Assembly (NCBI RefSeq): GCF_019923725.1
Contig: NZ_JAHXRI010000010.1
Coordinates: forward strand, 644,636-708,635
From: Zwartia hollandica
GTDB taxonomy: Bacteria > Pseudomonadota > Gammaproteobacteria > Burkholderiales > Burkholderiaceae_B
DNA: 64,000 nucleotides
Direction: 5' to 3'
Shown: positions 1 to 64,000 of the stretch, piece after piece
Layout: each line of letters begins with the position of its first letter
Position numbering within the stretch: position 1 is the stretch's first letter
Notes under the pieces: model-generated
The model's input: only the letters and a program-made list of their open reading frames with translations
Databases searched by the model: none
What the model was told of the DNA's origin: nothing
Program-made: the position numbers and the translations under genes

Positions 1-1260
1 CTCGAGTTGCTCAACGTAAGCGTCAAGATCAGCAATCGGACGCGTCGCGACTCCGCCTTCCATCGCCGCTTTTGCCACAGCCGGCGCAATGCGCACAATC
101 AAGCGTGGATCGAAAGGCTTTGGAATAAAAGAGTTCGGCCCAAAGGATACGTCATAGTGCCCATACGCCGCAGCGACAACTTCACTTTGCTCTTCTTGCG
201 CTAGCTTGGCAATTGCGACAACAGCCGCCTTTTCCATTTCGCGCGTAATGGTTGTCGCTCCCACATCCAACGCCCCACGAAAAATATAGGGGAAGCACAA
301 GACGTTATTGACCTGATTAGGGTAATCGGAGCGTCCAGTTGCCATCACAATATCGTCACGGACTGCATGCGCTTCCGAAGGAAGAATCTCTGGGTTTGGG
401 TTCGCCAAGGCCAAGATCAACGGCCGCGCGCCCATGACCTTCACCATCTCTGGTTTGAGCACGCCGCCGGCAGACAACCCAAGAAACACGTCAGCACCAG
501 AAATAATATCTGCAAGCTTGCGGGCATCCGTTTTTTGAGCGAACCGCTCCTTGTCTGGATCCATCAAAGTGGTTCGGCCTTCGTACACAACGCCCTCGAT
601 GTCTGATACCCAAATATTTTTGAGCGGAAGGCCAAGGTCGACCATCAAGTCCAAACACGCCAGAGCTGCAGCGCCTGCACCCGACACCACCACCTTTACT
701 TTGTCAATATCTTTACCAACAACTTTCAGTCCATTGATGAATGCGGCAGACACACAAATAGCAGTACCGTGTTGATCATCATGGAATACCGGTATGCGCA
801 TGCGCTCACGCAATTTGCGCTCAACGGTAAAGCACTCTGGTGCCTTGATATCCTCTAAGTTGATTCCACCAAAGGTCGGCTCAAGCCCAGCAATAATCTC
901 AACAAGTTTAAGAGGATCTTGTTCGTTAATTTCGATGTCGAAGACATCGATGCCCGCAAACTTTTTAAATAAAACAGCCTTGCCTTCCATGACAGGCTTC
1001 GACGCAAGCGGACCAATATTGCCCAACCCAAGCACCGCTGTGCCGTTCGTGATGACACCTACTAAATTTCCTCGCGCGGTATATCGAAACGCATTGGCAG
1101 GATCCGTCACGATTTCTTCGCAAGCCGCAGCGACACCTGGCGAATAAGCCAAGGCTAGGTCCCGTTGGTTAGACAGCATTTTTGTCGGTGCGATAGAAAT
1201 CTTGCCAGGACGACCTTGCTCGTGATATTCGAGCGCAGCTTTGCGAAACGTTTCTTCCAT
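1..1260 (-). CDS. maeB: NADP-dependent malic enzyme, N-terminal part (cut by window edge)
   Basis: The reading frame starts at the ATG at 1258-1260 and stays open to base 1, giving the first 420 residues of a family usually about 760 long. Malic enzyme decarboxylates malate to pyruvate with reduction of NAD(P). Seen: the AYSPGVA segment with its conserved Tyr near residue 39, [14 protein letters not shown] near residues 121-135, the HDDQHGTA segment, and a dinucleotide-binding GAGAAA motif near residue 195. The C-terminal phosphotransacetylase-like domain typical of MaeB would lie outside the window, so its presence is inferred. The upstream FAD-oxidase-like gene is on the same strand 48 bp away and could be co-transcribed. 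No strong ribosome binding site precedes the ATG. Confidence 0.93.
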
Positions 1261-1308
1261 AATGAAAGGCACCAGTGATTTCAATAAGAGAAGTTAATTT
1301 TAGTCGCT

Positions 1309-2253
1309 TTACTCGGAAACCGAGCCGAAGACCCCAGAGGGATCTAGGATCTGCTTCACACTGCGATCAATTGAAGCGAAAGGGATCGACAAAGCGTCCG
1401 AAAAGTTCTCTGCAGATCGCTGCGACATACCGATCGCTGCATCCGAGGGACCACCCGCGCCGACAATTGTCCGTCCAGTCGCCGCGAACCAAACAGTCTG
1501 CACCCACCCCAACGCACCACCATGTCCAATGAATAGCCAAGCCAAGTTCGGCTCGCTCGGGGCCTTGGGCCTCAGAGCATCTAGCCTAAAACGCAACGGC
1601 CAAATCGCAGCAGCCATACCTTGCTCGACCGGTGCGCTATGTGCGAGCTCAAAAAGTTTGGGAATAATTCGCTGGGTCGCCAAACTTTGCAGCGGCGCTT
1701 GTGCAGTCGCTCCGAAGGGGCCCAACACCTCAGTTGTGCCATCAGCGAGCACTGCCTGTAGCTGTACGATACCGCTCAGGTCGCACTGGCCGGTCGGCCA
1801 GCGACCACAACCTCGACTCGCCACCCATTGCGCAACCGTTTGTTCGGGATCCGCCATATCCAATGACGCGATACCGAGCCCCTGAAGCGCACCGAGTAAG
1901 CAACCCGCGTCTGCTCGCCAAAGGGTTTGCGCGGCATCGACTGCAACAACGGTTGCCCACGGTGCGCGGGCCGACACCCAAAGTGCACCGCGACCCGGGT
2001 CAGGACGGCCATCCGAGTCCGCGAGCAAATACTGCACGCCAAACTCGCGGCACAAGGCAAAGGCATGGGTGAGATCGCCCTCGCGGGCAGGCTCTAGCCA
2101 CGCCTGCATCGTCTCTTGGCTTTCGTCCCATCGCACGCGTCCCAGACAAGTACGCGACAACCTTGCACAAAAAGTACCCCACGGTGTCGCCGGCGTGCGG
2201 CGTCCCGTCAGAAAACTGCGTCGCGAAGGTTTTGTAACCACTACAATTCGCAT
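1309..2253 (-). CDS. FAD-binding oxidase-like protein with a twin-arginine-like N-terminus
   Basis: A 314-residue protein if started at the ATG at 2251-2253; longer starts would run into the divergent aminotransferase gene at 2275. The middle (GQCDLSGIVQLQAVLADGT) resembles the region of GlcD/GlcE-type FAD-linked oxidases where the FAD domain ends. The tail (VKQILDPSGVFGS) resembles the C-terminus common to that family (D-P-x-G-x-F). Near the start is SRRSFLTG, a fair twin-arginine motif, but no hydrophobic stretch follows, so export is doubtful. The family call rests on two short similarities and the substrate is unknown. It lies between maeB (same strand) and a divergent aminotransferase whose start is only 21 bp away. 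Confidence 0.5.
   Translation of the reverse strand: MRIVVVTKPSRRSFLTGRRTPATPWGTFCARLSRTCLGRVRWDESQETMQAWLEPAREGDLTHAFALCREFGVQYLLADSDGRPDPGRGALWVSARAPWATVVAVDAAQTLWRADAGCLLGALQGLGIASLDMADPEQTVAQWVASRGCGRWPTGQCDLSGIVQLQAVLADGTTEVLGPFGATAQAPLQSLATQRIIPKLFELAHSAPVEQGMAAAIWPLRFRLDALRPKAPSEPNLAWLFIGHGGALGWVQTVWFAATGRTIVGAGGPSDAAIGMSQRSAENFSDALSIPFASIDRSVKQILDPSGVFGSVSE
2242..2247 (+). promoter_or_regulatory. Possible -10 element for the aminotransferase gene
   Basis: TACAAT lies 28 bp before the aminotransferase ATG, within the first codons of the divergent gene. No convincing -35 hexamer sits 17 bp upstream, so this is a weak suggestion. A start site here would give a leader of roughly 20 nt. 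Confidence 0.25.
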
Positions 2254-2274
2254 CCAAGGTTGGAGAGATGAGAC

Positions 2275-3432
2275 ATGACAGTACTCGCGGCACGCACACA
2301 TGACACGGTAACGTTCCACGCGGTCGAGCTTTTAAAGGAGGCCTCGGCCCTGACCCGCTCGGGTATCGACATTATCAGCCTTGGCGTGGGTGAACCAGAC
2401 TTTACCGCCGCACCCCGGGTCGTCACGGGTCTCGATAGCGCGGCTCGCGCCGGCAAAAGCGGGTACTCACCTCCTGCAGGTCTACCGGAATTGCGCGAAG
2501 CCATAGCGAATTTTTACACGAACCAGCTCGGTGCGCGCGTAGACCCCGCCAGAGTGATTGTCACCTCAGGCGCGAGCGGTGCCCTGTTACTGGCAGCGAT
2601 GGCACTGATCAACCCAGGCGACGAAGTGCTCATGCCCGATCCCTGTTACCCACCCAACCGCAACTTTGTTGGCGCAGCCGGCGGGACCACCAAACTCATT
2701 CCCACTAGTGCAGATACCCGCTTTCAACTTAGCGCAGCCGATATCGCCAGCCACTGGGGACCGCAAACACGCGGCGTACTGATTGCATCCCCTAGCAACC
2801 CAACGGGCACCTCCATCACACGCGAAGAGCTCAATCGAATTTTTAAGGAAGTACGCGCGCGCCACGGCTTTGTCATGATGGATGAGATTTATCTCAGCCT
2901 ATCGTACGACGGAGCTCCGCAATCGGCGCTTGCGCTTGACGACGACATCATCATTCTCAATAGTTTCTCCAAGTACTTCAACATGACCGGCTGGAGGCTG
3001 GGCTGGATGATCGTTCCACACCATCTTGTAGCCCCGATCGAAAAAATGGCTGCGAGTTTGGCCATCTGTGCACCCACGCTCGCTCAGTATGGCGCACTCG
3101 AATGCTTTCACCCCGAGTCACTGGCCATCTATGAAACACGGCGCGAAGCGTTCCGCCAGAGACGAGATTACCTCGTGCCCGCGCTTGAGTCCCTCGGCAT
3201 CACAGTTCCCGTTATGCCTGATGGCGCGTTTTACGTCTATGCTGATATCTCTGCTCACGCCTCAGATAGCAGTGCGTTCTCGGCAGCCCTACTACACGGC
3301 GCGCGCGTAGCGGCCGTCGCAGGTCTAGATTTTGGTCCTGCACACGCTGCACACACGATGCGCTTCGCCTATACAACGAGCCTTGAACGACTACAAGAAG
3401 CCATACATCGCATCAAAGGTTTTTTGAGCTAA
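2275..3432 (+). CDS. PLP-dependent class I/II aminotransferase (aspartate aminotransferase fold)
   Basis: This 385-residue protein has the fold type I aminotransferase signatures: SPSNPTG near residue 172, a cofactor-binding DEIYLSLSYD segment, and SFSKYFNMTGWRLGW with the PLP-binding lysine near residue 233. Such enzymes move an amino group between an amino acid and a 2-oxo acid; the amino donor cannot be read from the sequence. The ATG is preceded by GGAGAG at good spacing. The next gene (UbiD family) is 51 bp downstream on the same strand and may share a transcript, though the two reactions have no obvious link. Confidence 0.9.
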   Translation: MTVLAARTHDTVTFHAVELLKEASALTRSGIDIISLGVGEPDFTAAPRVVTGLDSAARAGKSGYSPPAGLPELREAIANFYTNQLGARVDPARVIVTSGASGALLLAAMALINPGDEVLMPDPCYPPNRNFVGAAGGTTKLIPTSADTRFQLSAADIASHWGPQTRGVLIASPSNPTGTSITREELNRIFKEVRARHGFVMMDEIYLSLSYDGAPQSALALDDDIIILNSFSKYFNMTGWRLGWMIVPHHLVAPIEKMAASLAICAPTLAQYGALECFHPESLAIYETRREAFRQRRDYLVPALESLGITVPVMPDGAFYVYADISAHASDSSAFSAALLHGARVAAVAGLDFGPAHAAHTMRFAYTTSLERLQEAIHRIKGFLS

Positions 3433-3483
3433 CGTCCAACACCAAACGACTCAATCGCTTCTAACGCTTGAAGGGCAGGTACC

Positions 3484-5031
3484 TTGAAATACAAAGATCT
3501 TAGAGACTTCATTTCGCAACTCGAGCGCAATCATGACCTCAAGCGCATTCAGGTACCTGTTTCGTCCTCATTAGAAATGACTGAAATATCGGACCGTGTA
3601 CTCAAAGCGCAAGGGCCAGCGCTAATTTTCGAGCAGCCAATGCATAACGGCACTCGAGCAAGCATGCCAGTCCTGACAAATTTATTTGGGACTCCCACCC
3701 GTGTCGCGCAAGGGATGGGTGCCGAGAACACCGCTGCATTGCGAGAGATCGGGGAGTTACTGGCGAGCCTGCGAGAGCCTGAGGCCCCCAAGGGACTTAA
3801 AGACGCAATAGCGAAAGTCTCCATGCTCAAAGCGGCCCTCTGGGACATGAGCCCAAAAAATGTACGCGGCGCACCTTGTCAGGAAATCGTATGGGAAGGC
3901 AATGATGTTGATCTTGCCAAACTGCCGATTCAAACCTGCTGGCCCGGAGATGTTGCACCCTTACTGACCTGGGGTCTAGTCATCACGCGCGGGCCTAATG
4001 CAAAACGCCAGAATCTCGGGATCTATCGACAACAGGTGATCGGCCGCAACAAACTCATCATGCGCTGGCTATCGCACCGAGGTGGTGCGTTGGATTTCAG
4101 GGATCACGCGCTTGCCAATCCCGGTAAACCGTTTCCCATTGCCGTCGCGCTTGGTGCGGACCCTGCAACAACACTTGGCGCGGTTACTCCCGTGCCCGAC
4201 TCACTTTCGGAATATCAGTTTGCGGGGCTTCTGCGTGGCGGTCGCACCGAGGTCACGCAGGCGCTCGGTAGCAACCTCTCCGTTCCGGCGACCGCAGAAA
4301 TTGTCCTTGAGGGCCACTTGCTGCCAAGTACCGACCCACGCGCCATCACCCCAAACGTACCACCTGGGGTAAATCCGCCGCCCGCTTCGGATTACGAACT
4401 TGCGCTCGAAGGACCTTTTGGTGATCACACCGGCTACTACAACGAACAAGATTGGTTTCCGGTATTCACGGTAGACCGCATCACCATGCGTCGCAATCCC
4501 ATTTATCATTCCACCTACACCGGCAAGCCACCAGATGAGCCTGCAGTGCTGGGCGTTGCACTCAACGAAGTGTTTGTGCCACTACTACGCCGACAAATTC
4601 CGGAAATCGTAGACTTCTATCTGCCCCCAGAGGGATGCAGCTATCGCCTTGCTGTCGTTTCAATTCGTAAGCAATACCCCGGTCACGCGAAGCGGGTGAT
4701 GTTTGGTCTCTGGAGCATTCTGCGTCAGTTTATGTACACAAAATTTATCGTTGTGGTTGACGCAGACATTAACCCACGCGACTGGAAGGAAGTGGTGTGG
4801 GCGATGACCACGCGCATGGATCCGGTACGGGATACGCTGCTTGTAGAGAACACGCCAATTGACTACCTTGATTTTGCCTCGCCCGTCTCCGGACTAGGCG
4901 GAAAAATGGGGATGGATGCGACCAATAAATGGCCGGGAGAAACACAACGAGAATGGGGCACACCTATTCAGATGGATGCCGCAACCAAGTTGCGTGTAGA
5001 CGCGATTTGGAACGAGCTCGGACTATCTTAA
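3484..5031 (+). CDS. ubiD: UbiD-family decarboxylase (4-hydroxy-3-polyprenylbenzoate decarboxylase)
   Basis: A 515-residue UbiD-family protein, slightly longer than the roughly 490-500 residues usual for ubiquinone-pathway UbiD. It starts at a TTG, supported by an upstream AAGGGCAGG and by the family N-terminus (KYKDLRDFI). Conserved family segments include [13 protein letters not shown] and the C-terminal [15 protein letters not shown]. UbiD enzymes use prenylated FMN made by UbiX to decarboxylate aromatic or unsaturated acids; in ubiquinone synthesis the substrate is 4-hydroxy-3-polyprenylbenzoate. No ubiX is in the window, so a different aromatic substrate is possible. The stop overlaps by 4 bp the end of the convergent permease gene. 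Confidence 0.88.
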
Positions 5032-6041
5032 GCAGAGCGCTTTGCGTGACGCAATAGCAGGGCAATAAAGAAAGGTCCGCCCACCAAGCTGGTGATGACA
5101 CCAACCGGTATCTCTGCGGGCATCACCGCGACGCGTGCGAGCCAGTCTGCCAGCACGAGAGCGATCGCGCCCGCAACCCAAGAAAGTGGTAATAGCACCC
5201 GATGGCCTGCGCCAACCCAGCCTCTCAGAATATGTGGAATGACCAGTCCGATAAAAGCAATGCCCCCTGTCGCAGCAACGAGCGGGCCCACAAGTAGCGC
5301 GATCAAAAGAATCAACGTACGACGCACTTTTGCTATATCAAAACCAAGGTGATGTGCTTCACGCTCACCTAGCAGTAACGCATTTAGAACACGCCACTGA
5401 CGGAGCAATAAGGTCGAGCAAATAAGCGTCCATGGCAGCAACCAGCCCACCTGATCCCAAGAAGCACGGGTCAAACTGCCAAGCGACCAAAAACCAAAGC
5501 TACGGAACTGAGACTCAGAAATGAAGGTGGTCACTAAACTCACCACGCTCATCATGGTGGCGTTGATCGCAATACCTGCCAACAATAAACCAGCGACTCC
5601 CGGGTAGCGTCGCCCCAAAAAATAAGCCGACAGGGTGGCGAGCATGGCGCCAATAAAACCTGCAGCGCTGGTAAACCAGTGGCTATTGAACCCAAGCAGC
5701 AGTGTTAGGACGACCCCGAGCGACGCACCGGCCGATATTCCCACAAGACCGGGCTCCGCCAAGGGATTGCGAAACAACGCTTGCATCACCGCACCGCTCA
5801 GCGCAAGCGCCCCGCCCGCCACAGCCGCGAACAAAACGCGTGGCAACCTTAGCTCTAAAAGTACGGAACGCTTTAAGGGATCAACATCCGCGCCAACGCC
5901 AACGATCGCAAATACTTCGGACCACTGTATCGGCACTGCGCCGGACTTAAGCGCCAGGATCACCGTCATCAACAACGCAAACACCGCAACCATCCACAGA
6001 AGGAACGGCCGAGTAGGAGGTGATGAAGTGATCTGCATCAA
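5028..6041 (-). CDS. FecCD-family ABC transporter permease (iron/haem/cobalamin type)
   Basis: This 337-residue, very hydrophobic protein has the hallmarks of the FecCD/BtuC family: an N-terminal membrane segment, [36 protein letters not shown], and the C-terminal [16 protein letters not shown] and [18 protein letters not shown] motifs. About 9-10 membrane helices are expected. Such permeases work as dimers with a BtuD-type ATPase and a periplasmic binding protein to import siderophores, haem or B12. Neither partner is encoded nearby. Instead the gene overlaps by 4 bp (ATGA) an unknown secreted protein, downstream of dacB. The substrate cannot be assigned. Confidence 0.9.
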
Positions 6042-6751
6042 CGAACCGTCTTGACCTCAATCACTGCGCGCTGACCAGCTTGTTCAATTTCCTGTTTCAT
6101 CACAAGACTCACCGCAGGGCAGTACCAGTCCGTGACATAAGACTGCACCGCTGGAATGGCGATGACCACACCACGTATGTTCGCCATCGTTTGCTCGGTG
6201 CCTCGCGGATATCTAACCGGCCAACATAATTGCGGCCCTAACGCGGTATCGATCGACTGACGGGTACCCACAATTTTCTCGCCAACGCGAACCGTTAGCG
6301 CAGTGGTGGGTCCCTTGCGAGGATCCCCAATCGCAAGCCGAAAATTTTGTGGCGCCAACCGTTGTCCTGGTGCTTTGATCACAGTTCCATAACCAAAAAT
6401 ACTGACCATCTGCATATCAAACGCTTCTGCCTCAGCCGTCTGACCAGGACCGCTTTTAATCAGCTTCGCCTGCAAGTCGTTGGCCGTCAGGACATGATCG
6501 AGCTCCGCAGCACCTGTTAACAAACCAAACAAGGCGTAACTCGCATTACCTTTGACTTGTGCCTGACAGCTTTGTTTACCGGTTTTCTTAACATGACTAA
6601 AAGTCATGCGTGCGTTGACTTGAACGATGCCCTTACCCGTGATTTCTATCAGTCCACCATTATGAAAAAACTTGGCATCACAAATACCGGCGTGCGCTGA
6701 TACGCCAGACAGTAGGACCACTACACCCAAGAGGGCATGACGAACATTCAT
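6038..6751 (-). CDS. Secreted protein of unknown function, coupled to the FecCD permease
   Basis: I do not recognise this 237-residue protein. It begins with a clear signal peptide (hydrophobic residues 4-20, likely cleavage after SAHA). The mature part has four cysteines: AGICDA, KQSCQA, PQLCWP and WYCPAV. The rest mixes short hydrophobic and charged stretches without an obvious repeat or membrane segment. It sits between dacB and a FecCD-type permease, and its stop overlaps the permease start by 4 bp, which suggests translational coupling. A periplasmic accessory or ligand-capturing role for that permease is a guess from position only; it does not look like a standard periplasmic binding protein. 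Confidence 0.7.
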   Translation of the reverse strand: MNVRHALLGVVVLLSGVSAHAGICDAKFFHNGGLIEITGKGIVQVNARMTFSHVKKTGKQSCQAQVKGNASYALFGLLTGAAELDHVLTANDLQAKLIKSGPGQTAEAEAFDMQMVSIFGYGTVIKAPGQRLAPQNFRLAIGDPRKGPTTALTVRVGEKIVGTRQSIDTALGPQLCWPVRYPRGTEQTMANIRGVVIAIPAVQSYVTDWYCPAVSLVMKQEIEQAGQRAVIEVKTVR

Positions 6752-6780
6752 GGGTGCTTACCAGGTTGCATCGGTTAAAT

Positions 6781-8235
6781 TTATTTCGCGGTAAGCCAAG
6801 CGATTAACGCATTTTCAAAAGACCGCGCATCATGCGCACGATCATGATTGACCATACTGACAACTATATAGCGTTTGCCGCTGCTCGACCAGACATAGCC
6901 TGCAACGGAACGCACGTCGCGCAACGCACCCGTTTTAAGATGCGCCATAGACTTAGTAGCGGGATCGCGTAACCGGTTACGGGTCGTCCCATCAGTACCA
7001 AGAATTGCCAGCGAAGATACGTATTCAGGCATCACAGGAGACATCCACGCTTTTTGCAGCATTTGCGCCAGACTATCCGCCGATACCACCCCATTTCGAG
7101 ATAAGCCGGAACCGTTATCCAATACCAGCCCCTTCATCGGCAGGCCTTGCCTTGCCAAGACGTCTTGCGCGATCTGCACACTACCTGAAACATTCGCAGG
7201 ACGTCTGCCTGCCTCAGCGCCAAGCGTCAACAACAGCACACGCGTCATCACGTTATTGCTACGTTTATTAATCAAGCGAATCACCTCAGACAAAGGCGGC
7301 GACTGATGCGACGCAATGGCGGTGGCATTCGATGGAATGGAACCCGTTCGGACCTGACCGGTCATCGTGCCGCCAAGCTCTTTCCATAATGTTTGTAATA
7401 CTTTTGCACCAAACTCTTGCTGGGAGAAGGCCAAACGAAACACATCAAACTCGCCACAGGACCCAGCGCCTCTGCCACTCACGCGTATCCGAACCGTCGA
7501 CCCATCTGACGTGGTGTCTGTAGTCACGGCAGGTGACCCCGGACATTGTCCGTCGGCCCATTGCACGTTGCCCTCAACGACAACACCAGGGATTGGAGGG
7601 TCGATGAACGACTTCCAGGTTCGACTCGCCGGATCGGGGGAGAAAACAAGCCGAACGGCCCCAAAGCCCACCATGAAGGCATCCGGGCTAGCGTTATAAG
7701 GACGATCTGCGGCGCCGTCGAATGCACCAGGGTCTATCGTGACTTCACCAAAAACCGATCGATCCACAACGATATCGGAAATCTCTCGGATGCCCCGCAA
7801 ACGCAAGTCTCGCAAGAGGCGCCACACATCTTGCAACATCAAAACAGGATCACCGCCGGCGCGAAGATACAAAGGTCCTTTCAGTACACCCTGGTCACTA
7901 ACCTGAGAGTCTGGACTTAATAGGAAACTCGTATTCCACACATAATTCGGACCCAAGCGCGAGATTGCAGCGTAGGTGGTCACTAGCTTCATCACGGAGG
8001 CGGGGTTACGTGGGGTCTCGGGGGAGATTGCGAACAGTCTGGGCCCACCAATTTCCTGCACCAAGACAGACAAAGAAGACTCTGGTAGCTTGGTCTTGGC
8101 CCAGGCTTGTGCTAACTCGGGGGGCAACCCGCTCTGGGCTTGAACTTGCCATGCCGCCCCCGCACCGCCCAACAGCGTCGCCAACACCGCACACCTGCCC
8201 AGCCACATGCTGACCTTCGCTTTGCCTACGATCAT
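6781..8235 (-). CDS. dacB: D-alanyl-D-alanine carboxypeptidase/endopeptidase (PBP4, DacB)
   Basis: A 484-residue class C penicillin-binding protein (peptidase family S13) that trims and opens peptide cross-links of periplasmic peptidoglycan. All three active-site motifs are visible: S-V-M-K at residues 80-83 (nucleophile S80), S-N-N starting at residue 325, and K-T-G at 434-436. A signal peptide covers about residues 10-34 ([17 protein letters not shown], cleavage near VQAQ). The large gap between the first two motifs matches the inserted domains typical of PBP4. The start at 8235 has GGTGA upstream; an internal ATG at residue 10 is an alternative. It is the first gene of a minus-strand set with the unknown secreted protein and the permease. 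Confidence 0.94.
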
Positions 8236-8293
8236 TACGTCACCTATTTAGCGAGTTGAACCGACAGCATACAAAAAAAGCGTCTGCCCGGCT

Positions 8294-8299
8294 TAAAAT
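8294..8299 (+). promoter_or_regulatory. Possible -10 element of the queA-led operon
   Basis: TAAAAT lies between dacB and queA, 32 bp before the preferred GTG start of queA. It resembles the TAAAAT -10 boxes common in Burkholderiales, but no good -35 is seen at 17 bp. Its position argues against the more upstream queA start codons. Confidence 0.35.
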
Positions 8300-8330
8300 G
8301 CGCCCTCTTGTAAAAAAGCGAACAAAACGC

Positions 8331-10531
<2,201 letters not shown>

Positions 10532-10564
10532 CCAGCGTTTCGCATATATCCAAAGGAGACCTTA

Positions 10565-10906
10565 ATGTCTGCTCAATCAGTTTCCAGCCTCGTGCTGGCT
10601 CAAGCCAGCGACACGGCTGGCTCGCTAATGGGGATGGCCCCCATTATTTTGATGTTTGTCGTTTTGTACTTTTTGATGATTCGTCCCCAGATGAAACGCC
10701 AGAAAGAACACAAAGCATTGATTGCCGCGTTAGCCAAAGGTGACGAAGTCATCAGCGCTGGTGGTTTGCTGGGCACAGTGACAAAAGTCAGCGACAGCTA
10801 TGTCACGATTCAAATTGCCGAGCATGGCGACAAAGCTGTAGAAGTCGTTATGCAAAAAGCATCGGTGTCAGCCGTCTTGCCAAAAGGCACGATCAAGGCG
10901 CTGTAA
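10565..10906 (+). CDS. yajC: Preprotein translocase accessory subunit YajC
   Basis: This 113-residue protein has a short periplasmic start, one membrane helix (about residues 22-42, ending LYFLMIRPQMKR) and a small cytoplasmic domain with GDEVISAGGLLGTV. This is the standard YajC layout; YajC binds SecDF and the SecYEG holotranslocon. The start has AAAGGAG upstream. It lies in the usual tgt-yajC-secD-secF order. A GC-rich stem-loop separates it from secD. Confidence 0.96.
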   Translation: MSAQSVSSLVLAQASDTAGSLMGMAPIILMFVVLYFLMIRPQMKRQKEHKALIAALAKGDEVISAGGLLGTVTKVSDSYVTIQIAEHGDKAVEVVMQKASVSAVLPKGTIKAL

Positions 10907-10920
10907 TTTTTTTTGTACCG

Positions 10921-10943
10921 CCCCGCCGCATGTTGCGGTGGGG
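10921..10943 (+). other. Stem-loop between yajC and secD
   Basis: Ten bases (CCCCGCCGCA) pair with TGCGGTGGGG across a 3-base loop, with one G-U pair. A run of eight T lies before the hairpin rather than after it, so it is not a classical terminator for either strand. It could limit readthrough, stabilise the yajC mRNA end, or influence secD translation. Confidence 0.5.
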
Positions 10944-10970
10944 TGCAATCCCTTTTGATCCCCGTCGGCA

Positions 10971-12839
10971 ATGAACCGCTATCCCCTTTGGAAATACCTG
11001 ACGGTGCTGATCGCGGTTGTGATCGGCCTGCTCTACACCCTGCCAAACCTGTACGGCGAATCGCCCGCTGTGCAAATTTCTAGCGCCAAGGCCACACTGA
11101 AGATCGATGCTGGCATGCTCGATCGCGTGCAGGGTATTCTTCAACAGGCAAAGATCGCGAGCGCAGGTGCCTCGTTTGATCAAAACGGCCCTGTTGGAAC
11201 CATACGAGTGCGTTTTGCGAACACCGACACTCAAATTCAGGCGCGCGACCTGATTGAAAAAGCACTTAACCCTAATCCATCAGATCCTAGCTATACGGTA
11301 GCACTCAACCTGTTACCTGCCTCGCCAAGCTGGTTAAGCGCAATCGGCGCCAACCCGATGTATCTGGGTCTGGATTTGCGCGGAGGGGTCCATTTCCTGC
11401 TGCAAGTTGACATGCAAGGGGCACTGACCGCTCGCTACGACTCACTGGTCACGGATCTGCGGGCCATCCTGCGCGAGCAACGCATTGAAAGCGGTGGCGT
11501 TGAACGCAGCGGCATGTCGGTTGTTTTGTCTTTCAGCAACGCGGGTACACGCGACCGTGCAATCTCTGCCTTGCGTACGCGACACCCAGACTTGCAAATG
11601 ACAGAGCGCACAGATGGTGCGCGCCTGCAAGTTGTCGGTGTCTTGAGTCAAAGTGCTATCACGACAGTGCAAGCGAAAGCACTCTCTCAAAATATCACCA
11701 CACTTCATAACCGGATTAATGAGCTCGGCGTGGCCGAGCCTGTCATACAACAACAAGGATCTGACAGGATTGTTGTGCAATTGCCTGGTGTCCAAGATGT
11801 GGCAAAAGCAAAGGATATTCTGGGCCGTACGGCGACCCTTGAAATTCGTATGGTGGATGACACCCCCGCAGCGGCAAGTGCGCTGGCCGCTGGCACAGTT
11901 CCGTTTGGTCTTGAGCGTTATCAAGACCGAGACGGACGACCCATTCTTGTTCGACGCCAGGTTGTGTTAACAGGTGAAAACTTGCAAGACGCACAAGCGG
12001 GGCGTGACAGCCAATCACAACAAGCCGCTGTTCATCTGACACTTGACCAAAAAGGCGCACGCATCTTCCGCGACGTGACACGCGACAACGTTGGCAAGCG
12101 TATGGCTATTTTGCTATTTGAAAAGGGTCGTGGTGAGGTAGTCACAGCGCCAGTCATTCGTGGCGAAATCCCTGGCGGGCAAGTTCAAATATCAGGCAGC
12201 ATGAGCGCAGAAGAAGCCGCAGATACTGCACTGCTATTGCGTGCGGGCTCACTGGCAGCTCCTATGGAAATCATTGAGGAGCGTACGATCGGACCAAGCT
12301 TAGGAGCCGACAATATCGCCAAAGGCTTTAACTCAACGCTCTATGGCTTCATTGCGATCGCTATTTTCATGCTGGTCTACTACCACCTGTTTGGAGCGTT
12401 CTCCACTGCCGGCTTAGCTCTGAACATTCTGTTGTTGCTTGCAATCTTGTCAATGCTGCAAGCGACCCTGACCTTACCGGGTATTGCTGCGATCGCACTG
12501 ACGCTTGGCATGGCAATTGATGCGAACGTCCTGATTAATGAACGGATACGTGAAGAGTTGCGTAACGGCGAATCACCACAAAACGCCATCCATCTAGGAT
12601 TTGAACGCGCCTGGGGCACGATTCTTGACTCGAACCTCACCACGCTCATCGTTGGTGTTGCGCTCTTGGTTTTTGGTACAGGACCGGTTCGAGGCTTTGC
12701 GGTCGTGCACTGCCTCGGCATTCTGACCTCGATGTTCTCGGCTGTTGTTGGTGTGCGTGCACTAGCCAACCTCTGGTACGGTCACAAAAAGAAGCTCCAA
12801 TCGATCTCGATTGGAACAGTCTGGAAACCAAAGGACTGA
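10971..12839 (+). CDS. secD: Protein translocase subunit SecD
   Basis: A 622-residue SecD. With SecF it uses the proton motive force to pull substrates from the periplasmic side of SecYEG. Seen: an N-terminal membrane segment (KYLTVLIAVVIGLLYTLPNL), the conserved LGLDLRGGVHFLLQVD motif, a large periplasmic P1 domain, and a C-terminal bundle with GMAIDANVLINERIREEL in the RND-like helix IV region. Length is normal for betaproteobacteria. It lacks a strong Shine-Dalgarno at its ATG and is followed at once by secF. Confidence 0.96.
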   Translation: MNRYPLWKYLTVLIAVVIGLLYTLPNLYGESPAVQISSAKATLKIDAGMLDRVQGILQQAKIASAGASFDQNGPVGTIRVRFANTDTQIQARDLIEKALNPNPSDPSYTVALNLLPASPSWLSAIGANPMYLGLDLRGGVHFLLQVDMQGALTARYDSLVTDLRAILREQRIESGGVERSGMSVVLSFSNAGTRDRAISALRTRHPDLQMTERTDGARLQVVGVLSQSAITTVQAKALSQNITTLHNRINELGVAEPVIQQQGSDRIVVQLPGVQDVAKAKDILGRTATLEIRMVDDTPAAASALAAGTVPFGLERYQDRDGRPILVRRQVVLTGENLQDAQAGRDSQSQQAAVHLTLDQKGARIFRDVTRDNVGKRMAILLFEKGRGEVVTAPVIRGEIPGGQVQISGSMSAEEAADTALLLRAGSLAAPMEIIEERTIGPSLGADNIAKGFNSTLYGFIAIAIFMLVYYHLFGAFSTAGLALNILLLLAILSMLQATLTLPGIAAIALTLGMAIDANVLINERIREELRNGESPQNAIHLGFERAWGTILDSNLTTLIVGVALLVFGTGPVRGFAVVHCLGILTSMFSAVVGVRALANLWYGHKKKLQSISIGTVWKPKD

Positions 12840-12843
12840 CATC

Positions 12844-13785
12844 ATGGAATTATTCCGAATCGGCCGCACCATCCCATTCATGCGCAATGCGCTGGTGCTG
12901 AATGCCATTAGCTTCCTCACCTTCGTTGCTGCCGTATTCTTCATAGCAATCAGAGGTTTTCATCTGTCGATTGAATTCACAGGTGGAACGGTCATGGAGG
13001 TGAACTACGCTCAAGCCGCTCAGCTCGAGAAAGTCCGTTCTGCATTGACGGGGCTCGGATACACCGACTTTCAGGTGCAGAACTTTGGTACCTCGCGCGA
13101 CGTCATGATCCGGCTGCCACTTGCCGCAGGACAAAGCTCAGCGACACAAAGTGACACCGTCATGAAGGCGCTAAAGGCGTCAGACTCAACAGTCGAATTA
13201 CGACGCGTTGAATTCGTTGGTCCTCAAGTGGGTAAGGAACTTGTTGAGAACGGGTTGCTAGCCCTGCTTTTTGTGGTGATTGGCATCACGATATATCTTG
13301 CAGTGCGTTTCGAATGGAAGTTCGCTGTCGCTGGTGTGCTGGCGAACCTCCATGACGTGGTGATTATTCTCGGCTTCTTTGCGTTTTTTCAGTGGGAGTT
13401 TTCTCTCTCTGTTTTAGCAGGCGTACTGGCGGTTCTTGGGTATTCGGTAAACGAATCCGTGGTGATCATGGACCGAATTCGTGAAAACTTCCGTCGGGAT
13501 CGTGGCGCAACCGTCCGCGAAGTTATTGATGGCGCCATCACACAAACCATTTCTCGAACCATCATCACGCACGGCTCTACGCAAATGATGGTACTGGCCA
13601 TGCTCATTTTTGGTGGTCCCACCCTGCACTACTTTGCCCTCGCACTCACAATCGGCATTTGGTTTGGTATTTATTCTTCCGTGTTTGTGGCTGCCGCCAT
13701 TGCGATGTGGCTCGGCATCAAACGCGAAGACATGATTAAACCGATCAAAAAGGCCGATGAAGTCGAAGAGGTTTATCAAGAATAA
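12844..13785 (+). CDS. secF: Protein translocase subunit SecF
   Basis: A 313-residue SecF, starting at the ATG at 12844, four bases after the secD stop; the family N-terminus ([13 protein letters not shown]) fixes this start. It has an N-terminal helix, the FTGGTVMEV motif of the P1 domain, and membrane helices with [17 protein letters not shown], the SecF counterpart of the conserved helix IV segment. It partners SecD. The reading frame ends inside the run-up to miaB, and the first plausible in-frame miaB starts overlap or follow it closely. Confidence 0.96.
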
Positions 13786-13825
13786 TTTTTCTGCCCACGG
13801 GATCAACACCCGCTCCGGCAATATC

Positions 13826-15211
13826 ATGCAAAACAAAGACAATGCTGTACCGGGTGATAAACCCGCAAATCCAAAAAGAGTATTCATTCGTACCTTCGGG
13901 TGCCAGATGAATGAATACGACTCCGACAAGATGCTCGATGTGCTTGGCCAAGAGCGCGGGGTCGTCGTCACAAATAATCCTGAAGATGCCGACGTCATCC
14001 TCTTTAATACCTGCTCGGTGCGCGAAAAAGCGCAGGAAAAAGTATTTTCAGATCTCGGCAGAGTCAAACATCTTAAGGCCTTAAACCCGGATCTCATCAT
14101 TGGCGTAGGCGGTTGCGTTGCCAGTCAGGAAGGCAGCTCTATTGTCGATCGCGCCCCCTATGTCGATGTCGTGTTTGGGCCCCAAACGCTACACCGGCTA
14201 CCAGACCTGATTGCACGACGCAAGGCCGAGGGCCGTTCACAAGTCGACATCAGTTTCCCTGAAATTGAAAAGTTTGATGCGATGCCGCCGGCGCGCGTGC
14301 AAGGCGCCACTGCCTTCGTGTCGATCATGGAAGGCTGCAGCAAGTATTGCAGCTTTTGTGTCGTGCCTTATACCCGTGGTGAAGAGATGTCACGGCCGTT
14401 CGAAGATGTGTTGATCGAAGTCGCTGACTTGGCCGATCAAGGTGTAAAAGAAGTGACCTTGCTTGGTCAAAACGTGAATGCATACCGCGGCAAGATGGCG
14501 GAGGACGAACATGGCAAGACTGAGATTGCCGACTTTGCGACGCTATTGGAGTACGTGCACGAGATTCCCGGCATCGAACGCATTCGCTACACAACATCGC
14601 ATCCAAAGGAAATGACTGCGCGCATGATCGACGTCTATGCGCGTCTACCAAAGCTTGTCTCTTTTTTACACTTACCAGTGCAGGCGGGTAGCGATCGTGT
14701 ACTCGCCGCGATGAAGCGTGGCTACACCGCGATTGAATTCAAATCGGTCGTACGTAAGCTGCGGGCTGCACGTCCCGGCTTGACGCTTTCTTCAGACTTT
14801 ATTGTTGGCTTCCCGGGGGAAACCGAAGAAGACTTCGAAAAAACAATGAAGCTTATCGACGATATCGGCTTTGACACCTCGTTTTCGTTCGTCTACTCGC
14901 GCCGTCCCGGCACCCCAGCCGCTGACCTCACTGACGACACACCTCAAACTGTGAAGCTGCAGCGTTTACAAAAACTACAAGCGCGTATTAATGAACAGGC
15001 CCACGCCATCGCACGCAGCATGGTGGGCTCAACCCAACGAATCTTAGTGGAGGGTACATCCACACGCGATGCGAACGAATTAAGTGGCCGTACAGAGAAT
15101 AATCGCATCGTGAATTTTGCTGGTCACCCGCGCTTAATCGGTCAAATGATTGATGTCGTGATCACCGATGCAATGACCAACACCTTTCGTGGACGCGTGG
15201 CACACACATGA
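13826..15211 (+). CDS. miaB: tRNA-2-methylthio-N6-dimethylallyladenosine synthase
   Basis: MiaB adds the 2-methylthio group to i6A37 of tRNAs reading U-starting codons. From the ATG at 13826 it is 461 residues: an N-terminal UPF0004 domain ([17 protein letters not shown]) with its cluster-binding cysteines, a radical-SAM core with C171-x3-C175-x2-C178, and a C-terminal TRAM domain. The frame is open back to an ATG at 13757, which would overlap secF by 29 bp; I prefer 13826 because the extra residues are not family-like, though neither start has a strong Shine-Dalgarno. The 3' end overlaps phoH by ATGA. Confidence 0.93.
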
Positions 15212-16236
15212 GTCGCTCACCCGCCAAAACTTCGACGCGTGGCCGCGTCGTCCCAGTAAAAGTCAAACTGGAAGGTAGCAACCAGCAGCTTTCTAATCTG
15301 TGCGGGCCATTGGATGAGAATCTACGACGAATCGCGGACGGCCTTGATCTGGATCTTTCTCGACAAGCGGATACGATTTCCCTGCGGGGCCCTTACGCCG
15401 AAGCTGCGGGAACAATGTTGTTAGCCTTATTTGAGCGTGCCGCACAGCGTGCGCTGTCTATTGATGACATACAGCTTGCCTTGGTTGAGATTGGCGTTGG
15501 CCGCTTAGCGCATCCAGCCGTTCAGCAATTCGACCCCAAAGATTTTCCTCCGCTCGATGATGAAAGCGGTACGATCGCGCTACGCACGCGCCGCAGCGAT
15601 TTGCGTCCTCGCACGCCACGTCAGCGGGATTACTTGAACAACATTTTGAAGCATGACATCACTTTCGGAGTTGGCCCTGCCGGCACGGGGAAGACCTGGC
15701 TCGCAGTCGCCTGCGCAATTGATGCCATGGAGCGCGACACAGTTCAGCGTCTCATTTTGACGAGGCCAGCGGTCGAGGCAGGCGAGCGTCTGGGGTTCTT
15801 ACCCGGAGACCTCGCACAAAAAGTTGACCCATATTTGCGCCCGCTCTACGACGCACTATACGACTTAATGGGCTTTGAACGCGTACAACGTCTGTTTGAA
15901 AAACAAACCATTGAGATCGCACCGCTCGCCTACATGCGAGGACGCACGCTGAATCACGCCTTTGTGATCCTAGATGAAGCACAAAACACCACGCCAGAGC
16001 AAATGAAAATGTTTCTGACACGTATTGGCTTTGGCAGCAAAGCAGTCATCACTGGCGACCCCTCGCAAGTCGATCTTCCCAAAGGCCACAAAAGTGGGCT
16101 CGCCCATGCTGTTCAGGTGCTGCAAGATGTGAAGGGAATTGCGATGACCAAATTCACTAGCAAAGATGTTGTGCGTCATCCTTTGGTTGCGCGCATCGTG
16201 GATGCCTATGAGCAAGCCGAACAAACCAACAGTTAA
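15208..16236 (+). CDS. ybeZ: PhoH-family ATPase (YbeZ)
   Basis: A 342-residue PhoH-like protein with Walker [10 protein letters not shown] near residues 156-164, a Walker B VILDEAQN segment, and a KH-like N-terminal region. YbeZ is a predicted ATPase/RNA helicase that works with the endoribonuclease YbeY in 16S rRNA maturation and ribosome quality control. It overlaps miaB by 4 bp and its own end overlaps ybeY by 29 bp, so the miaB-ybeZ-ybeY-ybeX set common in proteobacteria is tightly coupled here. Confidence 0.93.
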
Positions 16237-16699
16237 GCTCGCACTGGCAGTTCAATACGGCGTGTCAGCGCCGCTCTTGCCACGCTGGCGCATTCGGCGC
16301 TGGGTACAACGCTCTTTAATAGCCGCTCTGCGCGATCAAGCTTTTACATTTTCTACTTTTGCGGTCGTCGTAAGAATAGAAGGCACAGCGGATGCGCGCG
16401 CCCTTAACGCGCAATATCGTGACAAAGACTACGCCACCAACGTTTTGACCTTTGAGTACGGTCTAGCACCGGATGGCATTGCGTCAGCCGACATCGTGCT
16501 GTGCTTGCCGATTATTAAGCAAGAAGCGCGCACGCAACGCAAAGACTTTCTTTGTCATGCGGCACACCTGACTGTGCACGGAACATTACACGCGCTCGGT
16601 TATGACCACTTGCGCGTCCGTGATGCAAAAAAAATGGAAGCTCTTGAAATTGAAATTCTCGCCGAAATGGGAATAAGTGATCCTTATTACCTGGCATAA
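16208..16699 (+). CDS. ybeY: Endoribonuclease YbeY (16S rRNA 3'-end maturation)
   Basis: Starting at the ATG at 16208 gives 163 residues, a normal YbeY length; an ATG two codons earlier is equally possible and longer starts run deep into ybeZ. The zinc motif H-G-T-L-H-A-L-G-Y-D-H (HxxxHxxGxDH) is complete. The protein is a single-strand-specific metallo-RNase needed for 16S rRNA 3'-end processing. It overlaps the PhoH-family gene and is followed after 90 bp by corC. Confidence 0.94.
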   Translation: MSKPNKPTVKLALAVQYGVSAPLLPRWRIRRWVQRSLIAALRDQAFTFSTFAVVVRIEGTADARALNAQYRDKDYATNVLTFEYGLAPDGIASADIVLCLPIIKQEARTQRKDFLCHAAHLTVHGTLHALGYDHLRVRDAKKMEALEIEILAEMGISDPYYLA

Positions 16700-16789
16700 C
16701 GCCTCTCTCGAACACCATTCGTCGGAGATACACAACTAATCGGCCACTTTCAGGTTATCCTAAGGCTTCCTCCACTCTGTCCCCGGACA

Positions 16790-17677
16790 ATGTCAGATCC
16801 CTATCCTGCTGCCGAAGTGACCAGCCCTTCGGCCAAGTCAAACAGACCCCGCCTGCTAGATCGCCTGCTTTCCCTTATGCGCCGTGAGCCCGAAGATCGG
16901 GAAGGTATCGTATCGGTGCTCGAGGCCGCGCGCGAACGTAATCTCATCGATGCCGACGCCTACTCGATGCTGAAAGGCACCTTGGCTGTCGCCGAACAGA
17001 CCGCGATGGATGTCATGGTGCCGCGGGGCAGGATGGATATGCTTGATGTCGAGGAGCCAATCACTGCCCTCATGCCTGAAATCATTGAGACCGCACACTC
17101 GCGATTCCCCGTGTTTGAAGGCAGTCGTGACAATATCATCGGTATTGTGATGACCAAAGATCTACTACGTTTAATGGTGACTCCCGATTTATCTCTCAAA
17201 GACTTCGTCCGTCCTGCGATTTTCATACCTGAAACAAAACGCTTGAATGTTTTGCTACAAGAGTTCAGACGCAATCGGAACCACCTAGCGATTGTGATTG
17301 ATGAACATGGTGGCATTACCGGCCTGGTCACACTCGAAGATGTACTCGAACAAATCGTCGGATCGATCGAAGACGAATATGACGTCGATGGAGAGAAAAC
17401 CATTTTTTCCGATGGAATACGCGCTTGGCGTATTCTTGCTACAACTGAAATCGAAGCGGTCAATGCGGCACTTAACACCGATATTCCGGTGGGCGAGTAC
17501 GATACCGTTGGCGGATGGCTGGCACACGAGCTTGGAAGAATTCCCAAGCGGGGTGATATTCAACAGCACGGAGACTATCGGTTTGAAGTTATGCGTGCTG
17601 ATGCACGACGCGCGCTATGGCTGCGCGTGAAACAGCGCACGGGAGCTGAATCCCTCCGGGTTCCCCAAACATCGTGA
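16790..17677 (+). CDS. corC: CorC/YbeX-type CBS-domain protein (Mg/Co efflux-associated)
   Basis: A 295-residue soluble protein with two CBS domains (about residues 70-190, including MVPRGRMDM and HLAIVIDEHGGITGLVTLEDVLEQIVG) and a C-terminal CorC_HlyC transporter-associated domain (TVGGWLAHELGRIPKRGD). There is no membrane-spanning part, which fits YbeX/CorC rather than the longer membrane CorB type. Linked to magnesium/cobalt homeostasis and, in the ybeZYX-lnt cluster, to ribosome maturation. Its stop overlaps the GTG start of lnt (GTGA). Confidence 0.93.
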   Translation: MSDPYPAAEVTSPSAKSNRPRLLDRLLSLMRREPEDREGIVSVLEAARERNLIDADAYSMLKGTLAVAEQTAMDVMVPRGRMDMLDVEEPITALMPEIIETAHSRFPVFEGSRDNIIGIVMTKDLLRLMVTPDLSLKDFVRPAIFIPETKRLNVLLQEFRRNRNHLAIVIDEHGGITGLVTLEDVLEQIVGSIEDEYDVDGEKTIFSDGIRAWRILATTEIEAVNAALNTDIPVGEYDTVGGWLAHELGRIPKRGDIQQHGDYRFEVMRADARRALWLRVKQRTGAESLRVPQTS

Positions 17678-19326
17678 GGCATTTCTGGCTCAAATGGCGT
17701 TTAGCCTTTGGGCTACTCGCCGCAGGTGCAACGCAAGCGCTCACTTATGCACCAGAGCCTCTGCCCAGTTGGTCCCTAAGCTTTGTCCAATTCGCGACGA
17801 TGGCGCTACTGGTGGCTTGGGTCTGGCGCGCGCCGAGTCCGTTACACGCCGCTCGTCGGGCTTGGCTCTTCGGATTAGCGCACTTTGCAGTTGGGCTTTA
17901 CTGGCTAACGATCAGTATGCATGTGTATGGATTGATGCCACTGCCCATTGCAATTATTTCGCTGCTCGCGCTGAGCGGCTATCTTTCACTTTTTATCGCA
18001 CTTGCCGCTTGGTTGACGAGGCGCTTTGGCTTTGACCCTACCCGCGCACCGAACGCGCTGAGTGCGCCAGTTTGGGCTTCTCTCATTTGGGCCGCTGCCT
18101 GGACGTTTAGTGAATGGCTACGGGCAAACTTGTTCACTGGCTTTCCTTGGTTAAGTAGTGGCTACGCGCATGTGGATAGCTGGTTCGCACCGTGGGCAAG
18201 CCTGCTCGGTGTGTACGGGGTATCTTTTATCACCGCCTTTGTGGCTGCAGTGATCGCAGGGCTGATCATGAAAGACCCACAAAAGCGCGTTGCCTCTCAA
18301 CCGTCGTACGCAATGGCAGGTGTCATCGCACTAATGATCGGATTACTCGGCTGGGGTCTTGGGAAAATAAACTGGACACAACCGGTTGGCTCGCCAATCG
18401 CATTGCGCCTCATACAAGGCAATATCGAACAAGGGCTCAAATTTACGCCCGCTCACTTGCAAGAGGCGATTGCTCAGCATCTGAAGTTGGCCCAAACACC
18501 AACCCCGACAAATAGCCCAACACCGGCGGCCATCCTTTTACCTGAGACGGTGCTGGCCGTTTTTCAGCATCAACTCGCACCCTCGGTTTGGCAGGCGTGG
18601 ATCGAGGTGGCAAAGCAACAGTCTGCGACACTGCTGATGGGAAGCGCACTTTTCAACGCACAGGACCGCAGCTATACCAACAGCGTGATCGGCATCACCC
18701 CGGACACGACCGTCGAACAAGTCCAACTCGCGGCAACTGGTTTACGCTATGACAAGCATCATCTCGTGCCTTTCGGAGAATTCATCCCCTGGGGATTTCG
18801 TTGGTTCGTAGACTTGATGTCAATTCCGATGGGCGATTTCCATCGCGGCGCGAAGTCCCAGCCTCCATTCCTCGTGAAAGACCAGCACATTGCTGCAAAC
18901 ATTTGCTACGAAGATATCTTCGGCGATGAACTGCTTAGCGCAATTACTCAAACGCCGAACACGGTATCTACGATATCCGGTGCGACCATCCTCGCTAACT
19001 TTAGCAATCTTGGTTGGTTTGGTGACTCCTGGGCATTGCGACAACACTGGCAAATGGCACGCATGCGCTCCATCGAAACCTCTCGACCAATGGTGCGCGC
19101 AACAAACACAGGTGTTACGGGCGCAATCAATCAGCACGGACAAGTGATCGCAACATTACCCACGCATCGCTCCGGGGTACTAGATGTCAGTGTGCAAGGG
19201 CAGCAAGGTACAACGCCCTACGCACGCGTTGGCGACTGGGCAAGTTTGCTGCTATCGCTTGCCATACTGAGCGCAGCACTGTTGATGAAAGCACGCGTTG
19301 ACAAGCGGCAGCACCCAACCGCATGA
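17674..19326 (+). CDS. lnt: Apolipoprotein N-acyltransferase
   Basis: A 550-residue inner-membrane enzyme that adds the third acyl chain to the N-terminal Cys of lipoproteins. The first 200 residues hold several membrane helices and the last third is a nitrilase-type domain. The catalytic triad is readable: E291 (LLPETVLAV), K361 (YDKHHLVPFGEF) and C411 (NICYEDIFGDE). A final helix (SLLLSLAILSAALLM) follows. It starts with a GTG that overlaps the corC stop and overlaps the next gene by ATGA. Confidence 0.95.
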   Translation: MRHFWLKWRLAFGLLAAGATQALTYAPEPLPSWSLSFVQFATMALLVAWVWRAPSPLHAARRAWLFGLAHFAVGLYWLTISMHVYGLMPLPIAIISLLALSGYLSLFIALAAWLTRRFGFDPTRAPNALSAPVWASLIWAAAWTFSEWLRANLFTGFPWLSSGYAHVDSWFAPWASLLGVYGVSFITAFVAAVIAGLIMKDPQKRVASQPSYAMAGVIALMIGLLGWGLGKINWTQPVGSPIALRLIQGNIEQGLKFTPAHLQEAIAQHLKLAQTPTPTNSPTPAAILLPETVLAVFQHQLAPSVWQAWIEVAKQQSATLLMGSALFNAQDRSYTNSVIGITPDTTVEQVQLAATGLRYDKHHLVPFGEFIPWGFRWFVDLMSIPMGDFHRGAKSQPPFLVKDQHIAANICYEDIFGDELLSAITQTPNTVSTISGATILANFSNLGWFGDSWALRQHWQMARMRSIETSRPMVRATNTGVTGAINQHGQVIATLPTHRSGVLDVSVQGQQGTTPYARVGDWASLLLSLAILSAALLMKARVDKRQHPTA

Positions 19327-20474
19327 GCGCAATCCGCATAGAAGCGCTCGACCGAATGGGTGACATTAACGCCAAACTTTGGGATGCACTTGTCAGCGAA
19401 ACCGGTGGCTCTGTCCTTAGCAGCCACGCCTTTTTAAGCGCCTTTGAAGAATCAACAAGCGTCTCCATAAAGACCGGTTGGCAACCCAAACACGTTGTCT
19501 TGCGCGACGAGTCGGGAGCACTAATTGCCGCAATACCTCTTTATGCGAAAAGCCACTCGTATGGTGAGTTCGTCTTTGACTGGGCATGGGCAGAGGCTTA
19601 CGAGCGCCACGGCCTCGCCTACTATCCAAAGTGGCTAAGTGCGATCCCGTTTACACCAGTACCAGGTGCAAGGCTACTCTGTGCCCCAAAGAACCGAGCG
19701 CTTGCGGCACGCGCGTTGGTGCAATGGGCTAAAGAAAGCAAACTCTCCTCCCTGCATGTCCTCTACACCTCGCCAGAGGACCAAGAGGCGCTTTGTGCAG
19801 CAGGGTGCATGCCTCGCACGCATACCCAGTTCCACTGGCTAAACAAGGGCTGGGAGAGTTTCGACGACTTTCTCTCGAGCCTAACCCAGAGCAAGCGTAA
19901 AAAAATTCGTGCTGAGCGTCGTAAAGTAAAAGACGCTGGGGTCACCACCCGCGTGTTGACCGGCAGCGAGATCCAAGCAGCCGACTGGGAGTTTTTTTAT
20001 CAGTGCTACGCAAACACGTATGCTCTACGAGGCAACCCTCCGTATTTAACACCCGCTTTTTTTACTTGGGTCGGACATACACTTTCCGAGCATTGTGTCG
20101 TGACCCTCGCCTACCGAGACAACAAACCCATCGCCGCCTCACTGCTCTGGCTAGATACCGTCAACGGACAGCGCAAACTGTATGGACGATACTGGGGGGC
20201 AGTCGAGCATGTCGACTGCCTCCACTTTGAACTGGCCTACTACACCCCCCTTGAGTGGGCGCTCTCGCACGACATCGCAGTGATAGAAGGTGGGGCCCAA
20301 GGCGAGCACAAACTTGCGCGAGGGTTCGAGCCCGTACAGACTTTGTCGGCGCACTGGTTGGCCCACTCAGGATTCGCCGATGCGGTCGAAAAGTTCCTGG
20401 AGAAAGAGCGTACGGGGGTCAATCAATATATCGGCGCCCTAAAATCGCCTTTTCGGGCGGAAATCGGCGACTGA
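19323..20474 (+). CDS. FemAB/GNAT-like N-acyltransferase (DUF482/COG3146 type)
   Basis: A 383-residue member of the 'peptidogalycan biosynthesis' group of predicted N-acyltransferases. Recognisable parts are SHAFLSAFEESTSVS near the N-terminus, the basic SLTQSKRKKIRAERRKV stretch, YANTYALRGNPPYLT, and the C-terminal EGGAQGEHKLARGFEP motif. The family has a duplicated GNAT fold; its acceptor is not known. It is the last gene of the queA-led run, translationally coupled to lnt by ATGA, which suggests but does not prove a cell-envelope role. The tRNA promoter begins just after its stop. Confidence 0.85.
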   Translation: MSAIRIEALDRMGDINAKLWDALVSETGGSVLSSHAFLSAFEESTSVSIKTGWQPKHVVLRDESGALIAAIPLYAKSHSYGEFVFDWAWAEAYERHGLAYYPKWLSAIPFTPVPGARLLCAPKNRALAARALVQWAKESKLSSLHVLYTSPEDQEALCAAGCMPRTHTQFHWLNKGWESFDDFLSSLTQSKRKKIRAERRKVKDAGVTTRVLTGSEIQAADWEFFYQCYANTYALRGNPPYLTPAFFTWVGHTLSEHCVVTLAYRDNKPIAASLLWLDTVNGQRKLYGRYWGAVEHVDCLHFELAYYTPLEWALSHDIAVIEGGAQGEHKLARGFEPVQTLSAHWLAHSGFADAVEKFLEKERTGVNQYIGALKSPFRAEIGD

Positions 20475-20477
20475 TCA

Positions 20478-20494
20478 AGGCTTTACAGAAGCCT
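20478..20494 (+). terminator. Weak stem-loop after the queA-to-acyltransferase operon
   Basis: AGGCTT pairs with AAGCCT across a 5-base loop directly after the operon's stop. No T-run follows, so it is a poor rho-independent terminator at best. Confidence 0.25.
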
Positions 20495-20500
20495 CCCGAC

Positions 20501-20529
20501 TTGCGCTAGAGCCAAAATTTGTGCATAAT
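20501..20529 (+). promoter_or_regulatory. Promoter of the tRNA-Ala/Glu/Asp cluster
   Basis: TTGCGC (20501-20506), a 17-bp spacer and CATAAT (20524-20529) form a good sigma-70 promoter about 110 bp before tRNA-Ala. The bases after the -10 (CCCG) are GC-rich, as at many stable-RNA promoters under stringent control. The 20475-20642 stretch holds no gene. Confidence 0.6.
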
Positions 20530-20642
20530 CCCGTTTCTTCGCTAACGACACACTGCGGGCTGTATGCCGAGTGCCAAAATCGAAGGCAGTCCCTCCAAAG
20601 CGCTATCAGTTCGGTTCTTTAGTGGTCTGTGCTGAAATTTTT

Positions 20643-20718
<76 letters not shown>

Positions 20719-20744
20719 GTTAAAGCGAAGAATGCATTAGTCCT

Positions 20745-20820
20745 GTCCCCTTCGTCTAGAGGCCTAGGACATCACCCTTTCACGGTGAGTACAGGGGTTC
20801 GAATCCCCTAGGGGACGCCA
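20745..20820 (+). tRNA. tRNA-Glu (anticodon TTC)
   Basis: A 76-nt cloverleaf with encoded CCA. The acceptor stem GTCCCCT pairs with AGGGGAC. The anticodon stem TCACC/GGTGA encloses CTTTCAC with anticodon TTC. Separated by 26 bp from tRNA-Ala, so probably processed from one transcript. Confidence 0.96.
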
Positions 20821-20855
20821 GTTTTCTGGTTCGTTTAGTAGGCAGTAACCGCTGC

Positions 20856-20932
20856 GGAGCGGTAGTTCAGTTGGTTAGAATACCGGCCTGTCACGCCGGG
20901 GGTCGCGGGTTCGAGTCCCGTCCGCTCCGCCA
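20856..20932 (+). tRNA. tRNA-Asp (anticodon GTC)
   Basis: A 77-nt cloverleaf with encoded CCA. The acceptor stem GGAGCGG/CCGCTCC is perfect. The anticodon stem CCGGC/GCCGG encloses CTGTCAC with anticodon GTC. The GUC anticodon makes it a substrate for the Tgt and QueA enzymes encoded upstream. Confidence 0.96.
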
Positions 20933-20944
20933 CAAATCAATGAG

Positions 20945-20978
20945 AACCCTAGCCGATGCGCTGGGGTTTTTTCTTTTT
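20945..20978 (+). terminator. Rho-independent terminator of the tRNA cluster
   Basis: AACCCTAGC pairs with GCTGGGGTT (one G-U) around a 6-base loop, followed by a T-rich tract (TTTTCTTTTT). It lies 12 bp after tRNA-Asp. Confidence 0.85.
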
Positions 20979-21083
20979 CAGCGGCATATTCAAATGCTTG
21001 GCTTTAATATTGGGTCATCTATCGCGATTCGGGGGTTGTCTATCCCAGAGCCACGTAGTGGTAACCTAATAGCCGTTAACGAT

Positions 21084-21101
21084 GTGCACACAACAGTGCA
21101 C
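21084..21101. repeat. Two GTGCAC palindromes upstream of the Bug receptor gene
   Basis: The self-complementary hexamer GTGCAC occurs at 21084-21089 and 21096-21101, centred 12 bp apart, 29 bp before the receptor start. The geometry (same face of the helix, about one turn) would suit an operator, but no regulator is known. Confidence 0.35.
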
Positions 21102-21129
21102 GACAGTCTTTATTTATAGGGTGGATGAC

Positions 21130-22101
21130 ATGCTACTGAAAAAACTACTAATAACAGCGCTGACCGGTCTAGTCTGCGTAATGGCAGGCGGGGTTCAGGC
21201 TCAGGGTGACTTTCCAAACAAGCCCGTCAAAATCATCGTCCCTTTTCCTCCTGGACAAGCGACTGATATCGTTGCACGCTTATTAGCAGACGGTCTGACA
21301 AAGGTTTGGGGCCAACAAGTCATCGTTGACAACCGCGCAAGCACCATCGCCGGTATGCTCGCTGGCAAAACTGCACCGAATGATGGCTACACACTAACGT
21401 TTGGTACAAGCGGTTCGATCGGAGTCAACCCAAGTCTGTATCCAAAATTGCCCTACGATCCACAAAAAGACTTTGTGATGGTTAACGGTGTGTTTATCGT
21501 GCCCTTAATGATCATTGCACACCCCTCGTCGCCCTTCAACACGCTAGGCGAATTAATCGCTGGTGCAAAGAAGAATCCGAACGCGTTAAACGTCGGCTAT
21601 GCTGGTATCGGCACTTCGCAACACCTGACAGGCGAGCTTTTCAAGAGTACGGCTGGTATTGACTTTACCGGTGTGGCTTACAAAGGTAGCGGTCCTGCAA
21701 TGACAGACCTGCTCGGTGGGCAAATTACGCTCTCCGTCGACAGCCTGGCCTCTGCCTTGCCACAAATCAAAGCTGGAAAAATCAAAGCGATTGCGATGAC
21801 AAGCGAAAAGCGCGTCCCGCAGCTACCTGATGTCCCGACGGTCGCGGAGCTTGGCTTTCCTGGGTTTGAGGGTAGCGGCTGGGGCGGTTTGATTGCACCA
21901 GCAGGTACCCCACCCGCGATTGTGGAAAAGATTAGTGCTGATGTGCGCAAGCTCGTCAATGACCCTGACTTCCAGAAACGAATCATCGATCGCGGTGCAA
22001 TCCCTGATCCGCGTGATGCGAAAGAGTGGACAAAGTTTGTCAATGCCGAAATCGTGAAGTGGGCTGGTGTTATTAAGCAGGCCAACATTAAGGTCGACTA
22101 A
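21130..22101 (+). CDS. Bug-family (TctC) periplasmic solute-binding receptor
   Basis: A 323-residue extracytoplasmic receptor, starting at the ATG at 21130 so that it begins with a signal peptide (basic LLKK, hydrophobic core, VQAQG cleavage). Conserved family segments are FPNKPVKIIVPFPPGQATD, VDNRAS, KTAPNDGYTL, PYDPQKDF and VAYKGSGPAMTDLLGGQI. Bug receptors bind carboxylates or other small organics and are very numerous in Bordetella relatives, often without their own TctAB permease; none is present here. An outer-membrane-like protein follows after only 4 bp, an uncommon partner for an orphan Bug protein. Confidence 0.93.
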   Translation: MLLKKLLITALTGLVCVMAGGVQAQGDFPNKPVKIIVPFPPGQATDIVARLLADGLTKVWGQQVIVDNRASTIAGMLAGKTAPNDGYTLTFGTSGSIGVNPSLYPKLPYDPQKDFVMVNGVFIVPLMIIAHPSSPFNTLGELIAGAKKNPNALNVGYAGIGTSQHLTGELFKSTAGIDFTGVAYKGSGPAMTDLLGGQITLSVDSLASALPQIKAGKIKAIAMTSEKRVPQLPDVPTVAELGFPGFEGSGWGGLIAPAGTPPAIVEKISADVRKLVNDPDFQKRIIDRGAIPDPRDAKEWTKFVNAEIVKWAGVIKQANIKVD

Positions 22102-22105
22102 ATAG

Positions 22106-22984
22106 ATGAACACTCAGCGCACAAACTACTGCCTGCGCCCGCTTTGGACGACGGCATGTGCGTTAGCTGCGCTGACACTCACACCACTTTCGCATGCGTA
22201 CGCTCCACTCAATACAGACGATGCAGGTACCGTCGGACACAAGACGAACCAAGTCGAACTGTACGGCAGCTTTGCCAAAGAGTACGGTGCGGGGGGTGAG
22301 CAAATCGATCCAACGAGCGCAACTGTCGATTACGAAGGGGGAGGTGCCGTACGCGCTGCACCGTTTACCTACACGCGAGGCATCACCGATGAGCTTGATG
22401 CATTTGTTGGTGCAACTTACTACGGCAGCCCCAAAGGCAGTTTCTCTTCCATCACCAATTACTCTTTTGGCCTGAAATGGCGGTTTTACGGCGATGGGGA
22501 GACTGGGCTAAATCTCGCGATCAAGCCACAAGTGATTCTTCCCGCGACAAGCGCGCAGCAAAACTATGGGGTAGGGAACGCAGCACTTAACTACGGCGTG
22601 ATTGCGATTGCCTCGTATTTTTGGGAAGAGGCGGAGTTGCACGCCAACGTTGCGTACCTGCGTGCCCCTTACAACACAAGTCAATCGGTTGGTTTTAGTA
22701 ACGATCCGAATCGAACAAATCTCTATTCGGTTTCGCTCGCGCCGGTATGGCGTGTTACACCGCAGTTCAAACTGGCTTTAGATGCGGGCATCAACACGAA
22801 TCCCGTCGTTGCAGATCAGTCCTTCATCAATTACGGTATGGTCGCAGCGATTTATTCGCCTACAAAAACGCTCGATCTCGGTTTGTCATTTCAGCGCTAC
22901 GCAGCTAATTTTGGTAGCGTATTTTCTGGGTCGGGAGCGTATACAAATCGCATTCAAGCAGGCGTCACCTGGCGCTTTGACTAA
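22106..22984 (+). CDS. Outer-membrane beta-barrel-like protein (phenol_MetA_deg/'transporter' family)
   Basis: A 292-residue protein with a signal peptide ending near LSHAYA, followed by APLNTDDAGTVGHKTNQVELY, the conserved start of a family of putative outer-membrane proteins related to the MetA phenol-degradation group. The rest alternates short amphipathic strands rich in Tyr, Phe and Gly, and ends in Phe-Asp (WRFD), close to the aromatic C-terminus typical of outer-membrane barrels. It begins 4 bp after the Bug receptor gene, so a joint uptake role is plausible but inferred. A bidirectional terminator follows. Confidence 0.65.
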   Translation: MNTQRTNYCLRPLWTTACALAALTLTPLSHAYAPLNTDDAGTVGHKTNQVELYGSFAKEYGAGGEQIDPTSATVDYEGGGAVRAAPFTYTRGITDELDAFVGATYYGSPKGSFSSITNYSFGLKWRFYGDGETGLNLAIKPQVILPATSAQQNYGVGNAALNYGVIAIASYFWEEAELHANVAYLRAPYNTSQSVGFSNDPNRTNLYSVSLAPVWRVTPQFKLALDAGINTNPVVADQSFINYGMVAAIYSPTKTLDLGLSFQRYAANFGSVFSGSGAYTNRIQAGVTWRFD

Positions 22985-23012
22985 CGACACCATCGCAATT
23001 CTTTGGGCCAAT

Positions 23013-23051
23013 AAAAAATGCCACATCGAGCTTACTCGTGTGGCATTTTTT
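23013..23051. terminator. Bidirectional terminator between the barrel-protein and peroxiredoxin genes
   Basis: AAAAAATGCCACA pairs with TGTGGCATTTTTT, with an inner CGAG/CTCG helix and one unpaired base. A-runs on one side and T-runs on the other let it serve both convergent genes. Confidence 0.88.
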
Positions 23052-23064
23052 ACAGCCTAACTAT

Positions 23065-23568
23065 TTAGATCGCTTTGAGCATTGAAGCAGCGTCACTGAC
23101 TTCGTACTTGCCAGCCGCTTCGATATGCAGAACCTTGACTACGCCGTCAACAATGTACGCAGCATAACGTTGCGAACGAACTCCCATGCCACGGGCAGTG
23201 AGGTCAAGCTCAAGACCGAGCGCTTTTGTCCACTGTGCAGCACCGTCACCCATCATGCGGACTTTGCTACCCACTTTCTGGTCACGTCCCCAAGCACCCA
23301 TGACGAACGCATCGTTCACAGCAACGCACCACACTTCATCAACGCCTTTTGCTTTGATAGCGGCGTTATGCTCGACATAGCTAGGCACATGCTTGGCGGA
23401 GCACGTTGGTGTAAAGGCGCCTGGCAAGGCGAACATTAAGATCTTTTTGCCTTTGACCAAATCAGCAACTTGGAAGTTGTTTGGGCCAAGAGTGCAACCT
23501 GCTGTTTCTGTTTCAATGAATTCTGTGAGTGTTGCGTCGGGCACTCGGTCGCCAACTTTGATTGTCAT
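23065..23568 (-). CDS. Peroxiredoxin (Prx5/AhpE-like thiol peroxidase)
   Basis: A 167-residue peroxiredoxin of the Prx5 group, which reduces H2O2 and organic hydroperoxides with thiol reductants. The peroxidatic cysteine is C56 in PGAFTPTCSAKHVP, and the DEVWCVAVNDAFVMGAW segment is typical. C25 and the Cys of EVWC are other thiols. A strong GAGGAGAGA site precedes the ATG. The gene stands alone between a terminator and a UspA gene. Confidence 0.94.
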   Translation of the reverse strand: MTIKVGDRVPDATLTEFIETETAGCTLGPNNFQVADLVKGKKILMFALPGAFTPTCSAKHVPSYVEHNAAIKAKGVDEVWCVAVNDAFVMGAWGRDQKVGSKVRMMGDGAAQWTKALGLELDLTARGMGVRSQRYAAYIVDGVVKVLHIEAAGKYEVSDAASMLKAI

Positions 23569-23665
23569 GAGCTCTCTCCTCGGGCATCACGGGCAGCGAT
23601 GGCTGCCACACTTGAACCCAGCTAGACCGCTATCATAAGCCAGTCAGGCAAGAAATGAGTCTGCT

Positions 23666-23695
23666 CCCGCTGCTCATTCCCACATGAGTAGCGGG
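23666..23695 (-). other. Stem-loop between uspA-like and peroxiredoxin genes
   Basis: Two 12-base arms (CCCGCTGCTCAT and ATGAGTAGCGGG on the plus strand, one mismatch) flank a 6-base loop. It sits just after the UspA gene on the minus strand. There is no T-run, so it may be an mRNA-end hairpin or a rho-dependent terminator. Confidence 0.4.
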
Positions 23696-23716
23696 GTTAT
23701 ATTTGATGACGAAGAA

Positions 23717-24190
23717 CTACTTGGTAGGCTTAGGCTCGTCTTTCACCCGGTACACCAACACTGGCATATGCGTCAAAGCTAAAACCTTGGTTGTCACACT
23801 ACCTAGAAGCAGTCGCGACAAGCCACTACGACCATGGCTACCGATAAAGATCATGTCACAACCGTAGTCCTGTGCCGCTTGCACAATCCCATCAGCAATA
23901 TTGAAGTTCGAGACAGCGTGCACAGTCGCTTTGACATTCGCCGTGTCCGCTCGATCTAGAATCGACTTTAGATACTTTTTAGCTTGCTCGGCATTGGCTT
24001 GCTCGTAATCAGTATCTGAGACTGCATACGCTGCTGACATCCCATCGAAACCAATCGTCGCAGCAAAAGGCTGCGTGACGTAGAGCGCTACAACTTCGGC
24101 GCCAGTCGCCCGGGCGTAGCTAATCCCAGCATTCGCCGACTGCACAGATAAAGGTGAGCCGTCGGTAGGAATCAATACTTTTTTAAACAT
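23717..24190 (-). CDS. Universal stress protein (UspA family)
   Basis: A 157-residue single-domain Usp. The N-terminus (KKVLIPTDGSPLS) and the ATP-binding signature G-x2-G-x9-G-S/T (GSHGRSGLSRLLLGSVT) are both intact, indicating the nucleotide-binding subgroup. Such proteins help survival under stress by unclear means. An AAAGGGG site precedes the ATG. Nearby genes (peroxiredoxin, DUF442-type protein) make this a loose stress-response neighbourhood rather than an operon. Confidence 0.93.
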   Translation of the reverse strand: MFKKVLIPTDGSPLSVQSANAGISYARATGAEVVALYVTQPFAATIGFDGMSAAYAVSDTDYEQANAEQAKKYLKSILDRADTANVKATVHAVSNFNIADGIVQAAQDYGCDMIFIGSHGRSGLSRLLLGSVTTKVLALTHMPVLVYRVKDEPKPTK

Positions 24191-24281
24191 GGCCAGACCC
24201 CTTTAAATAGAAATTAACAGTTTCATACTAAACGGGTCGCTACAACAATTCCAGCAACATTTGCGCTGGAGTTGACGCAAA

Positions 24282-24626
24282 TCAACCGTTTCCGGTTGCG
24301 GCCCGATACAACACCGTACAGCGGGTGCCCGAACGGCAATAAGCCAGCACAGGCGCAGGCATTGTGTGCAATAGCTCAGCAAAACGAGCCACATCATCTT
24401 GGGTCATCGCACCGCTGACCACTGGCTGATACTCCACCCGCAAACCTGCTTCGCGCGCAGCTGCTGAAACCTGCTCAGCCGTTGGCTGATCCGGGCCCGC
24501 TTCATAGTCCGGGCGGTTAATGATGACGCTTTTAAACCCAGCGGCCGCAACCGCTGCCATATCAGAGGGCTGCAACTGCGGCGCTACAGCGAAATCAGGG
24601 GTGATGGAATTAATGGGCGTCGACAC
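24282..24626 (-). CDS. DUF442/TIGR01244-type phosphatase-like (beta-lactamase-hydrolase-like) protein
   Basis: A 114-residue protein with a dual-specificity-phosphatase-like fold: FAVAPQLQPSDM at the start, SVIINRPDYE, and a CX5R loop at residues 97-102 (CRSGTR). In other bacteria the same domain is fused to an MBL-fold sulfur dioxygenase-like domain (Blh), which suggests a link with sulfide or persulfide chemistry; here it stands alone. It starts at a GTG with GGAG seven bases upstream. Confidence 0.85.
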   Translation of the reverse strand: MSTPINSITPDFAVAPQLQPSDMAAVAAAGFKSVIINRPDYEAGPDQPTAEQVSAAAREAGLRVEYQPVVSGAMTQDDVARFAELLHTMPAPVLAYCRSGTRCTVLYRAATGNG

Positions 24627-24704
24627 GAAACAGCTCCGAGAGAAATAGGCTAGATCAAGCTAGCGTTGTAAGTGAGCATTAAAGATAAGACTGAGCAATA
24701 CTTA

Positions 24705-25421
24705 CTAGTATACGCAGCGAAAGCCAATATAGACGACATAGACGTCTATATGCTTGTACTGCATGCCCTCCAACCGCATTTGCGAGGGACCATACCACCA
24801 AGAACCGCCTCCAGTCAGGCGGCTATCACCTTGTGCATCTGCTAGCCATTCCCAGGCGTTGGCTCCCATATCAAACAGTCCGTTGACGCCCCTACGCGTT
24901 TTACCAACCGGCGCGTGACGCTCCCAGCCGTCACCGGCACCTTGCGTATTCGCTCCCTCGGGCGAATCGCCCGTTGGGTAGGGATACGTTTTGCCACGCA
25001 CAAAAGGGGCGGGGGGATTCAAGCGTTGTTCGGTATAGGCTGCGCGCATCCACTCCTGTTTGGTCGGTAGCCGCCCACCCGCATCTTGGCAGAAGGCCTG
25101 CGCTTCGTCCCATTTGATGTGTACGGCCGGCTCGTCGGGTGCACCGGGGCTGCCAAAGGGCGCACGCCAGTTCCAGCCGGTTCGCTTTTGCCAACCCATC
25201 ACATATTCAAAGCCACCGCCGCTGCGCTCAGCCTCGGTCACCACGGCTTTGCGTTTGGCATATTCGGCAAAGCGCCCAATACTGACTTCAGTTTCGTCAA
25301 TCTTATAGTCGCCCATCTCCACGCGGACATTGGTTGGCTGTGCCGCAACGGCAGGCCACACAAAGCAAACCGACACAACAGTTACGCCACACCAAGAGTA
25401 TAGGGATCGAAGTAATTTCAT
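24705..25421 (-). CDS. SUMF1/FGE-like (EgtB/PvdO superfamily) periplasmic protein
   Basis: A 238-residue protein, started at the ATG at 25421 so that it opens with a signal peptide (KLLRSLYSWCGVTVVSVCFVW). The mature part is one FGE-sulfatase domain: DETEVSIGRFAEY, a central GGRLPTKQEWMRAA, NGLFDMGANAWEWLAD, and a final GGGSWWYG...YIGFRC block. True formylglycine-generating enzymes carry a copper-binding Cys pair in that last block; here those positions hold no Cys, so sulfatase activation is unlikely. No sulfatase gene is near. The role is unknown. Confidence 0.8.
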   Translation of the reverse strand: MKLLRSLYSWCGVTVVSVCFVWPAVAAQPTNVRVEMGDYKIDETEVSIGRFAEYAKRKAVVTEAERSGGGFEYVMGWQKRTGWNWRAPFGSPGAPDEPAVHIKWDEAQAFCQDAGGRLPTKQEWMRAAYTEQRLNPPAPFVRGKTYPYPTGDSPEGANTQGAGDGWERHAPVGKTRRGVNGLFDMGANAWEWLADAQGDSRLTGGGSWWYGPSQMRLEGMQYKHIDVYVVYIGFRCVY

Positions 25422-25525
25422 GGTCAAGATCAGATAAGTTGGTGACAGCTCGAATTTGAGCGATACTTTGCGAAACACATTGCAACATCAGTACAAATGT
25501 ATCTCAAAACACCCTGGAGACAAAA

Positions 25526-26137
25526 ATGATTTTGGTTGGCCGCTATGCATCCCCTTTTGTTCGACGCGTTGGCGTCGTTCTGCAAACCCTTGGAACCCCT
25601 TACGAGCATAAGGTTTTGTCGACAGCCAAAGACGTTGAAGCAATCAAAAGCTACAACCCCATCGCCAAAGTACCCGTACTGGTTCTTGAGAATGGCGAGC
25701 ACCTCATTGAAAGCGCGGCGATTATCGAAGCGATTCTGGAGATGACACCCAACCAAAAATTGTTGGCACCAAGTGGCGCCGCGCGTCGTCACACCCTGCA
25801 GCACTGCGCGATTATGACGAGCGGTTTGGATAAATCTATTCAAATTATTTATGAACCACTTAAGCGACCCGCAGAAAAAGTCCATGAACCCTTCTTGGAT
25901 GGCCTGCGTGCACAGGTCCGTGCCAGCCTAGAAATTCTAGAAGGGCTTGCAGCCAAGGGAACATTCCCGGGCGGTGCTCAAGCGAATCTCGCCGACATCA
26001 CTGTTGCGGTGGGTTGGTTCTTCCTAAACAAAATGATGCCCAAGGTTGCTGCACCAGAGCAGTTCCCAAATCTGGTGGCGCTCTCTGCGCGCTGCGAAGC
26101 CTTACCGGCCTTTAAAGCGTGCCAATTAGAGGGCTAG
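25526..26137 (+). CDS. Glutathione S-transferase family protein
   Basis: A 203-residue GST: a thioredoxin-like N-domain (ILVGRYASPFVRRVGVVLQ, then KVPVLVLENGEHLIESAAI with the glutathione-binding VP and ES signatures) and an all-helical C-domain. The likely active residue is the Ser of ASPF. The ATG is preceded by GGAG. An MFS carrier gene starts 25 bp after its stop. The substrate is unknown. Confidence 0.9.
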   Translation: MILVGRYASPFVRRVGVVLQTLGTPYEHKVLSTAKDVEAIKSYNPIAKVPVLVLENGEHLIESAAIIEAILEMTPNQKLLAPSGAARRHTLQHCAIMTSGLDKSIQIIYEPLKRPAEKVHEPFLDGLRAQVRASLEILEGLAAKGTFPGGAQANLADITVAVGWFFLNKMMPKVAAPEQFPNLVALSARCEALPAFKACQLEG

Positions 26138-26162
26138 AAACGTCTCTGACGATGCCCCAGTC

Positions 26163-27407
26163 ATGACAAGTAAAACATTCCATGGCTGGTGGATGGTGGC
26201 GGGCTGCATGGCTGTTGCCATCGTGGCCTGGTCATTCGCCCTATATGGCCCAAGCGTCTACCTACACACGATCAGTCAAACGCATGACTGGTCCATCGGG
26301 TTGGTGTCGTCCGCACTTACGCTTTCATTTTTAGTCAATGCCTCGGTGTTGAGCTTTGTCGGCAGCGCGATCGCCAAGCACGGTCCGCGCATTGTCATGG
26401 CGCTCGGAGCTGCGATTATGGCCTCGGGCTTTATCGCGATGAGTCAGATTTCCAAGATCTGGCACGTCTATGCCTCTTTTGCTCTGATGGGTCTAGGCTG
26501 GTCCTGTCTCTCCACCACCGCGATCACTTCCTCGCTCGCCCCATGGTTCGAAAGGCACCAAGGTCGTGCAGTCTCTACCGCAATGCTAGGAGCCAGCATT
26601 GGGGGCATGGTGGGCGTACCAACCCTTCTCGCCCTGATCACCTGGCTGGGCTTCAATGCCGCAATACTCGTTGTTGCTCTGATTGTGCTCACGACCGTTT
26701 GGTCTGTCAGCTTCTTCATTCTGCGTCACCGCCCACAAGATCTAGGCCTATATCCAGACGGTGAAACACCCGCCCCACAGGCGGGTAAGCCGGCCGCGCG
26801 GACCTGGTCACGCACCGAGGCGCTTCGGACACTGGCGCTCCGCAGCGTCGCCCTCACCTTCGGCTTAGCTCTGATGGTGCAAATAGGCTTTCTGACACAC
26901 CAAGTGTCACTGCTCTTGCCTGCGCTTGGCCAAGCTGCTACAGCAGTCTGCATCACTGCGGCAGCCATGCTTGCCTTCGTCGGTAGAATTCTCTTAGCTA
27001 AATTTTCTGATCGTCTCGATGTGCGTCAGATCGCCTTTGCGGTCTTACTGACCGCCGGTGCGAGCCTTGGCCTAGGATTCCTTTTTACAGAGCAGGTATG
27101 GGCACTTATCCTATGCGTACTTGGCTACGGCTTCACGGCGGGTAACATCACGACACTCTCTCCTGTCATCGTGCGACGTGAATTTGGTGCAGCTTCCTTT
27201 GGTGCCATCTTCGGAATCACGGCAATGTTGACGCAACTCATGTCAGCGATGGGACCGGCTTTTTTTGGATTACTGTATGACCTTAGCGGGAGCTATCGTT
27301 TACCTCTAGGTCTTGCCGCTTTACTTAATATTGTTGCGGCAATTGTCATTATGATTGGCCGTCAATCGTTGCCAGTAATCAGTAAAGAGGTCTCTGCTGC
27401 ACCGTGA
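26163..27407 (+). CDS. Major facilitator superfamily transporter
   Basis: A 414-residue protein with about 12 membrane helices, starting FHGWWMVAGCMAVAIVAWSFALYGPSVY cut into its first helix, with GLVSSALTLSFLVNA and the loop 2-3 region GPRIVMALGAAIMASGF. The pattern resembles the monocarboxylate/oxalate:formate antiporter-like branch, but the substrate is not determinable. It follows a GST gene by 25 bp and may be co-transcribed with it. The stop is 2 bp from the end of the convergent acr3. Confidence 0.88.
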   Translation: MTSKTFHGWWMVAGCMAVAIVAWSFALYGPSVYLHTISQTHDWSIGLVSSALTLSFLVNASVLSFVGSAIAKHGPRIVMALGAAIMASGFIAMSQISKIWHVYASFALMGLGWSCLSTTAITSSLAPWFERHQGRAVSTAMLGASIGGMVGVPTLLALITWLGFNAAILVVALIVLTTVWSVSFFILRHRPQDLGLYPDGETPAPQAGKPAARTWSRTEALRTLALRSVALTFGLALMVQIGFLTHQVSLLLPALGQAATAVCITAAAMLAFVGRILLAKFSDRLDVRQIAFAVLLTAGASLGLGFLFTEQVWALILCVLGYGFTAGNITTLSPVIVRREFGAASFGAIFGITAMLTQLMSAMGPAFFGLLYDLSGSYRLPLGLAALLNIVAAIVIMIGRQSLPVISKEVSAAP

Positions 27408-27409
27408 AA

Positions 27410-28432
27410 CTAAACGCGTCGCTCGTACCAAGGTTTAGTCTGATTGACTACTTTTACGACGACGAGCATCAGCGGCACTTCAATCAACACACCCACAACC
27501 GTGGCAAGTGCTGCCCCCGACTGAAAACCAAACAAACTGATCGCCGCTGCCACAGCAAGCTCAAAAAAATTAGAGGCACCGATGAGTGCCGAGGGACAAG
27601 CCACACTATGTTGCTCGCCTAACCTACGATTCAACCAATAGGCTAGACCTGCATTCAATACAACTTGGAGCAGAATCGGGACAGCCAACAAGGCAATAAT
27701 GAGCGGCTGTTCAACAATCGATTGCCCCTGAAAAGCGAAGAGTAAGACAAGTGTCGCGAGCAGTGCGACCACGGACCACTTACCCAATGCCGTCATCGTT
27801 CGGTCAAACGCCGCCTCTCCCTTAGAGACAAGCCATCGACGCCAAAGCTGCGCTAACAAAACAGGTACCACGATATAAAGTACAACAGAGATAATCAACG
27901 TATCCCAGGGCGCCGTGATTGCAGAGATTCCGAGCAACAGCGCGACCAAGGGAGCAAAAGCAAACACCATGATCGTGTCGTTCAAGGCCACTTGAGACAA
28001 GGTGAATATTGGATCCCCGCCTGTCAGCCGACTCCAGACAAACACCATTGCTGTACAAGGTGCGGCGGCCAATAAAATGAGCCCTGCAATGTAACTATCG
28101 ATTTGCTCTGCTGGTAGCCACGGTGCAAAAGCGTGCCGAATAAAGAGCCAGGCAAGTAACGCCATTGAAAACGGCTTGACTAGCCAATTCACAAATAGGG
28201 TGACACCGATCCCTTTGACATGCTGACGCACCTGACCGAGCGCTGCAAAATCAATCTTGATCAGCATGGGAATAATCATGACCCAAATCAAGAAGCCAAC
28301 CGGCAGATTGACTTGTGCGAGTTCCAGTGCCGCAATCGCCTGAAATACACTTGGAGCTAACTGCCCCAGGGCAATACCGACAACGATACAAAGAAATACC
28401 CACAGGGTCAGGTATCGCTCAAATACATTCAT
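27410..28432 (-). CDS. acr3: Arsenite efflux permease, ACR3 family
   Basis: A 340-residue, ten-helix ACR3 transporter that expels arsenite from the cytoplasm. The start (MNVFERYLTLWVFLCIVVGI), PVGFLIWVMIIPMLIKIDF, and the conserved AAPCTAMVFVWS with the essential cysteine at residue 126 are diagnostic. It is the last gene of the gapdh-arsJ-acr3 operon, 10 bp after arsJ. No arsenate reductase or ArsR-type regulator is in the window. Confidence 0.94.
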   Translation of the reverse strand: MNVFERYLTLWVFLCIVVGIALGQLAPSVFQAIAALELAQVNLPVGFLIWVMIIPMLIKIDFAALGQVRQHVKGIGVTLFVNWLVKPFSMALLAWLFIRHAFAPWLPAEQIDSYIAGLILLAAAPCTAMVFVWSRLTGGDPIFTLSQVALNDTIMVFAFAPLVALLLGISAITAPWDTLIISVVLYIVVPVLLAQLWRRWLVSKGEAAFDRTMTALGKWSVVALLATLVLLFAFQGQSIVEQPLIIALLAVPILLQVVLNAGLAYWLNRRLGEQHSVACPSALIGASNFFELAVAAAISLFGFQSGAALATVVGVLIEVPLMLVVVKVVNQTKPWYERRV

Positions 28433-28442
28433 GCAGAACCTT

Positions 28443-29654
28443 TCAGGCGCGCGTAGTTGGTAAAAATAGGGTGATTAGCCAGCATAGTACTAGCATCACC
28501 GCAGAACCCACCAAAGCCGCCAAAAGCCCTCCCCATTGATACAGCAAGCCCGACAAGAGTGTCCCGATTAAACGCCCTGCTGCATTCGCAGCGTAGTAAA
28601 ACCCTACGTCCTCGGCCGCCTTCTCGGACCCGGCATAGGCCAAAATCAGATACGAGTGCACAGACGAATTGACCGCAAAGGCAAAACCGAAGATACCAAG
28701 ACCCACCACAACGACCCAGGTAAGATGCGGCACCGCGAATGCAACGGCGAGCGCCAACGCGATTGGCACCACAGCCAGGAGTCCTGACCATAATCTGGCT
28801 GCAGGAACTTCCGCGGTCAGCCCATCAGCGCTGCGCTTAACGAGTGATGGTGCGATGGCCTGAACCAAACCATAACCAATCGTCCACAGGGCCAGAAAGC
28901 CGCCAACCATGGTGAACGTCCATCCGGACGCATAAAGGAACACGGGCACACCGACAACAAACCAGACGTCTCGCGCACCAAACAACACGACGCGTGCAGC
29001 GGCCAGTAAATTGATAGCTCGGTTTTTTGCAAACAGCTCACGCGCAGACTTTGACGCACGACTCTTGCCCATCATCGGAGGTAAGGATAAGAGCACAGCG
29101 ACTAATACGATTGCCAGCATCGCGGCCATGGCCCACAGTGCACCACGAAAGCCAAGCAGATCAAGTAACAAACCACCAAGAAAGAATCCGACACCCTTCA
29201 TCGCATTCTTACTGCCGGTGAACCAGGCAACCCACTTGAATAACTGTCCCGACGCCTCGCCTGCTGTAATTTTGATTGCTGACTTACTTGCTGTTTTAGT
29301 TAGGTCTTTGGCGACGCCACAAACGCCTTGCGCCAGCACCACCCAGGCGACCGATAGGCCGGCTGCCCAATCGGGCGATAATATCGACAACAGTAGGAAG
29401 CCAATAATTTGCGTCGAGAGACCGACACTTAGCATCCGTGTGATGCCAAACCTTGCGGCAAGCCAACCTCCAATCAGATTCGCTAAAACGCCGGCAGCCT
29501 CGTACAACAAAAATAAGAAAGCAAGGGTAAAAGGCGAATAACCCAAGCGATAGAAATGCAGCAGTACCAGCATGCGCAACGCGCCATCGGTCAGCGTAAA
29601 GCCCCAGTACGCTGCCGTCACAATCCCATAATTACGTGCCCCAGCTGAAGACAT
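28443..29654 (-). CDS. arsJ: ArsJ organoarsenical efflux MFS permease
   Basis: A 403-residue MFS protein with the ArsJ N-terminus (NYGIVTAAYWGFTLTDGALRMLVLLHF), GVAKDLTKTASKSAIK and about 12 helices. ArsJ exports 1-arseno-3-phosphoglycerate, made when GAPDH uses arsenate in place of phosphate; the product then breaks down outside to arsenate, giving net arsenate efflux. The gene starts 3 bp after the dedicated GAPDH gene and is followed by acr3, so identity is supported by both sequence and context. Confidence 0.94.
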   Translation of the reverse strand: MSSAGARNYGIVTAAYWGFTLTDGALRMLVLLHFYRLGYSPFTLAFLFLLYEAAGVLANLIGGWLAARFGITRMLSVGLSTQIIGFLLLSILSPDWAAGLSVAWVVLAQGVCGVAKDLTKTASKSAIKITAGEASGQLFKWVAWFTGSKNAMKGVGFFLGGLLLDLLGFRGALWAMAAMLAIVLVAVLLSLPPMMGKSRASKSARELFAKNRAINLLAAARVVLFGARDVWFVVGVPVFLYASGWTFTMVGGFLALWTIGYGLVQAIAPSLVKRSADGLTAEVPAARLWSGLLAVVPIALALAVAFAVPHLTWVVVVGLGIFGFAFAVNSSVHSYLILAYAGSEKAAEDVGFYYAANAAGRLIGTLLSGLLYQWGGLLAALVGSAVMLVLCWLITLFLPTTRA

Positions 29655-29657
29655 CGC

Positions 29658-30701
29658 TTACAAACCCTTGCTATCAAGGATACACGCCAGATCTACCATC
29701 CGACAGGCATAGCCCATTTCATTGTCGTACCAGGCGTAAATCTTCAACAGCGTGCCGTCGGTGACCATTGTCGACAAAGCATCCACAATTGAGCTGCGTG
29801 TATCCCGTGCGTAATCCGCACTCACCAGAGGGCGCGTCTCAAACCCCAAGATACCAGCTAAGGGCCCAGCAGCAGCTTTAGCGAACAAAGCGTTGACCTC
29901 TTCTGCCGTGGTTTCGCGCTTGAGTTCAAAGACGCAATCCGTCAACGAAGCATTCAATACTGGAGCCCGAACCGCGTGGCCGTTCAGCTTTCCTTTCAGC
30001 TCAGGGTAAATCAACGCGATGGCTGTCGCGCTCCCTGTTGTCGTCGGCGCCAGACTCAACATTGCACTGCGCGCGCGGCGCAAATCTTTATGGGGCGCGT
30101 CAACGACCTGGTTCGTATTGGTGGGGTCATGAATGGTCGTGATCTGTCCGTGCCGAATGCCGATCGACTCATGAATCACTTTGACCACGGGTGCGAGGCA
30201 GTTCGTCGTGCACGACGCAGCCGTCACAATTTTGTATTGCGCGGGATCGTACAAATGGTCGTTCACACCCACCACAATATTCAAGACCTTACCAACCTTG
30301 ACGGGCGCCGCAACGATCACGCGCTTGGCACCACGCTCGAGGTGTCCTTGAATCGTCTCGGGCGTTAAAAACTTTCCCGTGCATTCCAGCACCACGTCGA
30401 CGCCATAATCCCCCCAAGGGATTTCTGCTGACGTCGCGTAGGAAGAGAATCCAAGCTTCTTGTCGTTGATTCGAATCGTTTGGGCATCGTCGGCTTGTAT
30501 CTCTGCGCGCCAACGGCCCTGTACGCTATCAAATTCAAGCAAATGGGCAGTCGCCGCTGCGCCGCCCTTGATTTCATTTAAATGAACGACTTCCAGACGA
30601 TTGCCCGACCGAGGATCATCAGACTGCCGTTCAGCAGCCCCAAAGGCCGACCGCAAAGCAAGGCGTCCAATCCGTCCAAGTCCGTTAATACCGACTTTCA
30701 T
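29658..30701 (-). CDS. gapdh: Glyceraldehyde-3-phosphate dehydrogenase, ArsJ-associated
   Basis: A 347-residue GAPDH with the NAD-binding start ([17 protein letters not shown]), the catalytic cysteine C164 in ASCTTNC and the C-terminal WYDNEMGY. As the first gene of an operon with arsJ and acr3 it most likely forms 1-arseno-3-phosphoglycerate from arsenate and glyceraldehyde-3-phosphate for ArsJ to export, rather than serving glycolysis. An AGGGAG-like stretch (GGGAGAG) precedes the ATG. The promoter must lie in the 127-bp gap to slyX. Confidence 0.95.
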
Positions 30702-30761
30702 TCTGACTCTCCCATGCTTTCGCTACGTGTTGAACGGTAGGTAACACTATTTCAGACTGAA

Positions 30762-30773
30762 CTCTAGCAAGAG
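30762..30773. promoter_or_regulatory. Imperfect palindrome in the arsenic operon/slyX intergenic region
   Basis: CTCTAGCAAGAG is a 12-bp palindrome with one mismatched pair, 60 bp before the gapdh start. It is the best operator candidate I see in a gap that should hold divergent promoters, but it does not match an ArsR site I can name. Confidence 0.25.
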
Positions 30774-30828
30774 CATATGACGATTATGTGACAATACTCA
30801 TTCTTAGTCTTTGATACCGAGTCCCGTC

Positions 30829-31047
30829 ATGGTGCTACCCAGCGATCAAGTCGATCGACTTAACGAACTAGAAATGAAAATCGTCCTTGCGGACGATATG
30901 CTCGATCAACTTAATCAGACCATTTTTCGGCAACAGCAACAGATTGATGCCCTAGCTCAGGAAGTACGCACACTAAGGCAACAGCTTCCTCAGGATCGAA
31001 ACACTTCGGGGACAACGCTCTTGGATGAGCTTCCCCCACACTACTAG
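30829..31047 (+). CDS. slyX: SlyX family protein
   Basis: A 72-residue coiled-coil protein typical of SlyX: RLNELEMKIVLADDMLDQLNQTIF followed by a Gln-rich helix, and the conserved C-terminal PPHY. The ATG at 30829 gives the usual family length; a TTG six codons upstream is an alternative. Function is unknown in all bacteria. Its stop overlaps by 4 bp the stop of the convergent GST gene. Confidence 0.93.
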   Translation: MVLPSDQVDRLNELEMKIVLADDMLDQLNQTIFRQQQQIDALAQEVRTLRQQLPQDRNTSGTTLLDELPPHY

Positions 31048-31658
31048 CTTGGCTTGACAGGCTTGGCCATGACGCTCATGAACAAGTCGCTTTCTAACCA
31101 ACCATTTAACCAGCGGCGCACCGCAGGAAACTCGGCGGTACTAAACCAGTTGGCATCGACCGCTGCGAATTGGCGAACGAATGGAAAAATTGCCACGTCA
31201 CTCAAGCACGGATCTTGTCCACCAAGATATGGAAAGCGCACCAACCTAACTTCAAGATCATTAAGCAGCGCGAACCCAGCTTGTTCACGGTAATGCAATG
31301 ACGAAAATTCTGGATAGCGTTCGGCATACTTATAGCGATCTAGCCAATGCTTGAAGTCTGTGTCGTTACGCTGAACTAAACCGAGCTGCTCTGTCTCTTC
31401 GGCTCGTTGCAGCCACCTCTGCGGATCGTTCTGCTTCAGGGCCCAGCGCATGATGTCTAGACTCTGCTCGATGACCAGACCGTCTGCGCACTGCAGGACC
31501 GGAACCGTGCCTTTGGGTGAAATAGCCAGCATCGCTTGAGGCTTGTCTCGCAAACTAATTTCAATTTGCTCGACCTCGATGTCAGCAACGCGCAACGCCA
31601 TCCGCGCGCGCATGGCGTAAGGGCAACGACGATAAGAATAGAGAATCGCTTTAGACAT
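31044..31658 (-). CDS. Glutathione S-transferase/thioredoxin-fold family protein
   Basis: A 204-residue GST-like protein. Its N-domain begins AILYSYRRCPYAMRARMAL, with a glutaredoxin-like CPYA (Cys12), then KGTVPVLQC and a helical C-domain. The Cys instead of Ser/Tyr in the active site suggests an omega- or beta-like, thiol-transferase-type enzyme. The start overlaps by 8 bp the end of the upstream amidohydrolase gene, so the two are coupled. Confidence 0.9.
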   Translation of the reverse strand: MSKAILYSYRRCPYAMRARMALRVADIEVEQIEISLRDKPQAMLAISPKGTVPVLQCADGLVIEQSLDIMRWALKQNDPQRWLQRAEETEQLGLVQRNDTDFKHWLDRYKYAERYPEFSSLHYREQAGFALLNDLEVRLVRFPYLGGQDPCLSDVAIFPFVRQFAAVDANWFSTAEFPAVRRWLNGWLESDLFMSVMAKPVKPS

Positions 31659-32727
31659 CTAAACGATAGACCTTCGCCGCGGTTGCAAAAAATAACTGAT
31701 GCTTCTGCGCCTCAGTATATGAGGCCGCAATGCGCTTGAACGCATTCCAAACCACATGGTAGTCGACAGACTCTCTATCAGGCGGGAAGTTGCTCTCAAA
31801 CATACAGCGCTCAGGACCAAACTGCTCAATGCAATACTCGAAGAAGGGACCCCACGCTTGCGCCAGCACCTCAGACCCTGCGGGTCGTTCAAGCTTATTA
31901 AAGCCAAATCCAAGGTAACCCATACCCAGACCACCAAGCTTCACAAAAACATTCGGGCACTGAGCGAGGTCACGTAGTGCACTTCTCCATTGCTCATTGG
32001 TCTGTGCCTCATCGGCAAGGTAGGTCCGAGTCTTAGACAGCAAACCACCGATGTGATTCAGAATGATCGGGGTATTAGGAAACGCGCGCGCTAAATTACT
32101 AAGCTCTGGTATTTGGTGGTGATAAATCATCGCATCAAAACTCAGACCCCGTGATGCCAATTCAGCAAATCCGGCCCGAAAGTCCACATCAGCAAGTAAG
32201 CCCGGTGGAATTGCATAACGACCGTTATTTAGAGGCGGATCTGCATCCCATTTTGTAATGAGACGTACGCCGCGAAACCGCTCTGAAGCAGTGGCTATCT
32301 GAGCGTCTAACAATTCAGCAATGGCAGAACCATACGTTAAATCTGCTGTGCCGACGATGCCTGCTGCAACCTGCGCCACTCCGTAGGCCTGACTGGCTCC
32401 AATCGCTGCCATGCCATTTGCAAACTCGACCTCGCCAAGTCTGCTCATCATCTCAGGTCCATTCTTTCGATAATACGCACCACACTCAACAAACACCGAC
32501 GCAAGAATGTTGTGACCCGCTTTTGTATCAGCGATGAACTCCGGGAATAAATACGTTTGGCCCGGCCGCTCCCACAGATGGTGGTGCGCATCGATAATCG
32601 GACGTTGCGGGTCAATAATGTCTTCGCGTAATAAGGCACGCCAAGCGGAATTATCTTTGAGGACGTGGGGCGCAGCAGGCGTGCCATCCGGATTAAGGCT
32701 TACACGCAAAGGCAATTTACTTGGCAT
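31651..32727 (-). CDS. Amidohydrolase-2 family TIM-barrel hydrolase
   Basis: A 358-residue metal-dependent hydrolase of the COG3618/amidohydrolase_2 type. The first metal motif is IDAHHHLW; later segments include ILNHIGGLL and FESNFPPDRES, with the terminal metal-binding Asp. The ATG at 32727 is chosen because AAAGGGGAT precedes it; the frame is open further up, but the extension looks non-coding. Relatives hydrolyse lactones or decarboxylate cyclic acids; the substrate here is unknown. Confidence 0.88.
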   Translation of the reverse strand: MPSKLPLRVSLNPDGTPAAPHVLKDNSAWRALLREDIIDPQRPIIDAHHHLWERPGQTYLFPEFIADTKAGHNILASVFVECGAYYRKNGPEMMSRLGEVEFANGMAAIGASQAYGVAQVAAGIVGTADLTYGSAIAELLDAQIATASERFRGVRLITKWDADPPLNNGRYAIPPGLLADVDFRAGFAELASRGLSFDAMIYHHQIPELSNLARAFPNTPIILNHIGGLLSKTRTYLADEAQTNEQWRSALRDLAQCPNVFVKLGGLGMGYLGFGFNKLERPAGSEVLAQAWGPFFEYCIEQFGPERCMFESNFPPDRESVDYHVVWNAFKRIAASYTEAQKHQLFFATAAKVYRLDV

Positions 32728-32815
32728 CAAGATCCCCTTTATATTTTTTGAGTCGAGATAAAAATTGATATTGCTAAATTTATCAGGAATTTGACCTGCG
32801 CAAGAGACCAATGAT

Positions 32816-34021
32816 CTATCGCACGCCCGCTCGCCAAGGGTCACTATGCCGAGGATTCGACACAAAGGCAAAGTCAGTAAGGCTTTCTAGAAATGCAACC
32901 AGGTCAACGACCTCCTCCTCGGTGACGTTAAAGCCTTGCAAAAACTCGCTGCGCAAAGGATTGGGCTGACCCTTGTCTGCTGAGGCGCGGCCTGCACGGG
33001 CATAATGACCACGGATCACTTCAGCCAAGCTTGGAATCGAACCATCGTGCATATAAGGTGCGGTCAACGCAATGTTGCGCAAGGTCGGAGTACGAAACTT
33101 ACCGGTATCACCTGCGATACCGGTAATCTCGATAATTCCAGGGTTCGTCTGCGGATAGCCACCTTTACCGTCGACGTCATACAAGCCCGTATTGTGAAAC
33201 CCAAGCTCAGGAAAGGGCATCCGACTATGCTGAATATTGTCATTGAAGTTCAACCCGCCATGACAGTGGTAGCACTCCATTTTTTCACCAAAAAATAGCG
33301 ACTCGCCGCGCTTTGCGGAGGGACTCAAGGCATCTGCCTTGCCCTCATACCGGTAGTGATCGAAGGCGCTACTAAACGATACAAGGCTGCGTTGGAACGC
33401 GGCCAAGGCCTTCGTGACGGTTGATAGCGAGTAGAGCCCTGCATCCCCGAGGGTTGCCTCTTTTGGGAAAGCCTCGATAAACATTTTTTTGTAGCGCGGC
33501 TCTGACTTGAGTCTTTCGAATAGCAGTTCCTCGCGCCCAGCCATTCCCATTTCAACGGGGTGCTCACCAAAAATTGGAATGAGTGCTTGTATTTCCAAAC
33601 TATTCAGATTTGGGTTCATCCAAGTCAGGACGGGCAAATAACCCGCATTCGCCAGCGACATTGCACTGCGTCCCCCAAGCTTACCGTCTACACCTTCGGA
33701 CCGCGCCTTACCGTCAGTGAATGCTTTCTCTTGTCGATGACATGTCGCGCAAGACATCGACTCATCTGCAGACAATCGCTTGTCATAGAACAAATGTCTG
33801 CCTAGCTCAACTTTACCGAGCGACATCGGATTGTCTGGCGGCACAACAGGCTCTGGCGCCCAGGGGGCTAGGCCCCACTGGTATGCCACCTCGTGCCGGG
33901 ATGAGGAGTCGGCTTGCGTGGTGCTTTGAGCAAATACAGACCAAACAAGCAAAATCACCGTTGCACAAGCGAGCAACACGCTTAATAGTCTCAGGTGAAA
34001 CGATCCCGGCACTCTCATCAC
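32816..34021 (-). CDS. mbnH: MbnH-family di-haem cytochrome c peroxidase homologue
   Basis: A 401-residue exported c-type cytochrome. A signal segment covers residues 10-32. Two haem sites are present: C91-A-T-C94-H95 and C250-Y-H-C253-H254. The motif AFQRSLVS and the C-terminal VVDLVAFLESLTD are typical of the MauG/CcpA superfamily. Its partner MbnP gene starts 12 bp upstream on the same strand. In characterised cases MbnH oxidises a tryptophan of MbnP to kynurenine, creating a copper site. This pairing is the so-called 'metallo-mystery pair'. No methanobactin precursor gene is seen nearby. Confidence 0.9.
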   Translation of the reverse strand: MMRVPGSFHLRLLSVLLACATVILLVWSVFAQSTTQADSSSRHEVAYQWGLAPWAPEPVVPPDNPMSLGKVELGRHLFYDKRLSADESMSCATCHRQEKAFTDGKARSEGVDGKLGGRSAMSLANAGYLPVLTWMNPNLNSLEIQALIPIFGEHPVEMGMAGREELLFERLKSEPRYKKMFIEAFPKEATLGDAGLYSLSTVTKALAAFQRSLVSFSSAFDHYRYEGKADALSPSAKRGESLFFGEKMECYHCHGGLNFNDNIQHSRMPFPELGFHNTGLYDVDGKGGYPQTNPGIIEITGIAGDTGKFRTPTLRNIALTAPYMHDGSIPSLAEVIRGHYARAGRASADKGQPNPLRSEFLQGFNVTEEEVVDLVAFLESLTDFAFVSNPRHSDPWRAGVR

Positions 34022-34033
34022 AATATCCCCAAG

Positions 34034-34933
34034 TTACTTTGCGCTAAAGAAGCGCTGGAGACCAGCGGCATGATTCTCGTAGGGAAGTCCCAGAGCCGCC
34101 ATGATGGGTGGGCAATCCGCGTCTTTCAGAAAGCTCATGCAGCCTGGCGAAGTACCTGGGGTATTTACATCAACATTGGCACCTGCAAGTACTGCACCAA
34201 TGTCTGCAACGATCGTTTGCTTGCTTAGGTCAAACTGTGGCAAGCTCACCGTGAGTCGATTAGGATTTGCGCAAGCGGTAGGTGCTGCAGTCTTTGATGG
34301 GGATGCGCACATTGTGCTTCCCAAGTGGACCGAGAACCCGGATGCAGCTCCACCTCCATGACCAGCGCCGTGCGCTGCGCCATGCCCGTGCGCAGCCGTG
34401 GTGCCAGCACTGGCCATATCCACCTTCAAAAACTTGTAGCCTCCCTGCCATGTCCAGAACATGGCTGTGCTACTCAGGGGTGCGGGGGCAGTCGTAGGAT
34501 CGACATGGTTAAGCTTGAACGGCACGCCGAGGGTAAAGCGCACACCAGTATATTTACCGGGTGGAACCGTGCCACGCACAGAGGTGTTCGTGGGGACTGT
34601 GCCATTACGGCAAGGGCCTGTTGCATTTTCAAAGTCTAATAAAGCAACATTTTCTACCTGCCATGTCTTATCTTGCGTCAAGGTGAGAGCTGTTGCGCGA
34701 CCTTGTGCGTCAAGAAGCTCTACCTCGCTCACGAAGAAGCGAAAATCGCTTGGTGTGATTGTCGACTTTGTGCTGCCAATATCTTTATAGCTCTGGCCAC
34801 AAGAAAACGGTTGACCATTTACTTGCGCAGTGAACTTAATTTCAACGGGCTGCTGCTGCGCATGTGCCGTCGGCAAGCCAAGCCCACAACCCAATCCCAA
34901 CATCACTGCGAGTGTATTTACGTATTTCATCAT
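34034..34933 (-). CDS. mbnP: MbnP-family periplasmic copper-binding protein
   Basis: A 299-residue secreted protein (signal peptide to about residue 25, AHAQ). Family markers are PFSCGQSY, PSDFRFFVSEVELLD, GPCRNG and the aromatic MFWTWQGGYKFLKVDM region with W160 and W162. Cysteines at 45, 108, 209, 221, 265 and 274 fit the four-Cys family pattern plus extras. A His/Gly-rich insert at residues 182-195 has histidines at 182, 184, 188 and 192. MbnP binds Cu(I) after MbnH modifies a Trp to kynurenine; which Trp would be modified here is not certain. Followed by mbnH after 12 bp. Confidence 0.9.
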   Translation of the reverse strand: MMKYVNTLAVMLGLGCGLGLPTAHAQQQPVEIKFTAQVNGQPFSCGQSYKDIGSTKSTITPSDFRFFVSEVELLDAQGRATALTLTQDKTWQVENVALLDFENATGPCRNGTVPTNTSVRGTVPPGKYTGVRFTLGVPFKLNHVDPTTAPAPLSSTAMFWTWQGGYKFLKVDMASAGTTAAHGHGAAHGAGHGGGAASGFSVHLGSTMCASPSKTAAPTACANPNRLTVSLPQFDLSKQTIVADIGAVLAGANVDVNTPGTSPGCMSFLKDADCPPIMAALGLPYENHAAGLQRFFSAK

Positions 34934-34939
34934 TATTCC

Positions 34940-35434
34940 TTAATGTTTATGTGTCTTTTCACCGGGGCGTGGTCTTTGCACCCAGACAACCACCTTGACC
35001 TTTCCGGCTTTTTCGAACGTCAGCGTCATATCAAAGCGATCACCCACTTTTAAGGGGCGCTTTAACTGACGCAATAGCACTTGGTAGCCCTCTTCAGCAT
35101 CATGTCGAAATACGATCGACTGCCCAGGGGCAACCTGAATCGACTTCACATCGACCCAGGTAATTTCGTGATCGACTGAGTGTGTTTCGGTTCTGAACAC
35201 GGACTCGGTTGCAACAGCTGTATCTGCCTTCTGCAACAAATCGGGTGTCGTGCCAGTGTTTTTTAATTCCTTGAAATACACGGCATATTCACCGAGTTTT
35301 TCAGGATTCTCCACTGCATAGGGATGATCGATCACGAGTGCGCCCACTTTATTTCCATGGGCATAGGCAGCACCCAGAAAGAAAAAGCAGGAACACAAGC
35401 AACCTAGCGAAACAAAGAAACGTCGTAGACGCAT
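34940..35434 (-). CDS. PCu(A)C-like periplasmic protein lacking the usual copper ligands
   Basis: A 164-residue exported protein, started at the ATG at 35434 with GGAGAG upstream. After a signal peptide (cleavage near AYAHG), HGNKVGALVIDHPYA, GEYAVYFKELKNTG and RQLKRPLKVGDRFDMTLTFEKAG follow the PCu(A)C copper-chaperone fold. The usual H-Mx10-M...HxM ligands are largely absent: ETHSVDHEI keeps one His but no Met, and the HxM site reads YQVL. The tail is KTHKH. It precedes mbnP by 6 bp in the same operon, so a metal-handling or partner role is likely but its own ligands are unclear. Confidence 0.75.
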   Translation of the reverse strand: MRLRRFFVSLGCLCSCFFFLGAAYAHGNKVGALVIDHPYAVENPEKLGEYAVYFKELKNTGTTPDLLQKADTAVATESVFRTETHSVDHEITWVDVKSIQVAPGQSIVFRHDAEEGYQVLLRQLKRPLKVGDRFDMTLTFEKAGKVKVVVWVQRPRPGEKTHKH

Positions 35435-35451
35435 GATTCTCTCCAATCAAG

Positions 35452-35480
35452 CTCACCGCATCATCGCGCCTCGGTGAGGC
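35452..35480 (-). promoter_or_regulatory. Two mutually exclusive hairpins before the PCu(A)C-like gene
   Basis: On the plus strand GCCTC-GGT-GAGGC (35468-35480) forms one hairpin, while CTCACCG (35452-35458) can pair with CGGTGAG (35472-35478) to form another that uses the same bases. The second ends 11 bp from the Shine-Dalgarno. This could be an attenuator or translation switch; it may equally be chance. Confidence 0.3.
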
Positions 35481-35522
35481 GACGTGCGAGTTCAGACCGC
35501 TATCGCGGCAACGTATGAGGGC

Positions 35523-35918
35523 TTAGAGAGAAATGGGAGGTGCGCGTGGCGCATTGACGACCCAACGTGCCTGCGTATTCGGCAACGGTGAATCTGGATG
35601 AAGCGAAGGAAGTGCAGAGGAAGATGCCACTACACCCAAAAAATGTGCAGGCGGACGATCTAGAGAATGTACATTCAAGGCGCAGTATGCGCACTCTGAT
35701 GACGATTGATCGCTAGAATGATTCGTCGACTCTGAGTCGACCCTGTCTAGCTTGATGAACTTCGTACCTGTCGTCGTACAAACTTCTACCAAGAAATCTT
35801 GGCCGGACGACTCAGACAACACCACATGGCTGAGGGCTGGCGCGCATAGATTAAACAGCATCACCAGCAAGGCAATGCTACTTAAAATACGTTTATGCGT
35901 GCGCAGCACCAAGTTCAT
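35523..35918 (-). CDS. DUF2946-type small exported protein
   Basis: A 131-residue protein with an N-terminal hydrophobic segment (ILSSIALLVMLFNLCAPALSHVV) and a central SSECAYCALNVHSL, the C-x2-C...H pattern of DUF2946. Such proteins are often found beside copper-transport genes and are thought to be metal-related membrane-associated proteins; function is unproven. It is the first clear gene of the PCu(A)C-like/mbnP/mbnH run, 88 bp upstream, with an EF-hand protein gene before it. Confidence 0.75.
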   Translation of the reverse strand: MNLVLRTHKRILSSIALLVMLFNLCAPALSHVVLSESSGQDFLVEVCTTTGTKFIKLDRVDSESTNHSSDQSSSECAYCALNVHSLDRPPAHFLGVVASSSALPSLHPDSPLPNTQARWVVNAPRAPPISL

Positions 35919-35969
35919 AACCGAAGTATAGATCAGGATTTCTAGTCAGACTGGATTGGCTCAAGCGGA

Positions 35970-36248
35970 CTATTTTTTTAGAATCATGGCCTTGATTTGG
36001 TCCAAGGTGACGTAGCCCTTCTTTTCGACATCAATTTTGCTGAACGACGAAGCAATACGAGGCATGCCGGCCTTCGCCTCTTCAAGCGTCAGTTTGCCAT
36101 CCGCATTTTTGTCAGCTGCCGCAAAGCGTTCTTCTGCTTGCTTGACCTCATTTGCCTGACTAGTAGTCATTGTCTGGGCAACACTAGCGGCACCCAACGA
36201 AATGCCCATCAGGACGACTAGACTAGCTAAAGCAAGACGCATCTTCAC
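35970..36248 (-). CDS. EF-hand domain periplasmic protein
   Basis: A 92-residue exported protein with a signal peptide (KMRLALASLVVLMGISLGAAS). Two EF-hand loops follow: DKNADGKLTLEE, which has all the expected calcium ligands, and DVEKKGYVTLDQ, which is weaker. I choose the GTG at 36248 because GGAG lies seven bases upstream; the ATG two codons later is the alternative. It lies on the same strand 51 bp before the DUF2946 gene. Calcium or another metal could be bound. Confidence 0.8.
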   Translation of the reverse strand: MKMRLALASLVVLMGISLGAASVAQTMTTSQANEVKQAEERFAAADKNADGKLTLEEAKAGMPRIASSFSKIDVEKKGYVTLDQIKAMILKK

Positions 36249-36431
36249 AGTAGAACTCCAAGTGACAAAACAGAAGGATTGGACTGTAGCACTAGTCGCC
36301 CAGCGATCTCCGCCAAACTCCTCACTAAAACTACACTCAAATTTATTGAGCCATAGTTGCGGGTATATTAGGCAACGAGACAAACATACGTCAAACCCTT
36401 CTTGACCATTCACACTGGGCAACTGACCATC

Positions 36432-37595
36432 ATGAAAATCACAAAAATCGAACCCTTGCACATCGGGCAATTCATGTTCGCCCGCATCAGTACCGACGCA
36501 GGCATCACCGGCTTTGGGGAAGCGGGCACCTGGGGCCATATCGAGGCCGCTGGTATCTGTATGAAGCGCTTCGCGGAATATCTTGAAGGTAAAGATCCCT
36601 TCCCAATCGAACACCACTGGAACGTGATGCATCGCTTTAGCTACTTCCAGGGCATGGCTGAAAATGCAGCCATTTCTGCCATCGACATGGCCTTGTGGGA
36701 TATCAAGGGCAAGGCGCTTGGCGTACCGATTTACGAACTACTAGGTGGCGCCGCGCGGACCAAGGCGCGCATTTACGGTCATATCTACGAAAACACGATT
36801 GAGAAGATGTTGGTTGAATGCGAAGTCAAAATGAACGCGGGCTTTACGGCCTTTGGGCACCTCAATCCTTTTCTCGATGAAGGCAACGATAAGGTTTACT
36901 TCAAGACCCACATCAAGAAGATGCGCGATGCCATTGAAAATACCGAACGTATGCGAGCAGTCGTTGGCGATCGCGTCGATCTCTTGATAGAAATTCATCG
37001 TCGCCTCACACCGGCTGAAGCGATTGTCTTCGCGCACGGCATTGAGCATACGCACCCAATGTTTATCGAAGATCCCATTCGACCAGAAAGCAATGATGCG
37101 ATGGCCCGCGTAGCAGAGAAAATTAATATCCCGATTGCTACAGGCGAACGCTTTTCAACAATCTATGAATTCCAAGCGCTCATGGCGCGAGGCGGTGTGG
37201 AATATGCACGCGTCGATCTGTGTTTATGCGGAGGCATTACGGGCGCTAAAAAAGTTGCTGCAATCGCCGAAGCGTATCAAGTCCAAATCGTGCCGCACAA
37301 TCCGCTCTCACCTATCGGTCTTGCCGCCTGCCTACAAGTTGCCGCAGCCATTCCAAACTTTGCGATTCAAGAGTACGCAACAGGCTTCGAGGCGGGCACC
37401 TTCGAATCGCGCCCTGAACACTTGGGGAGCAATATCGTCGATAAAGTTCCATTACCAAAGGATGGCTTCGTCGATATTCCGACTGGCCCAGGGCTAGGCA
37501 TGAATCTTTTGTCTGACGCGCAAAAGATTCGGCCACCCTTGTTAAAACCAATTTCGATGCGCCCGCACTTCGATGGGTTTATTGTCGATCAGTGA
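36432..37595 (+). CDS. Enolase-superfamily sugar-acid dehydratase (mandelate racemase/muconate lactonising group)
   Basis: A 387-residue enolase-superfamily protein. It starts at the ATG at 36432 (KITKIEPLHIGQFMFARI). Metal ligands are in IEIH, FIEDPI and ATGERF; a catalytic His is in VPHNPLSP. The spacing fits the galactonate/mannonate dehydratase branch, but the sugar acid cannot be told from sequence. No sugar transporter or kinase is adjacent, and a perfect terminator follows the stop. Divergent to the EF-hand gene across a 183-bp gap that holds no gene. Confidence 0.88.
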   Translation: MKITKIEPLHIGQFMFARISTDAGITGFGEAGTWGHIEAAGICMKRFAEYLEGKDPFPIEHHWNVMHRFSYFQGMAENAAISAIDMALWDIKGKALGVPIYELLGGAARTKARIYGHIYENTIEKMLVECEVKMNAGFTAFGHLNPFLDEGNDKVYFKTHIKKMRDAIENTERMRAVVGDRVDLLIEIHRRLTPAEAIVFAHGIEHTHPMFIEDPIRPESNDAMARVAEKINIPIATGERFSTIYEFQALMARGGVEYARVDLCLCGGITGAKKVAAIAEAYQVQIVPHNPLSPIGLAACLQVAAAIPNFAIQEYATGFEAGTFESRPEHLGSNIVDKVPLPKDGFVDIPTGPGLGMNLLSDAQKIRPPLLKPISMRPHFDGFIVDQ

Positions 37596-37610
37596 TCCTT
37601 TAGACAGATA

Positions 37611-37640
37611 GAAAAATACCCGCTTATGCGGGTATTTTTC
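37611..37640. terminator. Bidirectional terminator
   Basis: A perfect 13-bp stem (GAAAAATACCCGC/GCGGGTATTTTTC) with a TTAT loop gives a T-run on either strand. It serves the dehydratase gene and, from the other side, the convergent secreted-protein gene whose stop is at its edge. Confidence 0.95.
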
Positions 37641-38194
37641 TACTTGCGGTGGTAGAAAGCAAATCCCTCTCGTACACGCTTGTCCGTTTTCCGAACGACC
37701 TTGCCATCTGAGTCGGTGTACTCGTACGTATTCTGCTGATCGTCCAACGTAATAATGCGAAACTGATCGGTTTTCCCAATGTAACTAGTTTTGTCTGATA
37801 CACCTGCGATTGAATCGCATATCGTATTCAATCGAGAAGGATCATCGACATTGACGTTATCTTCTTTTAGATAGTCAGGCGTTAGTTTCTTGTTTCTTAA
37901 GGTCTGAAACTGAAGATTGCCTTGCATTGACCAATCAAATGCACTGCGTGCAACACAGGATACAACAGTCGAACCCATTGTCACCAGGTATTGTGTCTCC
38001 TGATTCATCGCACCGTTCGCGATGTAGTCTTGAACAGTAATGATTTCTATTTTTATGTTCTGCGCAGTCTGCGACTGCTGTATCAACCAGCGTCCCAGCA
38101 TCTTGTTGAAGTACGGATTGTTATTTTGCGCCAAACTTGGCAGTGCCAGTAACGACAGTAGAACAAATGCAAGGACTGAGTGCATGCGATTCAT
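37640..38194 (-). CDS. Secreted protein of unknown function
   Basis: I do not recognise this 184-residue protein. It has a clean signal peptide (HSVLAFVLLSLLALPSLAQ) and a polar mature part with GRWLIQQSQTAQ near the start and alternating strands ending GFAFYHRK; the pattern could be a lipocalin-like or beta-sandwich fold. Cysteines are few (VVSCVA and TICDS), which may form one disulfide. The repeat protein gene lies 34 bp upstream on the same strand, so they are likely co-transcribed. Confidence 0.75.
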   Translation of the reverse strand: MNRMHSVLAFVLLSLLALPSLAQNNNPYFNKMLGRWLIQQSQTAQNIKIEIITVQDYIANGAMNQETQYLVTMGSTVVSCVARSAFDWSMQGNLQFQTLRNKKLTPDYLKEDNVNVDDPSRLNTICDSIAGVSDKTSYIGKTDQFRIITLDDQQNTYEYTDSDGKVVRKTDKRVREGFAFYHRK

Positions 38195-38228
38195 TTAGAG
38201 TACTCCCAAGTCAAGAGAAGAGTGACGG

Positions 38229-38561
38229 CTAGTTAGAAACGCAAACACCACCAGACTTGCCGTACCCTGCCGGGCAACTCCCGCTTCCACCGTAGTATGC
38301 ATAGCATGCGTTACTGTTGGCCACACATACACGTCCGCTTTGCCCATAATTGCTTGGACAACTTTGTCCCGACGGCACCACGAAGGCGTACCCTGCACCA
38401 GGGTTTGGTACACAGGTCGTGCCGCTCTGACCGTAGTTACTTGGGCAGCTCTGTCCGGAGGGTACTATCAAAGGCTGTGCCCTGGGCGCAGGATTTTTGC
38501 ATGATGCATGGGCGGCAAAAGACAACACCAGTATCGAAACTGCCAATAGAGCTTTTTTCAT
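38229..38561 (-). CDS. Small secreted Cys/Gly-rich protein with three tandem repeats
   Basis: A 110-residue protein with a signal peptide (cleavage near AAHAS). The mature part has three repeats: VPSGQSCPSNYGQSGTTCV (33-51), a near copy at 62-80, and the shorter GSGSCPAGYGKSGGVCV form at about 92-108. Each carries two cysteines exactly ten residues apart (39/50, 68/79, 96/107); C21 and C86 are extra. The consensus is short and disulfide-like. The function is unknown, and the repeats differ at DNA level, so they are not recent duplications. Confidence 0.75.
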   Translation of the reverse strand: MKKALLAVSILVLSFAAHASCKNPAPRAQPLIVPSGQSCPSNYGQSGTTCVPNPGAGYAFVVPSGQSCPSNYGQSGRVCVANSNACYAYYGGSGSCPAGYGKSGGVCVSN

Positions 38562-38576
38562 TTAAATATCCCTTAT

Positions 38577-39104
38577 TCAAAGTACGACACCCAGTCCTGT
38601 TGGGATCGTGTCCCCCACCTTCAACTGCAAATACGCAAGATCAAGCCACCGACCGAACTTTACACCAACCTCTGGCATCAGCCCCGTTTGCACAAAACCA
38701 AGTTTTAAATGTAACGCGATCGATTCTCGATTGCCCGCCTCAATTGCCGCGACCATCACGTGCTTCTTTAATTTTCGAGCACGTTCAATCAGTGCCGTCA
38801 TCAACAAAAAACCGACTCCTGCCCCACGTCGATCGTGCCGCACATAAACCGAATGTTCGACGGTGTGTCGGTACCCGTCGAATGCTCGCCAATCGCCAAA
38901 ACTTGCGTACCCAATCACCTTATCAGAGCCGTCAACGGCGACTAACACTGGATAGCCCTTGCCTTGACGCTCTAGTAGCCATGACTGGCGATTCGCTTCA
39001 TCAACAAGCGTTTCATTCCAGATCGCCGTGGTGTGCTCCACCGCATCGTTATAAATAAGCATGATGCCCTGCGCATCATCGATGGTTGCATCACGAATAT
39101 GCAT
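38577..39104 (-). CDS. GNAT acetyltransferase (phosphinothricin acetyltransferase-like)
   Basis: A 175-residue GNAT protein starting MHIRDATIDDAQGIMLIYNDAV. The acetyl-CoA loop (YVRHDRRGAGVGFLLMTALIERA) and the EAGNRESIALHLKLGFVQTG block are complete. The pattern matches the Pat/YncA branch, which often acetylates methionine sulfoximine-like or amino-acid analogues. GGGGAAAAGGA precedes the ATG at 39104; an in-frame ATG five codons earlier lacks a ribosome site. The 3' end is 15 bp from the repeat protein gene, so these minus-strand genes may form one unit. Confidence 0.88.
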   Translation of the reverse strand: MHIRDATIDDAQGIMLIYNDAVEHTTAIWNETLVDEANRQSWLLERQGKGYPVLVAVDGSDKVIGYASFGDWRAFDGYRHTVEHSVYVRHDRRGAGVGFLLMTALIERARKLKKHVMVAAIEAGNRESIALHLKLGFVQTGLMPEVGVKFGRWLDLAYLQLKVGDTIPTGLGVVL

Positions 39105-39150
39105 TCCTTTTCCCCACATTTAATTGCCGAACTCGCGATTACGAAATAAC

Positions 39151-39162
39151 GTAGAATTCTAC
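39151..39162. promoter_or_regulatory. 12-bp perfect palindrome upstream of the glycine riboswitch
   Basis: GTAGAATTCTAC is fully self-complementary and contains a -10-like TAGAAT. It lies 10 bp before the riboswitch P1 stem, so it could be a promoter -10, an operator, or both. No convincing -35 is seen. Confidence 0.4.
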
Positions 39163-39172
39163 TTGTATCGTT

Positions 39173-39375
39173 AGTAGCGGGAGAGCACACAGGCCTCATG
39201 AGCACTGCTGTCGCCGAAGGAGCAACCGCCCCGGAAACTCTCAGGCACAAGGAACCGCTACTTCTTTGACACTCTGAAGAGTTGCCCAGCCGCACAGCCC
39301 GGCACACCGAAGGAGCAAGCGTTAATCGAGGCTTAGCTTCCGAGACGCGAATCTCTCAGGTCCTGCACAGAGGGG
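39173..39375 (+). promoter_or_regulatory. Tandem glycine riboswitch
   Basis: Two glycine aptamers lie in a row. Aptamer 1 (39173-39262) is closed by an 8-bp P1 stem (AGTAGCGG/CCGCTACT) and contains GGGAGAG, GCCGAAGGAGCAA and ACTCTCAGGCA. Aptamer 2 (39272-39372) is closed by CTCTG/CAGAG and contains CACACCGAAGGAGCAAG and TCTCTCAGGTC. These are the conserved cores of the glycine riboswitch family, which binds glycine cooperatively. It leads into the flavoenzyme gene at 39432, which it most likely switches on when glycine is abundant. Confidence 0.95.
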
Positions 39376-39423
39376 GCGCACACTTGAATCGCAAGTGCGC
39401 TCACCTTTATTCGTGCGCAAGGA
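39376..39423 (+). promoter_or_regulatory. Glycine riboswitch expression platform
   Basis: After aptamer 2, GCGCAC (39376-39381) can pair with GTGCGC at 39395-39400 (with CTTG/CAAG forming a hairpin) or with a second GTGCGC at 39413-39418, which abuts the AAGGA ribosome site (39419-39423). No T-run follows, so control of translation start rather than termination is the more likely mode. The choice between the two pairings is my inference. Confidence 0.5.
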
Positions 39424-39431
39424 CTATTCCC

Positions 39432-40676
39432 ATGCTTAACAAGATCGCTGTCATTGGTGGCGGCATCACTGGTGTCACCACAGCTTACGCGCTCGTCAAA
39501 AGAGGCTTTGATGTCACACTCTACGAAAGCCATCGCTACGCCGGGATGGAGACCTCGTTTGCGAACGGAGGCCAACTGTCTGCCTCTAACGCCGAGGTCT
39601 GGAACCACTGGTCCACAGTCCTAAAGGGGCTTAAGTGGATGTTCAACCGCAGCGCTCCGCTGTTAGTTAATCCTAACCCGAGTTGGCACAAACTCAGCTG
39701 GTTTACGGAATTCTTGGCAGCCATCCCACAGTACAAACAGAACACCATCAAAACCACGCAACTAGCCATCGCCGCGCGCAAGTACCTGTTTGACTGGGCT
39801 ACCCAAGAGAACATCTCTTTCAATCACCAAACAAAAGGGATCTTGCACATCTATCGTGACAAACATAGCTTTGATCACGCGCAGTCCGTTAATTGCTTAC
39901 TCCAGCAGGGTGGACTCGAGCGCCGCGCGGTCACCCCGCTCGAAATGCGTAGCATCGAGCCCACACTTGCGGGAAAGTACTACGGGGGGTTCTTCACAGC
40001 AGACGACTCAACTGGCGACATTCACAAATTTACGACTGGACTGGCCGCAGCGATTGAACGCTTAGGCGTCAAATGTAACTATAGCCATGAGGTCATACGC
40101 CTTGTGCATGTTGATTCAGGCGTTCTGGTGCGCGCAAAGGCCGAGGCAGGAGATACAACTAATCGCTTTGATGGCGTCGTCTTATGTGGTGGAACCGCGA
40201 GCCGAGCGCTAGGCGCACAACTGGGCGACCGAATCAATATCTACCCAGTCAAGGGATACTCGATCACCGTGAATCTCAATGATCCCGCGAGCCAGAGCGG
40301 TGCGCCACAGGTTAGTTTGCTAGACGACGAAACAAAACTCGTCACGAGCCGTTTAGGCAGCGATCGCTTTCGGGTGGCAGGTACCGCTGAGTTTAACGGC
40401 ACCAACCGCGACATCCGTGCGGATCGCATTGAGCCACTTGTTCGCTGGGTACACCAGTGCTTTCCGCGCATCAACACCCGCCATGTCATACCTTGGGCCG
40501 GTTTACGTCCGATGCTACCCAACATGCTTCCCAAAGTGGGGCCAGGCAAAAAACCTAATGTTTTTTACAATACCGGGCACGGTCATCTAGGCTGGACGCT
40601 CTCGGCAATCACCGCCGAGGCGATCGCGTCTTGCATCCAACAGGCAAAGGGCTTAGATAGCTCGCGTTACTGCTGA
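39432..40676 (+). CDS. FAD-dependent D-amino-acid dehydrogenase/glycine-oxidase-like enzyme
   Basis: A 414-residue flavoprotein of the DAO/DadA family. It has an FAD Rossmann motif at the start (IAVIGGGITGVTTAYALVKRG), a glutamate for ribose binding (YESHRYAGMETS), and a C-terminal GLRPMLPNMLPKVG followed by FYNTGHGHLGWTLS. DadA-like enzymes deaminate D-amino acids; relatives oxidise glycine or sarcosine. Its upstream tandem glycine riboswitch argues for glycine (or a metabolite such as D-alanine or sarcosine) as physiological cue. The start at 39432 follows AAGGA by 8 bases. The stop overlaps the convergent Bug gene by 10 bp. Confidence 0.9.
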   Translation: MLNKIAVIGGGITGVTTAYALVKRGFDVTLYESHRYAGMETSFANGGQLSASNAEVWNHWSTVLKGLKWMFNRSAPLLVNPNPSWHKLSWFTEFLAAIPQYKQNTIKTTQLAIAARKYLFDWATQENISFNHQTKGILHIYRDKHSFDHAQSVNCLLQQGGLERRAVTPLEMRSIEPTLAGKYYGGFFTADDSTGDIHKFTTGLAAAIERLGVKCNYSHEVIRLVHVDSGVLVRAKAEAGDTTNRFDGVVLCGGTASRALGAQLGDRINIYPVKGYSITVNLNDPASQSGAPQVSLLDDETKLVTSRLGSDRFRVAGTAEFNGTNRDIRADRIEPLVRWVHQCFPRINTRHVIPWAGLRPMLPNMLPKVGPGKKPNVFYNTGHGHLGWTLSAITAEAIASCIQQAKGLDSSRYC

Positions 40677-41656
40677 ACAATCCCCGCCTGCGCAATCGTA
40701 TCAGCATACTTCTTGCGTAAGTCCCGGAGCATGACTTGCATCTCTGGGACTGTATTGGTTGAAACGCTGAATCCCAGCGCCTCAATCTGCTTGATATTCG
40801 CAGGGTCGCGAACAATCTCCGTCACATCCTTATTGATTTTGTCCAGGATCGCAGTTGGTGTGCCCTTAGGCGCCAGTATTCCTTGCCAGCTTTCGATATT
40901 AACGGCTGGGTACCCTGACTCCGCCATCGTTGGCACCTCAGGGAAAACAGGTGAGCGATAGTTGGTCGTCACCGCCAAGGCACGCAACTTGCCAGCCTTA
41001 ATTTGCTCAGTGACAGCAGCCAAGGTGATGATTGTGGCATTCACGTGTCCGGCCATCGTATCCAAGGCAGCAGGCGCGCCACCTTTGTATGGGATGTAGT
41101 TGACTTTAATATCCGCTGCGCTGGCGAGCACCTCGTGCGCGATATGGGCAATGCCACCACTTGTCGGCAATGCCAGCGTAAGCTTGCCGGGATTTGCTTT
41201 GGCGAAGTCAACATAGTCTTTAAATGTTTGCGCCTGAAAGCCCGGATTAGACACAAGCACCTGCGGATTGACGACCAAGCGCATCACGCCGCTCAGGTCT
41301 TCTGCGGTGTAGGGCGGGTTTTTGAGCAGAATGGTATTGAGCACGATCGCATCGCTGTGGAGCACGAGCGTGTAACCATCAGGCTTTGCACGAGCGACTT
41401 GTGCCGCACCAATCGCACCACCTGCACCCGTAATATTCTCAACTATTACCGTTTGACCCCAAGCGCTACTAAGTTTTTCTGCGATCAGGCGGGCAATCTT
41501 ATCCGTACTACCGCCCGCAGAGACAGGAACGATAATTCGCACGGAACGCTGTGGGTAGGATTCCGTTTGCGCAACGACAGCGCCGCAAAAACCTACCGAC
41601 AAAAAACAAGCAAATAACACTCCGTATGCTTTCTTTAAAAACAGGCTACTCAACAT
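40667..41656 (-). CDS. Bug-family (TctC) periplasmic solute-binding receptor
   Basis: A 329-residue receptor with a signal peptide (KKAYGVLFACFLSVGFCGAVVAQ) and the family segments YPQRSVRIIVPVSAGGSTD, GAGGAIGAAQVARAKPDGYTL and PYKGGAPAALDTMAGHVN. No TctAB permease is nearby, as is usual for orphan Bug proteins. It is divergent in sequence from the other Bug protein at 21130, so the two are not recent duplicates. It converges with the flavoenzyme gene (10-bp overlap). Confidence 0.93.
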   Translation of the reverse strand: MLSSLFLKKAYGVLFACFLSVGFCGAVVAQTESYPQRSVRIIVPVSAGGSTDKIARLIAEKLSSAWGQTVIVENITGAGGAIGAAQVARAKPDGYTLVLHSDAIVLNTILLKNPPYTAEDLSGVMRLVVNPQVLVSNPGFQAQTFKDYVDFAKANPGKLTLALPTSGGIAHIAHEVLASAADIKVNYIPYKGGAPAALDTMAGHVNATIITLAAVTEQIKAGKLRALAVTTNYRSPVFPEVPTMAESGYPAVNIESWQGILAPKGTPTAILDKINKDVTEIVRDPANIKQIEALGFSVSTNTVPEMQVMLRDLRKKYADTIAQAGIVQQ

Positions 41657-41698
41657 GACCTCTCCCGAGCGTTCAATTATTTCGACTAGAGCACGTTT

Positions 41699-42673
41699 CT
41701 AAAACACATACCGCTTACCCACGGCAGTTGGCGCTAAGACTTTATCCCCAAAAACATTTGCCATTGCAGCAATCGCGCGCCAACCCGTGCAGTGACCTGC
41801 ACCGATTAACTTCAAGCCAAATTGTTTTAAACCCTCTACCGTTTCAGGAATGATCGCTTCGTTTGCTCCTGACAAATGAAAGCCACCGAAGACAGCATGG
41901 ATCGGAATGTCAGGAAAGCGATCTCTCGCATCATGCAGTACGTTAATGATGCCTGCATGTGAACATGCAGAAAAAATAACAAGTCCTTTGTCTTTAACTT
42001 TTACTCCCAACCAACGCTCATCGACGAGCATCTCGTCCTTCTCCCACTGGCCATCTGCATTTTTACGTACTTGACCAGGAAGTCCACGCTCAAACGCAGT
42101 GCGTCGCGGGATTTCACCGCTAACCGCGAACATATCATTGAGTAGCGATACCGGCTCGCGATACAAAGCAACCTCTGCTCCAGCGGCTGTAAGCTGCTCG
42201 ACACTAGGAACATCGATCATTTCGCGGTACTTACCGTTAGGCAAAGTCGCTGCGCGTTTATGAAACATGTCTGGGTGCCCGTAAAACGGTACGGTTTTAC
42301 TCCCATTTCGCTGTCGAATGGCGTTCAATGCCAACAACAGTGCGCCCGCATGATCCCAGTGACCATGGGACAGCACGACCGACTGAACCTTACCGAGGTC
42401 AACACCCAAACGACTCACATTTCGCTCAAAGGCGTACTCTTCAGGGCCTGTGTCGAACAAGACTGTTCGCTCTGTATCGCCTTTACGAGCAGTGATCAAA
42501 CAAGATAGACCATGGGCTGCGCAACATAGACAGAGGCCGGCCATCATTTGTCCGCCTCGACTAAATAGTCCCATCGCTTCGCTAGTCACGCCGGCCGGCG
42601 TAGTTGAGAGCATATCTGTCGTGTTATCCACAAGGATATGTATTTCTAACGCATCCACCGCATCTAGCATCAT
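41699..42673 (-). CDS. Metallo-beta-lactamase-fold hydrolase (RFA-P synthase-like)
   Basis: A 324-residue MBL-fold protein. The metal motif H-G-H-W-D-H is in LSHGHWDHAGALL, a second His/Cys set is in FSACSHAGIINVL, and the final GAGHCTG motif is present. The arrangement matches the dihydropteridine-type '7,8-dihydropterin-6-methyl... synthase' (MptA/RFA-P-like) group, whose function in bacteria is unknown. The Cys-rich GLCLCCAAHG segment near residue 50 is typical of this group. It stands alone with a terminator-like hairpin between it and tRNA-Lys. Confidence 0.85.
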   Translation of the reverse strand: MMLDAVDALEIHILVDNTTDMLSTTPAGVTSEAMGLFSRGGQMMAGLCLCCAAHGLSCLITARKGDTERTVLFDTGPEEYAFERNVSRLGVDLGKVQSVVLSHGHWDHAGALLLALNAIRQRNGSKTVPFYGHPDMFHKRAATLPNGKYREMIDVPSVEQLTAAGAEVALYREPVSLLNDMFAVSGEIPRRTAFERGLPGQVRKNADGQWEKDEMLVDERWLGVKVKDKGLVIFSACSHAGIINVLHDARDRFPDIPIHAVFGGFHLSGANEAIIPETVEGLKQFGLKLIGAGHCTGWRAIAAMANVFGDKVLAPTAVGKRYVF

Positions 42674-42775
42674 GTCGACAGCCCCAGCTTGTATTGAGCG
42701 AATATCTTTTTTACCGCAGATTTTCTACATTCAGGGAATGTTTTTGATGCTCGACGAAGCAATGCGTTTTTTTGA

Positions 42776-42810
42776 GCAAAAAAAATGACTTACTCTTGAA
42801 AGAGTAAGTC
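42776..42810 (-). terminator. Rho-independent terminator of tRNA-Lys
   Basis: Read on the minus strand, GACTTACTCTT pairs with AAGAGTAAGTC with almost no loop, followed by A and a run of T. It lies 12 bp beyond the tRNA-Lys 3' end and also separates it from the MBL-fold gene. Confidence 0.9.
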
Positions 42811-42821
42811 ACTGTTTTACT

Positions 42822-42898
42822 TGGTGGGTCGGGGGAGACTCGAACTCCCGACCAACGGATTAAAAGTCCGCTGCTCTAACCAACTGAGCTACCGACCC
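42822..42898 (-). tRNA. tRNA-Lys (anticodon TTT)
   Basis: A 77-nt cloverleaf with encoded CCA. The acceptor stem GGGTCGG/CCGACCC is perfect. The anticodon stem CGGA/TCCG region encloses CTTTTAA with anticodon TTT, and the T arm is GGGAGTTCGAGTCTCCC. It lies 35 bp downstream of the amidase stop on the same strand, with its own promoter. Confidence 0.97.
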
Positions 42899-42908
42899 CA
42901 AGCCCTAC

Positions 42909-42937
42909 ATTATGACTTTTTCATTATTGGCTGTCAA
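42909..42937 (-). promoter_or_regulatory. Promoter of tRNA-Lys overlapping the amidase stop codon
   Basis: On the minus strand TTGACA, a 17-bp spacer and CATAAT form a near-consensus sigma-70 promoter. The -35 covers the amidase stop codon (42934-42936). A start about 7 bp past the -10 would put the tRNA 5' end close to +5. Confidence 0.85.
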
Positions 42938-44172
42938 ACCGAGGGGTGTGCAGCAAAAATTGACTCAAACTTAGTACCTAGTGTCAGCAAAAGGCTGTCC
43001 TCATTCAGAGCAGAAACAAACTGCACGCCTAAGGGCATGCCTGCATCGCCTTTAGCGAAAGGCAATGTTAAGCAAGGAACCCCAAGCGTTGTCCAGGCCC
43101 GGTTAAACGTCGACATACCAGTGCCAGTTGATTTAAGAGGCGCTTGCCCGGGGGCACCAAGCGTCAACACCGCATCAACATCTAACATCGCCCGCGCAAA
43201 CAACGCTTTGCACTTCTCCACGTGTAATAGTTCTTTTTTGAACTGCTCATCCGTAATCAGCAAACCGGTTTCAATTAACTTAACAGTCGAGGCACCTAAG
43301 TTTGCAGCCTGAGTGCGATAGACCACCTCGTAAGACCGCGCCGCATCGTAGGCCATGATGAGGCGATTCGATTGACCAAGCGCAAGAAAGTCCTTCGCTG
43401 GCAAGTCGATGTCGACGATTTGCACGCCAGCGGCTTGAAGTACGTCTCGCGCACGCTCGAGCGCGCGTAACGCATCGGGATCGGCTTGAGGAGCTTCAGG
43501 GGAGGGGTACCAGGCAACACGAGGCTTGGCGGGGGCTTGAGCCCGTGCATCTTGTTCAAGTAGCACGGATGACAACAACCGAATGTCGGTCATTGAGCGA
43601 GCCATCAACCCGATGGTGTCCATCGTAACGGACAGCGGACCAACGCCCTCTAGCGAAACCTTGCCGTGTGTGGGTTTGAAGCCAACGATGCCGCAGTAGG
43701 TGGCAGGACGAATCGTCGATCCGCCTGTTTGCGAACCCAGCGCCATCGTCACCATATCGTCTGCAACGGCTGCCGCCGAACCACTCGAGGAGCCACCCGG
43801 TGTGCGGTCAATGCAGTGGGGGTTGGTCGTGGGGCCCGCGTGCTGGTGAGCAAACTCTGTTGTCACCGTCTTACCTATAATCAACGCCCCCGCAGCTCGC
43901 AGCTTTGCAACAGCGTACGCATCATGCTGCGGCCTGTGGTTGGCAAAGGCCGCAGAGCCGTAGGTTGTGGGCATATCATATGTATCAAAGATATCTTTGA
44001 TACCAACAGTGACTCCTGCCAACGGCAGGGCAGACGTATCTGCCGGCAATGCGGCGAACTGCTCGCGAACCTGCTGCGCATCATGCCAAGACCAGGCGCG
44101 TACCTGCGGTTCGCGCGAGGCGATCCGGGCAAGTTGTTCTTCTAAAATCTGCGATCTAGTGAGCGCTGTCAC
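42934..44172 (-). CDS. Amidase signature family hydrolase
   Basis: A 412-residue amidase-signature enzyme. The catalytic Lys is in VGIKDIFDT, and the Ser-rich GGSSSGSAAAVA loop holds the cis-Ser and nucleophile Ser with the following AMALGSQTGGS(TIR). These enzymes hydrolyse amides; the substrate is not known. It starts at a GTG immediately after the TAA of the GH31-like gene, so the two are tightly coupled. The gene ends inside the tRNA-Lys promoter. Confidence 0.9.
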   Translation of the reverse strand: MTALTRSQILEEQLARIASREPQVRAWSWHDAQQVREQFAALPADTSALPLAGVTVGIKDIFDTYDMPTTYGSAAFANHRPQHDAYAVAKLRAAGALIIGKTVTTEFAHQHAGPTTNPHCIDRTPGGSSSGSAAAVADDMVTMALGSQTGGSTIRPATYCGIVGFKPTHGKVSLEGVGPLSVTMDTIGLMARSMTDIRLLSSVLLEQDARAQAPAKPRVAWYPSPEAPQADPDALRALERARDVLQAAGVQIVDIDLPAKDFLALGQSNRLIMAYDAARSYEVVYRTQAANLGASTVKLIETGLLITDEQFKKELLHVEKCKALFARAMLDVDAVLTLGAPGQAPLKSTGTGMSTFNRAWTTLGVPCLTLPFAKGDAGMPLGVQFVSALNEDSLLLTLGTKFESIFAAHPSV

Positions 44173-46341
44173 TTAGCGTGCTCGCGAGATGCGCACCTCA
44201 GCGCCGCGTCGCTTGACTTCCAAGCCCTCAGAGGGAAGGATACGCAAGCCTTCAAGGCCCTTGATGTAGCTTGAGCCCTGCATCTGCATGACACGAATCT
44301 TATTGCGCATCACAACGGGGTTGTGCACCGGCATACCAAACATCCAGACCTCGTCCAGAATGCGTGCCGAATTAAATTCGCCCGTGTGGCTGGCAGTCGG
44401 ACCCAAGCAGAGCATGTGTCCTTCTCGGCCAAATACAGGCAAAGCGTCTAACGCACAGGAGACCGTCCACGTGGTGCCGCCCTCATAGCGCCAGCCTGTG
44501 TTTAGATCCCACCACGCATCGCCTTGCGGCAAATACACTTGAATTTCCTTACCTGGCTTCATCGCCGGCGCAACCAGCAGTGCTGGACCAAGCATATATT
44601 GTGTATCCCAGCGCTGTGCCTCAGCATCTGCGGGGAACGAGAGCGCCATGGAACGCTGCACTGGCAGGCCTGTGCGTGCTGAATCTTCAATCGCACCAAG
44701 AACGTACGGAATCAAGCGATAGCGCCATTGCAACCAAGACTGCACGTGCGCACGCGTTGCTTCGTCAAACGCAGTAGGCAATAAATCGGGATGCGCTTGA
44801 AAAGCCAGATTGGCAGAAAATACCGCCATGCCTAGCCACCGCAGATACAGCTCTGGCGTCATATCCGCCGTTGGCATTGCTGCGTTGCCCAAGGCATGCA
44901 TTTGAACTGGGATACCGCTTGCGCCAATCGATAAGGCAGTGCGCAGCGTATGCTGCAAACCACCCCATGTGTTAGGTACACGGGGTGCGCTTTGCCACAA
45001 CAGGCGCTGCGCACCCGCAAACAAATCAGAACTAAAAACAACACCCTCTGGCGGCACTTTATGACCAGCTGCCGCATCAAACAATGCACGACGCGCTAAT
45101 GCTGGGTAGAGCGAACGCAACACCGCACCACTTTCGCCACCGCGCGCAACAATATGATCCGGGAAATCAAACTGCACATCACAGGCCGTTGCCCCGACAC
45201 CCTCTTCAGCAAGATGACGGTGGCGCTCTGACCAAGTCTTCATTGCATCGCGATGAGTTAAATCCAAGAGACCAAACGGCTTTCCCTGCGTCGCAGGAAC
45301 GCCCGCAAAAACATGCGCCTCCCCGCTTTCACCCACAAGTAACCAGCCTCGGTCTTCTAGCTCGGCAAAGATCGTCGATTCAACCAGCGCTGCTGGGATT
45401 GTATGCATACACAAATGGGTCGCATGCTTGCCAAATTGTGCCAATAATTGTTTCGGACTCGGGAAACGCTCGGCATCCCACTCGGGCAGCAACTTCGAAT
45501 CCTGATAAGTCCAGGCGGCTGGCGGCAACAGCAACACACCATCGACTGCCAGACTTAAGCGTCGAAATTCTGCAATGAGCTCAGCCGTCTGAGAAGCGTT
45601 ATGGCTCGTGTGCTGCTCAACCCAGACACCCATCGACCACAAAACGGGCTGACCAGCACGACCCGTGAGCTGCGTGTACTGGTTCAAAATTTCAGTGGGC
45701 TCGCCAGCAAAGATGAACACATCAAGCGTTTCATCTTCCACGGCGATCATGTACTGTGCCGCGGACTCGGCGCCTAAATCATGCTCTACGCGGCCGAGGG
45801 TGTTGACATAAACACCCCAGCCATTAGGGCTCCAAGCCAGGGGCAAAGCGCGATGGTCTGGCGCATCAGACACAATCGTTTCACCACGCCGATCGAGATC
45901 CCCTGGAGTCTCGCCTAAACCAAATATCTTGTCAGTACGCTTGAGATCAAAGCCCAGCGACCAAAGCTCTTCCGAGCGAGCAACGCCAGACTCGCAAAGC
46001 GTTAAGGCTGTTTTGCCAAGTCGGTGCAAATGCAGTTTGAATGGATTCACAGAGATATCTAGACTCACATCTCCTTGCACAAGCCGCCAACCCTTCAGTG
46101 CGCCTTTGAGCGGCTCGAGAATAGCTTCGCCTATCGCCTCTGGCCGAGCAAGCAACACTTCTGCATGCGCACGCGCTCGTGCGCCGGGCAGAATATCTGC
46201 GGCGACAGCGTCGGGGCGACCGCAGCGAATCCGGAACACGCCAGGCGCATGCGGTTCAACCACGAGTCTCATTCCCGCACCTGCATCGAATACGAGCTTG
46301 GTAGGCAAAGTATCGACTAGTTTGAGTGAATCTAGGTGCAT
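44173..46341 (-). CDS. Glycoside hydrolase family 31-like protein
   Basis: A 722-residue protein with the GH31 layout: an N-terminal beta-sandwich, a TIM barrel (IFAGEPTEILNQYTQLTGRAGQPV, then WSMGVWVEQ), and C-terminal beta domains. The nucleophile region reads VQFDFPDH, which keeps the Asp of the family's K-T-D-F-G-E motif. The segment where GH31 enzymes have the acid/base Asp (WSGDN) reads SAPRVPNTWGG, with no Asp. Relatives act on alpha-glucosides or xylosides. It may be inactive or use another residue. The coupled amidase shows no obvious sugar link. Confidence 0.75.
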   Translation of the reverse strand: MHLDSLKLVDTLPTKLVFDAGAGMRLVVEPHAPGVFRIRCGRPDAVAADILPGARARAHAEVLLARPEAIGEAILEPLKGALKGWRLVQGDVSLDISVNPFKLHLHRLGKTALTLCESGVARSEELWSLGFDLKRTDKIFGLGETPGDLDRRGETIVSDAPDHRALPLAWSPNGWGVYVNTLGRVEHDLGAESAAQYMIAVEDETLDVFIFAGEPTEILNQYTQLTGRAGQPVLWSMGVWVEQHTSHNASQTAELIAEFRRLSLAVDGVLLLPPAAWTYQDSKLLPEWDAERFPSPKQLLAQFGKHATHLCMHTIPAALVESTIFAELEDRGWLLVGESGEAHVFAGVPATQGKPFGLLDLTHRDAMKTWSERHRHLAEEGVGATACDVQFDFPDHIVARGGESGAVLRSLYPALARRALFDAAAGHKVPPEGVVFSSDLFAGAQRLLWQSAPRVPNTWGGLQHTLRTALSIGASGIPVQMHALGNAAMPTADMTPELYLRWLGMAVFSANLAFQAHPDLLPTAFDEATRAHVQSWLQWRYRLIPYVLGAIEDSARTGLPVQRSMALSFPADAEAQRWDTQYMLGPALLVAPAMKPGKEIQVYLPQGDAWWDLNTGWRYEGGTTWTVSCALDALPVFGREGHMLCLGPTASHTGEFNSARILDEVWMFGMPVHNPVVMRNKIRVMQMQGSSYIKGLEGLRILPSEGLEVKRRGAEVRISRAR

Positions 46342-46416
46342 GTTTAGCGCGTGGGTATAAAAGCGACCAAAGGCGCTATTTTGACGGATTTAAGTATTTT
46401 AAATTGTGAAACTGGC

Positions 46417-48159
46417 TTAAATCTGACTAATTTTGTCAATTATATCGGTTTCCAATGGCAGAGGTTCAGCATTTAGGGTTGCTGCGACCAAATCTCCCGC
46501 CAGACTTGACCAGGTTAGCCCGCGAGATGCAAGCCCTGTAATGGCCCAAAGGCCCGTATGTTGGCCTATAGCACCCACCGCAGGGAGGCGTCCGGGCAAC
46601 ACGGCTCGCCAGCCCGCCCATCCTAAGATTGCGCCATGACCAGCCTGCTCTTGCAATAGCGGCGTACCAACTAGACCCTCAGTTCGCTTTAAATTTTCTC
46701 TCGCCCCAGCGTCAGTCACAGAGACCACCTCGGCCCCGTGCAAATAGCTACTTCCCGTGACGCAATATCCATCCACAGCCGGAAGTACATATCCGTCACC
46801 GGAAACAATACAACGCGGCCCACCCGCGAGCAGCCCCTCCGGAACATAGGTCACCTCGCCCCCCAGCCGATGCATCATGCGTAAGCGCGCATGCTCAGAC
46901 AGCAGCCCGCTGGCACTCAAAATATCTTGTGTCGCATGCGCTGCAGCGACCACCACCACACGGGACTCATCGAACACCTCACCCGCTGCATCTAACACTT
47001 GCCAAACCTCGCCGCGCCGCACGATACGTTGAACGCGCCTCTTGCGTCGCAAAATGTTGGGGCCGTTGAGCAGCTGGTCGAGGAACAATTCGGGCTGTAC
47101 ACGTACGGCCATAGGAAAATAAATGCCGCCTCGCTGCAAATGGATGCCTGCGATCGCACTTGCCTGGCTTGCATCGACGAATTTTGCCCAAGCCTCGGGT
47201 AGGTTCAAGCCTGCAACCACAGATTCTAAGTCCACAATTCGCCCGGACCTTCGAGATAACTGCAAAGCACCACAGCAATCAAACGCCTCTCCCGTCAAAT
47301 GACCCCAGCGCCGATGGCCGAGCAAGGTCCCCGCCCGTGACAACCGCGCGCGGATATCATCTTCACGGGTAAGCATCGGAGTCAGTGCCGCCGCGAGATG
47401 TCCTCGGTGTGGCGCTTGTTCGGCTCCGCTGGCCTCATACACGGTCACAGCCCAGCCCCGCAGAGATAGCGCGTGCGCAACACTCGCACCAGCAAACCCT
47501 CCACCCACGACAACGACGTGCTGGTGGCCTTCATGAAGCCCCGACGAAACAGCCGATTGCGCGCCCTCACCGCGTGACCACACGCCTCCTCGAGCTGTGC
47601 CCTGTCCCCAGAGCGCTGAGGCTTGCTCACTAAAATTTTCGCGTAGCTTAGTCGCTGACATCAATAGCCTGACAAGCTTACCTCCCGGCGCTAACAGTCG
47701 TGTCGCCGCAGCAAGCAATGGCTCAAGCTTTACATCAGGGTAGTCACGCGCTTCGGGAGGAAACACTACAGCGTCCGCACGGGCCGACACGCGTCCCAAC
47801 ATGATCGAGGCATCACCGACAGCCAGGGTTAGCGTCACGCGCAGCCGCTCAAACTCCAGACGGTGCACACCCAAGAGATTCAACGGCCATGCCTCGACCA
47901 GCTCTTGTACAAACGGCTGTATGTCTGCAGGGCACGTTTGCAGTAAGCGCGCTTGAAGCTCTTGAGCCGGGCAAAGTTCAGGTAGCAGGCCAACAACGTG
48001 GAGACGTCGACTCCTCTGCGGTTCTAGACGCCATGCATGCCAAAGGTGTAAAAACAGATGCCCTTCGCCAAAGGCAGTGTCAATAATGGTGTAGTCGCTG
48101 CGGCCAACCCAAACTTGAGGCACTCCAAGCCCAGCAAATACAGCAGCAAAGGACGTCAT
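46417..48159 (-). CDS. mnmC: Bifunctional tRNA mnm5(s2)U biosynthesis protein MnmC
   Basis: A 580-residue protein with an N-terminal methyltransferase-like part and a C-terminal FAD oxidoreductase. The FAD domain starts near residue 215 with VVVVGGGFAGASVAHALSLRGW and ends with GWRAVLPGRLPAVG and GLASRGLTWSSLAGDL, the typical MnmC C-domain order. The N-domain is divergent: IDTAFGEGHLFLHLWHAW resembles the SAM-binding start, but the usual D-x-F-x-P-x-x-N-P catalytic stretch is replaced by FPPEARDYPD. MnmC demodifies cmnm5U to nm5U and methylates it. It overlaps the ligase gene by one base (TGATG). Confidence 0.85.
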   Translation of the reverse strand: MTSFAAVFAGLGVPQVWVGRSDYTIIDTAFGEGHLFLHLWHAWRLEPQRSRRLHVVGLLPELCPAQELQARLLQTCPADIQPFVQELVEAWPLNLLGVHRLEFERLRVTLTLAVGDASIMLGRVSARADAVVFPPEARDYPDVKLEPLLAAATRLLAPGGKLVRLLMSATKLRENFSEQASALWGQGTARGGVWSRGEGAQSAVSSGLHEGHQHVVVVGGGFAGASVAHALSLRGWAVTVYEASGAEQAPHRGHLAAALTPMLTREDDIRARLSRAGTLLGHRRWGHLTGEAFDCCGALQLSRRSGRIVDLESVVAGLNLPEAWAKFVDASQASAIAGIHLQRGGIYFPMAVRVQPELFLDQLLNGPNILRRKRRVQRIVRRGEVWQVLDAAGEVFDESRVVVVAAAHATQDILSASGLLSEHARLRMMHRLGGEVTYVPEGLLAGGPRCIVSGDGYVLPAVDGYCVTGSSYLHGAEVVSVTDAGARENLKRTEGLVGTPLLQEQAGHGAILGWAGWRAVLPGRLPAVGAIGQHTGLWAITGLASRGLTWSSLAGDLVAATLNAEPLPLETDIIDKISQI

Positions 48160-49823
48160 CAGGATCGCAGGGCACGACGCAAAATTTTCCCAACATTGCT
48201 TTTGGGAAGCTCTGTCCGAAACTCAATCGTACGCGGACACTTATAGCGACTAAGGTCGCGCGCGCACCATTCTTCTACAGCGTCTTCGCTCAACAACGGA
48301 TCCGAGGGGACGACGAACAGCTTCACCGCCTCACCCGTTGAGCTGTCAGGCACACCGACTGCCGCACATTCCAACACACCAGGATGGCTAGACACGACGG
48401 CCTCTACCTCACTGGGGTACACATTAAAACCAGACACAACAATCAAATCTTTTTTTCGATCAACCAAGAACACATAACCTTGAGCATCTATATAGCCAAT
48501 GTCCCCTGTCAGGAAAAATCCATCTGGAGTCCTCGCTGCGTCTGTCTCTTCTTGTGCGTTCCAGTAGCCTCGCATGACTTGGGGTCCTCGCACAGCGATT
48601 TCACCACGCTCACCCGTCGCGACCGGCACGCCTTGCTCGTCAACAATACAGATCTCTGTGGATGGCAATGGCAATCCGATACTGCCAGAGTAAGCTGACG
48701 CATTCGTCGGATTGGCTGAGACCACCGGAGAGGTCTCGGATAACCCGTATCCTTCAATTAAGGGGCGCCCCGTCACAGCGACCCAGCGCTCTGCGACAGC
48801 CTGGTGAATCGCCATGCCACCCCCAAAAGCTAGGCGTAAGTGCCGGAAATCAAGCTTCGCGAATTGTGCTTCATTGAGCAAGGCATTGAACAAAGTGTTC
48901 ACGCCAGGCAACACGTGTGGCGGGTCTTTGCGCCAGGCATACAACAATGACGCACGATCACGCGGGTTAATCACCAAGACGCTTTTCATGCCCGCGTGCA
49001 GCGCATACAAACCACACACCGTCATCGCAAACACGTGATAAAGCGGCAAAGCCGTGAGCATGGTCAGCGGCCGAGGCAATAGATCGCCGAGTGCGGGTTG
49101 CGCCACTGCCTGGACTTGCAAAACATTCGTCACTAGATTGCGATGCGTGAGCATGGCCGCGCGGGGTGAGCCCGTGGTGCCTCCCGTGTATTGCAAAGCC
49201 GCGAGATCATCCATCGAAAGATCAGGCGCCTGCCAGGACAAATCCCTACCTAGCCTCAGCACAAACCGCCACGGCCAAGCCCCAACCATCGGCTTTTTAG
49301 GTCCCAGCTTCTTAATGTGCCGCGCACCAAAATTAATGACACTGGATTTAAATGGTCCCAGCATGTCCCCGGGGGACACGACTACGCGATGCAGTAGCCC
49401 TTCACAATCCGTCACTTGCTCCAGCGTATCAGCCACGCTTTCAAACACCACGATGACGCTCGCCCCACTGTCGCGCAACTGCACGCCCAACTCTCGGGGT
49501 GTGCACAGTGGGTTCACATTAACCACGACGCAGCCCGCTTTGAGCGTACCCAACAAGGCAACGGGATAGGCCAAGACGTTAGGCATCATTAGCGCCACGC
49601 GTGCGCCCGATTCCAACTTCAGCGATTGCAACCATTTGGCAAAGGATGTTGCCTCTTCGTCAAGTTTTGCATAGGTCAGAGGCACACCAAAGGACTGCAC
49701 CGCAGTGCGGGGACCGTACCGCTCACAGGCCTGCTCCAGCAAATCCACCAGAGAGACATAGCCGTCTGTTGAAATCGTCGCTGGGACACCTTCCGGATAA
49801 CTGTTAATCCATGCTGACTTCAT
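48159..49823 (-). CDS. fadD: Long-chain fatty acid-CoA ligase (FadD-like)
   Basis: A 554-residue AMP-forming acyl-CoA synthetase. The phosphate-binding LQYTGGTTGSPRAAM loop, YGLSETSPVV, LTGDIGYIDAQGYVFLVDRKKDLI and the final Lys-bearing SNVGKILRRALR are present, and the length is normal. It activates fatty acids with ATP and CoA. The stop overlaps the mnmC start by one base, giving translational coupling between two unrelated functions. Divergent to the M20 hydrolase gene across an 84-bp gap. Confidence 0.92.
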   Translation of the reverse strand: MKSAWINSYPEGVPATISTDGYVSLVDLLEQACERYGPRTAVQSFGVPLTYAKLDEEATSFAKWLQSLKLESGARVALMMPNVLAYPVALLGTLKAGCVVVNVNPLCTPRELGVQLRDSGASVIVVFESVADTLEQVTDCEGLLHRVVVSPGDMLGPFKSSVINFGARHIKKLGPKKPMVGAWPWRFVLRLGRDLSWQAPDLSMDDLAALQYTGGTTGSPRAAMLTHRNLVTNVLQVQAVAQPALGDLLPRPLTMLTALPLYHVFAMTVCGLYALHAGMKSVLVINPRDRASLLYAWRKDPPHVLPGVNTLFNALLNEAQFAKLDFRHLRLAFGGGMAIHQAVAERWVAVTGRPLIEGYGLSETSPVVSANPTNASAYSGSIGLPLPSTEICIVDEQGVPVATGERGEIAVRGPQVMRGYWNAQEETDAARTPDGFFLTGDIGYIDAQGYVFLVDRKKDLIVVSGFNVYPSEVEAVVSSHPGVLECAAVGVPDSSTGEAVKLFVVPSDPLLSEDAVEEWCARDLSRYKCPRTIEFRTELPKSNVGKILRRALRS

Positions 49824-49907
49824 GGTCTATCGCCAATTCAAGTTATGGGTTTAAAACGTTATTTTCATCGATAATACTGGTAGACATCGTTGATTAAAGT
49901 GAATTGC

Positions 49908-51101
49908 ATGAAACTTCTTGAGCCCTTTTTGAGCTGGCAGTCCGAAATGCAGGCAATTCGGCGCGATATCCACGCCCACCCAGAGCTCTGCTACGAAGAA
50001 CAGCGCACAGCAGATTTAGTCGCGGAAACGCTACAAAAGTGGGGAATCCCCATTCACCGTGGCCTCGGTGGAACGGGCGTGGTGGGCATCATCACCGGAC
50101 GCACGCCGGGAAAGAATGCAATCGGTTTGCGAGCCGACATCGATGCGCTCCCCATGCAGGAGCTCAACACCTTCGAACATGCCAGTCGCCACGCCGGGAA
50201 AATGCATGGATGCGGCCACGATGGTCACACTGCGATGTTACTCAACGCGGCACGTTACTTGGCCGAAACCAAAAACTTTGACGGAACGGTCTACGCTATT
50301 TTCCAGCCTGCTGAGGAAGGTGGTGCCGGCGCCAAGCGCATGATGGACGATGGGCTATTTACTAAATTTCCCATGCAAGCGGTTTTCGGGATGCATAACT
50401 GGCCTGGCCTCCCCGTCGGAGAGTTCGGCGTTACCGCGGGCCCCATCATGGGCTCGAGTAACCGCTTCTCGATTAAAGTCCGAGGCAAAGGCGGCCACGG
50501 CGCCATGCCTCACTTAGGGGTCGATCCCGTCATGACTGCAGTGCAAATTGCCCAAGCGCTTCAGACCATCATCACACGTAACCGACATCCCCTAGAGGCG
50601 GCTGTGTTGAGCATTACGCAGATTCATGCTGGCAGCGCAGACAACGTCATCCCGACTGACGCAGTGATGGCCGGTACCGTGCGGACCTTTACCCTAGAGA
50701 CACTAGATCTCATCGAAAGACGTATGCGTGAGGTGGCACAGCACACGGCAGCAGCGATGGGTGCCGAAGTGGATTTCACCTTTCACCGGGTGTATCCCCC
50801 AACCATTAATCACCCGGCTGAAACTGCATTTTGCGTAGACGTCATGAGAGAAATCGTTGGCGATGCGCAAGTGAACGATCATGTCGTACCAACGATGGGT
50901 GCAGAGGACTTCGCTTTCATGCTGCAAGAGGTGCCTGGCTGCTATGTTTGGATCGGTAACGGCATGGGGGAACATCGGGACGCAGGTCACGGTCTGGGTC
51001 CATGCATGCTGCACAACGGCTCCTACGACTTCAATGACGACTTGTTGCCCTTAGGGGCAACCTACTGGGTCAAGCTCGCCGAAAACTGGTTCAAGCGATA
51101 A
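49908..51101 (+). CDS. M20-family amidohydrolase (hippurate/N-acyl-amino-acid hydrolase-like)
   Basis: A 397-residue metallopeptidase-like enzyme of the M20D group. The motifs IHAHPELCYEE, GLRADIDALPMQE, KMHGCGHDGHTAML, FQPAEEGGAGAKRMMDDGLF and MGAEDFAFML carry the metal ligands and catalytic Glu. It hydrolyses N-acyl amino acids such as hippurate; the exact substrate is open. I use the ATG at 49908; a TTG six codons earlier is possible. It stands alone, 54 bp before a YeiH-type gene. Confidence 0.92.
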   Translation: MKLLEPFLSWQSEMQAIRRDIHAHPELCYEEQRTADLVAETLQKWGIPIHRGLGGTGVVGIITGRTPGKNAIGLRADIDALPMQELNTFEHASRHAGKMHGCGHDGHTAMLLNAARYLAETKNFDGTVYAIFQPAEEGGAGAKRMMDDGLFTKFPMQAVFGMHNWPGLPVGEFGVTAGPIMGSSNRFSIKVRGKGGHGAMPHLGVDPVMTAVQIAQALQTIITRNRHPLEAAVLSITQIHAGSADNVIPTDAVMAGTVRTFTLETLDLIERRMREVAQHTAAAMGAEVDFTFHRVYPPTINHPAETAFCVDVMREIVGDAQVNDHVVPTMGAEDFAFMLQEVPGCYVWIGNGMGEHRDAGHGLGPCMLHNGSYDFNDDLLPLGATYWVKLAENWFKR

Positions 51102-51155
51102 GGCGCAGATCGGAGTAGTATCTCGGTCAATTCTTAAACAGCCGGCCTCTCTCGC

Positions 51156-52199
51156 ATGTCCCAACCTGCCCTCGCAAGCGCATCCCCTTGGCGCGACAAA
51201 CTCAACGGTATGCTTTTTGTTGGGCTTTTAGCCGCTGCTGTTGTTCAGCTGGCCGGCATCCCCTTCGTGAAGACACTTGGTTTTAGTCCTTTGGTCATAG
51301 GGATCGTCTGCGGCATGTTGTATGGCAATTTTTTACGTGGAACCATGCCGGCCGAATGGGGTGCTGGCGTCCACTTCACTGCCCGCAGATTATTGCGGGT
51401 AGCCGTGGCGTTTTACGGCCTAAATATCAGCGTTCAGCAAATCATCGAGGTTGGGTTGCCCGGGCTGATCGTATCGGTTGGAATCGTGGTGGGCATTCTG
51501 GTTCTGGGCACCTGGATCGGCACCCGCGTGCTCAAACTCGATCGGGATACTGCCATGTTAACTGCCTCGGGCAGTGCCGTCTGCGGAGCAGCCGCAGTCT
51601 TGGCTTTTGAGTCCACGCTCAAATCTGACCCACACAAAAGTGCCGTTGCTGTGGCCACCGTGGTTCTGTTTGGCACGATCTCTATGTTCTTGTACCCCTT
51701 GCTATACCAAGCTGGCTGGATCGACATGGATACGCGGGCCTTTGGTATTTTCTTGGGAGGCGCAGTGCATGAGGTCGCGCAAGTCGTAGCTTCTGCCAGC
51801 AATATTGATCCAGCCACCACAGAGATTGCGACAATCGTCAAGATGACGCGTGTGGCGCTGTTAATCCCTATTTTGCTTTTAGTGGGGCTATGGCTCCAAC
51901 GCACAGCGATCGCTGCAGCAGCACCGGGCGAAAAGAAACCGAGTCTACCCATCCCATGGTTCGCTATCGGCTTTCTGGTGCTTGCGTTGATCCATTCCGC
52001 AGGGGTCATCCCCCAGAATGTTCTGGAAGTACTCCGCGCGCTCGATATTTTCGTTCTGACCATGGCCATGACAGCGCTCGGAATCGAGACGCGCTTTGCC
52101 AAAATGCGCCAAGCCGGACCCCGTGTCATGGCACTGGGTGCGATCTTGTTTATACTGCTCGCATGCGGCGGCTATGCATTGGTCAAAATCGTGACCTGA
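51156..52199 (+). CDS. YeiH-family putative sulfate exporter (UPF0324)
   Basis: A 347-residue membrane protein with about 10-11 helices. Family markers are GFSPLVIGIVCGMLYGN, RLLRVAVAFYGLNIS, LTASGSAVCGAAAVLA and FLGGAVHEVAQVVAS. Members are annotated as putative sulfate or sulfonate exporters, often with a LysR regulator; none is here. Its position beside a cysteine dioxygenase gene two genes away is suggestive of sulfur handling but not evidence of it. MgtE follows after 57 bp. Confidence 0.9.
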   Translation: MSQPALASASPWRDKLNGMLFVGLLAAAVVQLAGIPFVKTLGFSPLVIGIVCGMLYGNFLRGTMPAEWGAGVHFTARRLLRVAVAFYGLNISVQQIIEVGLPGLIVSVGIVVGILVLGTWIGTRVLKLDRDTAMLTASGSAVCGAAAVLAFESTLKSDPHKSAVAVATVVLFGTISMFLYPLLYQAGWIDMDTRAFGIFLGGAVHEVAQVVASASNIDPATTEIATIVKMTRVALLIPILLLVGLWLQRTAIAAAAPGEKKPSLPIPWFAIGFLVLALIHSAGVIPQNVLEVLRALDIFVLTMAMTALGIETRFAKMRQAGPRVMALGAILFILLACGGYALVKIVT

Positions 52200-52256
52200 G
52201 TCGGCATAGCTTGAGCCACACGCAGTTATTGACCCCCTCGTTGGCACGGGCTCCCC

Positions 52257-53723
52257 ATGACGCAAATAACTCCTGACGTGCCCGTCACTGCTCGGCGACT
52301 TGACCCCGAGGACGCTCAGCTCGCACTCGCGAAAGTGCAAGAGCTATTGCAACGCCATGAACTCGTTGAAAACCTCGTCCACCGTCAAGAGGAAAACGAT
52401 CAGCGCGCTAATTTAGTCGAAGGCTTACTGCAACGGCAGCACGATGCAGAGCTCACTGCGCTGGTCAACGACCTACACCCGGCGGACATCGCTTTCATCT
52501 TAAGCTCTGTTCCCAACCTAGAGCGCCAAATGATTTGGCGGTTGGTGAGCGCCGAACATGATGCGGACGTTTTGCTTGAGGTCGATGACTGGGTACGTGA
52601 GTCGCTCATCGAAGCGATGGATCGTAAAGATCTCGTCGCGGCGACCGGCAACATGGATGCCGATGAACTCGCGGACCTAGCGCCCGACTTACCCGCCGAC
52701 GTGGTGGCGGAAGTACAAAAGGGTCTGACGATCGAAGAGCGGGCACGTTTGATTGAAGCCATGGGTTACCCAGAAGATAGCGTGGGTGGCATCATGGACT
52801 TCGAGATGGTGCGCGTCCGTGAAGACGTCACTCTTGAAGTAGTGCTGCGCTATCTCAGACGCCTACCCGAACTACCTGACCATACTGACCAGATTTTTGT
52901 TGTAAATCGCTCGGACAAACTGTTGGGTACGCTCACCCTATCTGCACTCCTCGTCAACGAGCCCGAAGTTGATGTCAGTCAGGTAATGAGTACGGAATAC
53001 CTGTCGCTCAGCCCCCTGGATTCCGACTCCGACGCCGCTGGTGCGTTCGAACGCTACGATCTGGTCTCGGCACCTGTTGTCGACGACCTAGGGCGTCTCG
53101 TTGGCCGCGTGACAATCGCCGAAGTGGTGGACGTGATCCGAGAAGACTCGGACGAACAAGCGCTGTCTCGCGCTGGTATGCAAGAGGAAGATATTTTTGC
53201 GCCAGTCACCATGGCACTGCGTAACCGAGCGCCCTGGCTTATCCTGAATTTATGTACCGCAGCGACTGCCTCTTTTGTGGCCTCGCTGTTTGAGGCTACC
53301 GTCAGCACGATCGTTGTACTGGCATTTTTAATGTCGATTGTGGCCGGTATTGGCGGGAACTCCGGCAATCAAACAATGACTTTGATCATCCGTGCTCTTG
53401 CTGTTGGTCGTATCACACCGAAAAATGTTTGGCCTTTGGTCAAGCGCGAGATGCTGGTCACCTTTTTAGTGGGACTGCTGGGTAGCACCATTGCTGCGGT
53501 CTTTGCTTGGCTTATTTCACATTCGGTTTCAATCGCACTCGTCATGATGGGTGCCATGATCTGCAATATGCTTGTAGGTGCCAGTATCGGGGTCCTGGTG
53601 CCGGTGGTGCGAGCGCGTTTAGGTAAAGATCCCGCCATGGGCTCGTCTGTACTGCTAACTTTTGCCACAGACTCCTTAGGCTTCTTTATCTTTTTAGGCT
53701 TAGCGACGTTGTTTTTGATCTAG
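52257..53723 (+). CDS. mgtE: Magnesium transporter MgtE
   Basis: A 488-residue MgtE: an N-terminal superhelical domain (HPADIAFILSSVPNLERQMIW at its core), two CBS domains (about residues 170-300), and five C-terminal membrane helices with GIGGNSGNQTMTLIIRALAVG, the conserved pore segment. It is a dimeric, Mg-gated Mg2+ channel. No M-box riboswitch is apparent in the 57-bp gap upstream. The stop is 11 bp from the end of the convergent cysteine dioxygenase gene. Confidence 0.95.
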   Translation: MTQITPDVPVTARRLDPEDAQLALAKVQELLQRHELVENLVHRQEENDQRANLVEGLLQRQHDAELTALVNDLHPADIAFILSSVPNLERQMIWRLVSAEHDADVLLEVDDWVRESLIEAMDRKDLVAATGNMDADELADLAPDLPADVVAEVQKGLTIEERARLIEAMGYPEDSVGGIMDFEMVRVREDVTLEVVLRYLRRLPELPDHTDQIFVVNRSDKLLGTLTLSALLVNEPEVDVSQVMSTEYLSLSPLDSDSDAAGAFERYDLVSAPVVDDLGRLVGRVTIAEVVDVIREDSDEQALSRAGMQEEDIFAPVTMALRNRAPWLILNLCTAATASFVASLFEATVSTIVVLAFLMSIVAGIGGNSGNQTMTLIIRALAVGRITPKNVWPLVKREMLVTFLVGLLGSTIAAVFAWLISHSVSIALVMMGAMICNMLVGASIGVLVPVVRARLGKDPAMGSSVLLTFATDSLGFFIFLGLATLFLI

Positions 53724-53734
53724 CCGAGTCAGGC

Positions 53735-54352
53735 TTAATTCAATGTTTGCGCGGAAGCCAACACGCGATTGACGTGGGTGCCGATACGACCTACATCCAT
53801 GCCATAGACGTGTATCGACACAGCAGGTTCTGCAGCCTGATTGCCCAAACGATGAATAAACTCAAGCCCAGCGTGCCCGCAAGCGCTATAGCCTGGCTCG
53901 CGAGTGAATTGACTGATCAAGTAGGCATGCCGTTGCGAGCTATCCCACTGATAAAAGCCTTCCGTTAACTCGCCAGCCAAAATACGGTAAGCGCACCAAG
54001 CGTAGTGTGCATGAATCGGACTACATTGCTTGGAGCCCCACACAAGACCCACTGCAGTGAAGCGCCCCAAAGGATCTGCATGCAATATGTGACGCGTGTA
54101 ACTCTGCGTCGATCTGGGGAGCGCTAGAACTGCCGCACAAAGGTCTACCGCCGCCCTTCGTTCAAGCTGCTGGCCTATCGCTTGTCGCATTCGGTAAGGA
54201 ACGAGATCAGGCTCACTCAAACAAGCGGCCTCGAGGTCCGCCGACAACCCAGGCACTACGCGATCAAGGAAAGAAATCGGCAAGTCAGCTTCCGGGGTTA
54301 ATTCCAGGTTGACTTGCCGGTCAGCACGCAGCTGAGGGAGGAGACTAGACAT
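53735..54352 (-). CDS. Cysteine dioxygenase-type (CDO_I cupin) thiol dioxygenase
   Basis: A 205-residue cupin with the thiol-dioxygenase signatures SPIHAHYAWCAYRILAGELTEG cut at HAHYAWCA (two iron-binding His and a nearby Cys) and HVYGMD (third His). Such enzymes oxidise cysteine or 3-mercaptopropionate to the sulfinate. Bacterial forms with Gln/Met or Arg variants differ in substrate, which I cannot settle. It is divergent to an Lrp-type regulator across a 105-bp AT-rich gap, so it is probably that regulator's target. Confidence 0.88.
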   Translation of the reverse strand: MSSLLPQLRADRQVNLELTPEADLPISFLDRVVPGLSADLEAACLSEPDLVPYRMRQAIGQQLERRAAVDLCAAVLALPRSTQSYTRHILHADPLGRFTAVGLVWGSKQCSPIHAHYAWCAYRILAGELTEGFYQWDSSQRHAYLISQFTREPGYSACGHAGLEFIHRLGNQAAEPAVSIHVYGMDVGRIGTHVNRVLASAQTLN

Positions 54353-54371
54353 GGCAATATGATAAATAGCC

Positions 54372-54381
54372 TTCTTAAGAA
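54372..54381. promoter_or_regulatory. Perfect palindrome near the cysteine dioxygenase start
   Basis: TTCTTAAGAA lies 20 bp upstream of the dioxygenase ATG in the divergent gap. It is a candidate half of an Lrp-type operator. Confidence 0.35.
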
Positions 54382-54411
54382 ATAATTTGCTAATTTTGTT
54401 GTTTTTATTAT

Positions 54412-54438
54412 TTAATTAGAAAATTTTTCTTAATTTAA
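54412..54438. promoter_or_regulatory. AT-rich inverted repeat, candidate Lrp-type operator
   Basis: The 27-bp TTAATTAGAAAA...TTTTTCTTAATTTAA stretch is an imperfect inverted repeat, 20 bp before the Lrp-type gene. Lrp-family proteins bind such AT-rich sites, so autoregulation and control of the dioxygenase are plausible. Confidence 0.4.
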
Positions 54439-54457
54439 TAAAAAAATAAGATTAAAA

Positions 54458-54925
54458 ATGCAAATAGATAAAAAAGACAGGGAAATACTGCGTTTAATGC
54501 AAGAAGATGCGAGTTTGTCTCTCGCCGACTTGGCCGCGGCGGTGAACCTAACTCCTACGCCTTGCTGGAGACGCATCCAAAAACTGCAAGCTGAGGGTGT
54601 CATTCAAAAGCAAGTCGCGATTTGTGATGCGCGCAAGCTAAACCTCGGGCTCACGACATTTGTGACGATCCGAACTAGCCAACATAACGAACAGTGGATG
54701 CAACGTTTTGTCGACGGCGCAACGAGCATCCCAGAAATTGTTGAAATCTATCGCTTGAGTGGCGATGCCGACTATTTGCTAAAAATTGTCGTGCCAGATA
54801 TCGATCGCTATGACAGCGTCTACAAAAGACTGATTCGCTCTGTTGACCTCTTAGATGTGAGCTCAGCCTTTGCGATGGAGACCATCAAGTGCACCACTGC
54901 ACTGCCGCTGGATTACGTGCAGTGA
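54458..54925 (+). CDS. Lrp/AsnC-family transcriptional regulator
   Basis: A 155-residue regulator. An N-terminal helix-turn-helix (KDREILRLMQEDASLSLADLAA then PTPCWRRIQKLQAEGVI) is followed by a C-terminal RAM/effector domain (AFAMETIKCTTALPL at its end). It is divergent to the cysteine-dioxygenase-type gene, so by genomic logic it likely senses cysteine or a related thiol amino acid. Unlike its neighbours the leader is very AT-rich and lacks a clear Shine-Dalgarno. Confidence 0.94.
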   Translation: MQIDKKDREILRLMQEDASLSLADLAAAVNLTPTPCWRRIQKLQAEGVIQKQVAICDARKLNLGLTTFVTIRTSQHNEQWMQRFVDGATSIPEIVEIYRLSGDADYLLKIVVPDIDRYDSVYKRLIRSVDLLDVSSAFAMETIKCTTALPLDYVQ

Positions 54926-54927
54926 GT

Positions 54928-55986
54928 TTAGTCCCGAGTCTCCTGCGGAGACGGTTCGGCCATCCATGCCCGCATCAGTGTGTATGTGACAGCAAGAGCC
55001 ACGGGACCAACGAAAATCCCAATCAAACCAAACCCAATCAAGCCGCCAATCACCCCTGCAAAAATCAATAACAAGGGGAGATCTGCTCCTCGCTTGATCA
55101 ACATCGGTCGCAGAAAATTATCCAGACTCACCACAACCAAGCTCCAGACTAACAAAAATGTAGCCCAGCCCATGTTCCCTTCCCAGTACATCCAGGCGAC
55201 TGCAGGAAACAACACAAGACTAGGACCCGCCTGGGCGATACAAAGCATCAACATCGCTGCCGACAAGACTGCAGCAAAGGGCACTCCCGCGATCACAAGC
55301 CCCAACCCGCCAAGCACAGTCTGGACGAGAGCGGTCACGCCTACTCCCAACGCCACCGCGCGAATCGCCTGACCGGCCAAGACAATCGCGTCTTCGCCTC
55401 TCTCGCCAGCCAAACGCTTACCAAAACCTCGCGCCATCGCTGCACCAGCCTCACCCGAGGCATACAAGATCGTAGCAATAACAACTACCAACAGAAACTG
55501 AATCAGCATTCCGCCCAAACCACCAAATTGCGACAGCAACCACTTTCCAGTCGAGCTTGCATAGGGCGTAATGTGGTCAAGTGCGCCCGAAGCTCCCCCA
55601 TCAATGAAACCCTGCCAAGCCGTTGCAATTTTTTCACCAACATAAGGAATAGCCTCTACCCAATCAGGCGGGGGAGGTATTCCATTGTCCATCAACGTCT
55701 TCCAGAACGAAGTCAGTTGTTCAGAACGATCCGCGATTGTCGTAATGGCCCACCAAAGTGGGCCAACCAGCAGAAGCAGCATTCCAATTGACATGACGGC
55801 AACGGCAGGGGTACGACGTCCACCAAAAAGCCGCTCGAGTGCAATGAGCCAAGGCCAAGTAGCCACAACAACCATCGTGGCCCAAACCGTTGCAGCAAGG
55901 AAGGGACTAAGCACCCAAAGCGAGAGTGCGAGTAAACCGACGATAAAGAAAATTGCTAGGGTGCTGCGTGTCAAGTCATGTTGCAT
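54928..55986 (-). CDS. AI-2E-family membrane transporter
   Basis: A 352-residue membrane protein with about seven to eight helices and the family motifs LALSLWVLSPFLAATVWA, GVPFAAVLSAAMLMLCIAQ, KRGADLPLLLIFAGVIGGL and GLIGIFVGPVALAVTYTL. The name comes from a proposed autoinducer-2 export, but many members are ion/proton antiporters or of unknown role. It lies 2 bp from the end of the convergent Lrp gene and 30 bp downstream of secA. Confidence 0.92.
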   Translation of the reverse strand: MQHDLTRSTLAIFFIVGLLALSLWVLSPFLAATVWATMVVVATWPWLIALERLFGGRRTPAVAVMSIGMLLLLVGPLWWAITTIADRSEQLTSFWKTLMDNGIPPPPDWVEAIPYVGEKIATAWQGFIDGGASGALDHITPYASSTGKWLLSQFGGLGGMLIQFLLVVVIATILYASGEAGAAMARGFGKRLAGERGEDAIVLAGQAIRAVALGVGVTALVQTVLGGLGLVIAGVPFAAVLSAAMLMLCIAQAGPSLVLFPAVAWMYWEGNMGWATFLLVWSLVVVSLDNFLRPMLIKRGADLPLLLIFAGVIGGLIGFGLIGIFVGPVALAVTYTLMRAWMAEPSPQETRD

Positions 55987-56015
55987 TGTCTGGATTCACC
56001 CTAGCTAACATCGCG

Positions 56016-58769
56016 TTATTTAAGCTGCCCGTGGCAGTGTTTGTATTTCTTACCACTACCGCAAGGACATGCGTCGTTGCGCCCAACCTTGGGAAGAATG
56101 TTTCGGACAGTCCCTGGGTGGTCCGAAGCCGGTGCTGCAGCCTGTTGCGCTAGCTGCTCAGCCTCTTGATACTCAGTGTGCTGGTATTGCACATTCTGCA
56201 TTTGCACGGCTTGGGCCGCCTCTTGCTCTGCCTGTTGGATTTCTTCTTGTGTCTGAATCCGTACCGTCATTAGTAAGCGAATGACATCATCACGGATTCG
56301 ATCCAACATGTTAGAGAACAACTCGAAGGCTTCGCGCTTGTATTCCTGCTTAGGATTCTTTTGCGCATAACCACGCAGGTGAATACCTTGACGCAAGTGA
56401 TCCAGCGCCGACAGGTGCTCACGCCACTGCGTATCAATCACCTGCAGCATGACTGACCGCTCAAAACCCGCCCAAGACTCAGCACCCACCGTGTCAACTT
56501 TCTGACGGTAGGCTAAACGTGCAGCCTCAAGGACTTTTTCCAAGACGTCTTCATCATTAATGCTCTTGGTATCTTGGACCATCTGCGCGATTGGCAATGC
56601 AATTTGCCAGTCAGCTTCGAGCGCCATCTGTAAGGCATTGATATCCCACTGCTCTTCGACTGAACCTGGGGGTACATGCTTTGTCACCAAATCAGTAAAC
56701 GTGCCATCACGTAGATTATCAACTGTCTCGGTGATTGCTTGCGCCTCGAGCACTTCGTTGCGCTGCGCATACAGCACTTTGCGCTGATCATTGGCAACAT
56801 CGTCGTATTCGAGCAGTTGCTTACGCACATCAAAGTTACGACCTTCAACTTTTCGTTGGGCTGTCTCGATTGAACGAGACACCATACCGGCTTCGATCGG
56901 CTCGCCTTCCGGCAACTTCAATCGCTCCATAATTGCGCGCACGCGATCGCCAGCAAAAATACGCATCAGCGGATCTTCTAGCGACAAATAGAAACGCGAC
57001 GAGCCTGGGTCGCCTTGTCGTCCAGCACGACCACGGAGCTGATTATCAATCCGGCGCGATTCGTGACGCTCGGTACCTATGATGCGCAGACCACCAGCGG
57101 CTTTAACGCTATCGTTCAGCGGTTGCCACTCCTGACGGATCGCATCAACCTGTAATTGCTTATCGGCGTCTGACAGAGACTCGTTGGCGCGTACTGTTTC
57201 AATCAGCTTTTCAATGCTACCGCCCAACACGATGTCAGTGCCACGACCCGCCATGTTCGTCGCAATCGTAATGTTTCCGGGCTTGCCCGCCTGCGCGACG
57301 ATCTCAGCTTCGCGTGCGTGTTGCTTAGCGTTGAGCACTTCATGCCGCAGACCGGATGCCGTCAACATACCCGACAGCAATTCCGAGTTTTCGATACTCG
57401 TCGTTCCTACCAAGACCGGTTGCCCGCGCTCTTGGCAGTCGCGTATGTCTGCCTCAATCGCCTTGAACTTTTCTAATGCGGTTTTAAAGATTTGATCATT
57501 TTGATCGGCGCGCACCATTGGACGATTCGTGGGCACAATCACTGTTTCGAGACTGTAAATTTCTTGGAACTCATAAGCTTCTGTATCGGCCGTTCCGGTC
57601 ATACCCGACAGCTTTTCGTACATCCGGAAGAAGTTCTGGAAGGTAATTGAAGCAAGCGTCTGGTTCTCAAGCTGAATCTTCGCACCTTCTTTTGCCTCGA
57701 CGGCCTGATGCAAGCCATCAGACCAACGACGTCCGACCATCAAACGACCCGTGAACTCATCAACGATAACAACTTCGCCTTCTTGCACAACATAATGTTG
57801 ATCACGATGGAATAAATTGTGTGCGCGCAACGATGCCATCAAATGGTGCATCAAACTAATATTACGTGGCTCATACAGTGACTGGCCCTCCGGCAACAAC
57901 CCGAGGCGTGTCAGAATACCTTCCGCTTGCTCGTGCCCCGACTCGGACAAAAACACCTGGTGGTTTTTTTCATCGACCCAGTAATGTCCCTCTGGTTCTG
58001 GCTCTTGAGGCTTCGGCTCCGTGGCCATGCGAGTAAGCAACGGTGGCACTGCGTTCATGCGAACGTATAGTTCCGTGTGATCCTCTGCCTGACCAGAAAT
58101 AATCAAAGGCGTACGGGCCTCATCGATCAGGATCGAATCCACCTCATCGACGATTGCGTAGACAAGCGAGCGCTGGCGTCGATCTTCGACACGGTACTCC
58201 ATGTTGTCTCGCAGATAATCAAATCCAAATTCATTATTCGTGCCGTAAGTGATATCAGCACGGTAGGCTGCAATTTTTTCTTCGTTAGTCTGTTGAGGCA
58301 CTACCACACCAACTGTCAGACCCAAGAAGTTATAGAGCCGGCCCATCCATTGCGCATCCCGCCTGGCCAAATAGTCGTTGACGGTGACCACATGCACGCC
58401 ACGTCCACCTAGAGCATTCAAATAGACGGGCAAGGTTGCCATCAGCGTCTTACCTTCGCCTGTCCGCATTTCAGCGATCTTGCCCGAGTGTAAAACCATG
58501 CCGCCAATTAACTGCACATCGAAGTGACGCATCCCAAAGACACGCACACCGGCCTCCCGCACGACAGCAAAGGCCTCGGGTAGTATCGAGTCTAACGTGC
58601 TACCTGCTTCAATCCGTGATCGAAAGTCATCTGTTTTCGCCCGCAACTCCGCATCAGATAAGCCCTGCATCTGAGGTTCAAGCGCACTGATCTGATTGGC
58701 CTGGCGGCGCAATTGCTTCAGCAAGCGATCATTTCGTGTACCGAATATTTTTTTAAGCAGAGAAAGCAT
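56016..58769 (-). CDS. secA: Preprotein translocase ATPase SecA
   Basis: A 917-residue SecA from the ATG at 58769, which gives the expected start [17 protein letters not shown]; an upstream in-frame codon would add 12 untypical residues. Seen: the MRTGEGKT Walker [19 protein letters not shown] (Walker B/DEAD-like), the TDIVLGG segment of motor domain 2, and a C-terminal [14 protein letters not shown] zinc motif that binds SecB. Length and order are normal. The upstream M23 peptidase gene is on the same strand. Confidence 0.97.
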
Positions 58770-58867
58770 GCGTATGAGACCCGGGCAATTTTGCGTGACA
58801 AGCACACAAACTAAACTAAGAAAATATTAGCAAAACACCAAAAAAGACTGGCGGTAAGGTAGTCAGT

Positions 58868-59875
58868 TTAACGCAGGCGTGGTCGCCATGTAACACCGGA
58901 GGTTCCGACCGACACTGGCTGGGCTAGTGATTGCTCAGCAACCATCGGCTGCCCCGCTAGAAATACCCGCGGATCAAGAGGACGATCGTCTTGTCTGACC
59001 TCGAAGTGCAGATGTGGCCCCGTCGATAGCCCCGTTGAGCCAACTCGCGCGATCAACTGTCCACGCGTGACAAGCTGGCCCTCTTTCACCAGAACGACCT
59101 TGGCATGCGCATAGCGGGTGATCAAGCCTTCTCCATGATCAATTTCAACCATATTTCCAAAACCACGATGCTGCGCCACCGTGCGAACAACGCCACCCGA
59201 TGCTGCACGGATCGGGGTGCCCTCAGGTGCGCTAAAGTCCAAGCCCTCGTGCATACTCATTTGTCCGTTAAACGGATTGCGTCGCCACCCGTAAGACGAG
59301 CTTAAATAGGGATAAGACTCAATTGGCATGGCCGTTGGCAGACGCGCGACCGTGGCCGCGCGCTCGGTGACAGCCAGATCAAGCATCGAGAAATAGTCAC
59401 TTTGACGCGTCAACCGCGCTTGCACAGCGTTAATTTGGCTCTCAAGCTCTGACAATGGACGCACGTGCGGCCCCGGTGGCAATGGAACCCACAAATCGTC
59501 CAACACAACTGCCGCCTCAGGCGTCTCAGAGGCAACACTCACATCACCGTCGGGCAAACCTGCTACCTTGGCGACCCGCCGCCCCAGGCCGTCCAGACGC
59601 TTGATGGTCGCTTGTAACTCACCCACCTTTGTTGCCAGTAGGTGTACCGTCTGGTTATCCGCCGCAACACTCGCCGACGGGCTAGGCGCCATCGCTGCCA
59701 CTACGAGTGCGGATGGCTGGGTCTCCGGCTGTAACTTCCAGACCAGGCGCTGCAAAACTGCGCCTGCGATCATTGCAGCAACCAGCAAGAGGGCAACAAG
59801 CACCACCAATCTACTTACGCTCAGCGTAATTGGTGCATACTGCCCTTGTCGAGACGGCATAATTATTAACTTCAT
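58868..59875 (-). CDS. M23-family metallopeptidase (LytM-type) with N-terminal membrane anchor
   Basis: A 335-residue protein with an N-terminal helix (SRLVVLVALLLVAAMIAGAVL) and a C-terminal LytM/peptidase M23 domain. The zinc ligands are in MHEGLDF (HxxxD) and HLHFEVR (HxH). It hydrolyses peptidoglycan peptides or acts as a hydrolase activator. AAGGA precedes the ATG at 59875. The gene is divergent to dciA, with only 15 bp between the two start codons. It is the usual neighbour of secA in this group. Confidence 0.93.
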   Translation of the reverse strand: MKLIIMPSRQGQYAPITLSVSRLVVLVALLLVAAMIAGAVLQRLVWKLQPETQPSALVVAAMAPSPSASVAADNQTVHLLATKVGELQATIKRLDGLGRRVAKVAGLPDGDVSVASETPEAAVVLDDLWVPLPPGPHVRPLSELESQINAVQARLTRQSDYFSMLDLAVTERAATVARLPTAMPIESYPYLSSSYGWRRNPFNGQMSMHEGLDFSAPEGTPIRAASGGVVRTVAQHRGFGNMVEIDHGEGLITRYAHAKVVLVKEGQLVTRGQLIARVGSTGLSTGPHLHFEVRQDDRPLDPRVFLAGQPMVAEQSLAQPVSVGTSGVTWRPRLR

Positions 59876-59890
59876 TAACTTCCTTAACTT

Positions 59891-60442
59891 ATGGCAAGTC
59901 CACCACCCCGCAAGACGCGCTCTGCATCCCCTTCAGGAAGCGCTCATTTGATCGGCTGGTTGGGCCATGACTCTCAAGCAGCGAGCGTTCTCGCAACTGC
60001 GCAAGCGCACCTAAAACTTCGAGCGGCAATCAGAGAAGCGATTCCTCCCGCAATGCGAGGCGCATTTGAAGTGATCAAACTCGAGCCGCACTGCTTGACA
60101 CTCATGGTTTCGAGTGCCGCCTTCGCCGCAAAGTTCCGCCAAATTGCACCGAGAGTGACTGCTCACTTGCAATCGGCTGGCTGGAACGTAAATGAGATCA
60201 AACTACGCGTTCAAGGAGGGCTGGGGCTACCTGAAATCAAAAAACCAGAAAAAGAAGCCCGTGCGTTGGATCAAAAAGACCTGCAAGCGTTTGAAGAATT
60301 GAATAAAAATCTAAGACCGGGCCCACTCGCTGATGCGGTGGCTAGATTGCTAGCTCATCATCAGCCGAATCAACCGGAGGTTAAGCCAGCTTCCACTCTT
60401 GTCGAAACGCCGCAGGCGCCTCTGATACCGAAGAGTAAGTAA
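59891..60442 (+). CDS. dciA: DciA-family (DUF721) protein, DnaB helicase-loading factor
   Basis: A 183-residue DUF721 protein; the domain covers about residues 15-110 ([34 protein letters not shown]). DciA is the ancestral replicative-helicase loader in bacteria without DnaC. The rest is a low-complexity, charged tail. The ATG at 59891 has no Shine-Dalgarno (the complement of the M23 gene's site lies there). Its 3' end overlaps lpxC (convergent) by 62 bp. Confidence 0.85.
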
Positions 60443-61304
60443 CCAACTCCCAAGCATCTTGCTGAGCCAACAAGGCCCGAACAAGTTGATTATTAATTGC
60501 ATGCCCGGATTTACACGCCACATAACGTGCAACAAGTGGCTTCCCGATTAGATACAAGTCACCGACCGCATCTAGGATTTTATGCTTGACGAACTCGTCG
60601 TCATAACGAAGCCCGTCGACATTCAAGACGCGATACTCGTCCATCACAATTGCATTGTCGAGACTGCCACCACGCGCCAAGCCCGCGGAGCGCAAAGCTT
60701 CGACTTCGTTTACAAAACCAAAGGTTCGAGCACGAGCAATTTCTTTCACATATGAGTGCGTCGCAAAATCAATCTCGGCGAAGCTCGCCGTTGAGTCGAT
60801 TGCGGGATGCTGAAAGTCGATCGAGAACGCGAGGGAGAACCCTTCATGCGGCTCCAGACGCGCCCATTTCGCTTGATCTCCTTCGCCTTCGCGAATCTCC
60901 ACAGGTTTGAGCACCCTTAAAAACTGCTTGGGTACAGCCTGCTCTTCAATACCGGCTGAGCGCAAGAGATATACAAAAGTCGCTGCGCTGCCATCCATGA
61001 TGGGGACTTCTTCGGCGGTCAGATCGACATGCAGATTGTCGATTCCTAAGCCGGCTAACGCAGACATCAAGTGCTCGACCGTCGATACGCGCGCTGCACC
61101 CTGCCCAAGAACGGAAGCCATGCGTGTGTCTTTCACCATGCCCGCTTGAGCAGGTAAGTCCACGACTTCCGGTAAATCGATGCGGTGAAACACAATACCC
61201 GTGTTAGGCGCCGCTGGACGCAGGGTCAATTCAACCCGTCGGCCGGAATGAAGGCCAACGCCAGTGGTTTTTACGAGCTGTTTGATCGTGCGCTGGCGAA
61301 ACAT
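60381..61304 (-). CDS. lpxC: UDP-3-O-acyl-N-acetylglucosamine deacetylase
   Basis: A 307-residue LpxC, the committed step of lipid A synthesis. The zinc motif HLMSAL, the [15 protein letters not shown] segment with further ligands, and [13 protein letters not shown] are intact. It follows ftsZ on the same strand by 182 bp, the usual dcw-cluster order. A possible promoter (TACAAT -10 near 61335 on the minus strand) lies in that gap. Its 3' end overlaps dciA. Confidence 0.97.
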
Positions 61305-61486
61305 ATAAGCAGGCTAGTCTCTTGAAATCTTAATGAATTGTACTTTTTTTTCACGGACATTGCACCGCACAATGCGCAAAATCCCTCCTCGAATACTCAG
61401 CCAAAACCACGCCCGAGCCTGGGGAGGGCCCGTGCGTGATGCCAACGCCCAACTAGGGCGCCGGCAAAGGGAGCAATCGATACTAC

Positions 61487-62653
61487 TTAATCGGCTTGGC
61501 GACGCAGAAACGCAGGGATGTCGTAATGCTCCATCCCCGCAGTTTCCAATGCGCGAACCTGGGCCGAGGCTTGAGTACGCGGGTTACGCAATACCGATGG
61601 GACGGCAAAGTCCTGCTGCTGACCACCAACCGGCATATTGTCCGTGCCTGTGCGCTGGACTTCAAACGTTTCCACCCCCGGCACTATGTGCGGGCGACTT
61701 TGCGCACGACCCAAGCCCGTTGCCACAACCGTCACACGCAAGTTGTCTCCCATCGAATCATCGTAGGCCGTACCAAAAATGACTGTCGCCTCTGGCGAAG
61801 CAAAGCCACTGATGTGATCCATGATGGCCCGAGTTTCTCTCATCTTGAGCGTGGAGCTGGCGGTGATGTTCACCAACACACCGCGTGCGCCATTCAAATC
61901 GACACCTTCGAGTAACGGACATGCAACGGCTTGCTCTGCAGCAAGTTTTGCGCGATCTGGTCCAGACGCAACGGCTGTTCCCAACATCGCCTGACCCTGT
62001 TCGCCCATAATCGTCTTCACGTCTTCAAAGTCGACGTTCACGTTACCTTCAACGTTGATGATCTCAGCGATGCCAGCGCAAGCATTGTGCAATACATCGT
62101 CCGCTGCCTTGAAACAATCTGACTGCGTTGCATCCTCGTCCATCAAGTCATAGAGGTTCTCGTTGAGGACCACGATCAACGAATGCACATATTTGGACAA
62201 CTCGGAAATACCTTCTTCGGACATCTTCATCCGCTTATGGCCTTCGAAAGAGAAGGGTTTGGTGACTACACCAACGGTCAGAATGCCCAACTCTTTGGCA
62301 ACCTCGGCAACTACAGGACCCGCACCTGTTCCCGTACCGCCACCCATACCGGCTGTAATGAAGACCATATTGGCTCCGCTTAACGCCGAGCGAATTTCTT
62401 CGCGCGCCAGTTCAGCTGCAGCACGGCCTTGATCAGGCTTAGCACCTGCGCCTAAGCCTGTACGGCCCAGACGAATTTGCACCGGTGCATTCGTTGCGGC
62501 CAACGCTTGCGCATCGGTGTTGCAGCAAATGAAATCCACACCTTGTACGCCAGACTTAATCATATGGGCCACAGCGTTTCCGCCTGCACCACCGACACCG
62601 ACCACCTTGATGACCGTGCCTTTATTTGCGTTATCTAACATTTCAAACATCAT
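61487..62653 (-). CDS. ftsZ: Cell division GTPase FtsZ
   Basis: A 388-residue tubulin homologue from the ATG at 62653; the frame stays open upstream but GAGGGAG at the right distance and the family N-terminus (FEMLDNANKGTVIKVVGVGGAGGNAV) fix this start. It has the GTP-binding GGGTGTGAGP loop, and the conserved C-terminal peptide DIPAFLRRQAD that binds FtsA and ZipA-like partners. It is preceded by ftsA after 174 bp and followed by lpxC. Confidence 0.97.
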   Translation of the reverse strand: MMFEMLDNANKGTVIKVVGVGGAGGNAVAHMIKSGVQGVDFICCNTDAQALAATNAPVQIRLGRTGLGAGAKPDQGRAAAELAREEIRSALSGANMVFITAGMGGGTGTGAGPVVAEVAKELGILTVGVVTKPFSFEGHKRMKMSEEGISELSKYVHSLIVVLNENLYDLMDEDATQSDCFKAADDVLHNACAGIAEIINVEGNVNVDFEDVKTIMGEQGQAMLGTAVASGPDRAKLAAEQAVACPLLEGVDLNGARGVLVNITASSTLKMRETRAIMDHISGFASPEATVIFGTAYDDSMGDNLRVTVVATGLGRAQSRPHIVPGVETFEVQRTGTDNMPVGGQQQDFAVPSVLRNPRTQASAQVRALETAGMEHYDIPAFLRRQAD

Positions 62654-62685
62654 GATTGACTCCCTCAAGTCTAAATAAGTAAACG

Positions 62686-62716
62686 TTTCTAAAATCCCCA
62701 AACTACTTTTTAGAAA
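62686..62716. repeat. Perfect 9-bp inverted repeat in the ftsA-ftsZ gap
   Basis: TTTCTAAAA (62686-62694) and TTTTAGAAA (62708-62716) are exact inverted copies separated by 13 bp, 33-63 bp upstream of the ftsZ start. It could be an operator or an mRNA hairpin in the ftsZ leader. Confidence 0.5.
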
Positions 62717-62827
62717 TCGCTTCAAACTCGCCGCCGACTGCGTCCGCGCCGGGTTTGAAACGTCTCTCCAACAGACTGGGCCAACATCAAATATGCCCAA
62801 TCCTTTCGGTGCCCGAAGGCTCCAAAA

Positions 62828-64000
62828 TCAATGCATGAACCACTCTTTCATACGTGCCAAAATCGCCTTGAAGCTCCCTGCCTGCTGCGTGACCTTACGA
62901 CCACGCAATCTCTGCATACGCGCCTCACCTAACAAACCCATCACGGTCGAGAAACGCGGATTACGCATCACATCGGCCAAGCTTCCGTCGTAATCCGGCA
63001 CCGCAACTCGCACAGGCTTCAAGAACACGTCTTCTGCTAGCTCGACCATGCCTGGCAGCATCGAGGTCCCTCCTGTCAACACCACACCGGAAGACAGCAA
63101 GTCCTCATAGCCCGACTCACGAATCACTTGCTGCACCAAACCAAAGAGTTCCTCTGCCCGCGGTTCAATGACAGCCCCTAGCGCCTGTCGCTTAACGAGC
63201 CTCGGGCCTCGATCACCCAAGCCGGGCACTTCAACCGTCTCGTCGGGATCCGCCAACACTTGTTTAGCAATACCAAACCGCAACTTGATGTCCTCTGCAT
63301 CAGGTGTCGGGGTACGGAGCATTTGCGCGATGTCGCTTGTGATCTGATCACCTGCGATAGGCAAAACGGCCGTATGCCGGATCGCTCCGCCGGTATAGAT
63401 CGCCACATCCGTGGTTCCGCCACCGATATCCACCAAGACCACTCCAAGCTCTTTCTCATCGGCGGTTAAACACGCCAAGCTCGAGGCCAGAGGCTGCAGA
63501 ATCAAATCTTGAACCTCTAGCCCACAACGACGCACACACTTGACGATATTCTGGGCAGCACTCACTGCGCCAGTCACAATGTGTACCTTCACTTCCAAAC
63601 GCAAGCCGCTCATACCAATCGGTTCGCGGATATCTTCTTGCCCATCAACAATGAACTCTTGCGTCAATACATGCAAGACCTGTTGGTCGGTTGGAATATT
63701 GACGGCCTTTGCCGTTTCAATGACACGGGCAACATCCGTCGCCGTCACTTCTTTATCTTTAACTGCCACCATACCGCTCGAATTGAAACTGCGGATATGG
63801 CTACCAGCGATTCCGGTATACACGTCACGGATCTTGCAGTCGGCCATTAGTTCGGCCTCTTCCAACGCACGCTGGATTGAGTTGACCGTCGTTTCGATGT
63901 TGACAACGACACCTTTACGCATGCCGCGCGACTCGTGCTGGCCGAGACCGAGCACTTCAAAACGGCCCTCCGGCAAAATCTCGGCGACCACAGCAACGAC
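62828..64000 (-). CDS. ftsA: Cell division protein FtsA (5' end outside window)
   Basis: The frame is open to the window edge, so the true start lies beyond base 64000; codons before 63991 read Val-Val-Ala, as expected before the conserved VAEIL. At least 390 residues are present. FtsA is an actin-like protein that anchors FtsZ to the membrane. Seen: LVDIGGGTTDVAIYTGGAIRH (phosphate 2), VVLTGGTSMLPG, and a C-terminal amphipathic helix (FKAILARMKEWF) that acts as the membrane anchor. Confidence 0.96.
   Translation of the reverse strand, partial: VVAVVAEILPEGRFEVLGLGQHESRGMRKGVVVNIETTVNSIQRALEEAELMADCKIRDVYTGIAGSHIRSFNSSGMVAVKDKEVTATDVARVIETAKAVNIPTDQQVLHVLTQEFIVDGQEDIREPIGMSGLRLEVKVHIVTGAVSAAQNIVKCVRRCGLEVQDLILQPLASSLACLTADEKELGVVLVDIGGGTTDVAIYTGGAIRHTAVLPIAGDQITSDIAQMLRTPTPDAEDIKLRFGIAKQVLADPDETVEVPGLGDRGPRLVKRQALGAVIEPRAEELFGLVQQVIRESGYEDLLSSGVVLTGGTSMLPGMVELAEDVFLKPVRVAVPDYDGSLADVMRNPRFSTVMGLLGEARMQRLRGRKVTQQAGSFKAILARMKEWFMH

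Follow-up and report, generated by a model that had tools for sequence, protein, structure and literature searches.

The window, a 64-kb stretch of the genome of Zwartia hollandica (C2:644636-708635), contains a FecCD-family permease gene of the HmuU type (5028..6041, reverse strand; PERM), for which the start is either TTG 6041 or ATG 6038. It is preceded on the same strand by a gene for an exported, beta-rich, DUF3108-like protein of 237 aa with four conserved cysteines (6038..6751; UNK) and by dacB (6781..8235), a frequent upstream neighbour of UNK, which is predicted from synteny and profile matches to encode the D-Ala-D-Ala carboxypeptidase/endopeptidase PBP4 (PF02113, 4e-78; TIGR00666, 185.1 bits vs an equivalog cut-off of 107.8). 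The other side of the slot is flanked by a ubiD-family decarboxylase gene (3484..5031, forward strand; NF008175, 818.5 vs cut-off 788; synteny), which is convergent to PERM and overlaps it by 4 bases. The dacB-UNK-PERM arrangement described in the original prediction was confirmed by profile matches and coordinates. The ATGA overlap reported for UNK and PERM was not found; the junction reads TTGATG, where the TGA stop of UNK has one base in common with the PERM ATG start at 6038, or where the TTG start at 6041 would give a 4-base overlap (TTGA). The permease was also said to have no ATPase or binding protein nearby, and this holds for the full 64 kb: the genome has 81 ABC_tran matches and two Peripla_BP_2 proteins, all of them located outside the window, and no cobalamin riboswitch was predicted there at gathering score.

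PERM matches PF01032 over its full length, from profile position 2 to 311 of 311 (1.1e-85; score 287.9 bits, cut-off 26.5), and its closest solved structure is HmuU (4g1u, 1.3e-62; BtuC 1l7v, 8.5e-48). The top NCBIfam model is BtuC, though PERM scores below the equivalog cut-off (249.8 vs 334) and falls outside the BtuC clade, and an assignment as BtuC orthologue was ruled out by the tree. The 15 PERM orthologues form a single clade (starred, 99/98) adjoining haem HmuU-A rows, with which they are joined (starred, 99/99); the classical BtuC proteins are placed opposite, with a root length of 2.1 on either side and a program warning of long branches at the root. Judged by this phylogeny, PERM is a haem-type (HmuU) permease by descent. 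The Arg-containing RLPR stretch and, in 15/15 rows, the haem-type D/E..R gate pair are kept in the alignment. Residues D200, L203 and R204 are named for the gating helix of BhuU in PMC5136619, and their positions in PERM were located by alignment: the L203 position is F in 11 of 15 PERM rows, and two residues past R204 all 15 have F or Y, compared with L in 20/20 haem permeases. The equivalent of BhuU D112, again positioned by alignment, was discarded as a discriminator, with Glu in 15/15 PERM and 19/20 haem rows.

FecCD permeases and Peripla_BP_2 proteins number two each in the genome of Z. hollandica (99.7% complete), and a complete hemS-hmuT-hmuU-hmuV-tonB locus at C18 accounts for one of each; the HmuT of this locus is closest to haem-binding BhuT (9.6e-53). 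A complete transporter copy elsewhere, which the original prediction had counted against its reading, is thus present as hmuTUV at C18, but this locus has its own permease and ATPase. The second Peripla_BP_2 protein (C22:129,459-130,328) is closest to the solved B12-binding BtuF 5ysc (3.9e-37; best haem binder, 4.3e-15), and BtuF is its top NCBIfam model but with a score under the cut-off (133.6 vs 234). Its gene adjoins metH (2064.6 vs cut-off 1497) and follows btuB (top model TonB-B12, score likewise under the NCBIfam cut-off, 369.4 vs 599.7), in front of which lies a cobalamin riboswitch (39.5 bits, threshold 31.5); the riboswitch also precedes btuB-btuF in 7/7 other PERM genomes tested. 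With the C18 locus set aside, PERM, BtuF and an unlinked HmuV/BtuD-type ATPase are left over.

This orphan ATPase is encoded at C22:98,944-99,738, distant from both FecCD genes. Its Walker A, signature and Walker B motifs are intact, its score exceeds the cut-off of the curated haem-ATPase model (280.8 vs 261), and its nearest solved relatives, as for PERM, are HmuUV/BhuUV (4g1u, 5b57). A nearby gene for a protein of 198-199 aa was considered as a BtuR adenosyltransferase and rejected, as it matches glutathione S-transferase (GST) instead. No cobalamin riboswitch was predicted at gathering score at this locus (L127) or at nine relatives' ATPase loci, L186 and L187 lying outside the scan. Both PERM and the ATPase are under purifying selection (dN/dS), and the subclades in their trees are largely the same. 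The 12 orphan ATPases of the genus do not form a supported clade, the G026 copy being placed among HmuV-A rows in one of the trees; a single clade for them is not rejected (p-AU 0.483).

The genus sample comprised 32 genomes, 15 with PERM and 17 without, in which up to 42 ATPase candidates per genome were scored at E<=1e-25; an orphan ATPase was defined as HmuV-type, of at least 43% identity to that of Z. hollandica, and located away from any FecCD permease. Such an ATPase was found in 12/15 PERM genomes and in 0/17 others, three of which (G003, G007, G028) have it only as HmuV beside HmuU; one of the three exceptions among PERM genomes is G022, where the contig breaks off within the GST gene that in relatives lies next to the ATPase. 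These counts support the earlier suggestion that the permease works with an ATPase borrowed from another place. The classical set of btuF, btuC and btuD is present in all 17 genomes without PERM (split across two contigs in G003 and G008) and in none of the 15 with PERM; a second look at these genes in 11 genomes gave the same picture. On a SecD tree of 30 of the 32 genomes, in which the backbone is weak, two changes can be enough to explain this exclusion, and the starred branches yield a single independent pair (p = 1); the exclusion was set aside as statistical evidence because the independent switches are too few. BtuF is also found in 15 of the 17 classical-set genomes and is therefore not specific to PERM. 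A second FecCD permease is present in 12 of the 15 PERM genomes, always within an hmu locus, and a renewed check of its type in eight of them agreed. In Sheuella amnicola (G023, 98% complete) the single FecCD protein over cut-off is PERM and the single Peripla_BP_2 protein is BtuF, and the 540-contig draft G010 has PERM and the ATPase, with no Peripla_BP_2 protein detected.

The reading that we favour, with moderate confidence, is that PERM, the orphan ATPase and BtuF together make up a B12 importer with dispersed genes, BtuCD having been replaced in it by a pair of haem-type origin. Each of the three parts has its gene at a different place, and the trees assign a haem ancestry to PERM and the ATPase; permease and ATPase were seen to co-occur, both are under purifying selection, and the classical btuF-btuC-btuD set was found to be absent. 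The three proteins may well assemble into one importer, and B12 (a corrinoid) would be its substrate by elimination. Since the likeliest partners, the ATPase and the B12-binding protein, are encoded elsewhere, PERM probably serves as the membrane subunit of a B12 importer, to which UNK is probably unrelated. In the proposed mechanism, BtuB would bring B12 through the outer membrane, BtuF would bind it and dock onto PERM, present as a dimer, translocation would be powered by the orphan ATPase in two copies, and MetH would be the user of the imported cofactor; PERM and the ATPase derive from hmuU and hmuV of haem uptake and would have taken over from the classical BtuCD, absent in this genome. 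To a wider formulation we give an even chance: that in part of the Zwartia/Sheuella group a haem-importer pair displaced BtuCD as the B12 importer, with HmuU- and HmuV-derived subunits at two unlinked loci, driven by BtuF, and with an altered gating helix that marks a change of substrate or partner.

A role of UNK as a new substrate-binding or accessory partner of PERM, as the original prediction had it, now appears extremely improbable. The overlapping reading frames, the export of UNK, and a sub-threshold match to SBP_bac_11 (E 0.032, 14.4 vs cut-off 25; seen in 4/31 members at E<=0.1) are in its favour, and UNK does have the 237 residues, the signal-like N-terminal segment (by eye) of an exported protein and the exactly four Cys (24, 62, 176 and 211, invariant across 31 alignment rows) that were described. 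UNK is carried by 30 genus genomes, however, and PERM is missing from 15 of these; UNK occupies the slot without PERM in four further genomes of the family, only 15 of 80 named loci (kept out of 96 found) have a PERM homologue close to UNK, and three yqjDEK-like genes intervene between the two in G002, G016 and G023. The fold points elsewhere, too: the AlphaFold model (pLDDT 76.8) matched 4fvs (1.3e-7) and 3fzx (3.1e-7) in Foldseek, with TM-scores of only 0.43-0.55, and in VIA 3fzx (Z 11.7, 175 aligned, rmsd 3.9) and 4fvs (Z 11.4, 177 aligned, rmsd 3.8), with the next row at Z 7.6; we take both to be DUF3108 entries. PF21347 (DUF3108_like) was matched by 9/31 UNK members at E<=0.1 (best 5.3e-4), and as modelled the fold resembles YmcC-like/DUF3108-like proteins. 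Searches of UNK against Pfam SBP families including Peripla_BP_2 gave nothing over cut-off, and a PF01497 search of the genome retrieved the C18 and C22 proteins only. UNK was ruled out as binding protein by distribution and fold, and it is probably not part of the transporter; a standard and otherwise unpartnered BtuF-type Peripla_BP_2 protein is present.

The remaining explanations concern the pair itself. PERM and the orphan ATPase might form a second haem importer (HmuUV), served by the C18 HmuT or by an unknown binding protein, with BtuF using another permease; we regard this as unlikely, although it agrees with the grouping of PERM with HmuU and of the ATPase with HmuV, with the retained haem-type gate, and with the complete hmuS-T-U-V cassette that occupies the same dacB-UNK-ubiD slot in Schauerella fraxinea and Achromobacter aestuarii. 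Among the 80 named loci such a cassette is found only at L257 and L258, and the tree does not settle a sister relation of its hmuU to PERM, so that the slot is shared but shared descent of the insertion is not established. Against a haem importer, S. amnicola and G026 (94% complete) have PERM and the ATPase with no HmuT or second permease seen, which would leave BtuF without a FecCD permease in both, and the gating helix is changed in every PERM at a position that is invariably Leu in the haem permeases compared. It is improbable that PERM uses the C18 HmuV, or that several ATPases are shared, with the C22 ATPase serving something else: type II ATPases are alike, and a haem-ATPase model is the top NCBIfam match for both proteins, yet S. 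amnicola has PERM and the orphan-type ATPase with no HmuTUV locus seen, and the ATPase accompanies PERM in most PERM genomes, G022 being a miss at a contig end. Very improbable, finally, is that PERM is a functionless, decaying remnant of a haem cassette. The relatives' cassette genes hmuS, hmuT and hmuV are absent at the slot of Z. hollandica, and PERM is under weaker constraint than the neighbouring UNK and UbiD (dN/dS in comparable, saturated pairs: PERM 0.05-0.07, UNK 0.028-0.036, UbiD 0.019); however, no internal stop was found in PERM of 15 genomes (the G026 copy is cut by a contig end), its dN/dS was 0.05-0.12 in 6/7 pairs (one pair saturated) and 0.115-0.122 in three unsaturated pairs, and the ATPase has been kept in parallel.

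In comparison with known systems, UNK has the model fold of the DUF3108/YmcC-like exported proteins (4fvs, 3fzx, 2in5) and differs in its four conserved Cys and in that PF21347 does not match the window's own copy at E<=1. HmuUV/BhuUV, with which PERM has the RLPR stretch and the gate in common, differ from the pair described here in that PERM has no adjacent HmuT, HemS or receptor gene, its ATPase is unlinked, and the gating helix carries an aromatic residue in place of Leu. The BtuCD-F system of Escherichia coli is likewise a type II importer with a BtuF-type binding protein and a context of btuB and riboswitch, and btuB, btuF and btuCED of E. coli are also unlinked; in Z. hollandica, permease and ATPase are separated as well, and both are haem-type (HmuU, HmuV) by tree. 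A literature search of titles and abstracts retrieved no haem-type pair acting with BtuF and no report of this locus. In this family, B12 importers are difficult to distinguish from haem/iron importers by sequence (PMC2667541), and among the auxotrophies of a freshwater culture collection with Zwartia among its members, that for cobalamin was the most common (PMC12381374). Cultured strains exist in the group (Zwartia panacis, Z. vadi and S. amnicola), so the idea is directly testable. If a haem-type pair does carry B12 together with BtuF, specificity would reside largely in the binding protein, and further B12 importers may hide among 'orphan' haem or iron permeases.

In the window, dacB (6781-8235), a gene for an exported 237-residue protein with four Cys (UNK; 6038-6751) and a complete gene for an HmuU-type permease of the FecCD family (PERM; 5028-6041) lie in this order on the minus strand, as in the original prediction; the junction of UNK and PERM reads TTGATG and is not the ATGA overlap that had been claimed. 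The genome (3.22 Mb; 99.7% complete) yielded 81 ABC_tran matches and two Peripla_BP_2 proteins, all of them outside the window (C2:644636-708635), and therefore PERM stands alone, which bears out the claim of a permease with no ATPase or binding protein nearby. A glycine riboswitch aptamer was found at 39168-39267 on the plus strand (57.6 bits; gathering threshold, 32).

A genome-wide search for the missing parts located a complete haem locus (contig C18, 181-184 kb) and, on contig C22, an unlinked ATPase and BtuF. The btuB-btuF locus (C22:127-130 kb) is preceded by a cobalamin riboswitch and diverges from metH; no FecCD permease was found there in the genome-wide FecCD search, and the nearest matches in the genome-wide ABC_tran search are at C22:108 and 152 kb. 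The orphan ATPase, of HmuV/BtuD type (C22:98,944-99,738), exceeds the NCBI haem-ATPase cut-off, and is flanked by a 3-hydroxyacyl-CoA dehydrogenase gene on one side and by ORFs other than FecCD or Peripla_BP_2 on the other. By elimination, PERM, the orphan ATPase and BtuF are left over together. A TPP-riboswitch-like match on C22 (about 120.2 kb; L035:2226-2322), just upstream of a 637-residue ORF, scored 43.1, below the gathering threshold of 54.3.

Within the Zwartia/Sheuella group of the Alcaligenaceae (the genus), PERM occupies the slot between UNK and ubiD in 15 of 32 genomes. An orphan-type ATPase (at least 43% identical to that of Z. hollandica, and away from any FecCD gene) was found in 12 of these 15; the other three genomes are G020 (65% complete), G022 (86%; its contig stops within a GST gene, the neighbour of the ATPase in relatives) and G025 (79%). 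Among the 17 genomes without PERM, such an ATPase was seen only as HmuV within hmu operons (G003, G007, G028). Classical btuF, btuC and btuD were present in all 17 (six loci read, plus eleven more genomes checked; genes split across two contigs in G003 and G008) and in none of the 15 PERM genomes. Twelve PERM genomes have one other FecCD gene, sited in an hmu locus, and no second FecCD over the cut-off was found in G010, G023 and G026. The BtuF of the btuB locus was found in 14 of 15 genomes with PERM (G010 yielded none, G025 a partial one) and in 15 of 17 without, and is the sole Peripla_BP_2 protein in G023 and G026; G013, which has no btuF at the common btuB locus, carries btuB-btuF-btuC-btuD genes near metH instead. 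A cobalamin riboswitch was found at four of the six classical loci read first, and checks of examples confirmed that BtuR, CobQ/CobB-like and CobT-like genes are among the neighbours. The classical operons of G005 and G024 lie near a GST gene and a 382-residue gene, both of which are also near the orphan ATPase in Z. hollandica and Z. vadi; this link between the sites is suggestive only. Four metagenome assemblies titled 'Bordetella parapertussis' (G031, G020, G027 and G030; loci L229, L230, L248 and L255) belong, by synteny, to this freshwater Zwartia/Sheuella-like genus, and their species labels look wrong.

On a SecD tree of 30 of the 32 genus genomes (without G012 and G026) and two outgroup rows, two changes suffice to explain the PERM and classical states; the backbone of the tree lacks resolution, with one independent pair on starred branches and two on all branches. 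The pattern is exact but phylogenetically thin, and the weight of the argument rests on each genome's inventory.

The nearest solved structures to PERM are haem permeases (4g1u, 1.3e-62; 5b57, 6e-60), with BtuC behind (8.5e-48). A tree of 39 rows unites the 15 PERM rows in a single clade (99/98, starred), which groups with HmuU of hemS-hmuT-U-V operons (99/99, starred), far from the classical BtuC of the genus; the tree was repeated with two more rows and BtuC omitted. PERM is located behind the small genes yqjDEK in G002, G016 and G023, and at the same place, directly after yqjDEK at the dacB-UNK slot, Schauerella fraxinea (L257:7010-10705) and Achromobacter aestuarii (L258:7011-10705) carry a HemS-HmuT-HmuU-HmuV cassette; its permease is 57-58% identical to PERM and its ATPase, the frame of which reaches the end of the fetched DNA, 48-49% identical to the orphan ATPase. 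PERM may descend from this same insertion.

Purifying selection acts on both PERM and the orphan ATPase. In pairs with dS below 1, dN/dS is 0.115-0.122 for PERM (three pairs) and 0.124 and 0.158 for the ATPase (two pairs); at saturated dS it is 0.054-0.066 for PERM and 0.087-0.158 for the ATPase, and one pair each was beyond measure. The controls, also saturated, gave lower values (UNK, 0.028-0.036; UbiD, 0.019), and PERM therefore evolves faster than its neighbours. Three subclades are common to the PERM and ATPase trees (G000/G010/G015/G031, G011/G014/G021/G029 and G002/G016/G023), and the ATPase of G026 departs from the rest. An RLPR stretch with the docking Arg, placed by alignment, is conserved in the 14 PERM rows extending that far; the role of its BhuU equivalent, R84, is taken from PMC5136619. 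The gating helix retains the haem-type D/E..R pair, 11 of 15 PERM rows have Phe at the L203 position, and two residues after R204 all 15 have Phe/Tyr, versus Leu in all 20 haem permeases compared. This change would fit an altered partner or substrate, without naming which.

UNK had been proposed as a possible partner of PERM; its distribution and neighbours place it with dacB and ubiD instead. Of the 61 genomes searched, 34 have it: 30 of the 32 in the genus, 4 of 5 other family members and none of 24 others of the order. The two exceptions within the genus are G012 and G013. In the genus loci read dacB adjoins UNK, and in many relatives three small yqjDEK-like genes come between UNK and ubiD; this trio (e.g. 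L042:10353-11445) encodes DUF883, a Phage_holin_3_6-family protein and a small protein without Pfam match, and is absent from the window and from many genus loci read. A scan of named genomes found 96 relatives, of which 80 were kept; a PERM homologue is near UNK in 15 of these 80 loci, 13 of them in this genus, some of the remaining 65 being cut by contig ends (in G026, locus L240, PERM is on another contig). An alignment of 31 rows shows no variation at any of the four Cys, and 9 of 31 members match PF21347 (DUF3108_like) at E<=0.1. The predicted structure (pLDDT 76.8) matches 3fzx (Z 11.7) and 4fvs (Z 11.4), the next match having Z 7.6, with Foldseek TM-scores of 0.43-0.55. UNK is thus beta-rich and exported, and it keeps company with dacB and ubiD rather than with the permease; that it acts with DacB in the cell envelope is a guess.

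By elimination we infer, with somewhat better than even confidence, that PERM, the orphan ATPase and BtuF form a dispersed B12 importer in which a haem-derived pair replaces the classical BtuCD. No description of a haem-type permease and ATPase, encoded apart and standing in for BtuCD, was found in the portion of the literature searched, and this arrangement would be the new element. Dispersal of B12 genes is itself known from Escherichia coli; in Z. hollandica, however, the permease and the ATPase are also unlinked from each other, and both are of haem type.
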